DNA of 64,000 nucleotides from Cavenderia fasciculata (Eukaryota > Evosea > Eumycetozoa > Acytosteliales > Cavenderiaceae). A program made the position numbers and the translations under genes. Each line of letters starts with the position of its first letter. The first letter of the stretch is position 1. The DNA lies in NCBI RefSeq assembly GCF_000203815.1, contig NW_004457708.1, forward strand, positions 310,001 to 374,000. Direction: 5' to 3'. Positions 1 to 64,000 of the stretch are shown here, piece after piece. The notes under the pieces are model-generated. The model did no database searches and was not told where the DNA came from. It worked only from the letters and a program-made list of their open reading frames with translations.

Positions 1-1425
1 ATTTGTTAAATGAGCATCAGAAATATCTTTCAAGATACCAGTTAATTTTTCATTGTCGTAACCTGGACCCCAACCCAATGATCTAGCCATATCATTACCA
101 GTACCAAGTGGAATGATAGAGATGGGAAGAGGAGGTAGATTATATTTCTTGAGTACTTGTAGCACCCAACCAACAGTACCATCACCACCACAAACCAACA
201 GTCTAATGCGATTTTGGTCCTGTGGATGCTCCAATAGATAGTCTCTAATGATGGTGATGGCTTGGTCAGGTCCGTCTCTAATAAGATCGAATATTTGGAA
301 CGGGTTGACAATCGCCGAGAACTTTCGGATAAATGTCTCACCCATCTGTCCTCCACTCTTTGAATTAATAAATATAAATAATGTTTTGGTTGGGATTGGT
401 GATACCAATTTCCATTGCAATGTACTATTCTTTTTCTTATCTTCCGATGCACCTATTGGATTTGGTGATAATATAGGTGAATCAAGTAATGATATACCAT
501 CACCATCAATCATTTGAATACTTGATGGAGGGATGATCATTTCATGTAACTCTCCCATTGTACATTTTAAAGGACGTTTATCAAAACATTGACTATGAAT
601 ACATTCACTACACCATGTACATCGATAATTTGCCAATGAGAAACTTGTTTCAATCTTGTGTGTACAAACAATACAACTCTTTACACTCTTTAAATTTCCT
701 TCTACCCAATGATGATTATGAATAAACTGTGTGTCATCTTCCTCTGCCTTGGTACCAGAGGAGGAGGAGGGAACGGGTGATGTAGACGGTGACTTGTGAT
801 TAAATGGGACACGACACATGGGCGGTGATCTTTGACGACATTGTTCATGTGCAATGTATTTACAATCCTTGCAAACAAAACAATCGTTCGATATGGTAAA
901 GGTAGTCTCTCGACAATAGTTGCAAAACTTCTTGATTCCTTTGGTTGCCTTTACAAAGCTGTGTTGTCTAGGTGGGAGAGGGTTGTTTGTACGACCACTA
1001 TTCTTGCATATATCTTTTACCAAAGGTATACATTTAGAGTGACTACTAAAATTACAATCCTTGCATTGGAATCCTTGTTCACATATTCCCCATAACAGTC
1101 CTGCACAATAATCACAAAATGTCTAAAGTGAGAGGGAGTGAGAAATGAGTAAGTACAACCAACTATCATTACTCTCGTAGTCCTATTCCTCTCTTACAAT
1201 TGAATTAAATGTCTTTATTTTCCAACGATGATTTGTTTCATTAATATCGATTGATAAAGGAGTAAATTTGTTTGGTAGACTATCTTCTTCATCTATTCTC
1301 ATTGTTGTTGTCTTGTTTGTATTTGTTGTTGTTGTTGTAGTAGTTGTAGTTTGTGTTTGTGATGCAGTTGTTTCTGATGTTGTTGTTGGTTCTAGAGGGT
1401 GGGTAGGGTTAATATGACTGTCCAT
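1..1425 (-). CDS. dgkA: Diacylglycerol kinase, N-terminal part (C-terminus runs off the window)
   Basis: This enzyme phosphorylates diacylglycerol to phosphatidic acid at membranes. Exon 1 is 1198-1425 and exon 2 runs from 1122 past position 1; the intron 1123-1197 has GTAAGA and TTTAG ends, and splicing completes the first C1 domain. The N-terminus is Thr-rich. Three C1 zinc-binding domains follow, beginning HRWKIKTFNS, HSFVKATKG and HHWVEGNLK, each with the C-x2-C, HxxC pattern. The catalytic domain then starts with INSKSGGQMG and contains the ATP-binding loop VCGGDGTVGWVLQ and PLGTGNDMARSLGWGPGY. Three C1 domains plus this catalytic core match the dictyostelid DgkA type (the protein once described as a myosin heavy chain protein kinase C). 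The accessory half of the catalytic domain lies outside the window. Confidence 0.93.
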
Positions 1426-2075
1426 TCTTTCTCTCTCCTCTCACTTATATGAACATATTGATAAGCAAGCAACAAGTATAATAATAATGATAATAATGAT
1501 AATAATGTAATAATGTGTGAATCACACAGCAGCGTCCTTAAAAATCGGCAAATCCGTTGCCAAAAACGGTATTTGGCATCATATCATGCGACTGATAGTC
1601 ATCATGCTAGGGTTATGGATTTTTATTGTTCGTTTTGGTTTAGATGTATAAGTAGATACTATAGTCAGTATTACACTTATAATAGATGTACTTCACCTTA
1701 CACCTCTACAGAGACAGAGAATAGACAAACACTCACACACTCACTTGATGTGGGGGGGGGGGGAGAATATAGGGGGTATACATGTAAAGAAACAATGCTA
1801 CTACAACAAACAATAATGAAATTTTCATCTCTCGAGGGAGGGTTAACAGAATGAATGAAATGGACATTGCATTGCATTAAAGCATTCTACACTATTATAA
1901 TAGTGTTATTATTACGCACAATGCCAACTTTACACAAACAAACATTTATGTTTTTTTTGGAATAATAGATAGAAAAGAATATTATTTATTTCAACCAACA
2001 TTCAATTATTAGAGATAGATAGATAGATAAATAGATAATCTAGTAACAAAAAAGTAGAATACTTTAACAACAACA
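1426..2075. other. Intergenic region, probable divergent promoter
   Basis: About 650 bases between the start of the diacylglycerol kinase and a small rightward ORF. It holds AT-rich stretches, a run of about 12 G at 1750-1763 and GATA-type short repeats near 2015. A 113-codon ORF on the plus strand here has no recognisable content and I read it as chance. Confidence 0.5.
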
Positions 2076-2297
2076 ATGACAAATTTATTTAATCATAAAT
2101 ACCCAATACTTTTATATTATTGGTTAAAACTATGGATACATAATCATTTATTTTCTATGGTTGATACCTATGTATTCCCCATTCATGAGGTCATTGAATC
2201 TATTGGATACTATTCAAATTCATTGACTATCATCATCACATTTAACAATGAAACATCTTCCTCTGACAATGAATTGGATTCTGATATATCACCCAAC

Positions 2298-2331
<34 letters not shown>

Positions 2332-2453
2332 GTAATTGTGAATATACTGAAATATTGATAAACCAAGACCAAATCAACAACAACAACAATAATAATAATT
2401 GTAATAATAATTCATCATGTATTGCAACATCTGATATTCTACTATTCACCTAG
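2076..2453 (+). CDS. Small Asn-rich hypothetical protein
   Basis: A 125-codon ORF whose ATG sits in an A-rich context (CAACAACA before ATG), as is usual in dictyostelids. The first 70 residues are hydrophobic and mixed, with a weak membrane-like stretch near residues 10-20. An acidic Ser segment and two Asn runs with Gln and Cys follow. I recognise no domain. Triplet repeats that code for Asn are common in genuine dictyostelid genes but also create chance ORFs, so this is only a possible gene. Confidence 0.35.
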
Positions 2454-2737
2454 TCAACAACAATAATCATCTGCTGCGGTAAAATAACTATGTAGATCAA
2501 AACAAAAAGGAGATATGTGAAAATCATTGTTCAAAACTTGGAAGAAGGAATGATAGTATTATTATTTTTTTGGTTCCTTTAAATTGGTAAAAAGAAAATA
2601 ATAGTATTTTGGAGGTACTATTATCTTTTTATTTAAAAAGGTGGACATTTGAAGAAACGACTTGTTTACTTTCTTACCATCATTTTAATTACTGGTAATT
2701 AAACAACAAACAACAAGAATGAATTAAATTTAATTGG

Positions 2738-3043
2738 TTAATATATAATTAATGAATAAAGATATTTAATAGATAGATATTTATATTTACATTCTAATAA
2801 ACCTGGATATGGAGTTTCACATTCATCATCGGCAACGTCAATGAATTTTGACAGAGATACTCTTTCTGGCAACTCGAGGATTTCATAGTTGATGCACTTC
2901 TTACTTGCTTCGCTCATCTCTGGGAAGCTATTCATAATTTGGAGCAAGTCGAAACGGGTGATAAATCCATCCTTGTCCTTGTCGAATCTCTTGAAAGCGT
3001 CGGCAACTTCTGTTTCATTATACCATTTTGTTGTTCTACCCAT
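2738..3043 (-). CDS. EF-hand calcium-binding protein
   Basis: A small protein of about 100 residues with a clear calcium loop, DKDKDGFITRFD, at residues 21-32. Positions 1, 3, 5 and 12 are acidic and position 6 is Gly, as in a functional EF-hand. A second, loop-less half follows (SEASKKCINYEI, then SKFIDVADDE), as in calmodulin-like proteins with one working hand. The last 20 residues are Tyr/Lys-rich and may be intron read-through: a GTAAAT donor lies at LLE|C, and an acceptor near 2696 would give a short alternative C-terminus ending about ten codons later. The 5' leader contains a 26-codon upstream ORF near 3120-3195. Confidence 0.65.
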   Translation of the reverse strand: MGRTTKWYNETEVADAFKRFDKDKDGFITRFDLLQIMNSFPEMSEASKKCINYEILELPERVSLSKFIDVADDECETPYPGLLECKYKYLSIKYLYSLIIY

Positions 3044-3443
3044 TTTCTTTTTTGGTCTTTTGTTGTTTGCAAGAGTGAAGAGATAATTATTATTATTATT
3101 TAATTATTATATGTCTTTTAATTTGGTTGAAAGACAATTGTTGTTCCCTTTTTTTTCTTTGGTCTTTGCACCAAGGTACCATTAGAGATGGATTCCATTG
3201 ACGATTTCCTTTAAAAAGAAAAATTAATTATTAATATTTAAAAAAGAAAAATAGTATTTTAAAAAAAAAGGATCCAAAACAAAATGAAAAAAAACAATTC
3301 GATCGGACGTCCAATCCAATGAATAATTTCCTAAATGTTCATTATTAATTAATTATTAATTAATTAAATTTAAAATGTTACAAAGATATCTAATAATATA
3401 AATAATTTATGGGTACTAATAATAATTCTTCTTAGGATTAATC

Positions 3444-4254
3444 TTAAGAACTTGTGGTAGCAGCAGCAGTACTGGTTGTTAATTTAAGATGTTTTTGAAT
3501 ATTATTAATTTGTTCCAAAGTGTCATGTAATTGGTCACGATCCATTTCAAATCGAATCGTTTTGTTGTCATTCTAAGATAATAAAAGTTAGTATGACCAT
3601 GAATGATGATGATGATTGTGTAATTATAATTTATTACCTTTAAATTTGAGCTTAAATTGAATTCAATGATAGAGGTTGGTTCATTCATTTCAGGTACATC
3701 TTTTGATTTTGTCTTTAGGTCTATTCTCCAACTCATCTTTTGTAATGTATTATTAAATCTTGTTTTCTTAAAGTTGGTTTCATGAATCTATAGAAATTTA
3801 TAAAAAGAATAGGTTTAGAATCAAAAGAAGAAGATATCTTTCTTTCTTTTTAAACAAGGTTTAGATACAATACTTTTTTCTTATTAACCTTCCAAAACTT
3901 TATAAAACATTCTTGTTGTATATCTGTAAAATCTGTATCTTTAATGTTTGATTCAAATGCCGACAAGTCATAATCAAAGTATGCACACTTGTCAATGAAT
4001 TGTAAACTCTTATTATACACTGCAATGATATCTTTTAAAGAAGAAGAATAATAACAATAAACAAAGTAAGTAATGTGTTTGTTTGTTTGATTGTGTTGTT
4101 ATATATGAATGTAATGTTTACCATCTGTAGTCAAGTCAGTATCAGAAAACAAAAGATCTTTTAATGATTCTACACCATCTAGATTTTGATCATTATCAAA
4201 CTCTTTCTTTACGATATATCCTAGAAAGTTTGAAAATATTTTAGGGTTGTCCAT
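3444..4254 (-). CDS. commd1: COMM domain-containing protein 1
   Basis: COMMD proteins assemble into the Commander complex, which acts with the CCC and retriever modules in endosomal recycling. Four exons give about 185 residues: 4122-4254, 3891-4031, 3638-3787 and 3444-3572, all with GT/AG ends. The alpha-helical N-terminal domain is followed by FWKIHETNFKK and SWRIDLKTKSK, and then by the COMM beta-sheet with EPTSIIEFNL and a final helix DQLHDTLEQINNIQKHL. The FWK(S/I)H..K and SWR.D.K.{3}S pattern and the P.(A/S)IIE.(E/N)L strand match COMMD1 better than the other nine paralogues. The start at 4254 was chosen because it begins the conserved region; an ATG further upstream would add an unrelated basic stretch. 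Confidence 0.85.
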
Positions 4255-4484
4255 CTTCTTCTTCTCTTTTATCTCTACTCTCTTATTATTATTAATTAAT
4301 GCAGAGATACAAACAATGATATCCAACAAGACAATGATAATCTTGTTTCGAAAAAAAAAAAAAAGGCAATAAACTTTTCCTTTTTAATCTTTTTAATTTG
4401 GGTATAAGGTCTTTTGAAACGACAGTCTAATAATAATAATTATATTATCATTAATATAAATATGTATATATGTGTTTTAATTAA

Positions 4485-6191
4485 TTAATTTGATATGGTA
4501 GTAGTTTGTACAATTGTTGTTGGTGGAGGTGTTGTTGTTGTTGAACCTGATTGGTTGTTGTTCATAGTATTATTATTATTATTATTATTATTCTTTCGAT
4601 CAGTAATCCATTTATTTGCCATTTCTCTCTCTTCTATAGACAGTGAATACCAAGTCTGTCCAGAGAATGCCTCCCACTATATAGTGGATAGATAGATAGA
4701 GATGAATATAATCAGTATAAAGGTTCCTCCACAAATATAATATAATATTATAGATAGAGAAATGGTTGAACTTACGTCTTTAACATCTCTGGTAGAGTGC
4801 ATTCTTGGCTCATATGTCTTTTTATAAAACTTTTTATTGTGGTTGGCTAAGATTAAGATAGGAATGGTTAATTCATATTATTATTCTTTAGGGATATATA
4901 AATATATTATGTAATATTATGATTACATACCTAAAAGTTCCTTGACTTCATCATCAAGTTCAAGTTTTCTTTGTAGAAATGGTTTCGTTGATGATGATGA
5001 TGACGATGTTGATAATTTTGGTACAGAAGAGGAGGATGATGAGATTGTAGTATTTATGGAAACATCCACCTTTTTAATACAGTTGATTGCATTGTTTATA
5101 ATATTTGTATTTTTATCCTTTAATGCATTCCGTTTTCCAACTGTTGGTTGGTGTTGGTGTTGTTGTTGTTGTTGTTGTTGGGTTGGAGTGATAGATGAAC
5201 TCTTTTTCTTTGTTGGTTTGGCAGCTGTAGTTGTTGAATGAATATTATTATTATTATTATTCTTGCTACTATTAATATTAATATTAATATTAATATGCGT
5301 GTAATTCTCCTTTTGGGATTCTTGATCCATCAAGGGTTTGGAAATAATTGGTACCATTGGTGGTGGTGCCGCTCTTGATGATGGTAAATTGGCTGCTATG
5401 GGTGGTTTTCTTGATCCTCCTCCTGCTTGTAAGGATAATATGGATGATGAAGTTGAAGAGGAAGAAGAGGAAGAGGAAGGTAATACTGGTACCTTTTTTA
5501 ATTGTTTTTTGAAAGTGGGGATGGTTGAAACCTTGGTTGACAAAGTATTGGTCGATGATGGTTTCTGATCAGATGACGACGAAGAGGAGGTATCAACATG
5601 ATCTTTGTTGTTGTTGTTGTTGGTTCTATCAGGTTCGATTGATAGATGGTTTGAAAACCATTTATTGAATTCCGCTTCTAATCTTTCGTCGTTGTAAAAG
5701 TCATAGTAATGGTCGTATACTTGAAATAATGGTCTAGTAGTACTACTACTACCATTACTATTACTATTGCTATTAATATAGTGATTGGATGAAGAAGATG
5801 AGAATATGGAAGGTGTCAACGGCCCACTCAACAATAAACTACATCTTGGCATTGAATTGTTTGTTTGTGTTTCAAAGTAGTCGATGGCAGATGGTTGCTC
5901 CACACTAAAATCATAGTATTGCGGTGCATCAAATTCATACTGTTTGTCTACTCCACTAGTACTACTAGTACTACCGCTGCTACTGTTACCATTACTACTG
6001 CCATTTGATATGTTTCTATTATTATTATTATTATTATTATTATTGATACTCTTGTTATTGCTAATACTACTACTACTACTACTGCTGCTGCTACTATTCA
6101 CAACGACTCTTCTTTTTGGTCTTATTGAAATTAAAGGAGGTGGAGGTGGTTGTTGTGTTGGAATAGGAGGGGATGCTCTTTTAATTGACAT
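4485..6191 (-). CDS. Ser/Asn-rich protein with conserved C-terminal 'YEPR-HS-WE' module
   Basis: Three exons (4931-6191, 4776-4846, 4485-4676) give about 507 residues. The first 400 are low complexity: Pro-rich, then Ser, Asn and Gln runs with no fold visible. The splices bring together a compact C-terminal module: LELDDEVKELL, ANHNKKFYKKTYEPRMHS, RDVKDWEAFSGQTWYSLS, EEREMANKWI. I do not recognise a named family. The spacing of charged and aromatic residues suggests a helical protein-interaction module that is under selection, unlike the rest of the protein. A Pro/Thr tail closes it. Function unknown. Confidence 0.7.
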
Positions 6192-6515
6192 GTTGTTGTA
6201 TATTTATCATCTAGTCTACATCACTCACAAACTCTAGTCTAGTCTGATGTCTTCTGTAGTCTTAATCTAAGACTACTTTTTAAAGAGTTGGAGTAAAAGT
6301 GTGACAGATGAACAAACACCCTTTCCCGCCTTCCAATTTTATTTGGGTTTATTCAAAAAAAAGTGAACTTCGCCTGAGGTAGATACTTCTGAGCAGAAGC
6401 GTGATATTATACAAACAATTTTTTGTCCAAAATAGTTAATAATAATAATAATAATAATAATGATGATAGTACTGTGTATATATAATACTTGTAAAGTAAT
6501 AATAATAATAATAGA
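6192..6515. other. Intergenic region with two short inverted repeats
   Basis: The spacer is shared by two divergently transcribed genes. It contains a 9-bp-arm hairpin at 6256-6276 (GTAGTCTTA / TAAGACTAC) and a 6-bp-arm hairpin at 6386-6399 (CTTCTG / CAGAAG). The 5' leader of the rightward gene has an AT-triplet repeat. Confidence 0.5.
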
Positions 6516-8855
6516 ATGAATAATAATGATGATAAAGATACAGATATATTCTTCTCAGATGTATTTAGAAAGGTGTTTAGAAATAAGGTTTTATTATATT
6601 GTATCTTTAAACAAGTTAGAATACATCGGCTAGAGTATTTGGGAGATGGTAGTTTACCTGCTGATCCAATGCGAATGTACAGATACAAAGATATAAAGAG
6701 TGTCACGTGGATGATTAGAAATCGATATCCAAGACTACTCAAACACAAGTTGGTACATCGACATTTAACAACATTACTCAATAGTAATGATGTTGCATTG
6801 TTGTGTGAGATGGTGACTGAACAAGATATTGACGTATTTAACTATATCTACTTTAAATATAGTCATCTATTTCTTTGTAATAGTGTCGTTAATTCGGCAG
6901 CAAAGAATCGATCAACAGTACACCCACTCAAGTTAATACTATCAAGAACACAACAAGACGGTGGTTATGCAATGTGGAGTATCAGTACATTACGTGGAGC
7001 TGCATCGAGTCGATCAGTCCCATGCACGAGCTTTCTTCTCGATCGATTGGGGATGATCATGTCTGGACAACTTCAAGATCCTCTCTTTTCACATGATGAC
7101 AGTGCGTGTACCTTGGAGCTACTCGAATTGTTTAATTCATGGAGAGGTGATCCAGGGAATCTAGAAGAGATGGCTCGTCTACTATGTCAGTTTATCCAAG
7201 AACTTCCTCCCAATCTACCGGTCATGCCACAAGTCACCTTTCAACCATTTCCAATCTCATTTCAGTATCTGCAACCCTCCCATTTCCATCTACCACTTGA
7301 TGTATTTAGAGTAGTGTTCTCGGATTCATTGGGATCGACGACGATGACAATGACGACTCAAATCACCGATAGTATAACATCCAAGTATATGCTCTGGCTG
7401 GGTACCATCCCATCTGATTACTTGACAGTCGACGAAAGACAACCACCCGCCATCCGTAGGTCACCCATGGACACACTCAAGAGAATACGAGCGCACCAAA
7501 ACTACACTCATCAACGATATAACCCGTTACCTGTGACACGTAGTAATATTGAAATGATAGAATATATCGAATCAAAACTGGCCACCTATCATAGTGGACA
7601 ACAAAGAAAGAGTATCATCGAGTGTATGACGGACAATGACAAGGAAAATGACAATGATGAAAAGGAATATAAATGGGTTTACTTTAGATGGATGATAGAG
7701 TCTGGTAGAGTACATAATATTCCATCGAAAAGTGGATGGGTTCAAGTCATGATAGAAGCTGCCGTATTGGAACAACGAGAAACAGAATTAATGTTACTAT
7801 TGTCAGACCGTAGGGTGCAAGACAATGTCGATTGGGTGTTTACTTACTACCACGACCACGGCAACAAAGTTGCCAATTCCATTATCCGAAGAGAAATTAA
7901 AAAGGCCAACCCAACCACACAATTTGTTACATGTATAGATGAAGTGGACAAGGACAGTAACTATTTCAACCAAGAATACCATCAACAAAATAACGTGCAT
8001 ATTGAAAGAGTAATCAATCGTGCCATCAAAGGTGGTCATTTACCTTTTATTAAAAAGATATATGTTGGTAGTGACGTCGACATGGATATCTACGTCAGAC
8101 AACTCAATTTTCTAGACAAGGCAGCTCAATACAACCAATTTAAAATTTCAAAGTGGTTGATCAAAAAGATTAAATCTGATCCATTGAAAGACATGCTTCA
8201 CAAAGTTATAGCTATTCAGACAGCACTAGAAACAGCATTGTTTTGGGGACACTATCAAATCACAGATCTAATCCTATCACAAGTGCCAAAAGATTATATC
8301 TTTTCATTTGATTTGCTTCGAGTGGTAGCCATCTCTGGAAACCTCGAGTTCTTTAGAGCAATCACCAAGTTTGTCGAAAAAGATTATGGAAACGACCAAT
8401 TGCGCCAAACATTATCATCGGCAGTACAAAGTGGATCAATTGAATTGGTACAATATATTATCAATGATCTCTTGAAATGGAATAGTGTATTGTTTCCATT
8501 TCTTGCTTTTAGTCTTATCCCCGATGCCATTCAATATGGTCACTTTGATATTGTCAAACTTTTTCTAGACTCTACTCGATGCACCCCACAAGACTTGTCA
8601 GAGCTTGCAACATATGCTATAAACTATGGTCGGTATCAAGTGCTAGACTATCTTGTTCAAAAGTGTGGCTATCAATTATCACACAATGAAATGCAAAGAA
8701 TTTTCAGTGGCCGTGAAATAACAATGCTCCAATACCTCTTTAGTGATCACTGTCGATTAGATAACTTTGAAATGTTAAAACATTATCGGATCACTTTTAA
8801 AAGTGGTCGTGCTTGGTTCATCACAAAAAACAATAAACAATTATTTTCCATCTAA
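6516..8855 (+). CDS. Ankyrin-repeat family protein (gene A)
   Basis: A single exon of 779 residues. It opens with the family's N-terminal motif, FSDVFRKVFRNKVLLYCIF, then a conserved domain (LGDGSLPADPMRMYRYKDI) of unknown role. Degenerate ankyrin-like helices fill the second half: TALFWGHYQITDLIL, AISGNLEFFRAITKFV, AVQSGSIELVQYIIN, AIQYGHFDIVKLFLD, AINYGRYQVLDYLVQ. Proteins of this build are multiplied in dictyostelids and are presumed protein-binding scaffolds. The gene faces gene B tail to tail. A decayed, inverted relative lies at 29720-31805. No signal peptide or membrane span is seen. Confidence 0.85.
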   Translation: MNNNDDKDTDIFFSDVFRKVFRNKVLLYCIFKQVRIHRLEYLGDGSLPADPMRMYRYKDIKSVTWMIRNRYPRLLKHKLVHRHLTTLLNSNDVALLCEMVTEQDIDVFNYIYFKYSHLFLCNSVVNSAAKNRSTVHPLKLILSRTQQDGGYAMWSISTLRGAASSRSVPCTSFLLDRLGMIMSGQLQDPLFSHDDSACTLELLELFNSWRGDPGNLEEMARLLCQFIQELPPNLPVMPQVTFQPFPISFQYLQPSHFHLPLDVFRVVFSDSLGSTTMTMTTQITDSITSKYMLWLGTIPSDYLTVDERQPPAIRRSPMDTLKRIRAHQNYTHQRYNPLPVTRSNIEMIEYIESKLATYHSGQQRKSIIECMTDNDKENDNDEKEYKWVYFRWMIESGRVHNIPSKSGWVQVMIEAAVLEQRETELMLLLSDRRVQDNVDWVFTYYHDHGNKVANSIIRREIKKANPTTQFVTCIDEVDKDSNYFNQEYHQQNNVHIERVINRAIKGGHLPFIKKIYVGSDVDMDIYVRQLNFLDKAAQYNQFKISKWLIKKIKSDPLKDMLHKVIAIQTALETALFWGHYQITDLILSQVPKDYIFSFDLLRVVAISGNLEFFRAITKFVEKDYGNDQLRQTLSSAVQSGSIELVQYIINDLLKWNSVLFPFLAFSLIPDAIQYGHFDIVKLFLDSTRCTPQDLSELATYAINYGRYQVLDYLVQKCGYQLSHNEMQRIFSGREITMLQYLFSDHCRLDNFEMLKHYRITFKSGRAWFITKNNKQLFSI

Positions 8856-8940
8856 AAAAAAAAGATATAACACATATAACATATGTGTTGATATAACAAC
8901 TTGGGCGATTATTCTTGATGAAAATGTTTTTTAATTATAT

Positions 8941-9060
8941 TGTTTTTTATTTATATTGTTTGTTGTTTGTTGTTTGTTGTTTGTTGTTATTGTTGTTTTT
9001 TATTTATATTGTTTGTATTGTTTGTTGTTGTTGTTGTTGTTGGATTGTTGTTGTTGTGTA
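8941..9060. repeat. GTTT/GTT-rich low-complexity tract
   Basis: Imperfect repeats of TTGTTTG and TTG fill the gap between the two convergent ankyrin genes. They could be transcribed in both 3' UTRs. The 71-codon ORF across it is an artefact of the repeat. Confidence 0.7.
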
Positions 9061-9127
9061 GAATACCTTTAAATAAATACCTACTTTTTCAAAAAGTATA
9101 TATTAATATAGGTGGTTCCACTTTTTG

Positions 9128-10705
9128 TTATTTTAATAGTTCTTCTGATTTGTAGTTCACAATTCCAAGATATTTGCTGTGCTTATCTGATGGATGACCC
9201 CAGGCTGATCTGAATTGATCAACGAATTGAGATTCACTTTCAAAATAATGCATGACTTCATAGCAGTGTCGTATAACAGGCATCTTACATAAATATTTGA
9301 TTTCGTAAATCGAATCCTTTTCAAGGGTAGTAATGTTGAATGTTGATACAAGATACTTGACATATTCAAGGTGACCACAAATTGATGATATAATGATTGC
9401 AGATTCAATATTATCTAGTTGGAGGCGTGCTGCTTTCAATCCTCCTATATCCTCTTTTTCTTTGATGAAAATATCGAGCAAGAACAAAGGGATTTCATTT
9501 CTTTGATTGCAACATGATAATTCTATTGCATCTGCTACATTTACTTCTTGTCGTCGATTGTTGTATAAAAACTATAAATAAATGATATTAGATTAGATTA
9601 GATTAGATTAGATTAGATTAGATTAGATTAGATTAGATTAGATTAGATTAGATTAGATTAGATTAGATTCAAATCTGAAGGGCTGACTGATTGTCCAAGT
9701 CAGTCTGTATCGCTGTATAAATACCTTTAGAATTTCAAAATGACCATATTGAGCTGCATCAGACATTGCTTTATACGTTCCACCTTCAGTTCTGTGTTGA
9801 TGAAGGAATAATACAATATCCATGAATCCCCTTTTTAGATGCTTTGTTTAGAGCTTTGGTGGTGCATCCTTCTTGACGATGCTCATGAAGGAATTTGACG
9901 ATATCCATGAATCCGTATTTACATGCATTATCTAGAGCTTTGACAGTACATCCCTCTTGACGATGCTCATGAAGGAATTTGACAATTTCAAAGTGTCCCA
10001 GTTTGGCTGCCAAATTCATATCACTTCTTGTCCAAACACCACTGTTGTTTGGATAATAGTCATGAAGAAGAGATAAAATATCTAATCTACCTTTTTCTAT
10101 TGCCATTCGAACTGCAGCCGATGAACATTCACTTTTGACAACTTGAACAAGATATTCAACCATTTCAGTGTGTCCACTTTCAATAGCTTGATGGATTGCT
10201 AAGCTTGTTGCACCCTCACTACGATGTTCATAAAGGAACTTTACAACATCAATGTGATTATTTCCAGATGCCGCATCCATAGCCCGGGTTGTTGCACCTT
10301 CAGTTCTGTTGAAATGAAGAAACTTTACAACATCAAGAGCCCCTCGAAAAGATGCCGCATCCATAGCCCGGGTTGTTGCACCTTCAGTTCTGTTGTAATG
10401 AAGAAACTTTACAATTTCAAGAGCCCCTCGACTAGATGCATTGTCCATTGCCCTTGTTGTTGCACCTTCAGTTCTGTTGTAATGAAGAAACTTGACAATA
10501 TCCAAATGAGCAAAAGCTGCATTATCCATTACTTGAGTAGATACTTTTTCAGTTCTATTATAATGTAGAAATTCAACAACATCTAATAATCCATTTTTAG
10601 CAGCATTTTCCATGACCTTTGGATCCATGAATACTCTTTGATGTTTTTCTTGAGCATGAAAGAACTGGAATTTAATTAATAAATAAATAAAAGAGAATGT
10701 GAGGA

Positions 10706-10755
<50 letters not shown>

Positions 10756-11769
10756 TTGTGATCACAAACATACTTTAACAATATCGAGACGATCATTATT
10801 ATCTTTGGTCAGAAACATGATCGAATAGTCTGAACTTTCAGCACCTACAGTGTAATGAAGATACTAATAGTATGATCGATAAACAATAGTAAAATAATGT
10901 AGGTATTATTAATATAAGGCTGATCATTAATATATAGATAGGTTGATTCATTTATATCGGTACGATATGACTTACCTTTATAATCTCTAAATTTTGACAA
11001 TCCTAAAATAAATCAATACTTTTAGTTGATGATACTATTTTTTATATATTTGATTAATATCCTTCCTTACCATTACTGTGTTGTTTGGAACTGCATTGTT
11101 TTCATGTAAATACTTTACAATGTCAATAAACCCTTTACGAGCTGCACAACTTATTGCATGATGACTACTTAGTAGTCCATTCTCCATGGAATAGAACTCT
11201 ACAATTAACTTGACAATCGAGAGATCCCCTTTATTACATAGGTCACTCAAATCAACTCTTTGATTGCTTCTTGCAATGTGTGGATATCTCTTGAAGATGA
11301 ATTCCAACAACTCTATATTTCCATCAGAAACCATTGCCTGGATGATTAATTGATCAACAGGTTCGTAGCCTGGTGACCATTCCAATAGATATTCAAGAGT
11401 ATCAGATGTTGCATTACGATGACGACAATAACGATCGATAACGTCTACTCTTCTTGTGGGTACTACTTTATCGGTTGGTGGTAGATAGTGACGAATGAAC
11501 TGCAATGGCATTGCATACTTTGATATCATTCCAAGATAAGGTAACTTGATGATATCTCTTCCTTTGACACCCAAATATCGTCTATCACCTTTTTGGTTTG
11601 CATCATACTCTACTTTGAATATTTGACCAATATGATTGAATATCAATGATCTGATATATGTCATTTTGAATATATCATTAAATGTTGTTGTTGTTGTATG
11701 ATCATTATTACTATTACTGTTATTAACTGTTGTTGTTGTTGTTGGTACTATTAAAGTCATAACATGCAC
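9128..11769 (-). CDS. Ankyrin-repeat family protein (gene B), frame broken at one homopolymer
   Basis: Five exons: 11071-11769, 10976-11002, 10774-10863, 9725-10664 and 9128-9572, all with GT/AG introns; exons 2 and 3 are only 9 and 30 codons. The N-terminus has the family motif FNDIFKMTYIRSLIFNHIGQI and ankyrin-like helices. Exon 4 encodes near-identical 28-residue units of the form EGATTRAMDAASFRGALDVV plus KFLHFNRT, then HEHRQEGCT units. A run of four C at 9828-9831 (GGGG in the coding strand) shifts the frame within the last unit of exon 4; with one base fewer, the repeat pattern would continue through the donor into exon 5. This is either a recent lesion or a base-calling error. Starts at 11769 or 11760 are both possible. 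Confidence 0.75.
9591..9669. repeat. (GATTA)n microsatellite
   Basis: About sixteen perfect copies of the five-base unit GATTA lie inside the last intron of ankyrin gene B. The unit length is outside the coding triplet period, consistent with an intronic position. Confidence 0.95.
10711..10748. repeat. (TA)n microsatellite
   Basis: An uninterrupted TA dinucleotide run in the third intron of ankyrin gene B. It produces a spurious Tyr-Ile repeat if read as protein. Confidence 0.95.
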
Positions 11770-12178
11770 TATTCATTAAGACATTGATTATATTTCCTTC
11801 TTGCAAGAAAATCATATGATCATGTTGAATAATGAATATATTTTTTTCCATGAAAATGTATTTATTTACCATTTGTCTTTTTCTGAATGATTGGAGTACA
11901 GAAGCAATGATTCTTTATTGATTACTTTAAAGGAATATTATGATCATCAAAAATTATTCATTATTGAAGTGTGTGAATAATATTATTTTTTATTATTCAT
12001 TGGTTCTAGAAGAAGAGAATATAATATAATATCTAGCTTGTTTATAAAACAAAATAGAAAAAGGACGAATCAAATAAAAGCAACACTAGTTATAGCTTTT
12101 TGAACACAAATGAGGAGAGGATAGGATGTGGGGATTGGATGGATATGGATGGTTATAATTATTATTATTATTATGTGG
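11770..12178. other. Intergenic region
   Basis: AT-rich spacer between the start of ankyrin gene B and the stop of the next leftward gene. It has several TGATCAT-like short palindromes but no ORF or RNA-like structure that I can support. Confidence 0.5.
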
Positions 12179-14838
12179 CTAGTCATTAACAAGATTTCTA
12201 ATGTCAGGAGTGATGTTTACTGGTTTGATGATTAACTTTGCAACTTGATGACAAAAGTCATTCCATTCAGTGGATTGATCTAAAAGATAAGTATCTTCAA
12301 GTGGATTCTTGGATGACACTAGGATTGAAAACGACATCATGGTAAAGAGTTTGGACAGCTTTTGTCTGAGATCATCGTAGCCGTTGGTGTTGGACAAATC
12401 AACCATTCTGACTTGTTTGTCTCCATCCAGTGAACAGTCAATCCATTTGGGTTGGTGGACAAGTGGTGGTGATGGTGTCTTTCTGGCCAATAATGAAAGT
12501 GAAGATAATGATGATGACGATGGTTCGCTTGCTTTACGTTTAATGATATGACCATTACCAATGATTGAAGTAGGTGTAGAGGTTGGTGTTGGATAAGATG
12601 TTATATCGATATATTTGTGGTAAATTTGTGAAGATGAAGATGAGGAAGATGAAAACTTATCGGTAGTGTTTGGATTGGAATCATTTTGATGAGAATAGAT
12701 TTGTTGTTGGTTATATCCCTCGTTACTACCACTTGAATTATTTGAAGAATAATGAATTGGATTTTGGATGGGTCTAAGTTGAAGATAATCTGGTTGTGAT
12801 GGAACTGTAGAACTAGAGTAGGAGGAGGAGGAGGAGGAGGGCGTAAGAGGTGGAGAAGGAGTTGCAAAACCTTGATAAAAATTTAATGGTGTAGGTGGAG
12901 GACATTCATTGTTGGTTGTGGTTAAAGGTTGACGGTCGCCACCACCAATCTTTGGGAATGATTCAAAAGATCCTCCTCGAATAGCTGGAGAAGAAGAGGA
13001 CATGGGAGAGTGCATTGGAGGAGGTGGAGAAGAGGCAATAAATCTACTACCACCAGAGACACTACTAGTAGGGATATTTGGAACAGACTCACCCAAAGAA
13101 AATGGTCTCTTTTTACCTCTAAATCTAGATTGAGGTAATTGCAAGATTGGTGGTGGTGTTGATGAAATGAAAATATTTCCATTTAAAGAAGAAGAAGAAG
13201 AAGAAGAGGAGGAAGAAGAGGAAGAAGAAAGTGGTGGTGGTGGAATTGCTTGTGAAACATATAATGGTTTTTTGTTGTAAATTGGTTGTTGTTGCTGTAA
13301 ATTGAATTCATTCATTTCTAATCTTCTTGGACCTAAGTAAAATAAATAATAATAAAAATATTAATATTTATAAATTAATAAATTATAATTTGATTTGTGT
13401 TTTACTTACTTTTTAAATCTCTTGGTGAATATTGACCAATATCATGATCATAGGTAGGAAGGTGTTTTGGTGAAAAGGTTAAAGGAGGAGATAAATCCTC
13501 TTCATCGACTAGATAAGAGATTGGTGGAGGAGGAGGAGGAGGTTGGTGGACAAATGGAGGACTTTGGTAGTACATACTTGCACCACTAGAAGCACCATAC
13601 AACTTTGGAATACTGTTTGACGGTCTGTTTCTTGGACTATTGGTAGTTGGTGTTGAAGATGAAGAGGTGGTTGTCATACTACCACTATTACTTGCATTAT
13701 GACAGGTCATTGAAGAAGGGGGTGGTTCAACATCCATAATATTTGAAAATGATTGTACTGGAGATTCGAGTAAATCTTCAAATTCATCCTCATACTGTGG
13801 GATGATACCGTTACTACTACCAAGAGAATTATTATTATTATTATTATTAATATTATTATTGATGATTGATGGTTGAAGAAGGAGATTACCAACATTTTCC
13901 ATTGGATGAGTTTGAGGGGAAATATACTGTCTTGAGGGAAAGTAGGGAGGTACGAAATTGTTGCCCATGCTAGAGTAGGGAGGCAAGTAGTCGTCTTTGT
14001 TTTGTACAACGATTGTAATATTATCACCGTTTCTTTTGTAGGGGATTTCACATTTATCAAAGTTTTCGCAAATGTGGTCAATGTTGGTACCCAAACGTTC
14101 GTAATTGGAAGCGATCCAATCAGAGAGTGCGACATTTACCAATCGAATATGATTCAATGCAACCAGTCCATGAAGTGGTGAACTTGAATTGAGTGTTGGC
14201 GAATTGGTTGGCGATGATGATGATGGAGTGGTTTGGTTTGGTGAGTCGGTGGAAGTGGTCGATGTAGTAATGTCATCTTGATCAGCTCCATATCCAGTAC
14301 CCAAATAATTATTTGTATTATTATTATTATTATTATTATTATTTGATGATTGTTGTTGTTGTTGTGGTTGTTCTTTCTTTAATGATGTTCCCCAATTGAT
14401 ATAATGGTTTTGTGAGAGACGGGTCTTTGACTTTTCACTGATTAGTAGTCTGTAACCCTCGTATTTCTTGGTGAGTCTATTGAATCTTCCTCGTAATGTT
14501 GACAAATTGACACGAAACAGTGACGCCAACGTTCTATCTGGAAAATAGATTGGTTCACTATTACTATTACAAAAATATTGGATCGATGTCATTTCCTTTG
14601 ACTCTGCCAATTTAACATCAAATTCTTTAACATAATATTCTCTTCTTTGATTTAAATATTGTTGTTGTTGTTGTTGAAATTGGAATTGTTGTAGTTGTAA
14701 TTGATCTTGTTGTTGTTGTTGTTTATGTAGTATTAATTGATTTTGATTATTATTATTATTATTATTATTACTATTATTATTATTTTGATTATTATTATTT
14801 TGATTTAAATTTGAAATAATTGTTGATGGATCCATCAT
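12179..14838 (-). CDS. Q/N/P-rich putative regulator with C-terminal PB1/Aux-IAA-like domain
   Basis: Two exons (13410-14838 and 12179-13332) give 860 residues; the intron 13333-13409 has GTAAGT and TTAG ends and splicing gives DLK-SPRRLEMNEF. After Asn and Gln runs there is an ordered block at about residues 65-150 (EMTSIQYFCNSNSEPIYFPD, then LFRVNLSTLRGRFNRLTKKY) that looks helical and basic, like a helix-turn-helix or other DNA-binding fold. A second block (NHIRLVNVALSDWIASNYER) follows, then long Ser/Pro-rich linkers. The last 90 residues (VRMVDLSNTNGYDDLRQKLS, then DQSTEWNDFCHQVAKLIIKP) resemble the PB1-type interaction domain of Aux/IAA and ARF proteins: basic/beta start, helix, acidic loop, W-x-x-F helix. 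The family is not one I can name. Confidence 0.75.
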
Positions 14839-15785
14839 TAATTTGATTGATTAGATATTTTAATGAATTAAAAATATTGGGAAAGTGATTGAATGAAATG
14901 ATAATGGTTTGGAGATATGGAGTGAGATTGAATATAATGATTCAAACAATGATGATGATGATGGTGGTCACAGTACTTGAAGAATAGGTGTGGGAATAGT
15001 AAAATATACAGATAAGTCAAGCAATGAAAAAAGAATGACAAACAAATGTTGATGATGATGTTGTTGTTGTTGTTGTTATAGAGAAAATAAAAAAACAATT
15101 AACTAACTATGATTGCTGTGTGTCTGTTTGTTTGTTAATAATGTGGTGGTATGGTTGGTGGTTGTTCTTTTTCTTGTTCTTGTTGTTGGTTGTTGATGGT
15201 GAAAATAATTAATTATTGTTGTTTATAAAAAATTAATTTAAATTCAAGATATAAACAAACAACATTTCCAACAATAACTACTTTTATGATAATGTGGAGA
15301 ATGATACCCAAGTTGGTACTATGTGTATGGTTTTACCGTATTAGTGTGGGTGGGGTGTGAACTGATGTATATCTATACCAGACAGAGAAAACCCTCCTCG
15401 TTCGTCAGTGTGGGAGGGGAGGGTGGGGGCTCAACAAACAAACAAAAAAAAATAAAGGAGCGAGAGGAGACAGGAGAGACCAATCATTGACTAGCCAGCC
15501 GCTGCATCAACTGTAAGCAGAGAGGGGAAAGTGAAAAGGGGAGGGAGCGAAATGAGGGAGAAGTTGTTGGAAAGCTTTAGAGAGAGACTGTCATGAAGGT
15601 GTGTGCTTTGGTTGGTTGTCACTAATGTTGTTTATTTTATTTTGTTTAGAGGAAAAATAAAATAAATAAAATAAGAAGAGAGAGAGAGAGAAGTACTTGG
15701 TTGAGTAGGTTGGTTGGTTGATTAGTTGGTTGGTTGGTTATTAGAATATTAAAATGATTAATGAATGATCATAAATAATGAATGA
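14839..15785. other. Long intergenic region, likely promoter and 5' leader
   Basis: About 950 bases upstream of the Q/N-rich regulator. It is unusually G-rich on the plus strand for this genome around 15340-15560 (GTGTGGGTGGGGTG, GGGAGGGGAGGGTGGGGG, GAGGGAGCGAAATGAGGG). TTGGTTGG repeats lie at 15700-15740. No ORF with coding character is seen. Long upstream regions are usual for dictyostelid developmental regulators. Confidence 0.5.
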
Positions 15786-17113
15786 TTAAAACAAAGCTTC
15801 ATATGGAGATGAAGAATAAGAAGAAGAGGAGGAGGAGGAGGATGAATTCTTAAAGAATCTTTTCAATTTTTGAATACCTTTTGAAATACTAAATAATAAA
15901 TAAAATAAAAAGTGTAAGTATTTAATATATTATTATGTTCGATTGTATTCATCTATATTTATATATATATTATATGTATATATATATATATATGTATTTA
16001 CCTTTTTTTGATAGACTTTAGAATAAATAAAAGAATAGATGAAAATTGATTGGAATTTGATATTTGATTATTCTTGTTGCTGGAAAGATGACCAGAGACG
16101 TTGAAATTGCCACCGCTGCTGTTGTGGTAGTGGTGTTGTAGACTATTATTAATACTAGTATTATGACGATTGTGATCCAATAACATTGGTGATGACGAAA
16201 AAAAGGTTGATGACTTTCGAAGTTGGACAATTTCTGTCTCTCTCTTTTCAATGATAGTCTCTAGTTGACTGATTCGAAGTTTCATTCTTTCAGCTTGGCA
16301 CTCGTGTTCGAGGTGGTATTGGATATTATCCTCAGAGTTTGCAAAGAACATGCATCCCAATTCCTTGTTGGGACAGAATCGATTGCAAAAGAACATTTGT
16401 GTACTAGACTCCCACAATTGGTTGTTGTTGTTGGCAAGTGGATGATCTTCTACATGTTCTCTAAATGGTGATGATAATGATGTCGATGATGATGATGATG
16501 ATGATGTGGAAGTTGTAGAAGTGGTTGATGTTGAATGATCATCTGATAATGAAAATGGAGACTTGTTTGGTGATTTACTTGGAGAATTTAATCTTGATCC
16601 TGAAGAAGAATTTGATGACGATGATGAGGATGAAAAGGAAGAGGAGGAAGAATGAGAATGAGAATGTGATGAAGGAGATGAAGAAGAAGGTGAAAATGGT
16701 AAACTATCAATCGATTGATAGGATGGCGATGAAAAGGTTGGTGATTGACTTCCGGAAAACATAACGAATCCATCTTCATCAAATCTAGTGTTGGCTGGAT
16801 TAAATTTACATTGTGCTTCGTGATTTAATTTGTTTCCCAATTTTATAATGGTACTACATCCTTGGTCATTCACACATAATTGTCCATCATTCTCTAATTT
16901 AGTTCCATATTTACAATAACATAATAATTGATCAGTATCATCTAAAAAAAGAAAAAGAAAAAGAAAAAGAAAAAAAGAAAAGAAAATGATATTAGAATTT
17001 AGTTGAACTATATATTAATATTGCTGTAGAATCTTGACCAACTTACAATCACTTTGGAAATTTTCTGATGGTGGAATAACAAATAATATTTGGCTGAAAT
17101 CAATATTATCCAT
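15786..17113 (-). CDS. TRAF-type zinc-finger-like protein with coiled coil
   Basis: Three exons: 17047-17113 (start MDNIDFSQILF), 16002-16941 and 15786-15888. The N-terminus carries a Cys/His cluster (LLCYCKYGTKLENDGQLC, then NDQGCSTIIKLGNKLNHEAQ and CKF), and a second cluster (MFFCNRFCPNKELGCMFF, then YHLEHECQ) follows a long Ser-rich linker. The H-x3-C and C-x-x-x-x-C spacing is that of TRAF-type zinc fingers, which are numerous in dictyostelids. A coiled coil (MKLRISQLETIIEKRETEIV) follows directly. No MATH domain is present, so it is not a full TRAF. The C-terminus is basic, then Ser-rich. It is probably a signalling adaptor, by inference only. Confidence 0.75.
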
Positions 17114-18370
17114 CTCGAATTATATATTATTTATGTTATTGTTGTTGTTTGTTGATTGGTTGCAAATTGAATAGAGAATAACAGATGTTCTGTTTAAAAG
17201 GGTTGCATTGTTGTTTGATTGGGTCGCAAATTGTTTTAAATAATTAAATAATAATAAAGTGAGTGTTGACTAAATATAAACGATTGAAGGAAGTATAGAG
17301 GTTGTGTGTGTGTGTGTTTGAACTCACACCACCACATTTATAGCTAGAGATGCGGCATTGCAATGCTATATCGATCACCCTTCAAGTAGCCGTACAATGA
17401 ATGAGAGCTACCTCAATCTACACTGTCCTCTGATCAGCTGATGGATGATGTTCTGTGTGTGTCTCTATTTATAAGTGATCATGGTTTGAACTCCCATGTT
17501 TAACTTTTTTGGGTGTGTCTTCTAAAGTTTACTTTGAATTGATCATTGTTTCTTATGATCATCACACAGCGATTGTACCACAGAAGTTTGAAGAAAAAAA
17601 TTCAAAAAACAAACAATTTATTTATTTTATTCCTTCTTTTGGTTTTGTCTCACGATTACTTCTTTTTGATGATAAATCCAACCGGTTGTTACAACCTTCT
17701 TTCCAAAATCATTTATTATTTGTTTATAATTATTTTCTTGTTTCAAATTTATTATAATTTTTTATTGTCAATTTTAAAAAGTTGGTAATTATTTGATAGT
17801 TATTTATTAATTATCATTTTTTATTAAATGGATGCTAACTTTTGATTTATGAAAGTAAAAAAAATGAATTATTTAATTTTGGAACATTTTGGAAAATTGG
17901 TGATAGGCTGTTCATACGGATATTTTTTCGGTTAAAATGCCTTTTCGTTTGTGAAAAGAGTCGTTTGGTCAAGTTCATTTTTGAAATTATTTACCATTGG
18001 ACAACGATCGACTTATCATTGATAAGCATGTTAGGGTTGTTGTTATTAATAATACAACCCTAACCTAGGTAGCTCCTCAATTCCCTAGGAGAGTGTGGGT
18101 GCCTTGGCACCTGTGTACCAAAAAAATATTTGGTGACCATCGATCATTGAACCACTTTAATTTGAGGTTGGTTTCCAGAGATCGACGTTAAAGGATGAGT
18201 CTCCCGACAGTCTTAAAAGACGATCGAATTTTGATATTATTATTATATTTCACATTCATACCATTACAAATACACACATCTTATCTTATATCTTACAAAA
18301 GATAAATTAATTAATTGTAACACATACACATATTTATATTTATACACTTTATTTAAAAAAAAACAAAATA
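17114..18370. other. Long intergenic region
   Basis: About 1250 bases between two divergent genes. A GT run and the repeated phrase TTTGAACTC occur at 17305-17325 and 17488-17497. Overlapping ORFs of 70-80 codons at 17509-17790 and 17842-18063 are Phe/Leu-rich, as expected from T-rich DNA, and I do not accept them. The part 18012-18221 holds a cluster of hairpins described separately. Confidence 0.5.
18012..18221. other. Cluster of five G/C-containing hairpins
   Basis: Perfect inverted repeats follow one another: CTTATC/GATAAG (18012-18026), TTAGGGTTGT/ACAACCCTAA (18031-18040 and 18054-18063), CTCCT/AGGAG (18073-18091), GGTGCC/GGCACC with a two-base loop (18098-18111) and GTCTT/AAGAC (18210-18221). 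The block is less AT-rich than its surroundings and lies 150-360 bases upstream of the cysteine-rich surface protein. It could be a structured non-coding RNA, an insertion scar or a regulatory region. Confidence 0.45.
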
Positions 18371-19565
18371 ATGAAATTCTTAATAGTACTCTTACTAGCA
18401 CTTATTGCTTATGTTTCTGCTGAACAATGCTCTGGTTACACAACTATCGCCAAATGTGTTGGTGAAGGTGATGTATGGTATGTATCAATCAAACAATCAA
18501 CCAACAAATAATACAATAATTTATTAATTTCTTTAAAATTATTTTTTAATCTATAGTAATCACGATCAACCATGTACTGAATTATTGTATTGTAACAATA
18601 ATGGAAATTCCGTCCAGAATGGTACTTGTGTCAAATATGCTGAATTGAATCAAGATTGTTCCAAGACTACTTGTAGTCCACTCTACTCTTGCGAGTCCAA
18701 CAAATGGTATGTCATTTATTAAATGTTTCCATTATCAATATTATTTTTGACTACCACTTATTTTTTATTATTTTTTTTTCTATCTTTTAGTGTCGTTGCC
18801 AATAATGTTCAAAACAATGGAACTTGTCAATCTGATTACCAATGTATGGGTTCTATGACTTGTGTCAGCTCTGTTTGTACTTTGGGTACTAACAAATGCA
18901 AGGTCAACGTTGAATGTCCATTTGGAACATCTTGTGATGTAAGCTCTGGAAACTGTACCACCGACATTGCTGCCGGTCAATCCATTCCAGTCAAGGCCGA
19001 CCAAAAGTGTGCTCTCGGATCTGCCCAAAACACCGACGGTAAGTGTGTTGCCTTGTACAGTTTGGCTGCCAATGCTGCCTGTAACGACGACAGTCTCTGT
19101 GACGACCAATTGATTTGCTCTGCCGGTGTATGCGCCGCCATCCCAGCTGCTACTCCATCGACCACCAACTGCTCTGCCACAGCCTGCACATCTTATGAAG
19201 TATGTATCTGTAAAGGCGGTGACACCAATGCCACCAGTGGAACCTGTTATACCAAGGATTTGACCGGATCTGCCATGGAGACCCGTAAGAACAGTCACAT
19301 GGATTACCTCAACTGTGTCAACACCAACAAGTGTGTCTTGGAAAACAATCTCCAAGCACCCGCCTACTCTAGCTGTGCCGACGACAAGTGTGCCACTGAA
19401 TGGTGCAAGTTCCAATCCGACAATGTCTTCAAGGCTGTCTACAACCCAATTCCAGAGTCATGTCAAAGAAACGATCCAATCTGTGCCAACAATTCATCCA
19501 ACATGGTCTCTGCTTCATTCTCTTTGATCGTCATCCTTTCAATCATTGTAGCTTCAATCTTTTAA
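18371..19565 (+). CDS. GPI-anchored cysteine-rich surface protein
   Basis: Three exons (18371-18477, 18557-18706, 18791-19565) give about 343 residues. A classical signal peptide (MKFLIVLLLALIAYVSA) precedes a chain of short Cys-rich units, each of the C-x-C-x-x-x-C type, such as CQSDYQCMGSMTCVSSVC and CNDDSLCDDQLICSAGVC. The C-terminus is a small-residue stretch (NNSSNMVSAS) and a hydrophobic tail (SLIVILSIIVASIF) with no cytoplasmic residues, which is a GPI-anchor signal. Exon 3 uses C-ending codons heavily, a sign of high expression. Homologous architectures are common among dictyostelid cell-surface proteins; the ligand is unknown. Confidence 0.85.
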
Positions 19566-19854
19566 AAGGTCCAAAAGTCAATTCAATCCAATTCATTAAA
19601 GTGTAAAAATATATATAAAAATAAATAATTAAATAAATCAAACAATCTTTCCAAAAATGGTCGATACTGAATATTGCTCTTCAAAAAAAAATTCTAAAAC
19701 ATAAACTAGTTCAATGACTTTTACTTTGATGATTCATTAGGTCGGTTGTATTATATTATATTATATTTAGCCCCTATCCTCACATTACATTATTTATATA
19801 CACAGGCAACGCAGATATAATATTAACAATAACATACATATATAGAGAGAGAGA

Positions 19855-20710
19855 ATGAGTAATCAACTTGATAATTTAGAATTTCATAACAATAGAACAT
19901 TCTTTGATGGAGTGACTGGTAATATCAATGGAGGTACACAACAGTTTTGGAATGATATACAAGGCCAAGGTGAAGGCGTATTCAATAAGTTAAAGACTAC
20001 TGTTGGTATAGGTGGTCCTCAAAAAGATCCTACATTCTATGAAGAAGTACAACAACAATCAAGTTTTACATATGTTCAGGTATGCTAATAATAGAATGAT
20101 ATCTGAAGGTATTAAAAGATGTACTTTATGCTTATTACTAACAACAAATCTATTTGAACAAAATAAACAGAGATTAACAGTATTTTTAGTATTAATGGCA
20201 ATTGGTGTTGGATTTATAATTATGGTATGTTTAGTTTGTGACTTTCTTTGTCTCACATATTGCATTATGAATACTAATATAGTTTCTATTATTATTATAA
20301 TAGTCAACATTCTTTATATTTGCACCAAAGACATTTGCAAAGTTTTATACAATTGGTAGTTTATGTGTTATCATTGGATTGGTATTTTTGGTTGGTCTAA
20401 AGAAACAATATCAAAATATTATATCGTCAAAGGAAAGACTATACTCTACACTTATTTATCTATCTTCTATATTTGGAACTTTATATTGTGCTTTGGGTGT
20501 ATGTAATACATATAGATGAGAGAAGAGAGCATGTAAACTAACCAAATTCATTAATATTTTATAATTTAGTTAAAATCAACTATATTGACAATGTTTTTGG
20601 TTATTTGTCAATTCATTTCAGTGGTTTGGTACTCTTTATCTTATATTCCATTTGGACAAGCTATGTTATCAAGTATAACAACAAAATTATTTGGTTTATG
20701 TATGAAATAA
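19855..20710 (+). CDS. sft2: SFT2-family vesicle transport membrane protein
   Basis: SFT2 proteins are small four-span Golgi proteins that assist fusion of endosome-derived vesicles. Four exons (19855-20079, 20171-20224, 20304-20498, 20570-20710), all multiples of three, give 204 residues. The polar N-terminus ends in SFTYVQRL. Four membrane spans follow: TVFLVLMAIGVGFIIM, FYTIGSLCVIIGLVFLVG, TLIYLSSIFGTLYCALG and TILTMFLVICQFISVVWYSL, ending with SYIPFGQAML. The FAPKTFAKFYTIGSL and SYIPFG motifs are diagnostic of the family. Confidence 0.9.
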
Positions 20711-21017
20711 TTAATATAGCACGGAGAAGATATAATGTAATACAACCAAAATAATAATAATAATAATATATAAATCGATAAATGTTTATCTTTCCATTTT
20801 TTTTTTTGATTCTTTTTATTTTTTAAAAAAGAATTAATAAATTATGGAAATGATGATGTTGTAAATAATAGATAATAACCAATAATAATGAAATATAGAT
20901 AGATAGATATATTTATGTATACAATTATTTATTTTTATTTATTAAAACTTTTTGATTCTAAAGGATGTGGATTGAAAGATCAAAGATCAATTAAATTTAA
21001 ATTTAATTGATTTTAAT
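20711..21017. other. Intergenic 3' region of two convergent genes
   Basis: Very AT-rich with T and A homopolymers near 20798-20830; both neighbouring genes end here. No further feature is seen. Confidence 0.6.
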
Positions 21018-22277
21018 TTACTTTTTCAAAGATGAAGAAGAAGGTTTGTTGTTGGATTTACTATCATTATCTAATAATTCAAAATAGATATTATTGCACC
21101 AAAGATTACTAGATTTACACTCTGGGATGAGAGATGGCCATTGAACAATCATCCAATTGGCAACATATTGTAGAATCTTTCCAGATAATGATAAGTGTTG
21201 AACTCTGGCTATACTTTCTATATAGACTATTTTACAAGCATGGATTCGTAAAAATCTAAAAAGAACGGCTGCAATGACAATTGGAACACATGTACCTGGA
21301 CCATTACAAATAACAATATCTGGTTTATCCCTGAATACAAGTAATAAACAATAAAAAAATGCATAAATCTAAAAAAAATTAAATCAAATTAGTATAATAT
21401 ATTTATAGTTTCATCAATTTTTTCTTACAGTTGTAAATATACTAAAGAAATAAGATTGACCAACATTTCTACTTCTTGGTATTTGATGAACCGAGTAGGA
21501 TGAAGCAGCTGAGGTTTGTTCAAATTCGACAATCTTGTCATATGATCGTTTGTCTGAATCTGCCAATACATAGGATAGTCGATTATAATCCCCGTGGATG
21601 TGTTTGAGGAGATAAAACATCTCTGCTGTGTGTCCACCTGATCCCAATACAACCATTGTCTTGTTTGATTTAGGTCTTGTTGTTGGTCTATCATCATCAT
21701 CCTTTTTATTTGAATGATGTCTTGTAAATGATACTTCTTGTTGGAAACGTTTACCAAAATCAGCCAAACTCTTTACAACCACATGTTCGTCGAGTTCTTG
21801 TCGATTGGTTAAATAACCCTTGAGATCTTGTTTGATGACAGTTTGTAGAGTGGAGGGATCACATGGCAGTAGATAGTTGTAGGGGGAGGTACTGAGACGC
21901 TCAGCCAACTCGACTTGATGATTGTGCATCAATCTGCTGTTTGTGACACACACGATTGGTTTGTGGAATTGTAGTGCCTCTAGAATCGAACCAGAGCCAC
22001 CGTGGCTAATAATAAGAGCACTGTTTTGCATGTCTTCTGCCAACGATCGTTTGAATCGGTAATAGTACGACACTATCTTGCCAGCTGATGCACTGTCATT
22101 CTCGTCCACCGGTGCACCAGTCTCTTGATCGAGTAGTGTCGAGTTGATTGGCAAGTATTTGCAGTTACCAACCTGCATCAACAAACCTCCATACCCAAAT
22201 CCTTTGAGTACCTGTTGAAACTCTTGACTGTCAACCTCTTCAATCAACTCATCAAACATAGTTGTTCCCACTGTCAC
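21018..22277 (-). CDS. alg13/alg14: ALG13-ALG14 fusion, UDP-GlcNAc transferase of N-glycan assembly
   Basis: ALG13 (catalytic) and ALG14 (membrane anchor) normally form a heterodimer that adds the second GlcNAc to the dolichol-linked glycan on the cytosolic face of the ER. Here both lie in one chain of about 390 residues. The ALG13 half has VTVGTTMFDELI, LIISHGGSGSILEAL and KPIVCVTNS. The ALG14 half has TMVVLGSGGHTAEMFYLL, IPRSRNVGQSYF, and in exon 2 CNGPGTCVPIVIAA and IVYIESIARVQHLSLSGK. One intron (about 21371-21430) separates FTT from IYAFF. The start is uncertain: the conserved frame reads on upstream through KKYVFVTVG to a TGA near 22325 without an ATG, so a short upstream exon or a non-AUG start is needed; 22277 is a GTG. 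The ALG14 membrane anchor is expected at its N-terminus but is not obvious. Confidence 0.85.
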
Positions 22278-22551
22278 AAATACATATTTCTTCTCTCCAA
22301 ATAATGTTTGATTTGTTTGATATCATCTCTCTCTCTCTCTCTATCTCTTCTCTCTATCTATCTCTTTTATCTATCTATCTATTCTGAAATGAGTTGTGTG
22401 AATGAATGGGGAAGATACATAATCAGCTTCAAGTAATTTTTAATTTAAATTTTAATTTGGGGAGTCACCTCCAACTTCAAAAAAAAAAAAAGCAATTATA
22501 CAGTTTGTTTGTTTGTTTATATTAATAAATAATGAATATACAAATAATTTA

Positions 22552-24429
22552 TTAGGAACGTTCATTCCTCATTATATTTATATCATAATCATCATTGATA
22601 TCTTCAGATACATTGATACCAATGATACCATTATGTTTGGAAAAGATGGATTGTGTGAGGTCGTCAGACGACACAGCCTTTTTAATATCACCTTTGGTTG
22701 GACTCTTGCAATACTTGAACACAAGAATCGAGCAGACACAAATGATGGCTAAAATAATAGAGTTGAAAAAGAATTGTGCACCTGGGATATAGGTAGGTGC
22801 ACTGTCGCTTGTAAAGTAGGCCATCAGATTCTGACTTGTCAACGATCCAAGAAACGATGCAAGAGATGACAGTGATCCAGAACTTGCCAAGACACTACCT
22901 TGAATCTCTGGAGGCGACCCCTTTGACAAAAGAGATGGTATTGTAAAAAGAAGGATGGCTGAGAAACTACCAAGCAGTGCAACTGCACAATACATATATT
23001 GGTTGATTGCAAATCCATAAAGTATATGGAATACTGCTGCATATCCCAATGTAAATGATATTATCTTTCTTTCAGCTAAACAAAAAAGAAACAAAAAAAA
23101 AAAGAGGTAAGTAACAGGTCGATCAAAAAATTAATATATACTAATTTAATCTTACAAATTCTTTTAGTTGCAAATGGAACAACAATTACATTCCAAAAAA
23201 CAAAGGCTACACCAAGGAAAACCATATAAGTACTAAATGTTTGTGCTGACCAGTTGTATCGAATACGAGTGTACATGAAAGATGTACTAATGGTATCTTG
23301 TGATGTAAAAGTGTAGGAGGCATAGATGAGAGCGACAAAACATAGATATCTCGAGTTGGATAAAAGCTTCCAACATGCTTTGAATGGGTTGAGTGTACGT
23401 TTAACCTTGGGTGCAGTGATGGGTGCTCTGTGAATCGATTCTGGTAGTGTAATATTCAAAGCCAAACAAATACCAAGGATACCAAGTACAGCATAGACAT
23501 TGTAATATAGGTTGCCGAGCGAGCTTAGAAAGATACTGGCAGCTGGGCCAAGCAATACTCCTAAACCAGCACATCCACCCGAAAAGCCATATGCTTTTGT
23601 TCTCTCCAACGGTGTTGTAACATCTGCCAAATAGGACATTGAATTTGATTGTATCGATTGTGCAAAACCACCAATTGCATGACCAACATAGAAATAGATT
23701 AAATTATTTGTTTTTAAAGTTGCCAAATATCCAAATGCATCAATAACTAAATAGGAAATATTAGTATGTTTGTAAAATATAAATAATTCTAATTATTTCT
23801 TTTCTATTTGTTTCCTTACAATAACAAAAAGTAGATATAAAAAAGGTTTTCTTTCTACCATATTTATCAGAGAAAGCACCCATTACTGGACCGACGAGGA
23901 AAAAGACCAAATAGGGAAGAGCATCGGCCACTGATTTTAATCGAGTTGCAGCTGCATTGTTATCTTTATCACTTCTATCTGGATACTTTGCAAATACATA
24001 GGTGATGAATAGTTGTGGTACCAAAAGGCCATACAACAAGATATAGACAACATAGAATATCATTAGACAATAGAGATTAATCTTGTCTCGTGTCATGAAT
24101 TCCCAAAATGTCTTTTCTGGCTTGATTGTGACCACCGATGATTGTTCCGATGCTGGTGATTGTAATGGTTGTTGTTCAATTAAAGAGGCTGAAGAGTCAG
24201 AAGATGATGATGGAGAGTCTGCAATACCCATCAATCTGGCAAACGATGATGTCAACAATGGAGTGGAAATGGTTGATCTCGATGATACACTATCATATTC
24301 TTGATCATCATCATCGTCATCTGACGATTCATCTAAATGATAATCTCCTCCAATTGCTGCATTTTGATCAACATAATACTCTAAATTTTCTCCCCATGAA
24401 ACATTCCTTGGTATTCCATTTGATTCCAT
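22552..24429 (-). CDS. Major facilitator superfamily transporter (MFSD14/HIAT1-like)
   Basis: Three exons (23820-24429, 23156-23746, 22552-23075) give about 574 residues with twelve predicted spans. A 120-residue acidic and Ser-rich cytoplasmic N-terminus precedes the first span. After span 2 comes the MFS signature VGPVMGAFSDKYGRKKTFF. The middle region SYLADVTTPLERTKAYGF resembles the YVADIT..ER..AYG segment of MFSD14/HIAT1 and bacterial TetA-type antiporters. The central loop (APKVKRTLNPFKACWKLL) is basic. The C-terminal tail is polar. The substrate cannot be deduced. Confidence 0.85.
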
Positions 24430-25441
24430 TACACTAAAAATATTATTATTATTATTACTATTTTTTTTTATTCTAATTATTATTTTTTTTTTTTAGATAT
24501 GATTCTATAACTATTATTATTATTGGTTGAATTAAAAAAATAACGGACAAAAATTATTATATATACAAAAAAAGTACTATTGAATTATGTGATGAGATAG
24601 ATTAGATAATGATGATTGGTGATGATTAAAATTTACAAAATCGTTGGAGGTTGATCAACGGTAAAATATAAAAGGATGGTTCAAATGATTTATTGTCTTA
24701 TAAAACAATCGGACATACAAATCAACTTGTGTAAAGGGTGTTCTGTCTGAGTGGTTGAGGGTTACTAAAGAGACACTGTGGGTGTTTAAGGGTGATTCCA
24801 AGTTATGTTTTAAACACACTAGTCGCTCTTAAAATAACAAATGGGTGGGTGATACTAATACAATAAAAATTTTAATGATACAATTTTATCTCTATTCTCC
24901 TTTGCGAATGAATGAATGAATGAATATTACAACTATGAAGAGACTACAGATGAGATGTGCATTGAATGCACATCTGTCCCTAACCCAACGGGAATTGAAA
25001 AAAAATCTTCTACCTTAAATATGCATGATGCATGCTATGACCAGTAAAACAAGGACAAGAAGGAAATTTGATTTATTTTTGCTGTTGTTGACTTTTGTCC
25101 CAGAGATATTCAAAGCAACCGAATGTCCCGTATTACTTGTTTTTCGACTTTTCGTGTTTCGAATCATCATGTCGCGGTGTCTAAAAAAAACCTCCATCTT
25201 TGGTTTTAGGTGCAAGCATTCCACAAGATCGATGAAGTCGACGGAGACAAAAAATGACACAGGACGGAGTGATGAAAAAGGAAGCGAAACCAAAAAAAAA
25301 AAAGAAAGATATTATTATTATTATTATTTAAAAAACAGAAATAGTTTGGTATAAGGTTTATGTATGTGGTTTAGGATATTATTTATAATACAATGGGTGT
25401 TTGGTTTGTTTGTTTGTTTGGGTTAAATTTGTTTGGTTTGT
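24430..25441. other. Intergenic region with a perfect 23-base palindrome
   Basis: About 1000 bases with A/T homopolymers. AGATGTGCATT and its reverse complement flank a single G at 24953-24975. An inverted pair GTGTTTAA/TTAAACAC lies near 24785-24825. Overlapping ORFs on both strands at 25015-25354 (92 and 109 codons) lack recognisable features; the minus-strand one ends in a hydrophobic stretch but has no support beyond length. Confidence 0.45.
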
Positions 25442-28400
25442 TTAGGCAAATCTATCTAATTTACGTTTCATTTCTTTACTTGATCTATCACTATTTCTTT
25501 TCTTTTTAATGACAATGACAGCACCGACGGAAAGGGATACTAGACCAACACCTCCTACTACGGCTCCAACTATAATTCTCCAAGTTTTCGAGTCGGTTTG
25601 GTCACATTGGTCATCACCCTTGTCAATCAGGAGTGGTGTAAAGTCGGGATCGAGAATACACTCTGCACAGAGTGGCATGGTGATTCCGAGCACTGCAAGG
25701 GATTGTCCTTGACCCAGCGAAGTTTGATTGATGAGATAGGTGGTTGAAATGGCCTGATGTCCATCCGACAAGACATAGTCGATGAATCGACCGTTGAATT
25801 GAACATTGTCCTTGACGACACGCAAGTACTGTAGTGATGACGATATTTCATTGTTGGTGAATGACTCCACCTCCTTGTCTTGACAATCGACCTGAATCAA
25901 TTGTTCCTCATTGACAATGGTTTGAAAGACAACTCGTAGTGTTGCCAAATTAGAAGAGTATTGCCAGTTGGTGATATTAACCGATAGCTTAATCGAGTTG
26001 GCGCCAATATTAAGATCCTGGTTACCGAATCGGATGACACGTGCCTGTGAAGAAAATGAAATCACGGCTGAAATGTCAGTATTACCCAACAACATAGTTT
26101 CCTTGTCCGTGTCTGTAATATTAAGTGCGTAGATGGCTGTTGTCAATGTGGTATTGCTTGTAATATTGGCGTTCCAACTCTCAGTGAGCAACTCTTTCAA
26201 TATACCACCCTCCATATCAATCTCTTGAATAGCAATGATTTCAAAACTAAAATCAACTCCATTCACATCAAATGATGTAGTTGGTGATGTTGTATTTACA
26301 TCAATTGATGCATTTGCAACTGATGAAATTAAAATGAAATAAATATTAATTTAAATATTATTATTTAATTATTATTATTATTATTATCTTTTACATACAT
26401 TGAGTATAACAAAAATCATCTGGATTATAATTTAATTGACAGATACATTTGCCATTGTCTTGGCATTGACCGTGACCATAACAATTTCTAGTATCGTCTA
26501 TACATTTTTGTAGGAGATTGGTGGCAGGTGGTGGAGGAGGAACGAAATACAATACTTTGGCAGGACTGTTGAATGGCAGTGAATCGACAGTGACATTGAC
26601 ATAGGCATATCCAAATGTAGTTGGGGTACTGGCAAGAGTGCAGTTTATCCACGATTGGGATTTACTAGTGACCGTGCAACTCATGGTACCGTTGATCAAA
26701 ACCGATGGGTTTTGTTGACCAAATATACCAAAATCACCAAATAAACTGATCAAAGTTTGATTGGATCCCTCAACCGAGCCAGATGAAGCAACTGGATATG
26801 GTTTTGAACAATTATTATAAAAGGTTGGTTTGTTACAAACACACAATCCACCATCATCACAATTACCATTTCCAGCACATTGTGATGTTTCAAATGTACA
26901 TATATCTCTTGGAACAAGATCTAAAAGTAGAAAAATAGAAAAAAAAAAAAAAAGATAAAAGTTAGAAACAATTAAATTTAGATAAGATTAATCTTATCTT
27001 TCGTTACATACTTATACTTAGTAATGCATTGGCATTGTAATAGGGATTTGAAATATTAACGGTTAATGGACCATTTGGAATAATTCCTTTGATTTGACAA
27101 TGAGCATTTCCATCGGTAGTAATATTGACAAAAGTACAAACGGTATTTGGGTGTCCAAGCAATTTAAAATTGTGAGGCATGTATCTATTAAACACGGTGG
27201 CTCCAATGTTTAATAAAATACCTTGTGTGTTTACAGTGAATGCATTCGAGCCAGAAAGTGTGATACCAGCTTCAATGACTGTGAATGGGAATGTAAGTAG
27301 TGGTATTTTTGCATTGAATGAAAGGTTGATTGTTTTCTTTGGTCCAACAACCGGATCAGTAGAAGTGTACAATAAAACTTCGTTTGGTTTGATTACCTCT
27401 AATCCACTCTCACTATTACCCCACCCCAATGCATATCCGCCAATCGTTGTCTTGTTAAATATTGTTACTAAATCTGTTGTATTAAATGTTAAATCTAAGA
27501 GTAGAAATCATTTCATTTTGTTAGTATCATCATAACCAATAAAACTCTATTTTTTTATCGAAACATACCACATGATGTAGGAGCAGGAACAGAAGTTGTA
27601 ATAATATCAGGGTCACCAATATAACACATAAAGCAAGCTGGTAATGAGAGGAGGGATGTATTTCTTGATCTGAGCTTATGATTACAGAATGATTCTGGAA
27701 CAGTACCAGAAAGATTTGGATTATCTTCAACATTTAAAATAAAACCATCATCCAAATCTGAAAAAACGGTCCATTGAATAGGTTGATCAATTAAATTTGA
27801 TGGTAATCCCAATTCTCTTAATCCTCTTGGTAAAATTACATCTGGAATACTTTTAAATAGTGATCCACTAAAATTTCTATAATAATAAAGAAAAAAAAAT
27901 TGAATAAATTAATTAATTAGTTATTATTATAGTTGGTGGTATATGGTTGTTGGGTGATAGGTAAACCTACAAATTTGTTAATGTAGTTGGGAAACCTGTT
28001 ACAATTGGATAATCAGTCAACTCTGACTTTTTCAATGAAAACTTTGTAATACTTGTAAACAAACCCAAATCAGTTGGGAAAAAGTTTGATCCTCTTCCTG
28101 CTAGTAATCTATAATGATAATAATAATAATATAAATGTTAATATTATTAAAAATAATAGTCCAAATATGTATATATATATCTTACATTTCAACGACTGCA
28201 TCTGGTTGATCAATATTTAGAATGTATCCATTATTATCTGAATCTAATTTACTAATAATTGTTTGGAAAAAAATAAATAAGTAAGACAAAATTTTGGTTG
28301 ATATGGATGGATGGTTTTGTTTGATTTCATACATTATATCAGTAATTCTATTTTTAATTTGAACATTGACCAATGCAGCACCTTTAGAGTATAAACTCAA

Positions 28401-29373
28401 GTATTGTAACTTGGGAAGTGAAGTTGGTGAGATGACATAGGTTTGTTCCAAAAGTGGATTGAAATCCATATCAATGTGACTCAATAGTGGGAGATTCAAT
28501 GTATCGTCGAGTTTCATTGTTTGAACGGTTGGTGTGTACACTGAAAAGTAGTCTAGATTAGAGTTATTGAAATAGGTTGGAATCGATAAAAGTGGATTAT
28601 TATAGAGATTCACTCTATTTAATAATGGCATTCCAGTTGGGAAATCTTCTGGTACTATAACTAATGAATCATCACCATCAATCCTATATAGATATAAATT
28701 ATAGTTAATATTATGAATAAATATTATATAAATTACATTTAAAATCATTTAGATTCATACGTAATGAGTGATAGATTTGGTAATGATTTTAATCGATCAA
28801 GGATATTTTGGTTGACATCTGTAACTGAAATGGGTTCTACTTGGAACGAGGTCAATTGTGGAAACACAAATACTAGAATGCTATTTGGTTGTGATGATGG
28901 AGTAACATATGTTGATGGTTCAATTAATCTTTTAAAAGAAAGAGTGAGTATGTAGGTAGGTAGGTAGAAACCAAAAAAATATTAATATTAATATTGATTC
29001 ATTCTAACCCGGTCGACATTGGTGTTTCTTTGTACAAATAGTACGCAATACATACATTGTTGTTATATAATATTGATTACCAATAACTGAACAATTGAAA
29101 TAACCAGATCCGCAAACATCTTGTTCGCTTTCTACTAAACCTAGTCCATACTGTCTATTTAACCAATAGCAAGAATTCACTAGAGTAGTTAAGGTATGAA
29201 TAAATGAATGAATAAATGAATACTACTATTGTCGTACTAGTCTACAGATACATACATTCAAGGGCACTAAGAGGTGTAGTTTGTGCATTGACACACAATG
29301 TGTTTAAAATTAAAGATAATAGTATGGCAATGGTGGTGCTACACAGCACAACGAATGTCGACCACCGTATCAT
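25442..29373 (-). CDS. ComC-like receptor: signal peptide, LRR-like region, IPT/TIG, EGF, one membrane span
   Basis: Ten exons with GT/AG introns: 29256-29373, 29056-29179, 28761-28928, 28332-28683, 28186-28251, 27971-28108, 27568-27876, 27012-27494, 26399-26920, 25442-26319. The signal peptide is MIRWSTFVVLCSTTIAILLS with a following hydrophobic core. Leucine-rich-repeat-like strands follow (LLNRVNLYNNPLLSIPTYF, LPLLSHIDMDFNPLLEQTY). IPT/TIG-like beta domains come next (FNAKIPLLTFPFTVIEAGIT, LISLFGDFGIFGQQNPSV), with EGF-like Cys clusters (CAGNGNCDDGGLCVC and CYGHGQCQDNGKCIC), a juxtamembrane beta domain and a single span (IIVGAVVGGVGLVSLSVGAV) before a short basic tail. This is the architecture of ComC and its many dictyostelid paralogues, which include cell-cell communication receptors. 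Confidence 0.85.
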
Positions 29374-29719
29374 TTTTTTAATTTTTTGTGATAGTATCTG
29401 TAATCTATATATCTGTACCTATGTTGATTAATACGAACTATTGTACTATAAAAAGAGAGAAGAATAAAGGATAGTCTTAGACTCCAAAAATATCAAAGAA
29501 AAGATCTAAATATAATGAGGAGAGAAGGGGAGTTAGGAATCCCTTTTTGTGGTGCAAAACTGATCGATCTTACGAGCTAGGCTTTACTGCGCAATAAGGG
29601 CACTCCCCTCACCTTAACTACTTTAGTGAATTCTCAAGCCCCACCTCGCAACCGTCTTGAGAATCACCCGAAAAAACCAAAAAAAGATCGTCATGATCCA
29701 TTGCGCAGAGTATTAATAT
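29374..29719. other. Intergenic region, G/C-richer and inverted-repeat-bearing
   Basis: CTGCGCAAT at about 29588 and its complement ATTGCGCAG near 29700 enclose some 110 bases that also hold GGGGAG/CTCCCC-type complementarity with 29530. A 22-base near-perfect inverted copy of the intron 1/exon 2 junction of the neighbouring ComC-like gene lies at 29612-29633. No ORF. Confidence 0.45.
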
Positions 29720-31805
29720 TTATTTATTATTTATTATTTGTTTATTTTTAGATAGAAAACAAAAATCATATCGGTAGCAACGGTTCTTTTTGATATCACT
29801 CTTGAGTAATTTAAAAGGATCCAAATGACTATGACAACTGATAATGTATTGGAGTAGGGATGTATGGCCACCATCGTTTGAACCAATACTAAAAGCTTTG
29901 CGAATATTATAATATGATAATTGATAGCCACACTTTTGAACAAGATAGTCAAGCACTTGATAACGACCAAATTCAATGGCACTTGAAGCAATTTTTGGCA
30001 AGTCTCCTGGGGTGTATCGATACCGCAGAATAGAGTCGAGAAAAAGTTTGACTATATCAAAGTGACCATATCGAATGGCACTGGGGATAATATATAGAGT
30101 AGCAATCATTGGAAATGATAGTGGACGCCATTTCAAGAGATCATTGATAATATATTGTACCAATTCAATTGATCCTATGTGCACTCTGTACTGCTGATAT
30201 CATTGTTGGTTCCATTTGTCGGTCTGTATAATCTATGTCGACAAACTTGGTCATAGCTCTAAAAAACTCGAGGTTTCCAGAGATGGCTACCACTTGAAGT
30301 AAATCAAATGAAAAGATATAGTCTTTTGGCACTTGTGACAGGATTAGATCTGTGATTTGATAGTGTCCATAAAGCAATGCTATCTCTAGTGCTGTCTGCA
30401 TTTCCTCGACTTTGAGAGACTTGTTGTCTTCAAATCGATCAGATTTAATCTTTTTGATCAACCACTTTGCAAATTGGTTGAATTGAGCTGCCCTTGAGAG
30501 GAAATCGAGTTGTTTGATGTAGATAAGGCGTCAAAAAAATGGGTGATACTTTAGGTATATCTTTTTAATAAAAGGTAAATGACCACATTGTATGGCACGA
30601 TTGATTACTCTTTCAATGTATCCAGTATTATCTTGTTGATGATATTCTTGGTCGAAATGGTTATTATCCTTGTCCACTTCATCTATACATGTAACAAATT
30701 GTGTGGTTGGGTAGGCCTTTTTAATTTCTCTTCGGATCATGGAATTGTAAACTTTGTTGCCGTGGTCGTGGTAATAAGTAAACACCCAATCGACATTGTC
30801 TCGTACCCTATGGTCAGACAATAGTAGCAATAATTCTGGTTCTCGTTGTTCCAATATGGTTGCTCGTATCATACCTTGAACCCATTCATTCTTCCGTGGA
30901 ATATCCTGTACTCTACCAGACTCTATCATCCATCTAAGATAAACCCATTTATATTCTTTTCATCGGTGTCTTTGTCCGTGATACACTCGATGATACTCTT
31001 TCTTTGTTGTCCACTATGATAGGTGGCCAGTTTTGATTCGATATATTCTATCATTTCAATATTACTATGTGTTACAGGTGACGGGTGTGTCGTTGGTGAT
31101 AATGATGGTACGGTTTGGTTTTTCTGATTGTCAAAGAGTGCTTGATTATGATAGCTGGGGAGTGGTGGTACCTCCTCTTCATCATTACCTAAGAGATAGC
31201 CCAACCAACTTAAATATTGGTATGTACACTTGACGAATTGTGCTTCATTCAAGTTATTTGTTGTTGATCCCAAAGATTCCGAGAATGTGATTTTAAATAC
31301 ATCAATTGGTAGATAGAAATGATAATATTGCAGCTCGATTGCAATAGGATGTCGTTGTATGGTGACGTGGGGCATGACCGGTAGATTGGGGGGTAGTTCT
31401 TGTATCCACAGACATATTAGGCGGGCTATCTCAGGAGCAACTATCCATGATTGAAGTACTGATACTCCACATTGCATAACCACCGTCTTGTTGTGTTCTT
31501 GATAGTATTAACTTGAGTGGGTGTACTGTTGATCGATTCTTTGCAGCTGCAGCAACCACAGAATAACAAAGAAATAGATGACTATATTTAAAGTAGATAT
31601 AGTCAAATACGTCAATATCTTGTTCAGTCACCATCTTACACACAAATGCAACATCATTACTATTGAGTAATGTTGTTAAATGTCGATGTACCAACTTGTG
31701 TTTGAGTAGTCTTGGATATCGATTTCTAATCATCCACGTGACACTCTTTATATCTTTGTATCTGTACATTCGCATTGGATCAGCAGGTAAACTACCATCT
31801 CCCAA
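29720..31805 (-). pseudogene. Decayed relative of ankyrin gene A
   Basis: The protein sequence follows that of the 6516-8855 gene over most of its length, from LGDGSLPADPMRMYRYKDI at the right to LVQKCGYQLSYYN at the left, in the opposite orientation. It lacks the N-terminal family motif, lacks an internal stretch of about 60 codons after GGYAMWSIST, and needs at least four frame changes (near 31440, 30930, 30530-30470 and 30180). Divergence is moderate, with both blocks of near identity and free change (DFSL versus PFKLL-type replacements at the C-terminus). It is a broken host gene copy, not an expressed variant. Confidence 0.85.
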
Positions 31806-31839
31806 ATATTTGGATCAGTGAATCTCAATTCGTTTAATC

Positions 31840-31882
31840 CTTTTTGTTATTTTAATAGTTCTTCTGATTTGTAGTTCACAAT
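31840..31882 (-). pseudogene. 3'-end fragment of ankyrin gene B
   Basis: Forty-three bases are identical to 9121-9163, the stop codon and last codons (IVNYKSEELLK) of ankyrin gene B. They sit 35 bases beyond the 5' end of the decayed gene A copy, so remains of both neighbours occur together here but in a different relative orientation. Confidence 0.8.
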
Positions 31883-32051
31883 ATAAATATTATATTTGTG
31901 TGGTGATGATCTTCTCTTTTCTGGTGTTGAGAAAACTGGTGAAAACGGGTTGATGACAATGCTCAGCATGAGATATTTTAATGAGTCATTGTCACATTCA
32001 ATTTCATTTATTTACTTGTACACATATAAAATATATATTTAATAACAAAAG

Positions 32052-34130
32052 ATGACAGATATCAATCAATTAGCTCAAAATTGGTTAAAATGGGATAGAA
32101 ACCCAAAGACACACAAGGAGATTGAGCAATTAGTAGAAGCTAAAGATGAAAATGAATTAAGAGCTAGATTAGAGAATAGAATTGCTTTTGGTACTGCTGG
32201 TATTGTATCAACAACGATCGTTCAATCACATATGAATATGTAATTATTAATAGTTAATCACTATATTTAGGTTTAAGAGGACCAATGAAAGCAGGTTTTG
32301 CAAACATGAATGATTTAACAGTGATTCAAGCAAGTCAAGGTCTTAGTATCTATGTTCAAGAAACAATTTCACAAGCTCAATCAAAGGGTGTAGTTGTTGG
32401 ATATGATGGTAGATACAATTCAGAAGTATTTGCTAAATTGACAGCTGCTACTTTTGCATCAAAAGGTTTCAAAGTTTATTTGTTCTCAAAGATTGTACCA
32501 ACTCCATTTGTTGTATGTAGAAAGAGAAAAATATATCTAAATATATATATAAATATAAATATTGCATTTACTAATATTTATAAATTTATAATTTAGGCAT
32601 TTGCAGTACCAGAACTTGGTGCAAGTGTTGGTGTTATGGTAACTGCATCACATAATCCAAAGGATGATAATGGATATAAAGTTTATTGGGATAATGGATG
32701 TCAAATTAATACTCCACATGATAAGGGTATTGCCAAACAAATTGATTTAAATTTAGAACCATGGACTGTAAGTGATAATTAATCAATCAATTAATATTAA
32801 ATATCATTTTGTTAATTTCCTTTTTTTCTATTTAGATTAATATTGATAAATTACTTTCAAGTGAATTAGTCAACGATCCATTGGAAACAATTAGTAATGC
32901 ATATTTTTCAAAGATTTATAGTTATAGTGTCAAGAATCGTTCGACACCATTAGAGTTGGCAAATGAAAAGGTTGTTTATACTGCTATGCACGGAGTAGGA
33001 GGTGATTATGTTAAAAAGGCGTTTGAAACATTTAAATTACCACCCTATGTTGAAGTAGCTCAACAAATCAAACCAGATCCAGCATTCCCAACGGTTGCCT
33101 TCCCCAACCCAGAGGAAGGAAAAGGTGCTTTGAAACTTTCAATTGAAACTGCAGAATCTGTAAACAGCAGACTCATTCTTGCCAATGATCCAGATGCTGA
33201 TAGATTGGCAGTTGCTGAAAAATTAAAAGAGTTTGTAGTACAAAGAAGAAAAGAAAAAGAAAAAGAAAAAGAAAGAGTATTAATATTTTATTTTTTTATT
33301 ATTATTTGTTTAGTGGATCATGGAAAGTATTTAATGGAAATGAAATTGGTATTTTATTGGCAGATTGGGCATGGACCAATGCAAAGATTAATCATCCAGA
33401 TGTACCAGCCGAAAAATTCTTTATGATTAATACTGCTGTTAGTTCGGCCATGCTAAAGACAATGGCAAAGAAGGAAGGATACATTTGCGAGGAGACCTTG
33501 ACAGGATTCAAATGGGTTGGTAACAAGGCCAAGGAGATGATTGACCAAGGTTACAAGTTCTTGTTTGCCTATGAAGAGGCTATTGGATTCATGTATGGTG
33601 ACGTTTCTTTGGACAAGGATGGTGTCAGATGCGCACCAATCTTTGCTGAATACGCACTCAACCTTTACGCCAATGGATCATCGTGTCAAGACCACTTGGA
33701 CCATCTCATGCAACGTTATGGCTACCACATTAGCAAGAATAGATACTTTTTCTGCTACGAGCCATCCAAGATGGTCAGAATATTCAACGACATTCGCAAG
33801 TCAAACAACGGCCAATTCCCAGACAAGTGTGGTCCCTATGAAATCATCCGTATCCGTGATTTGACAGTCGACTATGACACTGCCTACCCAGACAACAAGG
33901 CTCGTCTCCCAGTCAGCACTTCCACCCAAATGATCACCTTTTACTTTAAGAATGGTGCCATTGCAACCCTTCGTGGTAGTGGAACCGAGCCAAAACTCAA
34001 ATACTATGTTGAAATGATTGGAGACAACAAACAAGAGGTTGAATCTACCCTTCAACAAGTCGTTCAACAAGTAATTGACAACTTCCTTCAACCAGTTGTA
34101 AATCAACTTACTCCACCAAAAGATGATTAA
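32052..34130 (+). CDS. pgmB: Phosphoglucomutase-2 / phosphopentomutase type
   Basis: It interconverts glucose-1-phosphate and glucose-6-phosphate and, in PGM2 relatives, pentose-1- and 5-phosphates. Five exons (32052-32199, 32271-32512, 32597-32767, 32836-33230, 33314-34130) give 590 residues, the usual PGM2 length. The catalytic phosphoserine lies in [18 protein letters not shown], the metal-binding loop is [13 protein letters not shown], the sugar-binding loop is [13 protein letters not shown] and the phosphate-binding loop is [13 protein letters not shown]. All four active-site loops are intact. The last exon is rich in C-ending codons. Introns 1 and 4 split codons and the frame is restored exactly. 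Confidence 0.93.
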
Positions 34131-34238
34131 AAAAAAAAATTAAATAAATAAATAAATACAAAATAAATATATTTTTTGTTGTTGTAAAATTTAATGAAAA
34201 TATTTAAATATCTAATTTATTTATTTAATATTTATTAT

Positions 34239-37200
34239 TTAATGAATTGAAATAATTGAACCATTTGATAAACCAAATAGTTCAGGTTGATTAGGAGAAT
34301 AAACTTTGGTTGGTGGAAGTGAATAAACTCCAAAGGAACTAGTGACAACTGCAAAGTAAGAGACTGTGTAACTACCTGCCAAGATATCTGTGCCTTGGAA
34401 GATGACCTTGTCTTTTCTAGTTTCTCTGTAGCCAAATGGAGAATACCAATAGTAACGAACGGTATCCCATTGTGGTGGAGTGTCTGGATTTTGATAGATG
34501 TTATTGTCTAGTGGTTCAATTACCGATGGTAATGGATCTTCGACATAGATAACTCCAACATCATCGTGAGTCGTAACCGATATGACAACCTCTACATAAT
34601 CACCATACTTGAAGGTTGTTGAACTTTGACTATTACTACTACTACTACTACTGTTGGTGTTCATAAATTTAATGACCTTTTCTACATAGAAACCATTGTA
34701 TACTGGTTTGTCTGGTAGTTTGGTTGGTACATATTCAATACCAACAGCAACCGACACTTCTCCAACACCAACTACTGAGAATAATAATTTTCCACTATTA
34801 TTACTATTATTGTTACCACTTACAAGTCCATCAAACTGAATAATCTTTTGAATATTCTTTGGACTTGTAGTATTAAATGATTGAGAGAGTAATAGATTGT
34901 TGACAGAGTTTTTGTAGGCACTAAATGTAAGATTTGGTTGGGTACTGTTTTTAGCCAGGTCATAACAAGTCATTGCAATGATAGAGAGGGCCATCTGTTC
35001 ACTTGAAACACCTGGTACCCACTTGTCAAAGGTGATGCTGGGGACGACACCACCCGACGCTATAAAGTTGACCATCTTTTCAAGGAATGGAGTGTCCATA
35101 TGCTTGGCCATGATAAATGAAATCGATGCGTAAATGGTCAATGAAAGAGATGATCTACCTCCTCCTCCAGTGACATAGGCAGTTCTACCTTGGATACGAA
35201 TTGCATTTTCAAGGTTTTGAATGACAGTTGGAATAAATGAAGATTGGTCACCGTCTCCATTCAAAAGTGTTGCAATCATAAAGTAGGATTGACATTGAAG
35301 ATCGCAATTATCTGAAATGTTGGCAGACAGAGCATTAAACGAGTAGAGTTCTATGAGTTCATCATTGGATGGTGCCCAATAATAACCAAGTGCAATACTA
35401 GCGAGACCGATCAGACTCTTGTCAACAGTATGATTGCCTTGATGTGCAGTGGTGACCAATTCGTTGACATAGGTGTCGATAAAACGTTGCCAGTCGCTAA
35501 AGTGAGCATCCAACAACACCCATCCATCAATGTGCTTGAGTCCCTTCATGAGATTTCGCAATTGGAGGGCGTATAGAGTAGGATAGAAACTACCAGTTAC
35601 ATCGGTTGGATACCATTTGATGTTACCCGAGACATATCTATCGAAACCCAACATGACAACCTTTAGTTGAGCCTGAGCTTCGTTGATGAGGGTGGTATTG
35701 GCATTGTAACTGGTCAGAGAGGCATAGGTTACCTGTTTTGATAGTTGGTCGACCGAAGATGGTGTTCTGTCATTACCAATGGACAATAGCTTGTTGCACA
35801 TGGTTTCTACGGATGGGTAACGTCCGACACCGACAACCATGTTCAATTGTCCAGTACCTGGTTCAGTATCTGGCAAGTTGATTCCTTCTTCTACAGTGGT
35901 ATTACTTGAAACAGCCATACTTGTACCAACATACATTGACAGTTGACGTCCGAGTACATCAAATTGAACCTCGATTGAGTCTAAAAGACGGTTGTCCAAA
36001 TAGACAAACAATCCCAAATCAACAGTTCCCTTTTTAAGTGCTTTGAAATTAAATAAACTGTTGATGGTGGTTCCATTTGACGACAAGGCAACAATTTTAC
36101 TGTAGCCTTCGGTAGATTCTGCGACAGAGGGATCAACCACCTTGACTACAAGTCTCATAATTCCAGATTGCGTTAGCTTGGGGTTGGAGATGACAATGGA
36201 AGCACCAAGATTGAATGTATCGCCAATACGAACAAATCTAGGGATGATTGGTAAAATATTGACATCCTTTCTTGAAGTGAGCGATGTTTCAGTAGAGTAG
36301 AGATAGTCTGTTGATTTGGAAACAACAAATGCTCGGACTTGGAATGTTGTAATGTCGTCGGGTAATCTAAAGGTAACCTGTCCTTTACCACCTTTGATGA
36401 GAACCTTGCTAGCAAAGAGAGGTGTAGTTTGGAAATTATTACGAAGCGATGTTTTAGAATTGTCTGTTTTTCCGCCGCTACCGGCGTCAGGTGCTGGTGG
36501 ACCACGAGATTTGGCAGCAATGGCATCAAACGACATTGGAATACCAGTATCTGCAGCTTCAAGGTTAACAATACCTCCTCCAGTTGTACCTCCATAGGAA
36601 GCATAGTATCGGTGACGGTATGGATTGGCCATATTGGTGAGATAGTTGAAAAGATTCTTGAAAAAGGCTGGATCTTCAACTTCAAATCCACTCCAATCCG
36701 ATATCCATTGATCGATTTTGAATCGTCTGAGGAGTATTTCTGCTTGTTTTGCGTAGGATCTGGTCAGCCCCTTGGTAGACTGATCGTACGATACAAAGCT
36801 GTGGGCATACATTGAAAAGGATTGACTGTCTGGCAGTTGTGATGGAACGAGGTCGAGAACACGTTTATCGACCACCATGACACATGCCTCGACTTGGTCT
36901 TGGAAAGGTTTTCCATTATCGAGTTGGTCAACGTGGAGGGTGATGGTCGTTTCAGAGTCGGGTGATACAATCTCGCTCTCCAACGAAACAGATAGATTGA
37001 GAATAGGTTGCACCTTGACATTCAAATTGATGCTTCCCGATGCACTCTTGGCAGAGAGTGGATCATATACTTGCGACACTGTACCTGCACCAATCTTGTA
37101 TCCCACCTCGTGTCCTTGAATCGAGATGACTGCAAACATTCCCAAAGTCTGGCACTTTGGAACCACCTTGATCGTGTAGTTGTTGAATCCATAGCCAACT

Positions 37201-40200
37201 TTGAATTGGTCATTGGTAGTCTTGGAGTCACATCCCCAGTAAAACAATGCTCTTGCCTCTTTGAATGGATTCCAATAGGTGATAACAACCTTGTCGCCGA
37301 CATAGTGGTTATTGTCATTGGTAAACAATTTCAAATCGTGGTTGGATTCTGTGATGATGTTGTTGGGTGAGTATCCATAATAGACATAGTGGTCTTGTCT
37401 GTCCTCAATCTCCAAGGTCTGTACTACCACCTGCTTGGTTTTTGGCTCGATACCCCTGACGACAATCACATTCTCTACAAAATCTTCAAACGTGAATGTG
37501 CACTGAGGGAAGCGAGCATCATCATACTGTTCTCTCTTTTCACTCTGAATGGTGCACAGTACATTGGATTGCTTGTTGTTGTCTTGGTGATAGTGACGAT
37601 TCTTTTTTCCATTTTTACGTTTTCTATCTGCGCTGTCTGCATTCTTTTCAGTGACACTGAGAGCCAATATCTCCCAATGAGTCAATTGAACGGTGAGTGC
37701 AACATTTTCAATGGTTTCACCAGTTGGTACATAATACATTCTAGCATTGAGACCTTGTGGAATGTATGGTACTTTGGACGACTGACTAGAGAATGCGACC
37801 AAGGTGATTTCAATGTCATAGGGATCGACCAAAACAAAACGTTCAAATGTGTTTGACATGACTGTGGCTCTGGTAGGATCGATATAAAAGGCAGAGAATT
37901 CAATCTGACTCTTGATATCATATTTGGCCGATGGGAAACTAAATGTATATGACGCATTTCCATCTTTACTGGTTGTAACTGATACTTGTTCCGTTTGTGA
38001 TGGATCACCAATTAATTTCCAACCAAGTTTAACCATTTGACCATTACTAGGTTCTCCAATATAATTGGTTGTCGATACATAAACTGTAATCTTTGAATCT
38101 TCATCATATTTAATATAATCATCTTTTGTACTAATCTCTAATATTCCAGTTGGTATTCTTGGATCTGCAATCAATACATCTATAGAGTAAACAAAAAATA
38201 AATTGAATTAATAAAAGATTTTCAATGTTTTAAAATATTATTATGATTATTATTATTTACCTGTATTGCTATAAAAATTATTTGAACTTTTATCAGTTAC
38301 ACTTGAACCAGAGATTGAAAGAGAGTAATAACCATAATTGGTACCTGGTGGGATAGGGATTGAAATATTGAGAGAATTGTAGACATCGTCAAAATCGACC
38401 ACCTTGTCAAATGTTTGAAGTGTACCAAGAATAGTCCATTGAACCGATATTTTGAAGATGAGATCGAGGATGATATCCTTGGGACCGTTCAAATAGGCCT
38501 TTAGATGAATAGTGTCACCTGCATTATAGAGTTTACGATCAGTGATGATTTGAGAGTTAATTCTTGGACTAGTACCATAAGGTCCATAGGTATTGGAACG
38601 ATAAGTAAATAGTTTTCCACCATACTCTACAACAATCCAATTTAATCTGAAACCAGCCAAATTAAAAGTAACCAATCCCTTTTTATCAGATATTGATTTA
38701 CCTATCAATTGTAAATTGTCAACGTTGTAATCACCTTGTTTTAGACCGTATCCATAGACTGTGGCATTGGCAACATTGGAAGCATCCTTTAATAAAAAGA
38801 TCCAATAAATGATTTCATTACCAATGTCTAGACGTGTCACACCCAACTGAGTGGCTTGCACCAACTCTGATGAATAGATGGCAGTACAATCGTATGAATA
38901 GTCTGTTCTAATTTGAAGGTATGATCCCGATGGTTTAAACGCTGCAACATTATCAATCTTTGCAGTGTACACTGTATTGTTGCTATCAACAATCAATGGT
39001 ATACTTTGTTGTGACTGTGATGGGATGATAAATGGTTTTCTAGATGAATCTTCCAATGTCTTTAATACACCAATTATATTATTCTTTGTAATTGGATATG
39101 CATACATTTTAAAATCAACATTTGAACATGGTTTGTTTGGATTATATGTTAAAAATGATTTTTTTGTTTCCTAAATGTAAAAAAAAATAAAAATAAACAT
39201 AAATTAATATCATACTCTATTTTTCTTTTTTGTTTTTTTTGTTTATAAACATACTAAAAGATTTTGATAAAAAATCATTGATTGATTTGGAAATGATATG
39301 GTTGAATCAAAAATGGGAGATCTAGCATAAGCAATATAATTATTACCAATACTCATATTAAAGGTATGAGTTTGAGCAAGTAATGGTAAATTCCAACCAT
39401 CCAATATTGGTTTGTTTTTAGGTGGTGAAACAATGAGTTTATAAGTGGTGGATGGTTTAAGTTTTGCTTCCAATTCAATGACTGTTGGCGTAATGATTGA
39501 TACCTTTAAATCAAGTGATGGTTTAAGGCTAAATACTTGAGCAAGATCCTCTTCCGTTACACTTGGCATTAATGAATGGCGAACATATAATCTTTGTCTA
39601 TGATGAGTTGCTTCTGATTCACTAAAAAATAAATAAATAGATTTAATAATTAATCAATCAAATAAGATAAAGTCTCTATCTTCTATCTTTTTCTATTCTT
39701 ACATGAAATAAAAATTAAATGGGTATAAACCATTAACTTTAACACTAATGGCTTCAGATAGTGGACCAGAGCTATTGTGGATACGAATACCTTGAGGTAT
39801 TTCAATGACATAGGTAGAGTATGGGTTGACCTCTAGTTGGCTGCCAAGTGTGATACACACCTCTTTTTCTCCACACCCTTCACCGGTGAGATAGGTGATT
39901 TTGAGGACCGCAGCATTCTTTGATTCGTATTGGTAGACACGCATTGCTTCTTTAACACGATCAATCTCAAAGAGCGACGAAATGTACAGTTTGATGACTG
40001 CGTCGGGTGGCACTTCATAGTTGTCCTTGTAGTCTTGTTCATCGACTCTTCTAGCGGGTGTGTAGGTTGTCCACTCGCCATTAGTCATCTCAGAAGACCG
40101 ATTGGATGTGATCGAAGTGATTGACAGTGATGGAGATGCAGTGTAGTAGGCTATGGGTGGTGGCACGGATGAGATGGCCAATCCATCGTACGACTTTAAC

Positions 40201-40793
40201 GTTTCATCGACACTGAATTGACACTGTAGGTCTGATGGCCATCCATTGACCAATACATCGAATCTTGCAATCGATGTGGTCACCCAACGATAACTACCGG
40301 CCGGTACTGGAGTATCCGATCCTTTGCAACTCAGCTTGAATGGAAAGTAGGTAGATGGTTCACCAAGTGCAATAATCGGTCTGTTAAATGCCACAATGAT
40401 AGGTTGTGTGCCAGACAATTGGTAAGGTGTCTTATCATCTCCTTCATTCTTTGGTACAATGTCTATTACTTTGATTGGGAATGATCGTAGTGATGGTATA
40501 TTATCATTACCTCCGTCACCATTACCATTATCATCAGAAGAAGATACTTCCAAGACAACTTTTGCAGCGGCAGGTTGCTCTTGTTCATTGTCTACTAAAT
40601 GTGACGTTTGAAGTGGTAGTTTAATAGGTGTTGGTTGTCTCTCTATACATGGATGAGCAGGCTCTGGTGGAGGAGGTGGTGGAGAAGATAGTGCTGATGA
40701 ATCAACAAACACATGATGATTATTATTATTTACATATAGTATTATAAAAAAGAAGAACAATAACAATATTGATAATCGTTTCAAACTATCCAT
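34239..40793 (-). CDS. Alpha-2-macroglobulin-like secreted protein without a recognisable thioester
   Basis: Four exons (39703-40793, 39255-39621, 38261-39170, 34239-38179) with matching phases give 2102 residues. The N-terminus has a hydrophobic signal (SILLLFFFFIILYV) preceded by Lys/Arg, then a Pro-rich stretch. Repeated macroglobulin (MG) beta domains follow: KGLVTFNLAGFRLNWIVVEY, RKLYNAGDTIHLKAYL, then EISTKDDYIKYDEDSKITVY. The A2M-type centre has LRNNFQTTPLFASKVLIKGG and FRLPDDITTFQVRAFVVS. An alpha/alpha helical domain and a C-terminal receptor-binding-like domain follow. The organisation is of the bacterial YfhM/protease-trapping type. Where the thioester C-x-E-Q motif is expected, I read YPSVETMCNKLLSIGND, so covalent trapping is unlikely. 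It is probably secreted or surface-bound. Confidence 0.85.
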
Positions 40794-41768
40794 CGATCAT
40801 CAAAACTTTAATTATTTAACAAACAACAAAATATTAATATTAATACACCTTTTTTAAAAATTAAATAAAGTAAGTTATGTTTGTTGTTAATGGATGGGTG
40901 GGTGTATAAATAAATATATAAATATATCTATAATCCTAAAGGAGATTAATTATTATTAAAAGTCAAACTATTAGTTAATTATTATTATTAATGGTGTTGT
41001 GAGTAAGTAATTAAAATATTTATTTGACAATGATGATTTAAATAAGGCTGACACCGTATCCTGATGATGATCAGTAGCTAGCTAGTTAGTAGGTACATAT
41101 AACCTCATAAAAATAATAACAGTAACCAGCTACCCGTAGTGAGTGATCGAAAAACTTTATGAGTGTAGATTTTAAAGCATGTTGTGGTTGTTTTGTTTGT
41201 TGTGCATCCTCCAAAGTTGGGGGTGACGGTGCACTGGTTATCCCACTGTTATTGCCAATTGACAAGACCAACAAAGATATAATAACCTCACAGTTATAAT
41301 ACTGATGGTAATATTAGAAGGATGGATGATCATCTAGATGATCTTGATCTTTGTCTTTTATACAAATAAATTAAAATACTTGTATTTTTGATGATTAAAA
41401 AGATTGGGATTGAACTTTAACTGTAACTGTCTATCATTTCGTTTAAATATGATCATATATTTTGGGAAAGAATCGAATCGAATTGGAGAATATGAGGGTT
41501 ATAAATATATGTATATATATGGTTACCATTATAATATTTTTTTAGTATTTTCAAGCAAACCAAACAACACACTGGTTATTATTATTATTATTATTATTAT
41601 TTGATTAAATTATTATTTGTTGACGTTTTATGTGGTGGATGATGTTGGATTCGTTCGATTTATGAACAACTACCACTAATTAATTAATGAGTTAAACTAA
41701 CTGTCCAATGAAGGACGTTAGATTTATTTGCTTGTGTGTATAAATATATAATAATTATATATGTAAAT
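40794..41768. other. Intergenic region
   Basis: About 975 AT-rich bases between the start of the macroglobulin gene and the stop of the ligase gene. A 62-codon minus-strand reading frame at 41086-41274 has no ATG and I do not accept it. TGATCATC and GATGATC words cluster near 41320-41360. Confidence 0.5.
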
Positions 41769-44117
41769 CTATTTTTGGATTAATTTGTATAGATCATCAA
41801 ATTCATTCTCTGTAATAATAGTTGTTCCATTTTGTTCAGCTTTTGTTATTTTACTACTACCTGCATCTTGACCCATTAATAAATAATTGGTATTCTTTCG
41901 AATCTGACTTTGAATGATTCCTCCAAAATTGTGTTGCACAATGTCTTGGATTTCCTCTCTTGTCATGTTTTTGAATTTACCTGTCACTACCACATTCTTG
42001 TCTTTAAATATACTCGATTGTTGTAAAGTTGTTGTTGAACTATTCTTCTTTTCATCTGATCTATTTTGATTTCTATTTTGTGATTGACTATCATAAACAT
42101 TATGTTTTTGAATGATTGATAATAATTTTTCGATTCCGTCTTTTGATTGTTGATCAGTTGGATGGAAATAGTAATAAATGTTGGTTGAAATGTTTGGACC
42201 GAGATCACCAACAACTTCAATGTCTTGAAGGGATGCGGTGGCTAGTGACTCGATCGTGGTGAATCGCTCGGCCAGCCACTTGCAGCTGGCTTTGCCAACA
42301 CCCGGTATACCGAGCGCGCAGAAGAGGTGTGCAAGATTCTCCTTTTTGCTCTTCTCAACCGACTCTATCATGTTGGCGACTTTTTTGTCGCTGAATCCAC
42401 GTAGCTTTAAGAGTTGATCCTTTTTGTCGGCAAGACTGTACAAATCGCCGATATCCTGTATCAAGCCATACTCGAGCAACACTTTGATCTGCGACGGTCC
42501 GATCCCCGTCATATTCATGCCGTCCTTGCTGACATACCAACTGATACTCTGGAGTCGCTGGTTAGGACAGTTACTCTCAAAGCAGTAGTAGTCTTGATAC
42601 CCATCTGGCTGAGACAACGGTGATCCTAGTGCACACGGACATTTGAGTGAGTCGCCATCGGTGGCGGATGTAGGACACCGATCAAACATATCAAGTAACT
42701 CTTTCTTGGTCATTGGTTCTTTTGCATCGAGTGATTGGATGATCTTGGGAATGACGTCGCCAGCTCGTTCAACCAATACACGCGATCCTGTACGAACACC
42801 AAGTTTCTGAATAAACAGTAGATTGTTGAGTGTGGCTCGCGAAACGGTGACACCGTGGATATCGACGGGTTCCACCTCTGCCACGGGTGTCACTTTACCA
42901 GACCGACCAATCTGCAGTTGGATACTCTTTACCACCGTCGGCATACTTCTTGCACCAAACTTGTAGGCGACAGCCCATCTCGGCGACCGATTAGCCTGTC
43001 CCAGTATAGCTTGTTTCTCCAACGAATTAACCTTGACCACAATCCCATCGATATCCCAATCAAAAGATTCTCTTTTCTCTCCAGACCACATTTTAATAAA
43101 TTCTTCCAATCTTGATGAATCTCTCTGTGACAATGATCCAACCAATATAGCATTTCTATCAATATTAAATCCAATCTTTTCAAGTAATATAATATTATTA
43201 TTATGTGTATTAGTATTATTATTATTTTGATTATTATTATTTTGATTATTATTAATTTGATTATTTTGATTTTGATGAATAAATAATTGATATGATATAA
43301 AATCAAATTCAATACCAAAAGGATTATCCAATTCTTCTTGTTTTGGGTCTAGAATAGATCGAAGTTTACCAGATACTATATTTCTTGTATTCTTGTATTC
43401 AACCTCGTCATTCATTGATCTCCAAGTATTTAACTTTTCAAGTTGGCTCTTTTTAAATACAACTTCACCTCTTACTTCGATCTTGTCGTTTTGACCAAGT
43501 GTAAGATTGTTGTTGTTGTTGACCAAATGAGAAGTAGATATTTGTTTTGGTAATGATGGAATATAATATAATGCATTGGTTGTTATAATTTCACCAATAT
43601 CTCCATCACCTCTTGTTGCAATTCTTTCCAATTTACCAAATGAATCGTAAACTATTGATAATCCAATACCATCATATTTCAATTCACAACTAAATTCTAA
43701 ATTATTATTATTGTTGTTGTTTGAAATACCACTACTACTCTTTGATAGATTACCCAATACTCTTGATTCAAATGCCATTAAATCTTCTTTTGAATAGGTA
43801 TTGTCAAGTGATAACATTCTAACTATATGTTTAACCTTTTCACCTCTTTCATTGCCTGCCGTTGCAATAGGTGCTCCTACTTGATTGATTGGTGTTGTAC
43901 TACCACTACCACTAGCCGACAAGTCTGTACTTCCAGAGTACTGTGATTCATACAATTGTTCTAAAGTTTCTAGCTTTTTGAACAACATGTCATATTCAAA
44001 GTCTGATATGACAGTCTCTGATTTGTTGTAGTACAAGTCGTTATACTTGTTGATATCATTCCTCAATGTTTTAATGTCATCTACAAGTTGATTTCTACTA
44101 TAGTACTTGTTGATTGG

Positions 44118-44166
<49 letters not shown>

Positions 44167-44294
44167 GAGGATGAAGACGTCGTACTACTATAACGATGGA
44201 TGAAGGGATGGTGCAATGCAGACAAAGGTGATGCAGCTGCAAACCTGAGGTTCAATGATGTTGGTAACCATTTGTTGAATTTCAACATTTGCAT
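41769..44294 (-). CDS. ligA: NAD+-dependent DNA ligase (bacterial LigA type), probably mitochondrial
   Basis: It seals nicks using NAD+ as AMP donor, unlike the ATP-dependent ligases usual in eukaryotes. A single exon of 841 residues carries all LigA parts in order. The Ia domain contains YNDLYYNKSETVISDFEYD. The adenylation motif is CELKYDGIGLSIVY, with the active Lys near residue 200, and ATRGDGDIGEIITTN and EVRGEVVF follow. The OB fold has QIGRSGKVTPVAEVEPV and GVTVSRATLNN. A Cys-rich zinc region follows (DRCPTSATDG, LKCPCALGS, YYCFESNCPNQR), then helix-hairpin-helix repeats (LRGFSDKKVANMIE, GIPGVGKASCKWLA) and a C-terminal BRCT domain (KNVVVTGKFKNMTREEIQ). The first 40 residues are basic and hydroxyl-rich with no acidic residue (MQMLKFNKWLPTSLNLRFAA), typical of a mitochondrial presequence. 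A Ser run and Asn runs account for the extra length over bacterial enzymes (about 670). Confidence 0.93.
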
Positions 44295-45252
44295 CTGAAC
44301 AATTAATTAATTATCTGTCTCAACCAAAGGAAGAATGACTAAGTTAGTTTGTTGGTAGAAACATTAGAATATACATAATTAAAATTTAATAAAAAAAGGT
44401 TTTTTTTTTTTTGTATAGCGATGTTCAAAGACTATCTATTTATTATTTATTTAAACAATTTTTATAATAGTTTTAGTTATTTATATAGAGTCATGAACGA
44501 GATAAATCTATCTATATAGTACATATATATATGAACTTCAAGGATTAGTACTTTGAAGATATTTTGTTTTTTGTCCCAACATGATTTCGACACGTGTTCA
44601 AGGATCGAGGAGTTGACTCCATCCAGGCAACGGAACACAAGGGTTGTTCCACGTGTCGTGTCGTGCCGATCCGATCAACCAAGCTGCGATCACCAAAAGA
44701 GGATGAGGAGGTTTGTTGTTACAATAATAACACTGTCACACTATGGCGTCGGTTGGTGTCACATCTTCTCAATACAATACAAGTTGTATTATACAACCAA
44801 GGAATTTTCCTTTTAGATATATTGGGTTGGAAATGAATTGTCTGTTGACAGCAAAGATAAGTCTTTCTTTGTCCCAACCCTCCCCCCATACTATCATCGG
44901 AGGTATGGAGGGCGTGTCTCCACACATTTGGGTATGTCGGTCAAAGAACCACGTGGTGTCCATGGCTCACCATTTTATTTAAGAAGAACATGTTAGCACC
45001 GATAAACGCACGACACACTCAATCTTCTAATCATGATTGTGTTTACAAAAGATATTATAATCAATTTTTCAAAAATGGAGGAGGTTAGCAACATCAACAA
45101 CAACCTTTAAATACAACTCTTCAACCAACCATATTGCAACACATTAATTATAACAAATAATAATCATTGTAATAAGGTAACAAACACACAATTTTTTTAA
45201 CCTTTTATCAAACCAATATTTAACTAATTATTTATTTATTGATTTATTTTAG
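44295..45252. other. Intergenic region with probable 5'-UTR intron
   Basis: Contains poly-T near 44399 and a moderately G/C-rich block at 44580-44960 without coding character in any frame. Just before the next ATG, GTAACAAAC at about 45177 and TTATTTTAG at 45243-45252 look like donor and acceptor of a leader intron ending directly at the start codon. Confidence 0.45.
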
Positions 45253-47701
45253 ATGGATATTGTAAAACCAGGTATATTAAGACCACCAACTGTGTTGGAA
45301 CAAATCTTGGAAGCTCAACCTGAAAAACTACCAGACAAATCCAATATTGTTCATCATTTCGAGTTTGAATTGGAAACATTGCGTACTGATATCTACCAAA
45401 AAGATGATGGCAAAACTTATACAGCCCTCCCCAAGACAAGAGTCAAACGATCAGACGAGCCAGAAAGAACATTAAACATCACTGCCAAAAATGATGAAGT
45501 TCCCGAGTATGACATCTTCAAGGAGTTTACAAATGATGCCACTGGTGATGCAGAGGGTATGGCCATCCTCAAGAACATGTCTATTTTTGACAACAAGGGA
45601 AGAAACGTTGTCAAAGAAAGAGCTGAAAAGTATATGATTGAAAATATCCTTTATTGTACTGGTATGTAATATTAATATTATCAATGTTTCAATCAATCAT
45701 TCGAATGATCATTCATTGTGTATTTATTTACAAATATATTTATCTTTTCTTTTTTCTTTTTTCTTTTTTCTTTTTTAGATCCAGCAATCTTGGCATTATT
45801 TGATATTAAAAAGCCAGATCTAGCTGGCTCGAGATTGGACCTTCTCGATACTGATGACCGTAAAAGTTTCTACAAAGAATTATCAGTTCCATTCATTGCC
45901 TATGTTCTTGCTGAAAAGAACCCAACCGATCCAATTGTCAGTAGAATCAGTGTCTCAAAATGCCTTGAAAAGTTAAAGAGTGTAATGTTGGAACACAAGG
46001 GAAAAAAGTATGTTTCAATATTCAACAGTATAAATATTTATATCACTCATACTAACCATAACCATCACTCTCTCTCTCTCCAACTCATTATAGAGATATG
46101 TTTAGTATCCATGCAAGATTTTTGTTTGAATACGCATTTTATGAATGTAGACCGTGGATGGGTACCTTTTTAAGAAATCCTGATAGATGGTCTCGTCTCT
46201 TTTACTTGTATACCAGATCAGATGCATTCTACAAAACTTGGGATTCATTGTACATAAAGGAGAATGCTAGGTATGTGACATTTCATTGATTTGTTCTTAT
46301 TCTTACTCTTGTTCTTCATCTATTTCCAACACTAACATAATAATTTCTCTCTACTACTCTTGTCGTATTACATAGAACAAGAGAAGATTATTTTGCTGAA
46401 ATACAAAATGTTAAGGCCATTCTCAATGTTCTTGAACCACTTGGCAAATATGCCAACGATGCAGTATTCTATATGAATGTTCACACTATGTTTTATTATA
46501 TGGGTCCATCTCGTAAGTACTATCTGATAAATCAATACCAAAAAGAAAAGGAAAGATTAGAAACTCCTGCTTGTTGTTAACTCATTTTATCCGATTAATC
46601 ACTGCAGTTAAGAAAAATGATGTTATTGACAAGGCACTCAAAGAGAGTGTAGCAGTTCTCATGAAAAGAATCAAGGAAAAGGGTAGCCAAAGCCATCAGA
46701 ATGTGATAACATCTTTGTCGTTCAGCGCAGGAATGGGTGGAGCAACAACTGAATTCCACAAAGCACTTGTTGAGATTCAATACCAATTACTTGATGGCGT
46801 CGATTTTACAAAGGGACCTGCTGCCTTTCTTGATGATCTTGGTAACAAGTTTTATGCCAAACTCAAGGTTAAATGTCCATCGCTCGTTTATAATCTTGCC
46901 TTTAAAAATGTTTGTTTGGCTATATTCCGTGGTTGTCAAGTATGCAAATATATATATATATATTTATAAAACCAATATCTATATAACAACAGTTGAATAA
47001 TTAATATTAATTATTATTGAATCTCTTTTTTTAAGGCACTTTTGATTGGATATACAATTTACAACAGAAAGTCATTGGATACTTTTAGCAAGGCATACTT
47101 TACACTTGATTCTATTGGAGTTGTTTTAGACGTTGCTACCTCTATAAATGCTGGGAACGAAGGATTCACAGAGATTGGAACTTACATTGGCAAGCTTCTC
47201 AGAACCATTCCAAATGCTGAACTTCAAACTGCATTTGATTACATCTTTGTTGCCGATGCTGCTTCTTTTATTTTAACTAGGTATTAAATAGCATAGAACG
47301 GAATGATGTTTTAATGATTAATAATATTAATACCTTTTTTTTTAATTTCCTTTAGATTTACTCCAGTTTTACTAGGTATTTCATTTATCAAATCTCTTAC
47401 CGATACTGTTGATGATCTGAAAGAAGGAGGATGGGGAAAAGCCGTTTTTGATGGAGTAACAGCATTTATCTCTCTTGGAGCAGCTCTCTTGTTATTTGCT
47501 GGAGTCGCATGGAGTGGACCTTTGGCATTGTTGACAGGTGTGACAGTTGTAGTTATACAAGGTGCCAAATCACTCATCTTTGACGATCCAAGTGAGACCA
47601 AACAATTCTTTGATAAATATCTCCCTGCTGATTTAAAGAGAACTTCCCCAACTGATAAAGTATACGTACCAACCATCTTAATTAATGGTTATAACAAATA
47701 A
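45253..47701 (+). CDS. Unrecognised 624-residue protein with C-terminal hydrophobic segments
   Basis: Seven exons (45253-45661, 45779-46007, 46094-46270, 46376-46512, 46608-46939, 47036-47280, 47356-47701) keep one frame. Residues 1-140 are polar (DIVKPGILRPPTVLEQILEA). A large alpha-helical body follows (RWSRLFYLYTRSDAFYKTWD, KYANDAVFYMNVHTMFYYMG). Near the end a long hydrophobic hairpin is seen (AFISLGAALLLFAGVAWSGP, then LALLTGVTVVVIQGAKSL) with Gly in the turn, followed by a soluble tail (KQFFDKYLPADLKRT). The hairpin resembles membrane-inserting helical hairpins. No signal peptide is seen. I recognise no family; it may be dictyostelid-specific or acquired. Confidence 0.8.
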
Positions 47702-47888
47702 TAATAAGAAACAAAACGTGACTGAGCCATTTCTCTCATTGAAAAACCCCAACTTAAAAAAGAATAAACAATGTTATTTATTATTTTCAAACTTATCGTT
47801 TTAACATTTTGATTTATTCTTTTTTATTATTAGATTTATTTTAGATTAATATTACAGTATTATTTGTTGTTGATTATTATTATTATTA

Positions 47889-50543
47889 TTAAATTCTTTT
47901 AAAAAAATATTTAAAAGTTGATTTTTCCAATTTTTGTATTACACCAACATAATCAAATTCGTGAGGATAGGAAGTGACTGTAAGTGGAAAGGTGTAGGGG
48001 TTAAAATGACACTTGATAGACATTGATTGAATGTTTTGTGGAATACCTGTCAATTCCAATACAAATGGTATTGGATTATCCCAAGTTCCACTTTCGTGTT
48101 GGATTTTGATTGATTTAATATGATGATTATTTAAAATCAACATTTTCATGTTATCTTTGATCGAGTGATAAATAGAGGTCGTCCTCATTGATAAAGCGAT
48201 ATTTAAGACAGTAATGGATAAAGGTAGAGTGATAGGTGGTGAGAATGTGATATCTTCAAGTCGAAGTTTGTTAAGATTCTTGAATGATGCTAATAATACA
48301 GTCTCTATGTGTTTTCGATCGGCATTCCTAAGGTTAAGTGAAATGGCTTGTAATCGATCTTTGGTAGACTGAGTTAGTTCCATATACCTTTCTTGGAGAT
48401 GGACAGGTAAATATAGTTTTACAAGTGATGTCAATGATGACAATGCAGAGAATCGTAACTTGCTGGCATAATCATATTCTTCGTCAGATTGAATAAATCT
48501 CGACATATCCAAAACGGTTAGTGACGAAATGAGAGGGATCTTGCCAAACCCATCCCAAAGGGATCCCACAGAGAGATGTACAAGTTGTGATGGAAACGAT
48601 GGGTCTTTTGGATCGAAATTGAAACGATGGATATCGTCACCATATTTAAAACTATATTTTTGAATCGATGGAGAGATTAATGATTGAAAAACATTTTCCG
48701 TGGAAATGCCTTTTCCTCCTTGAGTAAACAAACTACCAATTGGGAATACACCTCTTGTATTCTCTTCTAATCTGTGAGAAAGTAAAAAGTTTGTTCGAAG
48801 GTATTTTGTTATGTACCAACTGATCAACATTAACTCTAATTGTTTTGATCTTGATTCCTTTGTTGTAAAAAATACAGTGTCTTGGTGATGGTGTTGTGGA
48901 CACTGGTTGGTTTCTCTTCTATAAACCTCTACCATTGATGTATCGAAACAATCCCATAATCGATCATCCCATACTCTACATGTGCAAAGTGATGTATAAC
49001 TCTTCCACAATTCAACAATGATTTGATAAAGAATCACATGTGGCAAGATAATAGGTGATTGTTGTTGTTGTTGTTGTTGTTTAACTTGTTTTTGATTCTT
49101 TTTTCTTCTTGTTAAAATAATTTGTTTTGGTCTAGTATTATTTGAGTTGAATTTGGAAGAGTTGAATTTGAATCCTTTACAATCAATCATTTCTATATCA
49201 TCTTTTGTTAACTCTTTTTCATATTCTATCATTATTTTTTTAATATTATTATTATTATTGTCGGCAAGTTGATTAATTAGACCAGAGAATGAAATGGAAC
49301 GACATGTCATTCTATTGGTGTCCCAATTATCGTCTTTGATGTTGAGATGAGTAATATTATTATTTGAATGGAGGAACTTTGGTGTTGGAAATGATGAATA
49401 ATTGGTTGTTATTTTAGTGATGGTACAAGGTAATATTAAATTATCAAATGTAACATTATTACTATTATTTGTATCAATATAAATATGTTTTAAATTTTTA
49501 AATTGTAAAATATTATTCTTATTATTATTAATATTATTTTGATTATTATTATTTTGATAAATTTGTTGATTAAAACTAATGAAAATAAGTTGAAGTGATT
49601 GTTTAATTGAATCTTTTAAATATGAAAATTGTAAATGATTGAATCGGTATGGTAATAATAACTTTAAGAGTGGACGATCAAGTTGCCCAAGAAAATAGGT
49701 TACAGTTGGTTCGGTGGTTGTCATACCAAGTAGGTTGATAGAGACTAGTTTCTGGTGACAATGAAATGGATGTACCAATAAATGAATCAATGTCTTGTCT
49801 TTAGATATGGTTCCTAATAAGACAAGACTATTGACTTTTGAGAATGTTGGTAGTGACACGACTTGACCAAATGTGTCTACTTGTTGTTGACGATTTGGAT
49901 TATCGATATTGGTAATCTCTAATCTAGTACAATTCTCTAGTATGGCTTCGTTATTCTTATCTCCAAGACCTCTGAATACCCATGTAAATAGTGACAGTGG
50001 TATTGTCAATGACCGAATATTTTTGATTGGACTGTACATGTTTGTCAAGTGTCCAGCGATGACTTGTGGACGTCCATTGCAAATGATGATATCTGTGAAT
50101 AGATGAGATAGTACAAATTGACGAGTATCCTTTGATATGGTCGATAGTTTAAGTCTCCATCTCCACCGGTCTTTGGGTGTGGGAGGTATACGATCGGGAA
50201 ATTGAACGCCAACATCTCTATCACTTTCACCATTACGATCATGTCCTCTATCATTGATACCAATGATTTGGTAGAATCTATTACGCGATTCATCTCCACC
50301 ACCAGCTCTATTATCATAGAGTGAGTGAAAAGGACATTTCTCGTACACTCTCTGAGCATACTCTATCAACTGTAGTCTTGCTAGTGATGTCCTCTGTTCA
50401 CTAAACCGTCTCCTCAGCTTCTCTCCGTACACATCTTCTGTTGAACACACACAATAATCTATTGTATGCCAAGCATATTCTATTATTCTATTTACAATAC
50501 CTTGGTTAAAAGGTAATTGTATGTTGTCGATGTAAGTGTCCAT
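47889..50543 (-). CDS. F-box-like / leucine-rich, Asn-rich protein
   Basis: A single exon of 884 residues. The N-terminus has an F-box-like helix pair (LPFNQGIVNRIIEYAWHTID). A second F-box-like segment, LPHVILYQIIVELWKS followed by RVWDDRLWDCFDTS, lies about two-thirds along, so the protein looks like two tandem copies of the same build. Each is followed by irregular leucine-rich strands (FNHLQFSYLKDSIKQSLQLI, LVKLYLPVHLQERYMEL). A Lys/Gln/Asn run separates the halves. Large families of this type exist in dictyostelids and are supposed substrate-recruiting subunits of ubiquitin ligases; that role is inference. Confidence 0.7.
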   Translation of the reverse strand: MDTYIDNIQLPFNQGIVNRIIEYAWHTIDYCVCSTEDVYGEKLRRRFSEQRTSLARLQLIEYAQRVYEKCPFHSLYDNRAGGGDESRNRFYQIIGINDRGHDRNGESDRDVGVQFPDRIPPTPKDRWRWRLKLSTISKDTRQFVLSHLFTDIIICNGRPQVIAGHLTNMYSPIKNIRSLTIPLSLFTWVFRGLGDKNNEAILENCTRLEITNIDNPNRQQQVDTFGQVVSLPTFSKVNSLVLLGTISKDKTLIHLLVHPFHCHQKLVSINLLGMTTTEPTVTYFLGQLDRPLLKLLLPYRFNHLQFSYLKDSIKQSLQLIFISFNQQIYQNNNNQNNINNNKNNILQFKNLKHIYIDTNNSNNVTFDNLILPCTITKITTNYSSFPTPKFLHSNNNITHLNIKDDNWDTNRMTCRSISFSGLINQLADNNNNNIKKIMIEYEKELTKDDIEMIDCKGFKFNSSKFNSNNTRPKQIILTRRKKNQKQVKQQQQQQQSPIILPHVILYQIIVELWKSYTSLCTCRVWDDRLWDCFDTSMVEVYRRETNQCPQHHHQDTVFFTTKESRSKQLELMLISWYITKYLRTNFLLSHRLEENTRGVFPIGSLFTQGGKGISTENVFQSLISPSIQKYSFKYGDDIHRFNFDPKDPSFPSQLVHLSVGSLWDGFGKIPLISSLTVLDMSRFIQSDEEYDYASKLRFSALSSLTSLVKLYLPVHLQERYMELTQSTKDRLQAISLNLRNADRKHIETVLLASFKNLNKLRLEDITFSPPITLPLSITVLNIALSMRTTSIYHSIKDNMKMLILNNHHIKSIKIQHESGTWDNPIPFVLELTGIPQNIQSMSIKCHFNPYTFPLTVTSYPHEFDYVGVIQKLEKSTFKYFFKRI

Positions 50544-50708
50544 CGATGATGAATAAATAAAGATAAATTAATTTTTTTTTCGATATGATGACCGACCAAA
50601 TCGACAGGTCAAACAAAAAATCAAAAAAATTAATATTGTATAATGTTATGTTATGTACTACACACGAAGAATAGTAGTATTAATACTACAACAACAATTG
50701 CAATTTAT

Positions 50709-52262
50709 TTATTTAAATAATAAAGTAAATTTTTTTAAAATAGATTGATTGCCATGTGGATGGTGGTCTGGAGGACCGACAGACAAGTCTTGAAGATATT
50801 TTAATGTATCGTCTCGTCCATAGGTCTTTGTCATGGCAATTGCTTCTTTTAGAATATTGTCATTGATTGTCATATTTTTGTTGTTACTACTACTATGTTG
50901 CTTTGCCATCCTTGCCCATAGTGTTAGGGAAATATCGGAATGTTTGACAATGTATTTGGTGACTTCAAGGTGATTGAATATGATTGACATCATCAAACCA
51001 TATGGTGTGAATTGAAATCCTTGTGTTTTATATAGGTATTGTACAATCTCTAGTGATCCAGCTATACAACACTCATCAATGATCCTACTAGTATTTTCAT
51101 TACCTCCATAATTATTTTGTTGGTGTTGTTTTGAAACTCTGTAATTTGGAAAGAAAGCTTTGAATAGTTCAAAGTCTGTATTGTTTCTAAGGAATGCTCC
51201 AAATACACTTTTCTGGTTAAATGTGGTGTTACTGATCGTTGGCAGTATGGTTGGATAGTTTGGGTGTTGTTGTCGATACTTTAAAACTTGTACCAGACGT
51301 GGATGAGAGAACCAAAATTCAAGATTGGTTGATATCAGTTTAACCGATCTTACTCCCATCACCCTATGAATCAATCGAACTTGATTAAATATATTATACA
51401 TTATTAATTTACATCCAAATAAGAAATGGAATAGTTTTGGTGAAACTCCAGTAGATGTTGAAGTTGTTGTTGTAGTTGAAATGATTGACTTTGATTTTGA
51501 TTTACTTTTAGGTTTGTTTTTGTTTTTGTTTTTGTTTTTGTTTTTGTTTTTGTTTTTGTTGTACATGAGTAGATTGATAGGTCTAATTTTGATACCACCT
51601 AATTCAGCATCATTATGTATACTATCAATATACTGTTGATTAAATAGATTGACAATTACTTGACGGAAATCTAATCGATGTGATTCAACGATGTTGTTAT
51701 TTCCATGTATTGACATTTCAAGATACTCGATGATACACTCATGTTCTTGCATCTTGTCAATCATATCTTCATAGGTTACACATCTCGTTTTCAAGAGATC
51801 AGATTTACTTCCTATCATTAGGACTTTGATATCTTCGTGACAGTATCTCTCTACTTCACGCATCCAATTTAAAATGTTGTCATATGATTGTCGAGAAGTT
51901 AGGTCGACTACCAATACCACCAACTTTGCTCTTCTCAATCTTCCATAACATGTTCTATCCCATCTATTATTAAATCTAAATAGATACTAAATAGAATACA
52001 AAGAAAGAAAGAAAGAAATTAATACTATAATATTTCATTTCCAAACATTTTGTTTATACATTACAAGTTCATATGTGATCGAGGTTATTGTTTGATCATA
52101 GAATGTCAATGGTGGAGGTGAAAAGGGATAATGCAAGATGAGATCATCATTCATTTGAAAAGTATCATCCTTTTCTAAAAGTAGTCGTGCTAGACTCATC
52201 TTGCCAACAGAGTTGTCTCCTAGCATCACTATTTGATAGTTATTTCTGTTATTATTAGACAT
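50709..52262 (-). CDS. Degenerate Rab/Ras-like GTPase fused to ankyrin-family module
   Basis: Two exons (52065-52262, 50709-51986) give 491 residues. Residues 9-190 follow a small GTPase: P-loop LGDNSVGKMSLARLLL, the hydrophobic strand KLVVLVVDLTSRQSYDNILN and the base-binding region VLMIGSKSDLLKTR. The P-loop Ser/Thr after GK is Met, the N-K-x-D motif reads S-K-S-D, and the W-D-T-A-G switch II is missing where the exons join (LYLFRFNNRWDRTCYG). GTP hydrolysis is therefore unlikely. After a Lys-Asn run comes the dictyostelid ankyrin-family entry motif (FHFLFGCKLIMYNIFNQVRL) and ankyrin-like helices (CCIAGSLEIVQYLYKTQGF, IFNHLEVTKYIVKHS). The C-terminus has no CAAX or Cys prenylation motif. 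Confidence 0.8.
51513..51561. repeat. (TTTTTG)n coding microsatellite
   Basis: About eight copies of the hexamer encode the Lys-Asn linker between the GTPase-like and ankyrin-family parts of the fusion protein. Confidence 0.9.
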
Positions 52263-52520
52263 TCTTATTATTTCTTCTTTCTTTATCTATTCTAACTATA
52301 GTTGTTGTAGTTGTTGTTTCATTATAAATGAATGATACTCGAATTGAGTTGAACATAATATTATCAGTCGCAATCTATCTCTCCATCTTCTTTTGACCAC
52401 ACGAACAATGAACAAAATTAAGCAACCCAAATCAAACTTGGCTCAAATTCTATGAATGACCTTTTCAATCTACCATTTTAATGATTAATTAATAAAATAT
52501 ATTCTTTGTAATAAATTCTA

Positions 52521-52552
<32 letters not shown>

Positions 52553-52826
52553 ACTACAAAATTCATAAACATACTCTATTTAAAAAAATTATTGAATTTA
52601 TTCTAAATTATATAAATTAATACATACATTTCTGTCTCCTAGTCAATGTATCAGAAATGGTGTATGTTTTTTGATATGGGCCGAATCGAATATACATTCA
52701 CTCCAAACAAATTTGAGAGCAGAACTGTTGTTCAAAGGTACCAACCAATAATTGACGAGAGGGAGAGAGAGGACTGGCTGGTGGGAGTTAATTGATTGAT
52801 TTTTACAATTATTTATTCCACTCTTG
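52263..52826. other. Intergenic region
   Basis: AT-rich spacer with a short TA run at about 52520-52540. A plausible 3' UTR of the leftward membrane-protein gene occupies the right part. No support for an additional gene. Confidence 0.5.
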
Positions 52827-53381
52827 TTAATCATCATCAACTTCTTCCAAATTATTATTTGTCTTTTCATTTCTTTTGGAATGATCCGGTTCTCCCAATT
52901 GCGTAACACTGAATTGTTGTTGACAATCGCTTTCTTTTTGTAAATTAACCATTTGGATATTGTGATGGGGAGAAGAGGGAGGAGGAGGAGGAGGGGCTGA
53001 AGGTGGTGGAGAGGGCACATATTCATTTGTTTGTGGTTGATATTGTTGTTGCTGCCATGGAGGTTGAAGAGTATATGGATAAGGTCCACCACTGACTCCA
53101 TAGAATGGTTGTTGTTGTGGTTCTTCTTCTTCTGAAGGCCAGTAGGAATAATCCATTGGTGGAGGCGATGATAGATCCACTGTTGGTGTATAGGTTGCCC
53201 GCAGTTTTACTTGAAACTCTTGTTGTTTTCTTTCTGATGCTTCTTGGGTACTACGACTAATACGATTTTTCTTTTTTGCATTTCTATGTGCTGCGCAACC
53301 ACAAACCAGCATAATAATGGACACTAACGTAGCCACTCCAAAGAATATACCAAAAAATGTACCAGGGCTTGGAGATGACAT
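52827..53381 (-). CDS. Small single-pass membrane protein with Pro/Gln-rich tail
   Basis: A single exon of 184 residues. A short polar N-terminus (MSSPSPGT) precedes one hydrophobic span (FFGIFFGVATLVSIIMLVCG) and then a basic stretch (CAAHRNAKKKNRISRS), so the tail should be cytosolic. The tail is rich in Pro, Gln and Tyr (YSYWPSEEEEPQQQ, SAPPPPPPSS), with possible SH3- or WW-binding sites, and ends acidic (NNNLEEVDDD). I do not recognise a family. It may be an adaptor tethered to a membrane. Confidence 0.65.
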   Translation of the reverse strand: MSSPSPGTFFGIFFGVATLVSIIMLVCGCAAHRNAKKKNRISRSTQEASERKQQEFQVKLRATYTPTVDLSSPPPMDYSYWPSEEEEPQQQPFYGVSGGPYPYTLQPPWQQQQYQPQTNEYVPSPPPSAPPPPPPSSPHHNIQMVNLQKESDCQQQFSVTQLGEPDHSKRNEKTNNNLEEVDDD

Positions 53382-54253
53382 GACTTGCTTACTAGTTTCT
53401 TATCTATGTAGTTTATCTATCTGCAATTAAAAATAAAAGGGGAATGCTGTTTTTCTTTATATATACAAACCCTTCTCCACACCGCCACCACCACCGCCAC
53501 CAAACAGGTGGCACTTTGGTCAAAAAATGAGGTGGTCCGACAATCGAAATTGATCAACACCCATTTTTGGTAAAAGACACAAAGGTTTAACCAGGCGGAT
53601 AGATAGATAGATTCCCCAAATCATCTGATGAGAATCTATAGCAACCCCCAAGTCTGTATCGAATTCTCTCTCTCTCTTTGGTTCTCGAGAGATAGTTTTG
53701 TTTGTGAAAAGATAGAACAAAGATATCTTTGTCTCTCTCCTTTTTGGTATTAGTGTAGGTGTACTCCTCTAACTCATCTTTGTTCACAACATCACATCAA
53801 TCATTCTGTTCAACAACAACAACAACAATGATTACTTAACTAATTAAATAACTAATTATTATTACTAGTTGGCTGAGAGGATGAAGAAAAGAAAGACTTT
53901 CAAAAAGAGCACACTATCAAATATTGATCAATTTATTTTTTTATTTTTTTTTTTTTCGATATGAACTGAGACTATTGTCAGAGCAGTGATCACATTAGCA
54001 TCTATCTTCGCATATATAAATAAGGAAATATAGTTAACATAATCACATCATCACACTTGTGCAAACCACAATATACATACATATAAACAACTGTCATTTA
54101 AACCAAACAACAACAACAAATAAATATTTATTGATAAAAGAAGAAAGAGACATAAAGCTTTTTTAAAAAACATAAGAATAATATAAACAACCATTTTGTA
54201 TAATAATAATAATATAATATAGATAAGAGATAAGAGAGGAGGAGAGAGAGAGA
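53382..54253. other. Divergent intergenic region
   Basis: About 870 bases between divergent genes. CACCGCCACCACCACCG near 53478-53495 and a CAACAA repeat near 53814 are low complexity. Poly-T lies at 53935-53955. The start of the Pelota gene is preceded by a GA-rich leader. ORFs at 53520-53787 on the minus strand have no features. Confidence 0.5.
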
Positions 54254-55430
54254 ATGAAATTAATAAAGAATTTAATAGAAAAAGATTATAGTGGAAGTGT
54301 TAAACTACACATTGAAGAGGAGGAAGACTTTTGGCATATATACAATCTATTGCAGGTAGGCGATCGAATGACATCGTCTACTATTCGAAAGATACAAAAG
54401 GAATCGGCTACAGGCTCTGTACAGAATGAACGTCAACGTATCACCATCACCATCAAGGTGACCAAGATTGACTATGACGAAAACTCGAATCTCTTGCGTG
54501 TGTCTGGTACTGTGTGCGAGGAGAACAGACTCGTAAAGCTTGGCAGCTTCCACACGATCGATTTGGAGGTAAACAATGACTTTATGGTGGCCAAGGACGA
54601 GTGGGACATGGTTGCAATCGAGTTGCTCAAGACATCGACCGACATTGCTCAACGTGCCGATGTCGCTGCACTCATCATGAACGAAGGTCTTGCCAACCTC
54701 TGTCTCATCACTTCATCCATGACCGTCATCAAAGGTCGTATTGAAGTACCCGTGCCACGCAAGGGTCGTTCCACATCTGAAAGTCATCAAAAAGGTCTAG
54801 AGAATTTCTTTTCTCTTATCCTTCAATCCATTCAACGTAATATAAACTTTCAAGTTGTTAAATGTTTTATTATTGCAAGTCCTGCTTTTACAAAGGTAAA
54901 CAAATCAAACTAAACTAAACTTAACAATATATATTAATATTAATATTATTTTGGTTGTAGGATAAATTTTATCAATATATGGTTGAACAAGCATCCAAGA
55001 ATGATATGTATAAAGATATTAAATTAAACAAATCAAAATTCATATTGGCACATTCATCGAGTGGTCATAGATACTCTTTAAAGGAGGTATTGTCTGAACC
55101 AACGATTCAAAGTCAGATGACCAACACCAAGGCTGCCAGCGAGATAAAGGCACTTAATTGCTTTTATGATATGCTCAAAAAGGATCCAAATCGTGCCTTT
55201 TATGGATACGATCATGTCAACAAGGCAAATGAAAAATTGGCTGTCGAGACTCTACTAGTCACCGACGACTTTTTTAGAAAGGATATTACAACAAGAAGAA
55301 AATATGTAGAATTAGTACAATCTGTTAAAAATAATGGAGGTGATGTTAAAATTTTCTCTGGTTTACATGTTACTGGTGAACGTATGTTTTAAAAAGAGAC
55401 CGACAGGATATCAACATTAAAGAAGATTAT

Positions 55431-55461
<31 letters not shown>

Positions 55462-55617
55462 GAATTATCAAAATTATCAGGAGTTGCAGCCATTTTACGA
55501 TGTCCATTAGAGTTGGAAGATGAAGAAGAGGAATATATAGAAGAAGATGATGACCAAGACGATGATGATAACTCTAGTGAAGATGAATATGAATTTGCAT
55601 CAATCTCTAATAAATAA
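54254..55617 (+). CDS. pelo: Pelota (Dom34) ribosome-rescue factor
   Basis: Pelota, with the GTPase Hbs1, recognises stalled ribosomes with an empty A site and starts no-go and non-stop decay. Three exons (54254-54895, 54961-55381, 55463-55617) give 405 residues, close to the usual 380-390. The N-terminal Sm-like domain is MKLIKNLIEKDYSGSVKLHI with DFWHIYNLLQVGDRM and the following TIRKIQ. The central eRF1-like domain lacks the GGQ motif, as in all Pelota proteins (DVAALIMNEGLANLCLI, KGLENFFSLILQSIQRNI). The C-terminal domain has AFYGYDHVNKANEKLAVETL and LSGVAAILRCPLE. The tail is very acidic (EEEEEYIEEDDDQDDD type). The last exon is duplicated at 58969-59123. Confidence 0.95.
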
Positions 55618-57105
55618 ACACTCTCTTTTTTTTTGTAATAACATATATATAAACTGGGTTCAATTAAATCTTTGATTCTTGTTGTAATATCCTTTGAACA
55701 TTTATTATTATAAATAATTCGATTACTTGATATACCAAACCTTTCTCTCTTTTTTTTTCCACTTTTCTTTTACATATTTAAATTGTGTTTGGGTTGTTGA
55801 TAAAGATGAAGAAGAAGAGATGGTGGGAGATTGTAATGCTCTATTATTTACAGTTTTTAAATCTTGAATTCGAACAATATAATATTTGAATAATGGATTT
55901 GATATTCTTGATGCAATTTCAAAATCCAAGAGACCATTTACAATGAGGAGATGACTTTGATCCAATTCTCCTTTGAGTTGGTTTCTCTAAGTGTTAACTC
56001 TGCGCATAGATGTGTAATGTTGTTGAGATGACTCATATTATTATGATTGTTGGAGAGAGTTTGATTGCCTGAACAAATAAACTTTGTGAGGTTCTTGTAA
56101 CTCACCAGTTGTTCCTCTCCAAAAGAGGCTGCTCCATACGTTTCGACAGAGTCTTGAAGGATGGGGTTGACGGTCAAACCTAATCTATATTTGACGGGCA
56201 TGATGAGTTTGATCATTGGACGATCCAGCAACTTGACCAACTCTAATACCAAGTCACCACCTTTTTGGTAGATCCATTCAGGATCATAAGTAATGTATTT
56301 AATATTGATCTTGACCAATGTCTGAATACTAGCGAGTACTTTAAAGTCGCTCTTGTCCAACACCATCATTCCAGCTGTAAAACTAACCAATCCTTGCATC
56401 ATGGTGCTCATTTGAACGAGTGATTGTTTGTTGATGCCAAAGCTTCCATAGAATACATCTTTTGGTGACACCCGATAATATCTCTGTTTCTTGGACACTT
56501 GGATCAAAGTTGGATACTTGGTTGAAAAGATTCGATCAAAGTTGTAATGTATCATTGTAACTGATGTAGGTCGTTTGAGAGCGTTCCAAGGTTGATACAA
56601 CATTGAATAGTTGTTTGTTGACCGATGCCAAATAGAGTGCCATTCGATATCTGGTCTGTCTATCAGTGATCAATGGTAACGAAAAATCAACTTCTCGTCG
56701 ACTATCTAATAACTCATCTCAAGTAAATCTAAATATCTTGATGATGAGCTGTACTGGTAGTGCATAATTGACAGTACCAACATAATATTGTTTGGTTGGT
56801 GCTTCCAATAAACCTTGTTGTTTCTTTGTTCTTGATTGCTTAATATTAAAAGGATTGATTCTTTCTTTTTTTTTGATAAACTTCCTCCTCCTATCTTTCT
56901 ATCTCTACAAATTTGTTGTAATCTTGTTGAATCATATCCTTTTAACTCTTCTTTTGTGTATTCATATGAGTATGATTGATTATCCATTCATTATCACAAA
57001 TATTTGTTACATGTATGATCAAAGAAGAAAAACAAAAAAAGATTATTTGGTTTATTATTTCTTTTTTTATCCTTTTCCCTTTCTCTTTCCCTCTCTTTTT
57101 CTTTT
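55391..57105. repeat. Segmental duplication, copy 1
   Basis: Direct repeat of 58893-60765. It spans from the second intron of Pelota through its last exon and the adjacent leftward SAP/F-box-like gene to a scrap of the Lys-rich 3' end of the GPATCH1 homologue. This copy holds the intact Pelota end and a broken SAP/F-box-like gene. Confidence 0.85.
55723..56987 (-). pseudogene. Broken copy of the SAP / F-box-like gene
   Basis: The sequence follows the intact protein at 59228-60622 at very high identity (MDNQSYSYEYTKEELKGYDS at the start, ASIQTLVKINIKYITY in the middle). The frame is lost soon after the SAP-like segment (near residue 60), about 50 bases are missing after the F-box-like region, and a stretch near the C-terminus equal to about 20 codons is missing. 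The three remaining open pieces are 56706-56987, 55938-56603 and 55723-55965. High identity argues for a recent duplication. Confidence 0.85.
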
Positions 57106-57270
57106 GTAACTGTGTAAGTATTGTTAATCTTATATAATTGTTTGCACATTTTGAGCTTGTTTCTAATGATCAAATCTCATCAGAAACATAAGCTATCAAA
57201 TCTCCTTTCTATCATTCTTGTTCGCTCCAAAGCAACGATATTATAACGTTCAACTCAACAACAAAGAGAG

Positions 57271-57803
57271 ATGGCAATGTTATCAGTGGTATCATTGGAT
57301 GAAATGCGATCACAAATCAATTGGCATGGGCTGATAAACATGAATTGTAGAATAGGCTCAGGTATCAATCTATGGTATTCAATAGACAAGACCAGGTTTT
57401 TAGTAGTACTCCCTTTCACTTTATAAACTATCCAAAAACACCACAATATATGAAGGAGTTTGTGATAAAAGTGAATTCAATACCAGCAGGTGTGCAAGTT
57501 GCCATCATTGTATATGATGGATTTCTAGAAGGAATGCAAGACATCCTTCTTCCAGCCTTTCAATCTCTTGGCTCAACTAGGTTTCAAGAAGCTCAACACT
57601 TTCAAAAATATTGTATGATTGGTTGGAAGCTATATGCAGCAGTAGAATCGTATGGTGACGATCCTTTAAATAACGGAGAGGTTCGAGTCAGTTTTCCAAA
57701 TGACAACGAGAGGTCTGGGGTACCCACCTCCTCCATGCCTAACCAATCATACTACAACTATGATGATTTTGACTTTTCACGATTGACCAATTATAATAAA
57801 TAA
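57271..57803 (+). pseudogene. Hypothetical gene, apparently frame-broken
   Basis: Two overlapping open frames carry coding-like sequence: 57271-57426 (MAMLSVVSLDEMRSQINWHG) and 57372-57803 (FVIKVNSIPAGVQVAIIVYD, FQKYCMIGWKLYAAVESYGD). The join between them near 57395-57400 needs a frame change; no intron of plausible size fits. The second half is well formed for 120 residues and may be translated on its own. I recognise no domain. It lies between the two copies of the segmental duplication. Confidence 0.4.
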
Positions 57804-58892
57804 CATACATATTGAGCACCACCATTTTAAAAAATATGTTTATAGTCTTGGAGCCATTAATTTATCAAGAGTTTGAAAAAAAATGTGGTTGTATTGATAG
57901 GGTCCTTTTGTCCAAACACTCACAAAGAGAGAGATCAAGGGAATACTCATATTTGATTGTTAAAACACTCCTCTTCCCAAAGTGATCAAATTTGAATCAC
58001 TTGTCTAAATGTTGGCCCTTCAACAATAGAATGTCATCGCATGAATTCATGAGCTTCCATTAAAAAATCAATAAGATTCTCGACCCACCATTAAATTATA
58101 CACAACATCTTTAAATTTAATCAATCAACGTTGATTGTAATATAAATAGATATTGGATGATCAAAGATATATAATGAATCTCTAGATAGCAAAACACTTG
58201 GTCAGTGAGATTCTTTTATTTTATTATTTAATTTTTACGAGTCATAATTATATGACTCTCCTTTCTTTGGATGACTCCATTTCTAGTATGTTCATTATTA
58301 TCATGGTTAATTGTTTGTTATATTATTCTTTATATTATTATTATTATTATTGTTATTATTATTATTATTTTGTCGATTTGTTACATTTAAACTTGTTCTT
58401 TCTTGGACATATAGTCTTGTTGGAGGTCGTCTCGTGTTTGGCAATCTTTCATCCATGGATATACAAAATATTTAAACTTTCTTCCAAAGTCTTGTCAATA
58501 TCCTCTTGACACTCTTCCTCTTCATCTGTCCCATTTGAATCGTGATATTGTTGATATTGGTTTCTTTGCGGCTATTATTACAAATACTCTTTCATGTCCA
58601 ATTGTATATTGTTGAATGTTGATTCCAGGAATACCAAATCATTCCGTCCAATCTTTTTCAATTGCATTAATTACATTTTCCACCAGATGTAACTTCTCCA
58701 AACGATGATGGAAACCCATAAAACCTAAACACGATGTTTAAATAAATAAAGATTTATCAAGCAAGTCCAACAATTTTTTGGTTTTCCTTCTTTTCAAAAA
58801 AAAAAAATAAATATTTTAATCAAAAATTAGTACAAATAATAAAGAACTAGGATATATGCTTTAAATACTTGCATCGTGGTATGTTGACAAAG
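57804..58892. other. Spacer between duplication copies
   Basis: Mostly AT-rich. A broken gene remnant is described at 58400-58740. The 103-codon plus-strand ORF at 58198-58509 is Tyr/Leu-rich because of ATT/TAT repeats and is not accepted. Confidence 0.5.
58400..58740 (-). pseudogene. Remnant of an unrecognised gene
   Basis: Read leftward, one frame gives FHHRLEKLHLVENVINAIEK, a stop, then FGIPGINIQQYTIGHERVFV. A different frame continues with NQYQQYHDSNGTDEEEECQE and DIDKTLEESLNILYIHG. Both stretches have amino-acid use typical of dictyostelid coding DNA and lie end to end, so a host gene with an in-frame stop and a shift is the likeliest reading. No family is recognised. Confidence 0.35.
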
Positions 58893-58968
58893 CAAAAAGA
58901 GACAGATAGTTGATCAACATTAAAGAAGATTATATTTATTTATTTATTTAATTCCTATTTTTTTTTAG

Positions 58969-59123
58969 AATTATCAAAATTATCAGGAGTTGCAGCCATT
59001 TTACGATGTCCATTAGAGTTGGAAGATGAAGAAGAGGAATATATAGAAGAAGATGATGACCAAGACGATGATGATAACTCTAGTGAAGATTAATATGAAT
59101 TTGCATCAATCTCTAATAAATAA
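58969..59123 (+). pseudogene. Duplicated last exon of Pelota
   Basis: The 155 bases match Pelota exon 3 (55463-55617) without gaps, including the preceding TTTTTTAG acceptor. One change turns a Glu codon of the acidic tail into a stop at 59091-59093. No other Pelota exon is present nearby, so the fragment has no reading context. Confidence 0.9.
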
Positions 59124-59227
59124 ACACTCTCTTTTTTTTTGTAATATAATATATAACATATATATATATATATATAAACTGGATTCAATTACATCTTTGA
59201 TCTTCTTCTTGTTGTAATATCCTTTAA

Positions 59228-60622
59228 TCATTTATTATTATAAATAATTTGATTACTTGATTTAATATACCAAACCTTTCTCTCTTTTTTTTTCCACTTT
59301 TCTTTTACATATTTAAATTGTGTTTGGGTTATTGATAAAGATGAAGAAGAAGAGATGATGGTGGGAGATTGTAATACTCTATTATTTACAGTTTTTAAAT
59401 CTTGAATTCGAACAATATAATATTTGAATAATGGATTTGATATTCTTGATGCAATTTCAAAATCCAAGCTACCATTTGGATTGGTATTTTTTTTGGATAG
59501 GTTCTCCAATGTTGTCAATGATACAAAAAATGAGGAGATGACTTTGATCCAATTCTCCTTTGAGTTGGTTTCTCTAAGTGCTAACTCTGCGCATAGATGT
59601 GTAATGTTGTTGAGATGACTCATATTATTATGATTGTTGGAGAGAGTTTGATTGCCTGAACAAATAAACTTTCTGAGGTTCTTGTAACTCACCAGTTGTT
59701 CCTCTCCAAAAGAGGCTGCTCCATACGTTTCGACAGAGTCTTGAAGGATGGGGTTGACCGTCAAACCTAATCTATATTTGACGGGCATGATGAGTTTGAT
59801 CATTGGACGATCCAGCAACTTGACCAACTCTAATACCAAGTCACCACCTTTTTGGTAGATCCATTCAGGTTCATAAGTAATGTATTTAATATTGATCTTG
59901 ACCAATGTTTGAATACTAGCGAGTACTTTAAAGTCGCTCTTGTCCAACACCATCATTCCAGCTGTAAAACTAACCAATCCTTGCAACATGTTGCTCATTT
60001 GAACGAGTGACTGTTTGCTAATGCCAAAGCTCCCATAGAATACAGATAGTTTGGTGACACCCGATAATATCTCTGTTTCTTGGACACTTGGATACTTGGT
60101 TGAAAAGATTCGATCAAAGTTGTAATGTATCATTGTAACTGATGTAGGTCGTTTGAGAGCGTTCCAAGATACCAGTGTCATGTGGTCCAAGTCACAATAG
60201 GAGAGTTGAAGAGATGATCCAAAGGTTGATACAACATTGAATAGTTGTTTGTTGACCGATGCCAAGTAGAGTGCCATTCGATATCTGGTCTGTCTATCAG
60301 TGATCAATGGTAACGACAAATCAACTTCTTGTCGACTATCTAATAACTCATCCCAAGTAAATCTAAATATCTTGATGATGAGCTGTACTGGTAGTGCATA
60401 ATTGACAGTACCAACATAATATTGTTTGGTTGGTGCTTCCAATAAAGCTTGATTCTTTCTTTGTTCTTGATTGTTTAATATTAAAAGGATTGATTCCTTC
60501 TTTTTTTTTGATAAGCTTCCTCCTCCTATCTTTCTATCACTACAAATTTGTTGTAATCTTGTTGAATCATATCCCTTTAACTCTTCTTTTGTGTATTCAT
60601 ATGAGTATGATTGATTATCCAT
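59228..60622 (-). CDS. SAP-like / F-box-like protein
   Basis: A single exon of 464 residues. The N-terminus has a SAP-like helix pair (YTKEELKGYDSTRLQQIC, then RKIGGGSLSKKKKESILLIL), a motif used elsewhere for DNA or RNA binding. An F-box-like segment follows (ALPVQLIIKIFRFTWDELL, then LYLASVNKQLFNVV), and then leucine-rich irregular repeats (FKVLASIQTLVKINIKYITY, RPMIKLIMPVKYRLG). The C-terminus is basic (FKYVKEKWKKKERKVWYIKS). This layout recurs in dictyostelid multigene families. A nearly identical broken copy lies at 55723-56987. Binding partners are unknown. Confidence 0.8.
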   Translation of the reverse strand: MDNQSYSYEYTKEELKGYDSTRLQQICSDRKIGGGSLSKKKKESILLILNNQEQRKNQALLEAPTKQYYVGTVNYALPVQLIIKIFRFTWDELLDSRQEVDLSLPLITDRQTRYRMALYLASVNKQLFNVVSTFGSSLQLSYCDLDHMTLVSWNALKRPTSVTMIHYNFDRIFSTKYPSVQETEILSGVTKLSVFYGSFGISKQSLVQMSNMLQGLVSFTAGMMVLDKSDFKVLASIQTLVKINIKYITYEPEWIYQKGGDLVLELVKLLDRPMIKLIMPVKYRLGLTVNPILQDSVETYGAASFGEEQLVSYKNLRKFICSGNQTLSNNHNNMSHLNNITHLCAELALRETNSKENWIKVISSFFVSLTTLENLSKKNTNPNGSLDFEIASRISNPLFKYYIVRIQDLKTVNNRVLQSPTIISSSSSLSITQTQFKYVKEKWKKKERKVWYIKSSNQIIYNNK

Positions 60623-60709
60623 TATTATTATTATTCATTATCACAAATATTTGTTACATGTATGATCAAAGAAGAAAAACAAAAAAAGAAAAACAAAAAA
60701 AAAGTTTAT

Positions 60710-63700
60710 TTATTTCTTTTTTTTATCCTTTTCCCTCTCTTTTTCTTTCTTTTCCTTTTTTCTTTTTTCTTTTTTCCTTTCTTTCTTTTCCCTTTTCTTT
60801 TCCTTTTTTTCTCTTTTCCTTTCTTTTCTCCTTTTGTCATTGTCACTATCACTATCGCTACTGCTGCTACTACTGTCACTAAAATTGGATAAATAACTTT
60901 TGATAGATTCCACCCATTGGTCTTCCTTTTCTCTCTTTTTCACTTGTTTAAATGGAACAACATCACTGTCGACATCGATCACCATTCTTTGTTGTTGTAA
61001 TTGTTGGACTTTTAATGGCGGAGGTGCAGGTTTGATATTTATAACTTTATAATAGGTTGGTTGTTCAACAAGATCTTGATCTTTTGGAGGTGGTGGAAGA
61101 GGAAGTGGATTAAATGAAGGTGGTTGTGGAGAAGGAGGAGGAGGAACAGTAGGCTGCATTAAAATATCTTTATCAATTGATTTAATGGATTGTGGTTGAT
61201 TTGTTGTTGTTGTAGTCGTACTAGTGGTTGGTGTCATTGCGGGTCCATTATTTACCTTTAAAGTAATCGGTTTGTTTGATTGGTTTTGTTTCACAAATGC
61301 TGAAAATGGGTCATATTCTTCTTCATCTTCATCGTCTACTTGTTGATTATTATTATTATTATTATTATTATTTGTTGTTTTAATTGGTTGTAGTTGAATA
61401 TTTACAATTGGTTGTTGTTTAACCTTGTTACTATGGTTATCATTTTTAAATTCTTTAAATGGATCGTATTCCTCTTGATCCCCATCAGTATCATCTTGAA
61501 GTTGAGTTGATTTTGATAAATTATCTTGTTCAATCTTGTGAATTGGTGTATATGTGGTAGAAATTGAAGTAGATGCATTATTGGTAGTTGTTGTTGTTGT
61601 TGTTGTAGTAGATGGCTCTGTGAAATTAAATGGATCAAAATCTTCGTTTGTAGATAGTTCTTCATCATTACTTTCAAAAATCGCTTTAAAAAGATCCATT
61701 GGAGGTCTTTCTGCTTGAATAAATGATTCTTCTCTTGGTACCACTGCTGCTGCCGGTGATGATGATTTTGTTGTTGTTGATTGATTATTATGATCAAAAT
61801 TTAGATCCCAATCTAATTGATTATTATTATTATTATCATCTCGTCGAGATGAACCAGATCTATTATTATTACTATGTTGATTATTATTATCAGGTACCAA
61901 ACCAAATCTTTTAGATAGCAATGATTCAGGACGCCAAGTTAATGTGGTACGTATAGGTTTTACTTTTTTGCTGTCTGGCAATTCCTTTGATTTAGCAATA
62001 TTTAAACCTTCCTCTGCAGAAACGAATCTACTCGCAAATGCTTTTTGAATTGATTCTAATTGTTGGTTTGGCGTCGCAAGTGGTGCTGAATTTCTAATTA
62101 AAGGTGGCACCATTCCACCTTGTTGTTGTTGTTGTTGTTGTTGCTTTTTAGGTTGGTCTCTTGTCAACATGACCTCATCTAAAATGATTGATCGTTTATC
62201 GGCTGTGAAGGTGTTGGTCGAGACCAGTTGCAAACTTTTGTTGATGATTGCCGGGTCGAGAGGAGCAGTGTATCGATGTCTATGCTCAACATATGATGAT
62301 GGAAGAGACGGTGGTTTAAACCATTTGGTAGAGAGTGTTGTTTGTAGTGATACCACATATCCACGTAATGGCAAAGATCCATCGGAACACTTCCTATGTC
62401 TTGCACTTGTATCTTTTGGCATCAAAAAATCTACATTACTATTATTTACTCTATTATTATTATTATTACCGTTATTATTATTATTATTATTTCCTGTTTT
62501 TGTTAAACCACCATTTTTACCCAATGTTTTATCATATCTTAATAGATTATTAGTGTTGTTGTAAATGTCATTGTCTTCATCTTGGTCATCATCGTCATCA
62601 TATCCCAATCCTGCAAATGTCAATCTATTACCAATTTGTTGTTTAGGTTTGTTTGTTGATGGTTTCAAAGTCATTGGTGAAGATGATGTGATTGATTGTA
62701 TATTTTGTCTCATTTGTTTAACTTCTGCTGATGGTTCATACCCAACCCCATATAAATCATTTTTAGGTGCATATTCTACTGATTTGGCATACTCTTTACC
62801 AAATTCAATTGATGATAATACAGTCACTTCCTCTTCTTCCTCTTCATCCTCTTGTTCATCTACTTGTTTATCAACTATAGTTGATTGAAAACCAACACCA
62901 AAATCATTATCAACGATTACAATTTGTTTCTTTGGTTTTCTCTTTTGATAATGTTTCTTGACAACTCTTGTTTGTCCTTCCTTCCATCCCATTCTTTTAA
63001 GTAATTTTAAACCTATTGGATCACTATTTGGTTTAACAATATCTTTAAATACACCTTCAAATAAACTATAATAATAATAATAATAAAAGGTTTGATATTA
63101 ATATTAATATATCATCAACAATAACATAACAAAGATCTTTAATTTCATACAGTTTTGAAGTATTATCATTTTGATTATTATTATTATTATTACTGTCAGA
63201 TGATGTATCCATAAATGAAGCAGTGCCACCAAACAGATCAAACTCTGATTTTGTCTTTAATTCTTTGCTTGCCAATTCTCTTTGATCCTCTTCATCCATA
63301 AAGTCAGATGTAGAGTATTGTTTAAAGCTTGATCTATCATCCTTTGATGATTTGAATGCTGTAGGTGTCCATCCCTCTTTTGAACCAACTGTATTAAAGT
63401 AACCTGCTGAATAACCACCTGTAAATGCACCATGAAATCTCTTTCTACCTCTTTCATCTGTTACTTCTTGTTTCCAAACTGGTAAATATTTGTTATCTTT
63501 TGTACTTGAAGAAGAGGAAGAAGAATCTTGTTTATCTCCTCCACCTATTAATGTTCCAATCAACGATGATCCTTTTTGTTGATGTTGTTTATTATTATTA
63601 TGTTGTTGTTGTTCATGTTCTAAATATCTCTTCATATAATCGTTTCCACCACCTCTGTTGTTTGTTGAGGTTGTAGTTGAAGCATGAAGATGATAATCAG

Positions 63701-63758
63701 ATACATTATTGTTATTATTATTTTGATTATTATTACTAGTACCTCTACCTCTTTTCAT
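60710..63758 (-). CDS. gpatch1: GPATCH1 homologue, G-patch RNA-processing protein
   Basis: GPATCH1 is a late spliceosome-associated factor; G-patch domains activate DEAH-box helicases. Two exons (63151-63758, 60710-63065) give 987 residues. The N-terminal signature is [20 protein letters not shown] followed by GWTPTAF, which marks the GPATCH1 (DUF1604) family, and [15 protein letters not shown] corresponds to the family's D-E-E-D-L-x-E segment. The G-patch is [17 protein letters not shown]. The remainder has Asn, Gln and Thr runs and short acidic repeats of the form EEYDPFSAF, repeated three times. The Lys/Arg/Glu-rich C-terminus (residues about 930-987) resembles the charged tails of splicing factors. 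Confidence 0.9.
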
Positions 63759-64000
63759 TCTATCTACTCTTTTCTTTCAAGAGGGAGGGATATTTGAAAC
63801 AAACAATAATAACAATGAAAACTAAATCGTGAAGTCATGACCCCAACTTTGTTATTAATTTATTTATATTTACAGATTTTCGCAAGTAAGCGAAATACAT
63901 GTACGTATATACATTGAATGATTTATTTAAATAGCAAGAGAGAATAGATTTCTACCAGATTTTAATAACATTCCTTCATGATTAAGTGAATTGAGGATTT
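63759..64000. other. Upstream region of the GPATCH1 gene
   Basis: AT-rich, with GAGGGAGGG near 63781. No gene or RNA feature is seen up to the window edge. Confidence 0.5.

What the first reader, a model, noticed from the sequence alone, without database searches (positions are those of the whole stretch)
41769..44294. Full-length bacterial-type NAD+ DNA ligase with a mitochondrial-like presequence in a eukaryotic nuclear genome
Seen: all LigA parts in order, with an intact CELKYDG adenylation site, OB fold, Cys-rich zinc region, HhH repeats and BRCT, plus a basic, acid-free N-terminal extension and dictyostelid-style Ser/Asn insertions. It has no intron although many neighbours do. Known: eukaryotes normally seal DNA with ATP-dependent ligases, and NAD+ ligases are bacterial or from some large viruses. 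Inference: an acquired ligase has become the mitochondrial ligase of this lineage.
Basis: partly seen in the sequence, partly recalled or inferred. Interest (0 to 1): 0.8.

Follow-up and report, generated by a model that had tools for sequence, protein, structure and literature searches.

The report
Bacterial-type DNA ligase in social amoebae
A social-amoeba nuclear genome carries an apparently intact bacterial-style, NAD+-using DNA ligase whose front end looks like a mitochondrial address label, so it probably seals mitochondrial DNA; relatives of it were already on record, and no test of where it works in the cell was found.

Summary
The ORF is real and intact: 41769-44294 (-), 841 codons, no intron, over the curated cut-off of LigA model TIGR00575, K206 at the place of E. 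coli K115, LigA-like predicted fold. It lies in a 31.0 Mb eukaryotic genome, one place found. Orthologues in Dictyostelium discoideum, D. firmibasis, Tieghemostelium and Heterostelium form one clade with it (100/100), so it very likely predates the dictyostelid radiation. A mitochondrial role is likely but inferred: residues 1-71 hold no acidic residue and an MPP-like RYS site; EF-Tu and HSP60 of this genome show like sites, 0 of 22 other window ORFs do; its three ATP ligases show none. Against it, the 18-residue amphipathic moment is low. The donor is open: neither alphaproteobacterial (p-AU 0.226, 0.109) nor Kapaibacteria-like origin (0.445) is rejected. The D. discoideum protein was in a 2009 tree, and a ligA with a predicted mitochondrial transit peptide is in print for Paulinella. 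New member of a known kind; moderate interest.

The parts
41769..44294 (-). LigA ORF, 841 aa, single exon
44190..44294 (-). presequence-like residues 1-35, ending H33-R34-Y35 before S36-S37 (R-2-type MPP-like site; the motif type is recalled)
   Evidence: pLDDT under 50 for residues 1-64
44118..44177 (-). poly-Ser run, residues 40-59
   Evidence: translation, DNA; position counted back from D72
43938..44066 (-). domain Ia (NMN-binding side of NAD+, recalled role), residues 77-119, weak Pfam match
   Evidence: 22.8 bits, cut-off 27; Y88, Y89, D98, D102 invariant in 39 rows
42951..43841 (-). adenylation domain, residues 152-448, with an Asn-rich insert around 340-367
43677..43679 (-). codon of K206, the predicted AMP-accepting lysine (E. 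coli K115)
   Evidence: alignment, where the E. coli K115M chain 5tt5 has M at this place
42714..42938 (-). OB fold, residues 453-527
42567..42641 (-). variant zinc finger C-P-C-x16-C-x4-C, residues 552-576
42150..42512 (-). helix-hairpin-helix region, residues 595-715
41790..42020 (-). BRCT domain, residues 759-835

Best explanation
This is a working NAD+-dependent DNA ligase of bacterial descent, held by dictyostelids since before their radiation. It is made in the cytosol, enters the mitochondrial matrix by a cleavable N-terminal presequence, and seals nicks left by mtDNA replication and repair: domain Ia binds the nicotinamide half of NAD+, K206 takes AMP and releases NMN, AMP passes to the 5' phosphate at the nick, and the nick is closed; OB fold, zinc finger, HhH and BRCT hold the DNA. 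Shown here: intact gene, domains and catalytic residues, presence in five dictyostelids, presequence-like N-terminus, no visible presequence on the three ATP ligases. Inferred: activity, import and the mtDNA role. The chemistry is established LigA knowledge (recalled), not tested here.
For: Family score over cut-off. E. coli K115 equivalent present; E204, K206, D208, R228, R275, E277, R304, D416, K421, K445 invariant over the 39 LigA that I aligned. AlphaFold model pLDDT 78.7; PDB ranks 1-6 are LigA at 28-30% identity. Orthologues in four further dictyostelid species, clade support 100/100. N-terminus acid-free to D72 with an R-Y-S site; EF-Tu (ARYFRTSS) and HSP60 (SRSYSTG) of the same genome, mitochondrial by family, carry like sites; a topoisomerase II-type protein (KRLYSAST) does too, a weaker control because its own location is inferred. 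Motif within an acid-free stretch: LigA yes, 0 of 22 other window ORFs, none in the typed N-termini of the three ATP ligases. T. lacteum KRYFSSTT and H. album IRYFSVV lie just before the enzyme domains. ATP-ligase core: three places found; the genes, which I name LIG1, LIG3 and LIG4 from recall, open with MQSSMLSFLTKK, MSTNTTPPDKSG and MLSLHYDEDDDD. Disruption of D. discoideum lig3 is described in PMC8529158 (passage), so it is survivable. In mouse cells E. coli LigA with a targeting sequence stood in for Lig3 in mtDNA upkeep (PMC4816344, passages).
Against: No localisation data were found. The 18-residue hydrophobic moment of the LigA N-terminus is low (0.22; 1834 of 2000 shuffles as high or higher; 0.16, 963 of 1000). 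HSP60 and the topoisomerase fail it as well (778 and 962 of 1000) but EF-Tu passes (8 of 1000), so the test is weak, not void. LIG1's first 40 residues are also net +4 (first acidic residue at 14). D. firmibasis has an acidic residue at 22, and D. discoideum and D. firmibasis have K-F-T where this protein has R-Y-S. The motif was drafted after seeing the LigA sequence and also hits R17-F-A in LigA. The 22 control ORFs may include inner exons with false starts. Starts of the T. lacteum and H. album models are unsure (fused models). Unseen upstream exons with a presequence on the ATP ligases cannot be ruled out from genomic DNA.
Confidence: 0.72

Rival explanations
1. The enzyme works in nucleus or cytosol, for example in repair or on extrachromosomal DNA, and the basic N-terminus is only a low-complexity tail.
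For: Low amphipathic moment; N-terminus predicted disordered; Ser and Asn runs are common in dictyostelid proteins (recalled).
Against: 71 residues without an acidic one, with an MPP-like site; similar RYFS sites in T. lacteum and H. album; 0 of 22 neighbour ORFs show that combination; three ATP-ligase genes are there for the nucleus.
Confidence: 0.2
2. The gene came with the mitochondrial endosymbiont (endosymbiotic transfer) or from a later alphaproteobacterium, and not from another bacterial group.
For: The AU test does not reject dictyostelids with alphaproteobacteria: p 0.226 (61 rows, 13 alphaproteobacterial) and 0.109 (71 rows, 7 alphaproteobacterial). One alphaproteobacterial row (L188) has a C-P-C zinc finger.
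Against: The 13 alphaproteobacterial rows of the 61-row tree (of 18 identified) form a 100/100 clade inside a 100/100 Pseudomonadota clade, apart from dictyostelids. Kapaibacteria-like LigA share the exact CPC-x16-C-x4-C finger.
Confidence: 0.2
3. The gene came from a giant virus (NCLDV).
For: Some NCLDV encode NAD+ ligases (PMC2806865, passages), and some infect amoebae (recalled).
Against: In structure alignments the named NCLDV ligases among the 50 rows shown share 12-20% identity with the model (Mimivirus LCMiAC02 20, IIV-6 18, Marseillevirus LCMAC201 17, two entomopoxviruses 19 and 16, salmon gill poxvirus 12, APMV 20), with one 176-residue Moumouvirus piece at 27%, against 28-30% for PDB ranks 1-6. 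PMC2806865 reports NCLDV NAD ligases as one clade in a branch of mostly gammaproteobacterial and some phage ligases; the figure was not seen. No row known to be NCLDV was in my trees, so sequence phylogeny did not test this.
Confidence: 0.05
4. Bacterial contamination of the assembly.
For: The nearest listed relatives after the dictyostelids are bacterial where named.
Against: Poly-Ser and poly-Asn inserts; GC and GC3 (0.334) inside the range of the neighbours; neighbouring eukaryotic-type genes; a contig of a 31.0 Mb genome; orthologues in four other dictyostelids.
Confidence: 0.01

Closest known systems
Bacterial LigA (TIGR00575; E. coli LigA, PDB 2owo and 5tt5)
   Same: Domains in order, catalytic residues, predicted fold.
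   Different: N-terminal extension of about 65 residues, Ser and Asn inserts, NTRN in place of NPRN (NTRN 5 of 5 dictyostelids, 5 of 327 bacterial or archaeal rows), and a C-x1-C start of the zinc finger (5 of 5 against 3 of 327).
D. discoideum NAD+ ligase (P0001; UniRef name 'DNA ligase (NAD(+))')
   Same: Direct orthologue, 44% identity over 90%; the species is in a published NAD-ligase tree (PMC2806865, legend read).
   Different: Same plan; its N-terminus has a higher amphipathic moment (0.50) and K-F-T in place of R-Y-S.
Paulinella nuclear ligA with predicted mtTP or crTP
   Same: Nuclear NAD+ ligase with an organelle-targeting prediction (PMC9450145 and PMC7826189, passages).
   Different: Another eukaryotic supergroup (recalled); no sequence was available here, so kinship with the dictyostelid gene is untested.
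Mammalian mitochondrial LIG3
   Same: The job proposed: sealing mtDNA nicks (PMC4816344, passages).
   Different: Uses ATP; the LIG3-like gene of this genome shows no presequence.

Membership tests
NAD+-dependent DNA ligase LigA (TIGR00575) | Score over the curated cut-off | tested here: met
   507.7 against 444.45 bits
NAD+-dependent DNA ligase LigA (TIGR00575) | Domain order Ia, adenylation, OB, Zn, HhH, BRCT | tested here: met
   Pfam calls in order; Ia below its cut-off; zinc finger only by its four Cys
NAD+-dependent DNA ligase LigA (TIGR00575) | Catalytic KxDG lysine and partners | tested here: met
   K206 aligned to E. coli K115; invariant list over 39 rows
NAD+-dependent DNA ligase LigA (TIGR00575) | Cys4 zinc finger C-x2-C-x(12-15)-C-x(4-5)-C | tested here: inconclusive
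   308 of 327 bacterial or archaeal rows fit one of the four common spacings; here four Cys are kept but the first pair is C-x1-C and the loop 16, as in two Kapaibacteria-like LigA and 76 of 120 of their relatives
NAD+-dependent DNA ligase LigA (TIGR00575) | Nick sealing with NAD+ | not testable with these tools
   needs purified protein
Presequence-bearing mitochondrial matrix protein | Basic, acid-poor N-terminus with an MPP-like site | tested here: met
   two same-genome controls that are mitochondrial by family, a third weaker; motif chosen after seeing the sequence
Presequence-bearing mitochondrial matrix protein | Amphipathic helix | tested here: not met
   mu18 0.22, 1834 of 2000 shuffles as high; mu11 0.50, 290 of 1000; HSP60 and the topoisomerase fail as well, EF-Tu passes
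Presequence-bearing mitochondrial matrix protein | Location in mitochondria | not testable with these tools
   needs a tagged protein or matrix proteomics

The most novel reading that the evidence does not exclude
In dictyostelids the only DNA-sealing activity inside mitochondria is an NAD+-dependent bacterial-type ligase, fixed before the group radiated, while LIG1, LIG3 and LIG4 are purely nuclear: a natural counterpart of the engineered mouse cells that live on targeted E. coli LigA, with mtDNA upkeep tied to matrix NAD+ and not to ATP. Its CPC zinc finger hints at a Kapaibacteria-like donor.
Probability: 0.5. Interest if true: 0.62.

Novelty: new member of a known kind. Interest (0 to 1): 0.45.

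Why it matters
If true, mtDNA of a eukaryote depends on an enzyme class that is pursued as an antibacterial target (abstract starts in the listing) and is not part of the usual eukaryotic nuclear toolkit (recalled). D. discoideum, a tractable model with the same gene, could show whether mtDNA replication follows NAD+ supply and whether LigA inhibitors act on mitochondria. It also adds DNA ligase to bacterial-like DNA-metabolism enzymes of dictyostelids such as ThyX and dCTP deaminases (PMC10733785, abstract and passages).

Tried and rejected
Donor search: trees of 103, 61 and 71 rows. In the quick 103-row tree a long phage-like row (L095, end branch 2.88) joined the dictyostelids at SH-aLRT 96 and Leptotrichia came next at 89; I read this as long-branch attraction. 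For the 61-row tree I dropped the 10 viral rows, 8 long or odd rows and 24 more to thin the set; for the 71-row tree I added 3 + 19 Bacteroidota and Kapaibacteria-like rows and dropped 12. Four of the five dictyostelid rows are flagged for unusual letter make-up. AU tests of dictyostelids with: alphaproteobacteria 0.226 and 0.109, all Pseudomonadota rows 0.452, Leptotrichia 0.482, Kapaibacteria-like rows 0.445 (none rejected), Bacillota 0.022 (rejected). With FCB bacteria no test was needed on 61 rows, where they are one side of a branch at 56/83; on 71 rows the FCB rows cluster without dictyostelids at 93/98. The donor stays open.

NCLDV: of 69 viral loci, 40 records were searched for the NCLDV capsid family (0 matches, no positive control rang) and 28 for Pox_VLTF3 (0 matches, only B. 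subtilis rang, below cut-off). This only suggests that my viral loci are mostly phage.

Other eukaryotes: in the best 120 rows the only rows with a eukaryotic name or EukProt source are dictyostelids, but most rows carry no name, and only about 8000 candidates sharing most words were scored each time. Absence elsewhere is not shown; Paulinella, known from print, did not appear. D. purpureum, Polysphondylium violaceum and Acytostelium did not appear either, which I could not follow up.

Considered and dropped: contamination; pseudogene (no stop inside, catalytic set kept); zinc finger lost (four Cys kept).

In-print check: ten paper searches; I saw their listings and read passages of 11 papers. 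None of what I saw reports localisation or knockout of a dictyostelid LigA. PMC6299598 (Twm1) and PMC8584165 (mitochondrial phosphoproteome) have no 'ligase' in the main text.

Full report
What is there. The minus strand at 41769-44294 encodes 841 aa without intron. The frame opens four codons before the ATG, so no longer N-terminus is hidden in this exon. Pfam calls the adenylation domain 152-448, OB fold 453-527, HhH 595-646 and 657-715, and BRCT 759-835; domain Ia 77-119 scores below its cut-off. The LigA model TIGR00575 is passed with 507.7 bits, 444.45 being needed. The PDB sequence search puts E. coli LigA first (E 2.2e-78), and in the alignment to the E. coli K115M chain K206 stands at the mutated residue. 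Y88, Y89, D98, D102, E204, K206, D208, G209, R228, R275, E277, R304, D416, G417, K421 and K445 are invariant in the 39 LigA that I aligned. The AlphaFold model has mean pLDDT 78.7 and pTM 0.58, with residues 1-64 under 50. PDB ranks 1-6 are LigA structures at 28-30% identity with TM-scores of 0.29-0.39 by query; two adenylation-domain chains (7k72) reach 0.80 and 0.82 by target. I read the low full-length scores as differing domain arrangements and rest the fold claim on single domains and alignments.

Where it is. The window is G000:C12:310001-374000 of a 31.0 Mb, 21-contig genome, and this is the one LigA place found there. The four eukaryotic relatives that I could recognise in the lists are dictyostelids: D. 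discoideum 44% identity, D. firmibasis 43%, T. lacteum 37%, H. album 40%. The label 'Cfas' in my scripts is a guess for a group 1 dictyostelid (Cavenderia; taxonomy) and is not confirmed. GC3 is 0.334, inside the range of the 11 longer neighbour ORFs (0.198-0.384).

Age. The five dictyostelid proteins form one clade with 100/100 support in the careful trees of 61 rows and 71 rows. As the sampled genera stand for the main dictyostelid groups (recalled classification, and a guess for the window), the gene was very likely present in their common ancestor. The inner branching puts Heterostelium outermost, against the accepted pairing of groups 1 and 2 (recalled); its branch is long.

Source. The dictyostelid stem is long and the donor is not resolved. 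Alphaproteobacteria were recognised among unnamed Pseudomonadota by the GcrA family: 18 of 69 genomes carried it, and its control rang in Caulobacter but also in Sulfolobus. The 13 alphaproteobacterial rows of the 61-row tree form a 100/100 clade apart from dictyostelids, yet a joint clade is not rejected (p-AU 0.226; 0.109 with 7 such rows). The zinc finger gives a hint. Dictyostelids have C-P-C-x16-C-x4-C (x15 in T. lacteum), 5 of 5. Of 327 bacterial and archaeal rows, 3 have a C-x1-C start: L005 and L006, which are Kapaibacteria-like and the two best genome hits, and one alphaproteobacterium with a last gap of 5 (my pattern takes the first fit in each protein). A search with L005 and L006 gave 120 relatives, of which 76 show the same finger and 44 did not fit my pattern; that set was picked by kinship to L005 and L006. 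A clade of dictyostelids with these rows is compatible with the data (p-AU 0.445) but is not the best tree, in which the FCB rows cluster without dictyostelids at 93/98. One character that also arose in an alphaproteobacterium is not proof. No row known to be NCLDV was in the trees; by structure alignment the named NCLDV ligases are less like the model (12-20% identity; one Moumouvirus piece 27%) than PDB ranks 1-6 (28-30%).

Why mitochondria. The first acidic residue is D72, and the first 40 residues carry four K or R. After R34-Y35 come S36-S37. Two proteins of the same genome that are mitochondrial by family show like sites: EF-Tu ...GARYFRTSS and HSP60 ...VSRSYSTG. A topoisomerase II-type protein, below the gyrB cut-off (202.6 of 882.4 bits), has ...NKRLYSAST; it is a weaker control, as its location is inferred from this same feature. 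T. lacteum LigA has NKRYFSSTT and H. album NIRYFSVVK directly before the enzyme; D. discoideum has SSKFTTTT and D. firmibasis ISKFTTTN. The motif R.?[YF]{1,2}[SAR] in an acid-free stretch occurs in LigA and in the controls, in 0 of 22 other window ORFs, and not in the typed N-termini of the three ATP ligases. The motif was set after seeing the sequences, and some of the 22 ORFs may be inner exons. Against this, the 18-residue hydrophobic moment is low; HSP60 and the topoisomerase are unremarkable too, EF-Tu is not. No trained predictor was at hand.

Which other ligase could do the job. The ATP-ligase core family matches three places in the genome. The gene that I call LIG1 starts with MQSSMLSFLTKK, like a PCNA-binding box (recalled), with a stop three codons upstream; its first 40 residues are net +4 but acidic from residue 14. 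LIG3 starts MSTNTTPPDKSG, LIG4 MLSLHYDEDDDD. None looks like a presequence to me; unseen upstream exons remain possible. D. discoideum lig3 disruption is described (PMC8529158, passage), so LIG3 is dispensable there. In mouse cells E. coli LigA with a targeting sequence keeps mtDNA at normal level in place of Lig3, and without one it does so at reduced copy number in most clones (PMC4816344, passages). So the proposed role is feasible.

What was known. Yutin and Koonin 2009 list Dictyostelium discoideum in the legend of their NAD-ligase tree and call such ligases sporadic in eukaryotes (PMC2806865, passages); UniRef names the orthologues 'DNA ligase (NAD(+))'. Paulinella micropora has three nuclear genes of this KEGG class, one with a predicted chromatophore and one with a predicted mitochondrial transit peptide, all listed as eukaryotic in origin (PMC9450145, passages; PMC7826189 on the chromatophore-targeted ligA, passages). 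Hence an organelle-targeted eukaryotic LigA is a known kind. I saw no report on the location or loss of a dictyostelid LigA; the searches and their limits are under Tried and rejected.

Verdict. The mitochondrial reading is the best explanation (0.72), still an inference from sequence. The source is open. A specialist would find it worth a quick localisation and knockout test in D. discoideum, but not astonishing.

Noticed in passing
proteins P0003 (T. lacteum) and P0121 (H. album): Database gene models fuse LigA to other sequence: a stretch with a PF05685 (Uma2) label in the T. lacteum protein, and a large part with IPT/TIG-type labels behind the H. album LigA. The N-termini of these models are unreliable.
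   Followed up: partly
L005 1501-3501, L006 1501-3480: Kapaibacteria-like LigA have the unusual CPC-x16-C-x4-C zinc finger; 76 of 120 relatives fit it.
   Followed up: partly
L232 (G000:C1:2085300-2086600, minus strand): A topoisomerase II-type protein of the same genome has a long basic N-terminus ending in KRLYSAST and may be the mitochondrial topoisomerase; a second gyrB-like gene lies on C8.
   Followed up: no
G000 C5:2318571, C14:108652, C19:237295: DNA polymerase A-family matches at three places of the genome; which one is mitochondrial was not settled.
   Followed up: no
window 34239-40793 (-): A large alpha-2-macroglobulin-type protein with a bMG10 domain, spread over several ORFs, next to the ligase gene.
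   Followed up: no
genomes G066, G081, G089, G093, G097, G101, G105, G129: Eight of 100 Pseudomonadota genomes listed a second, shorter LigA-family match below the cut-off over about 505-576 model positions, LigB-like by recall; the list was cut short.
   Followed up: no
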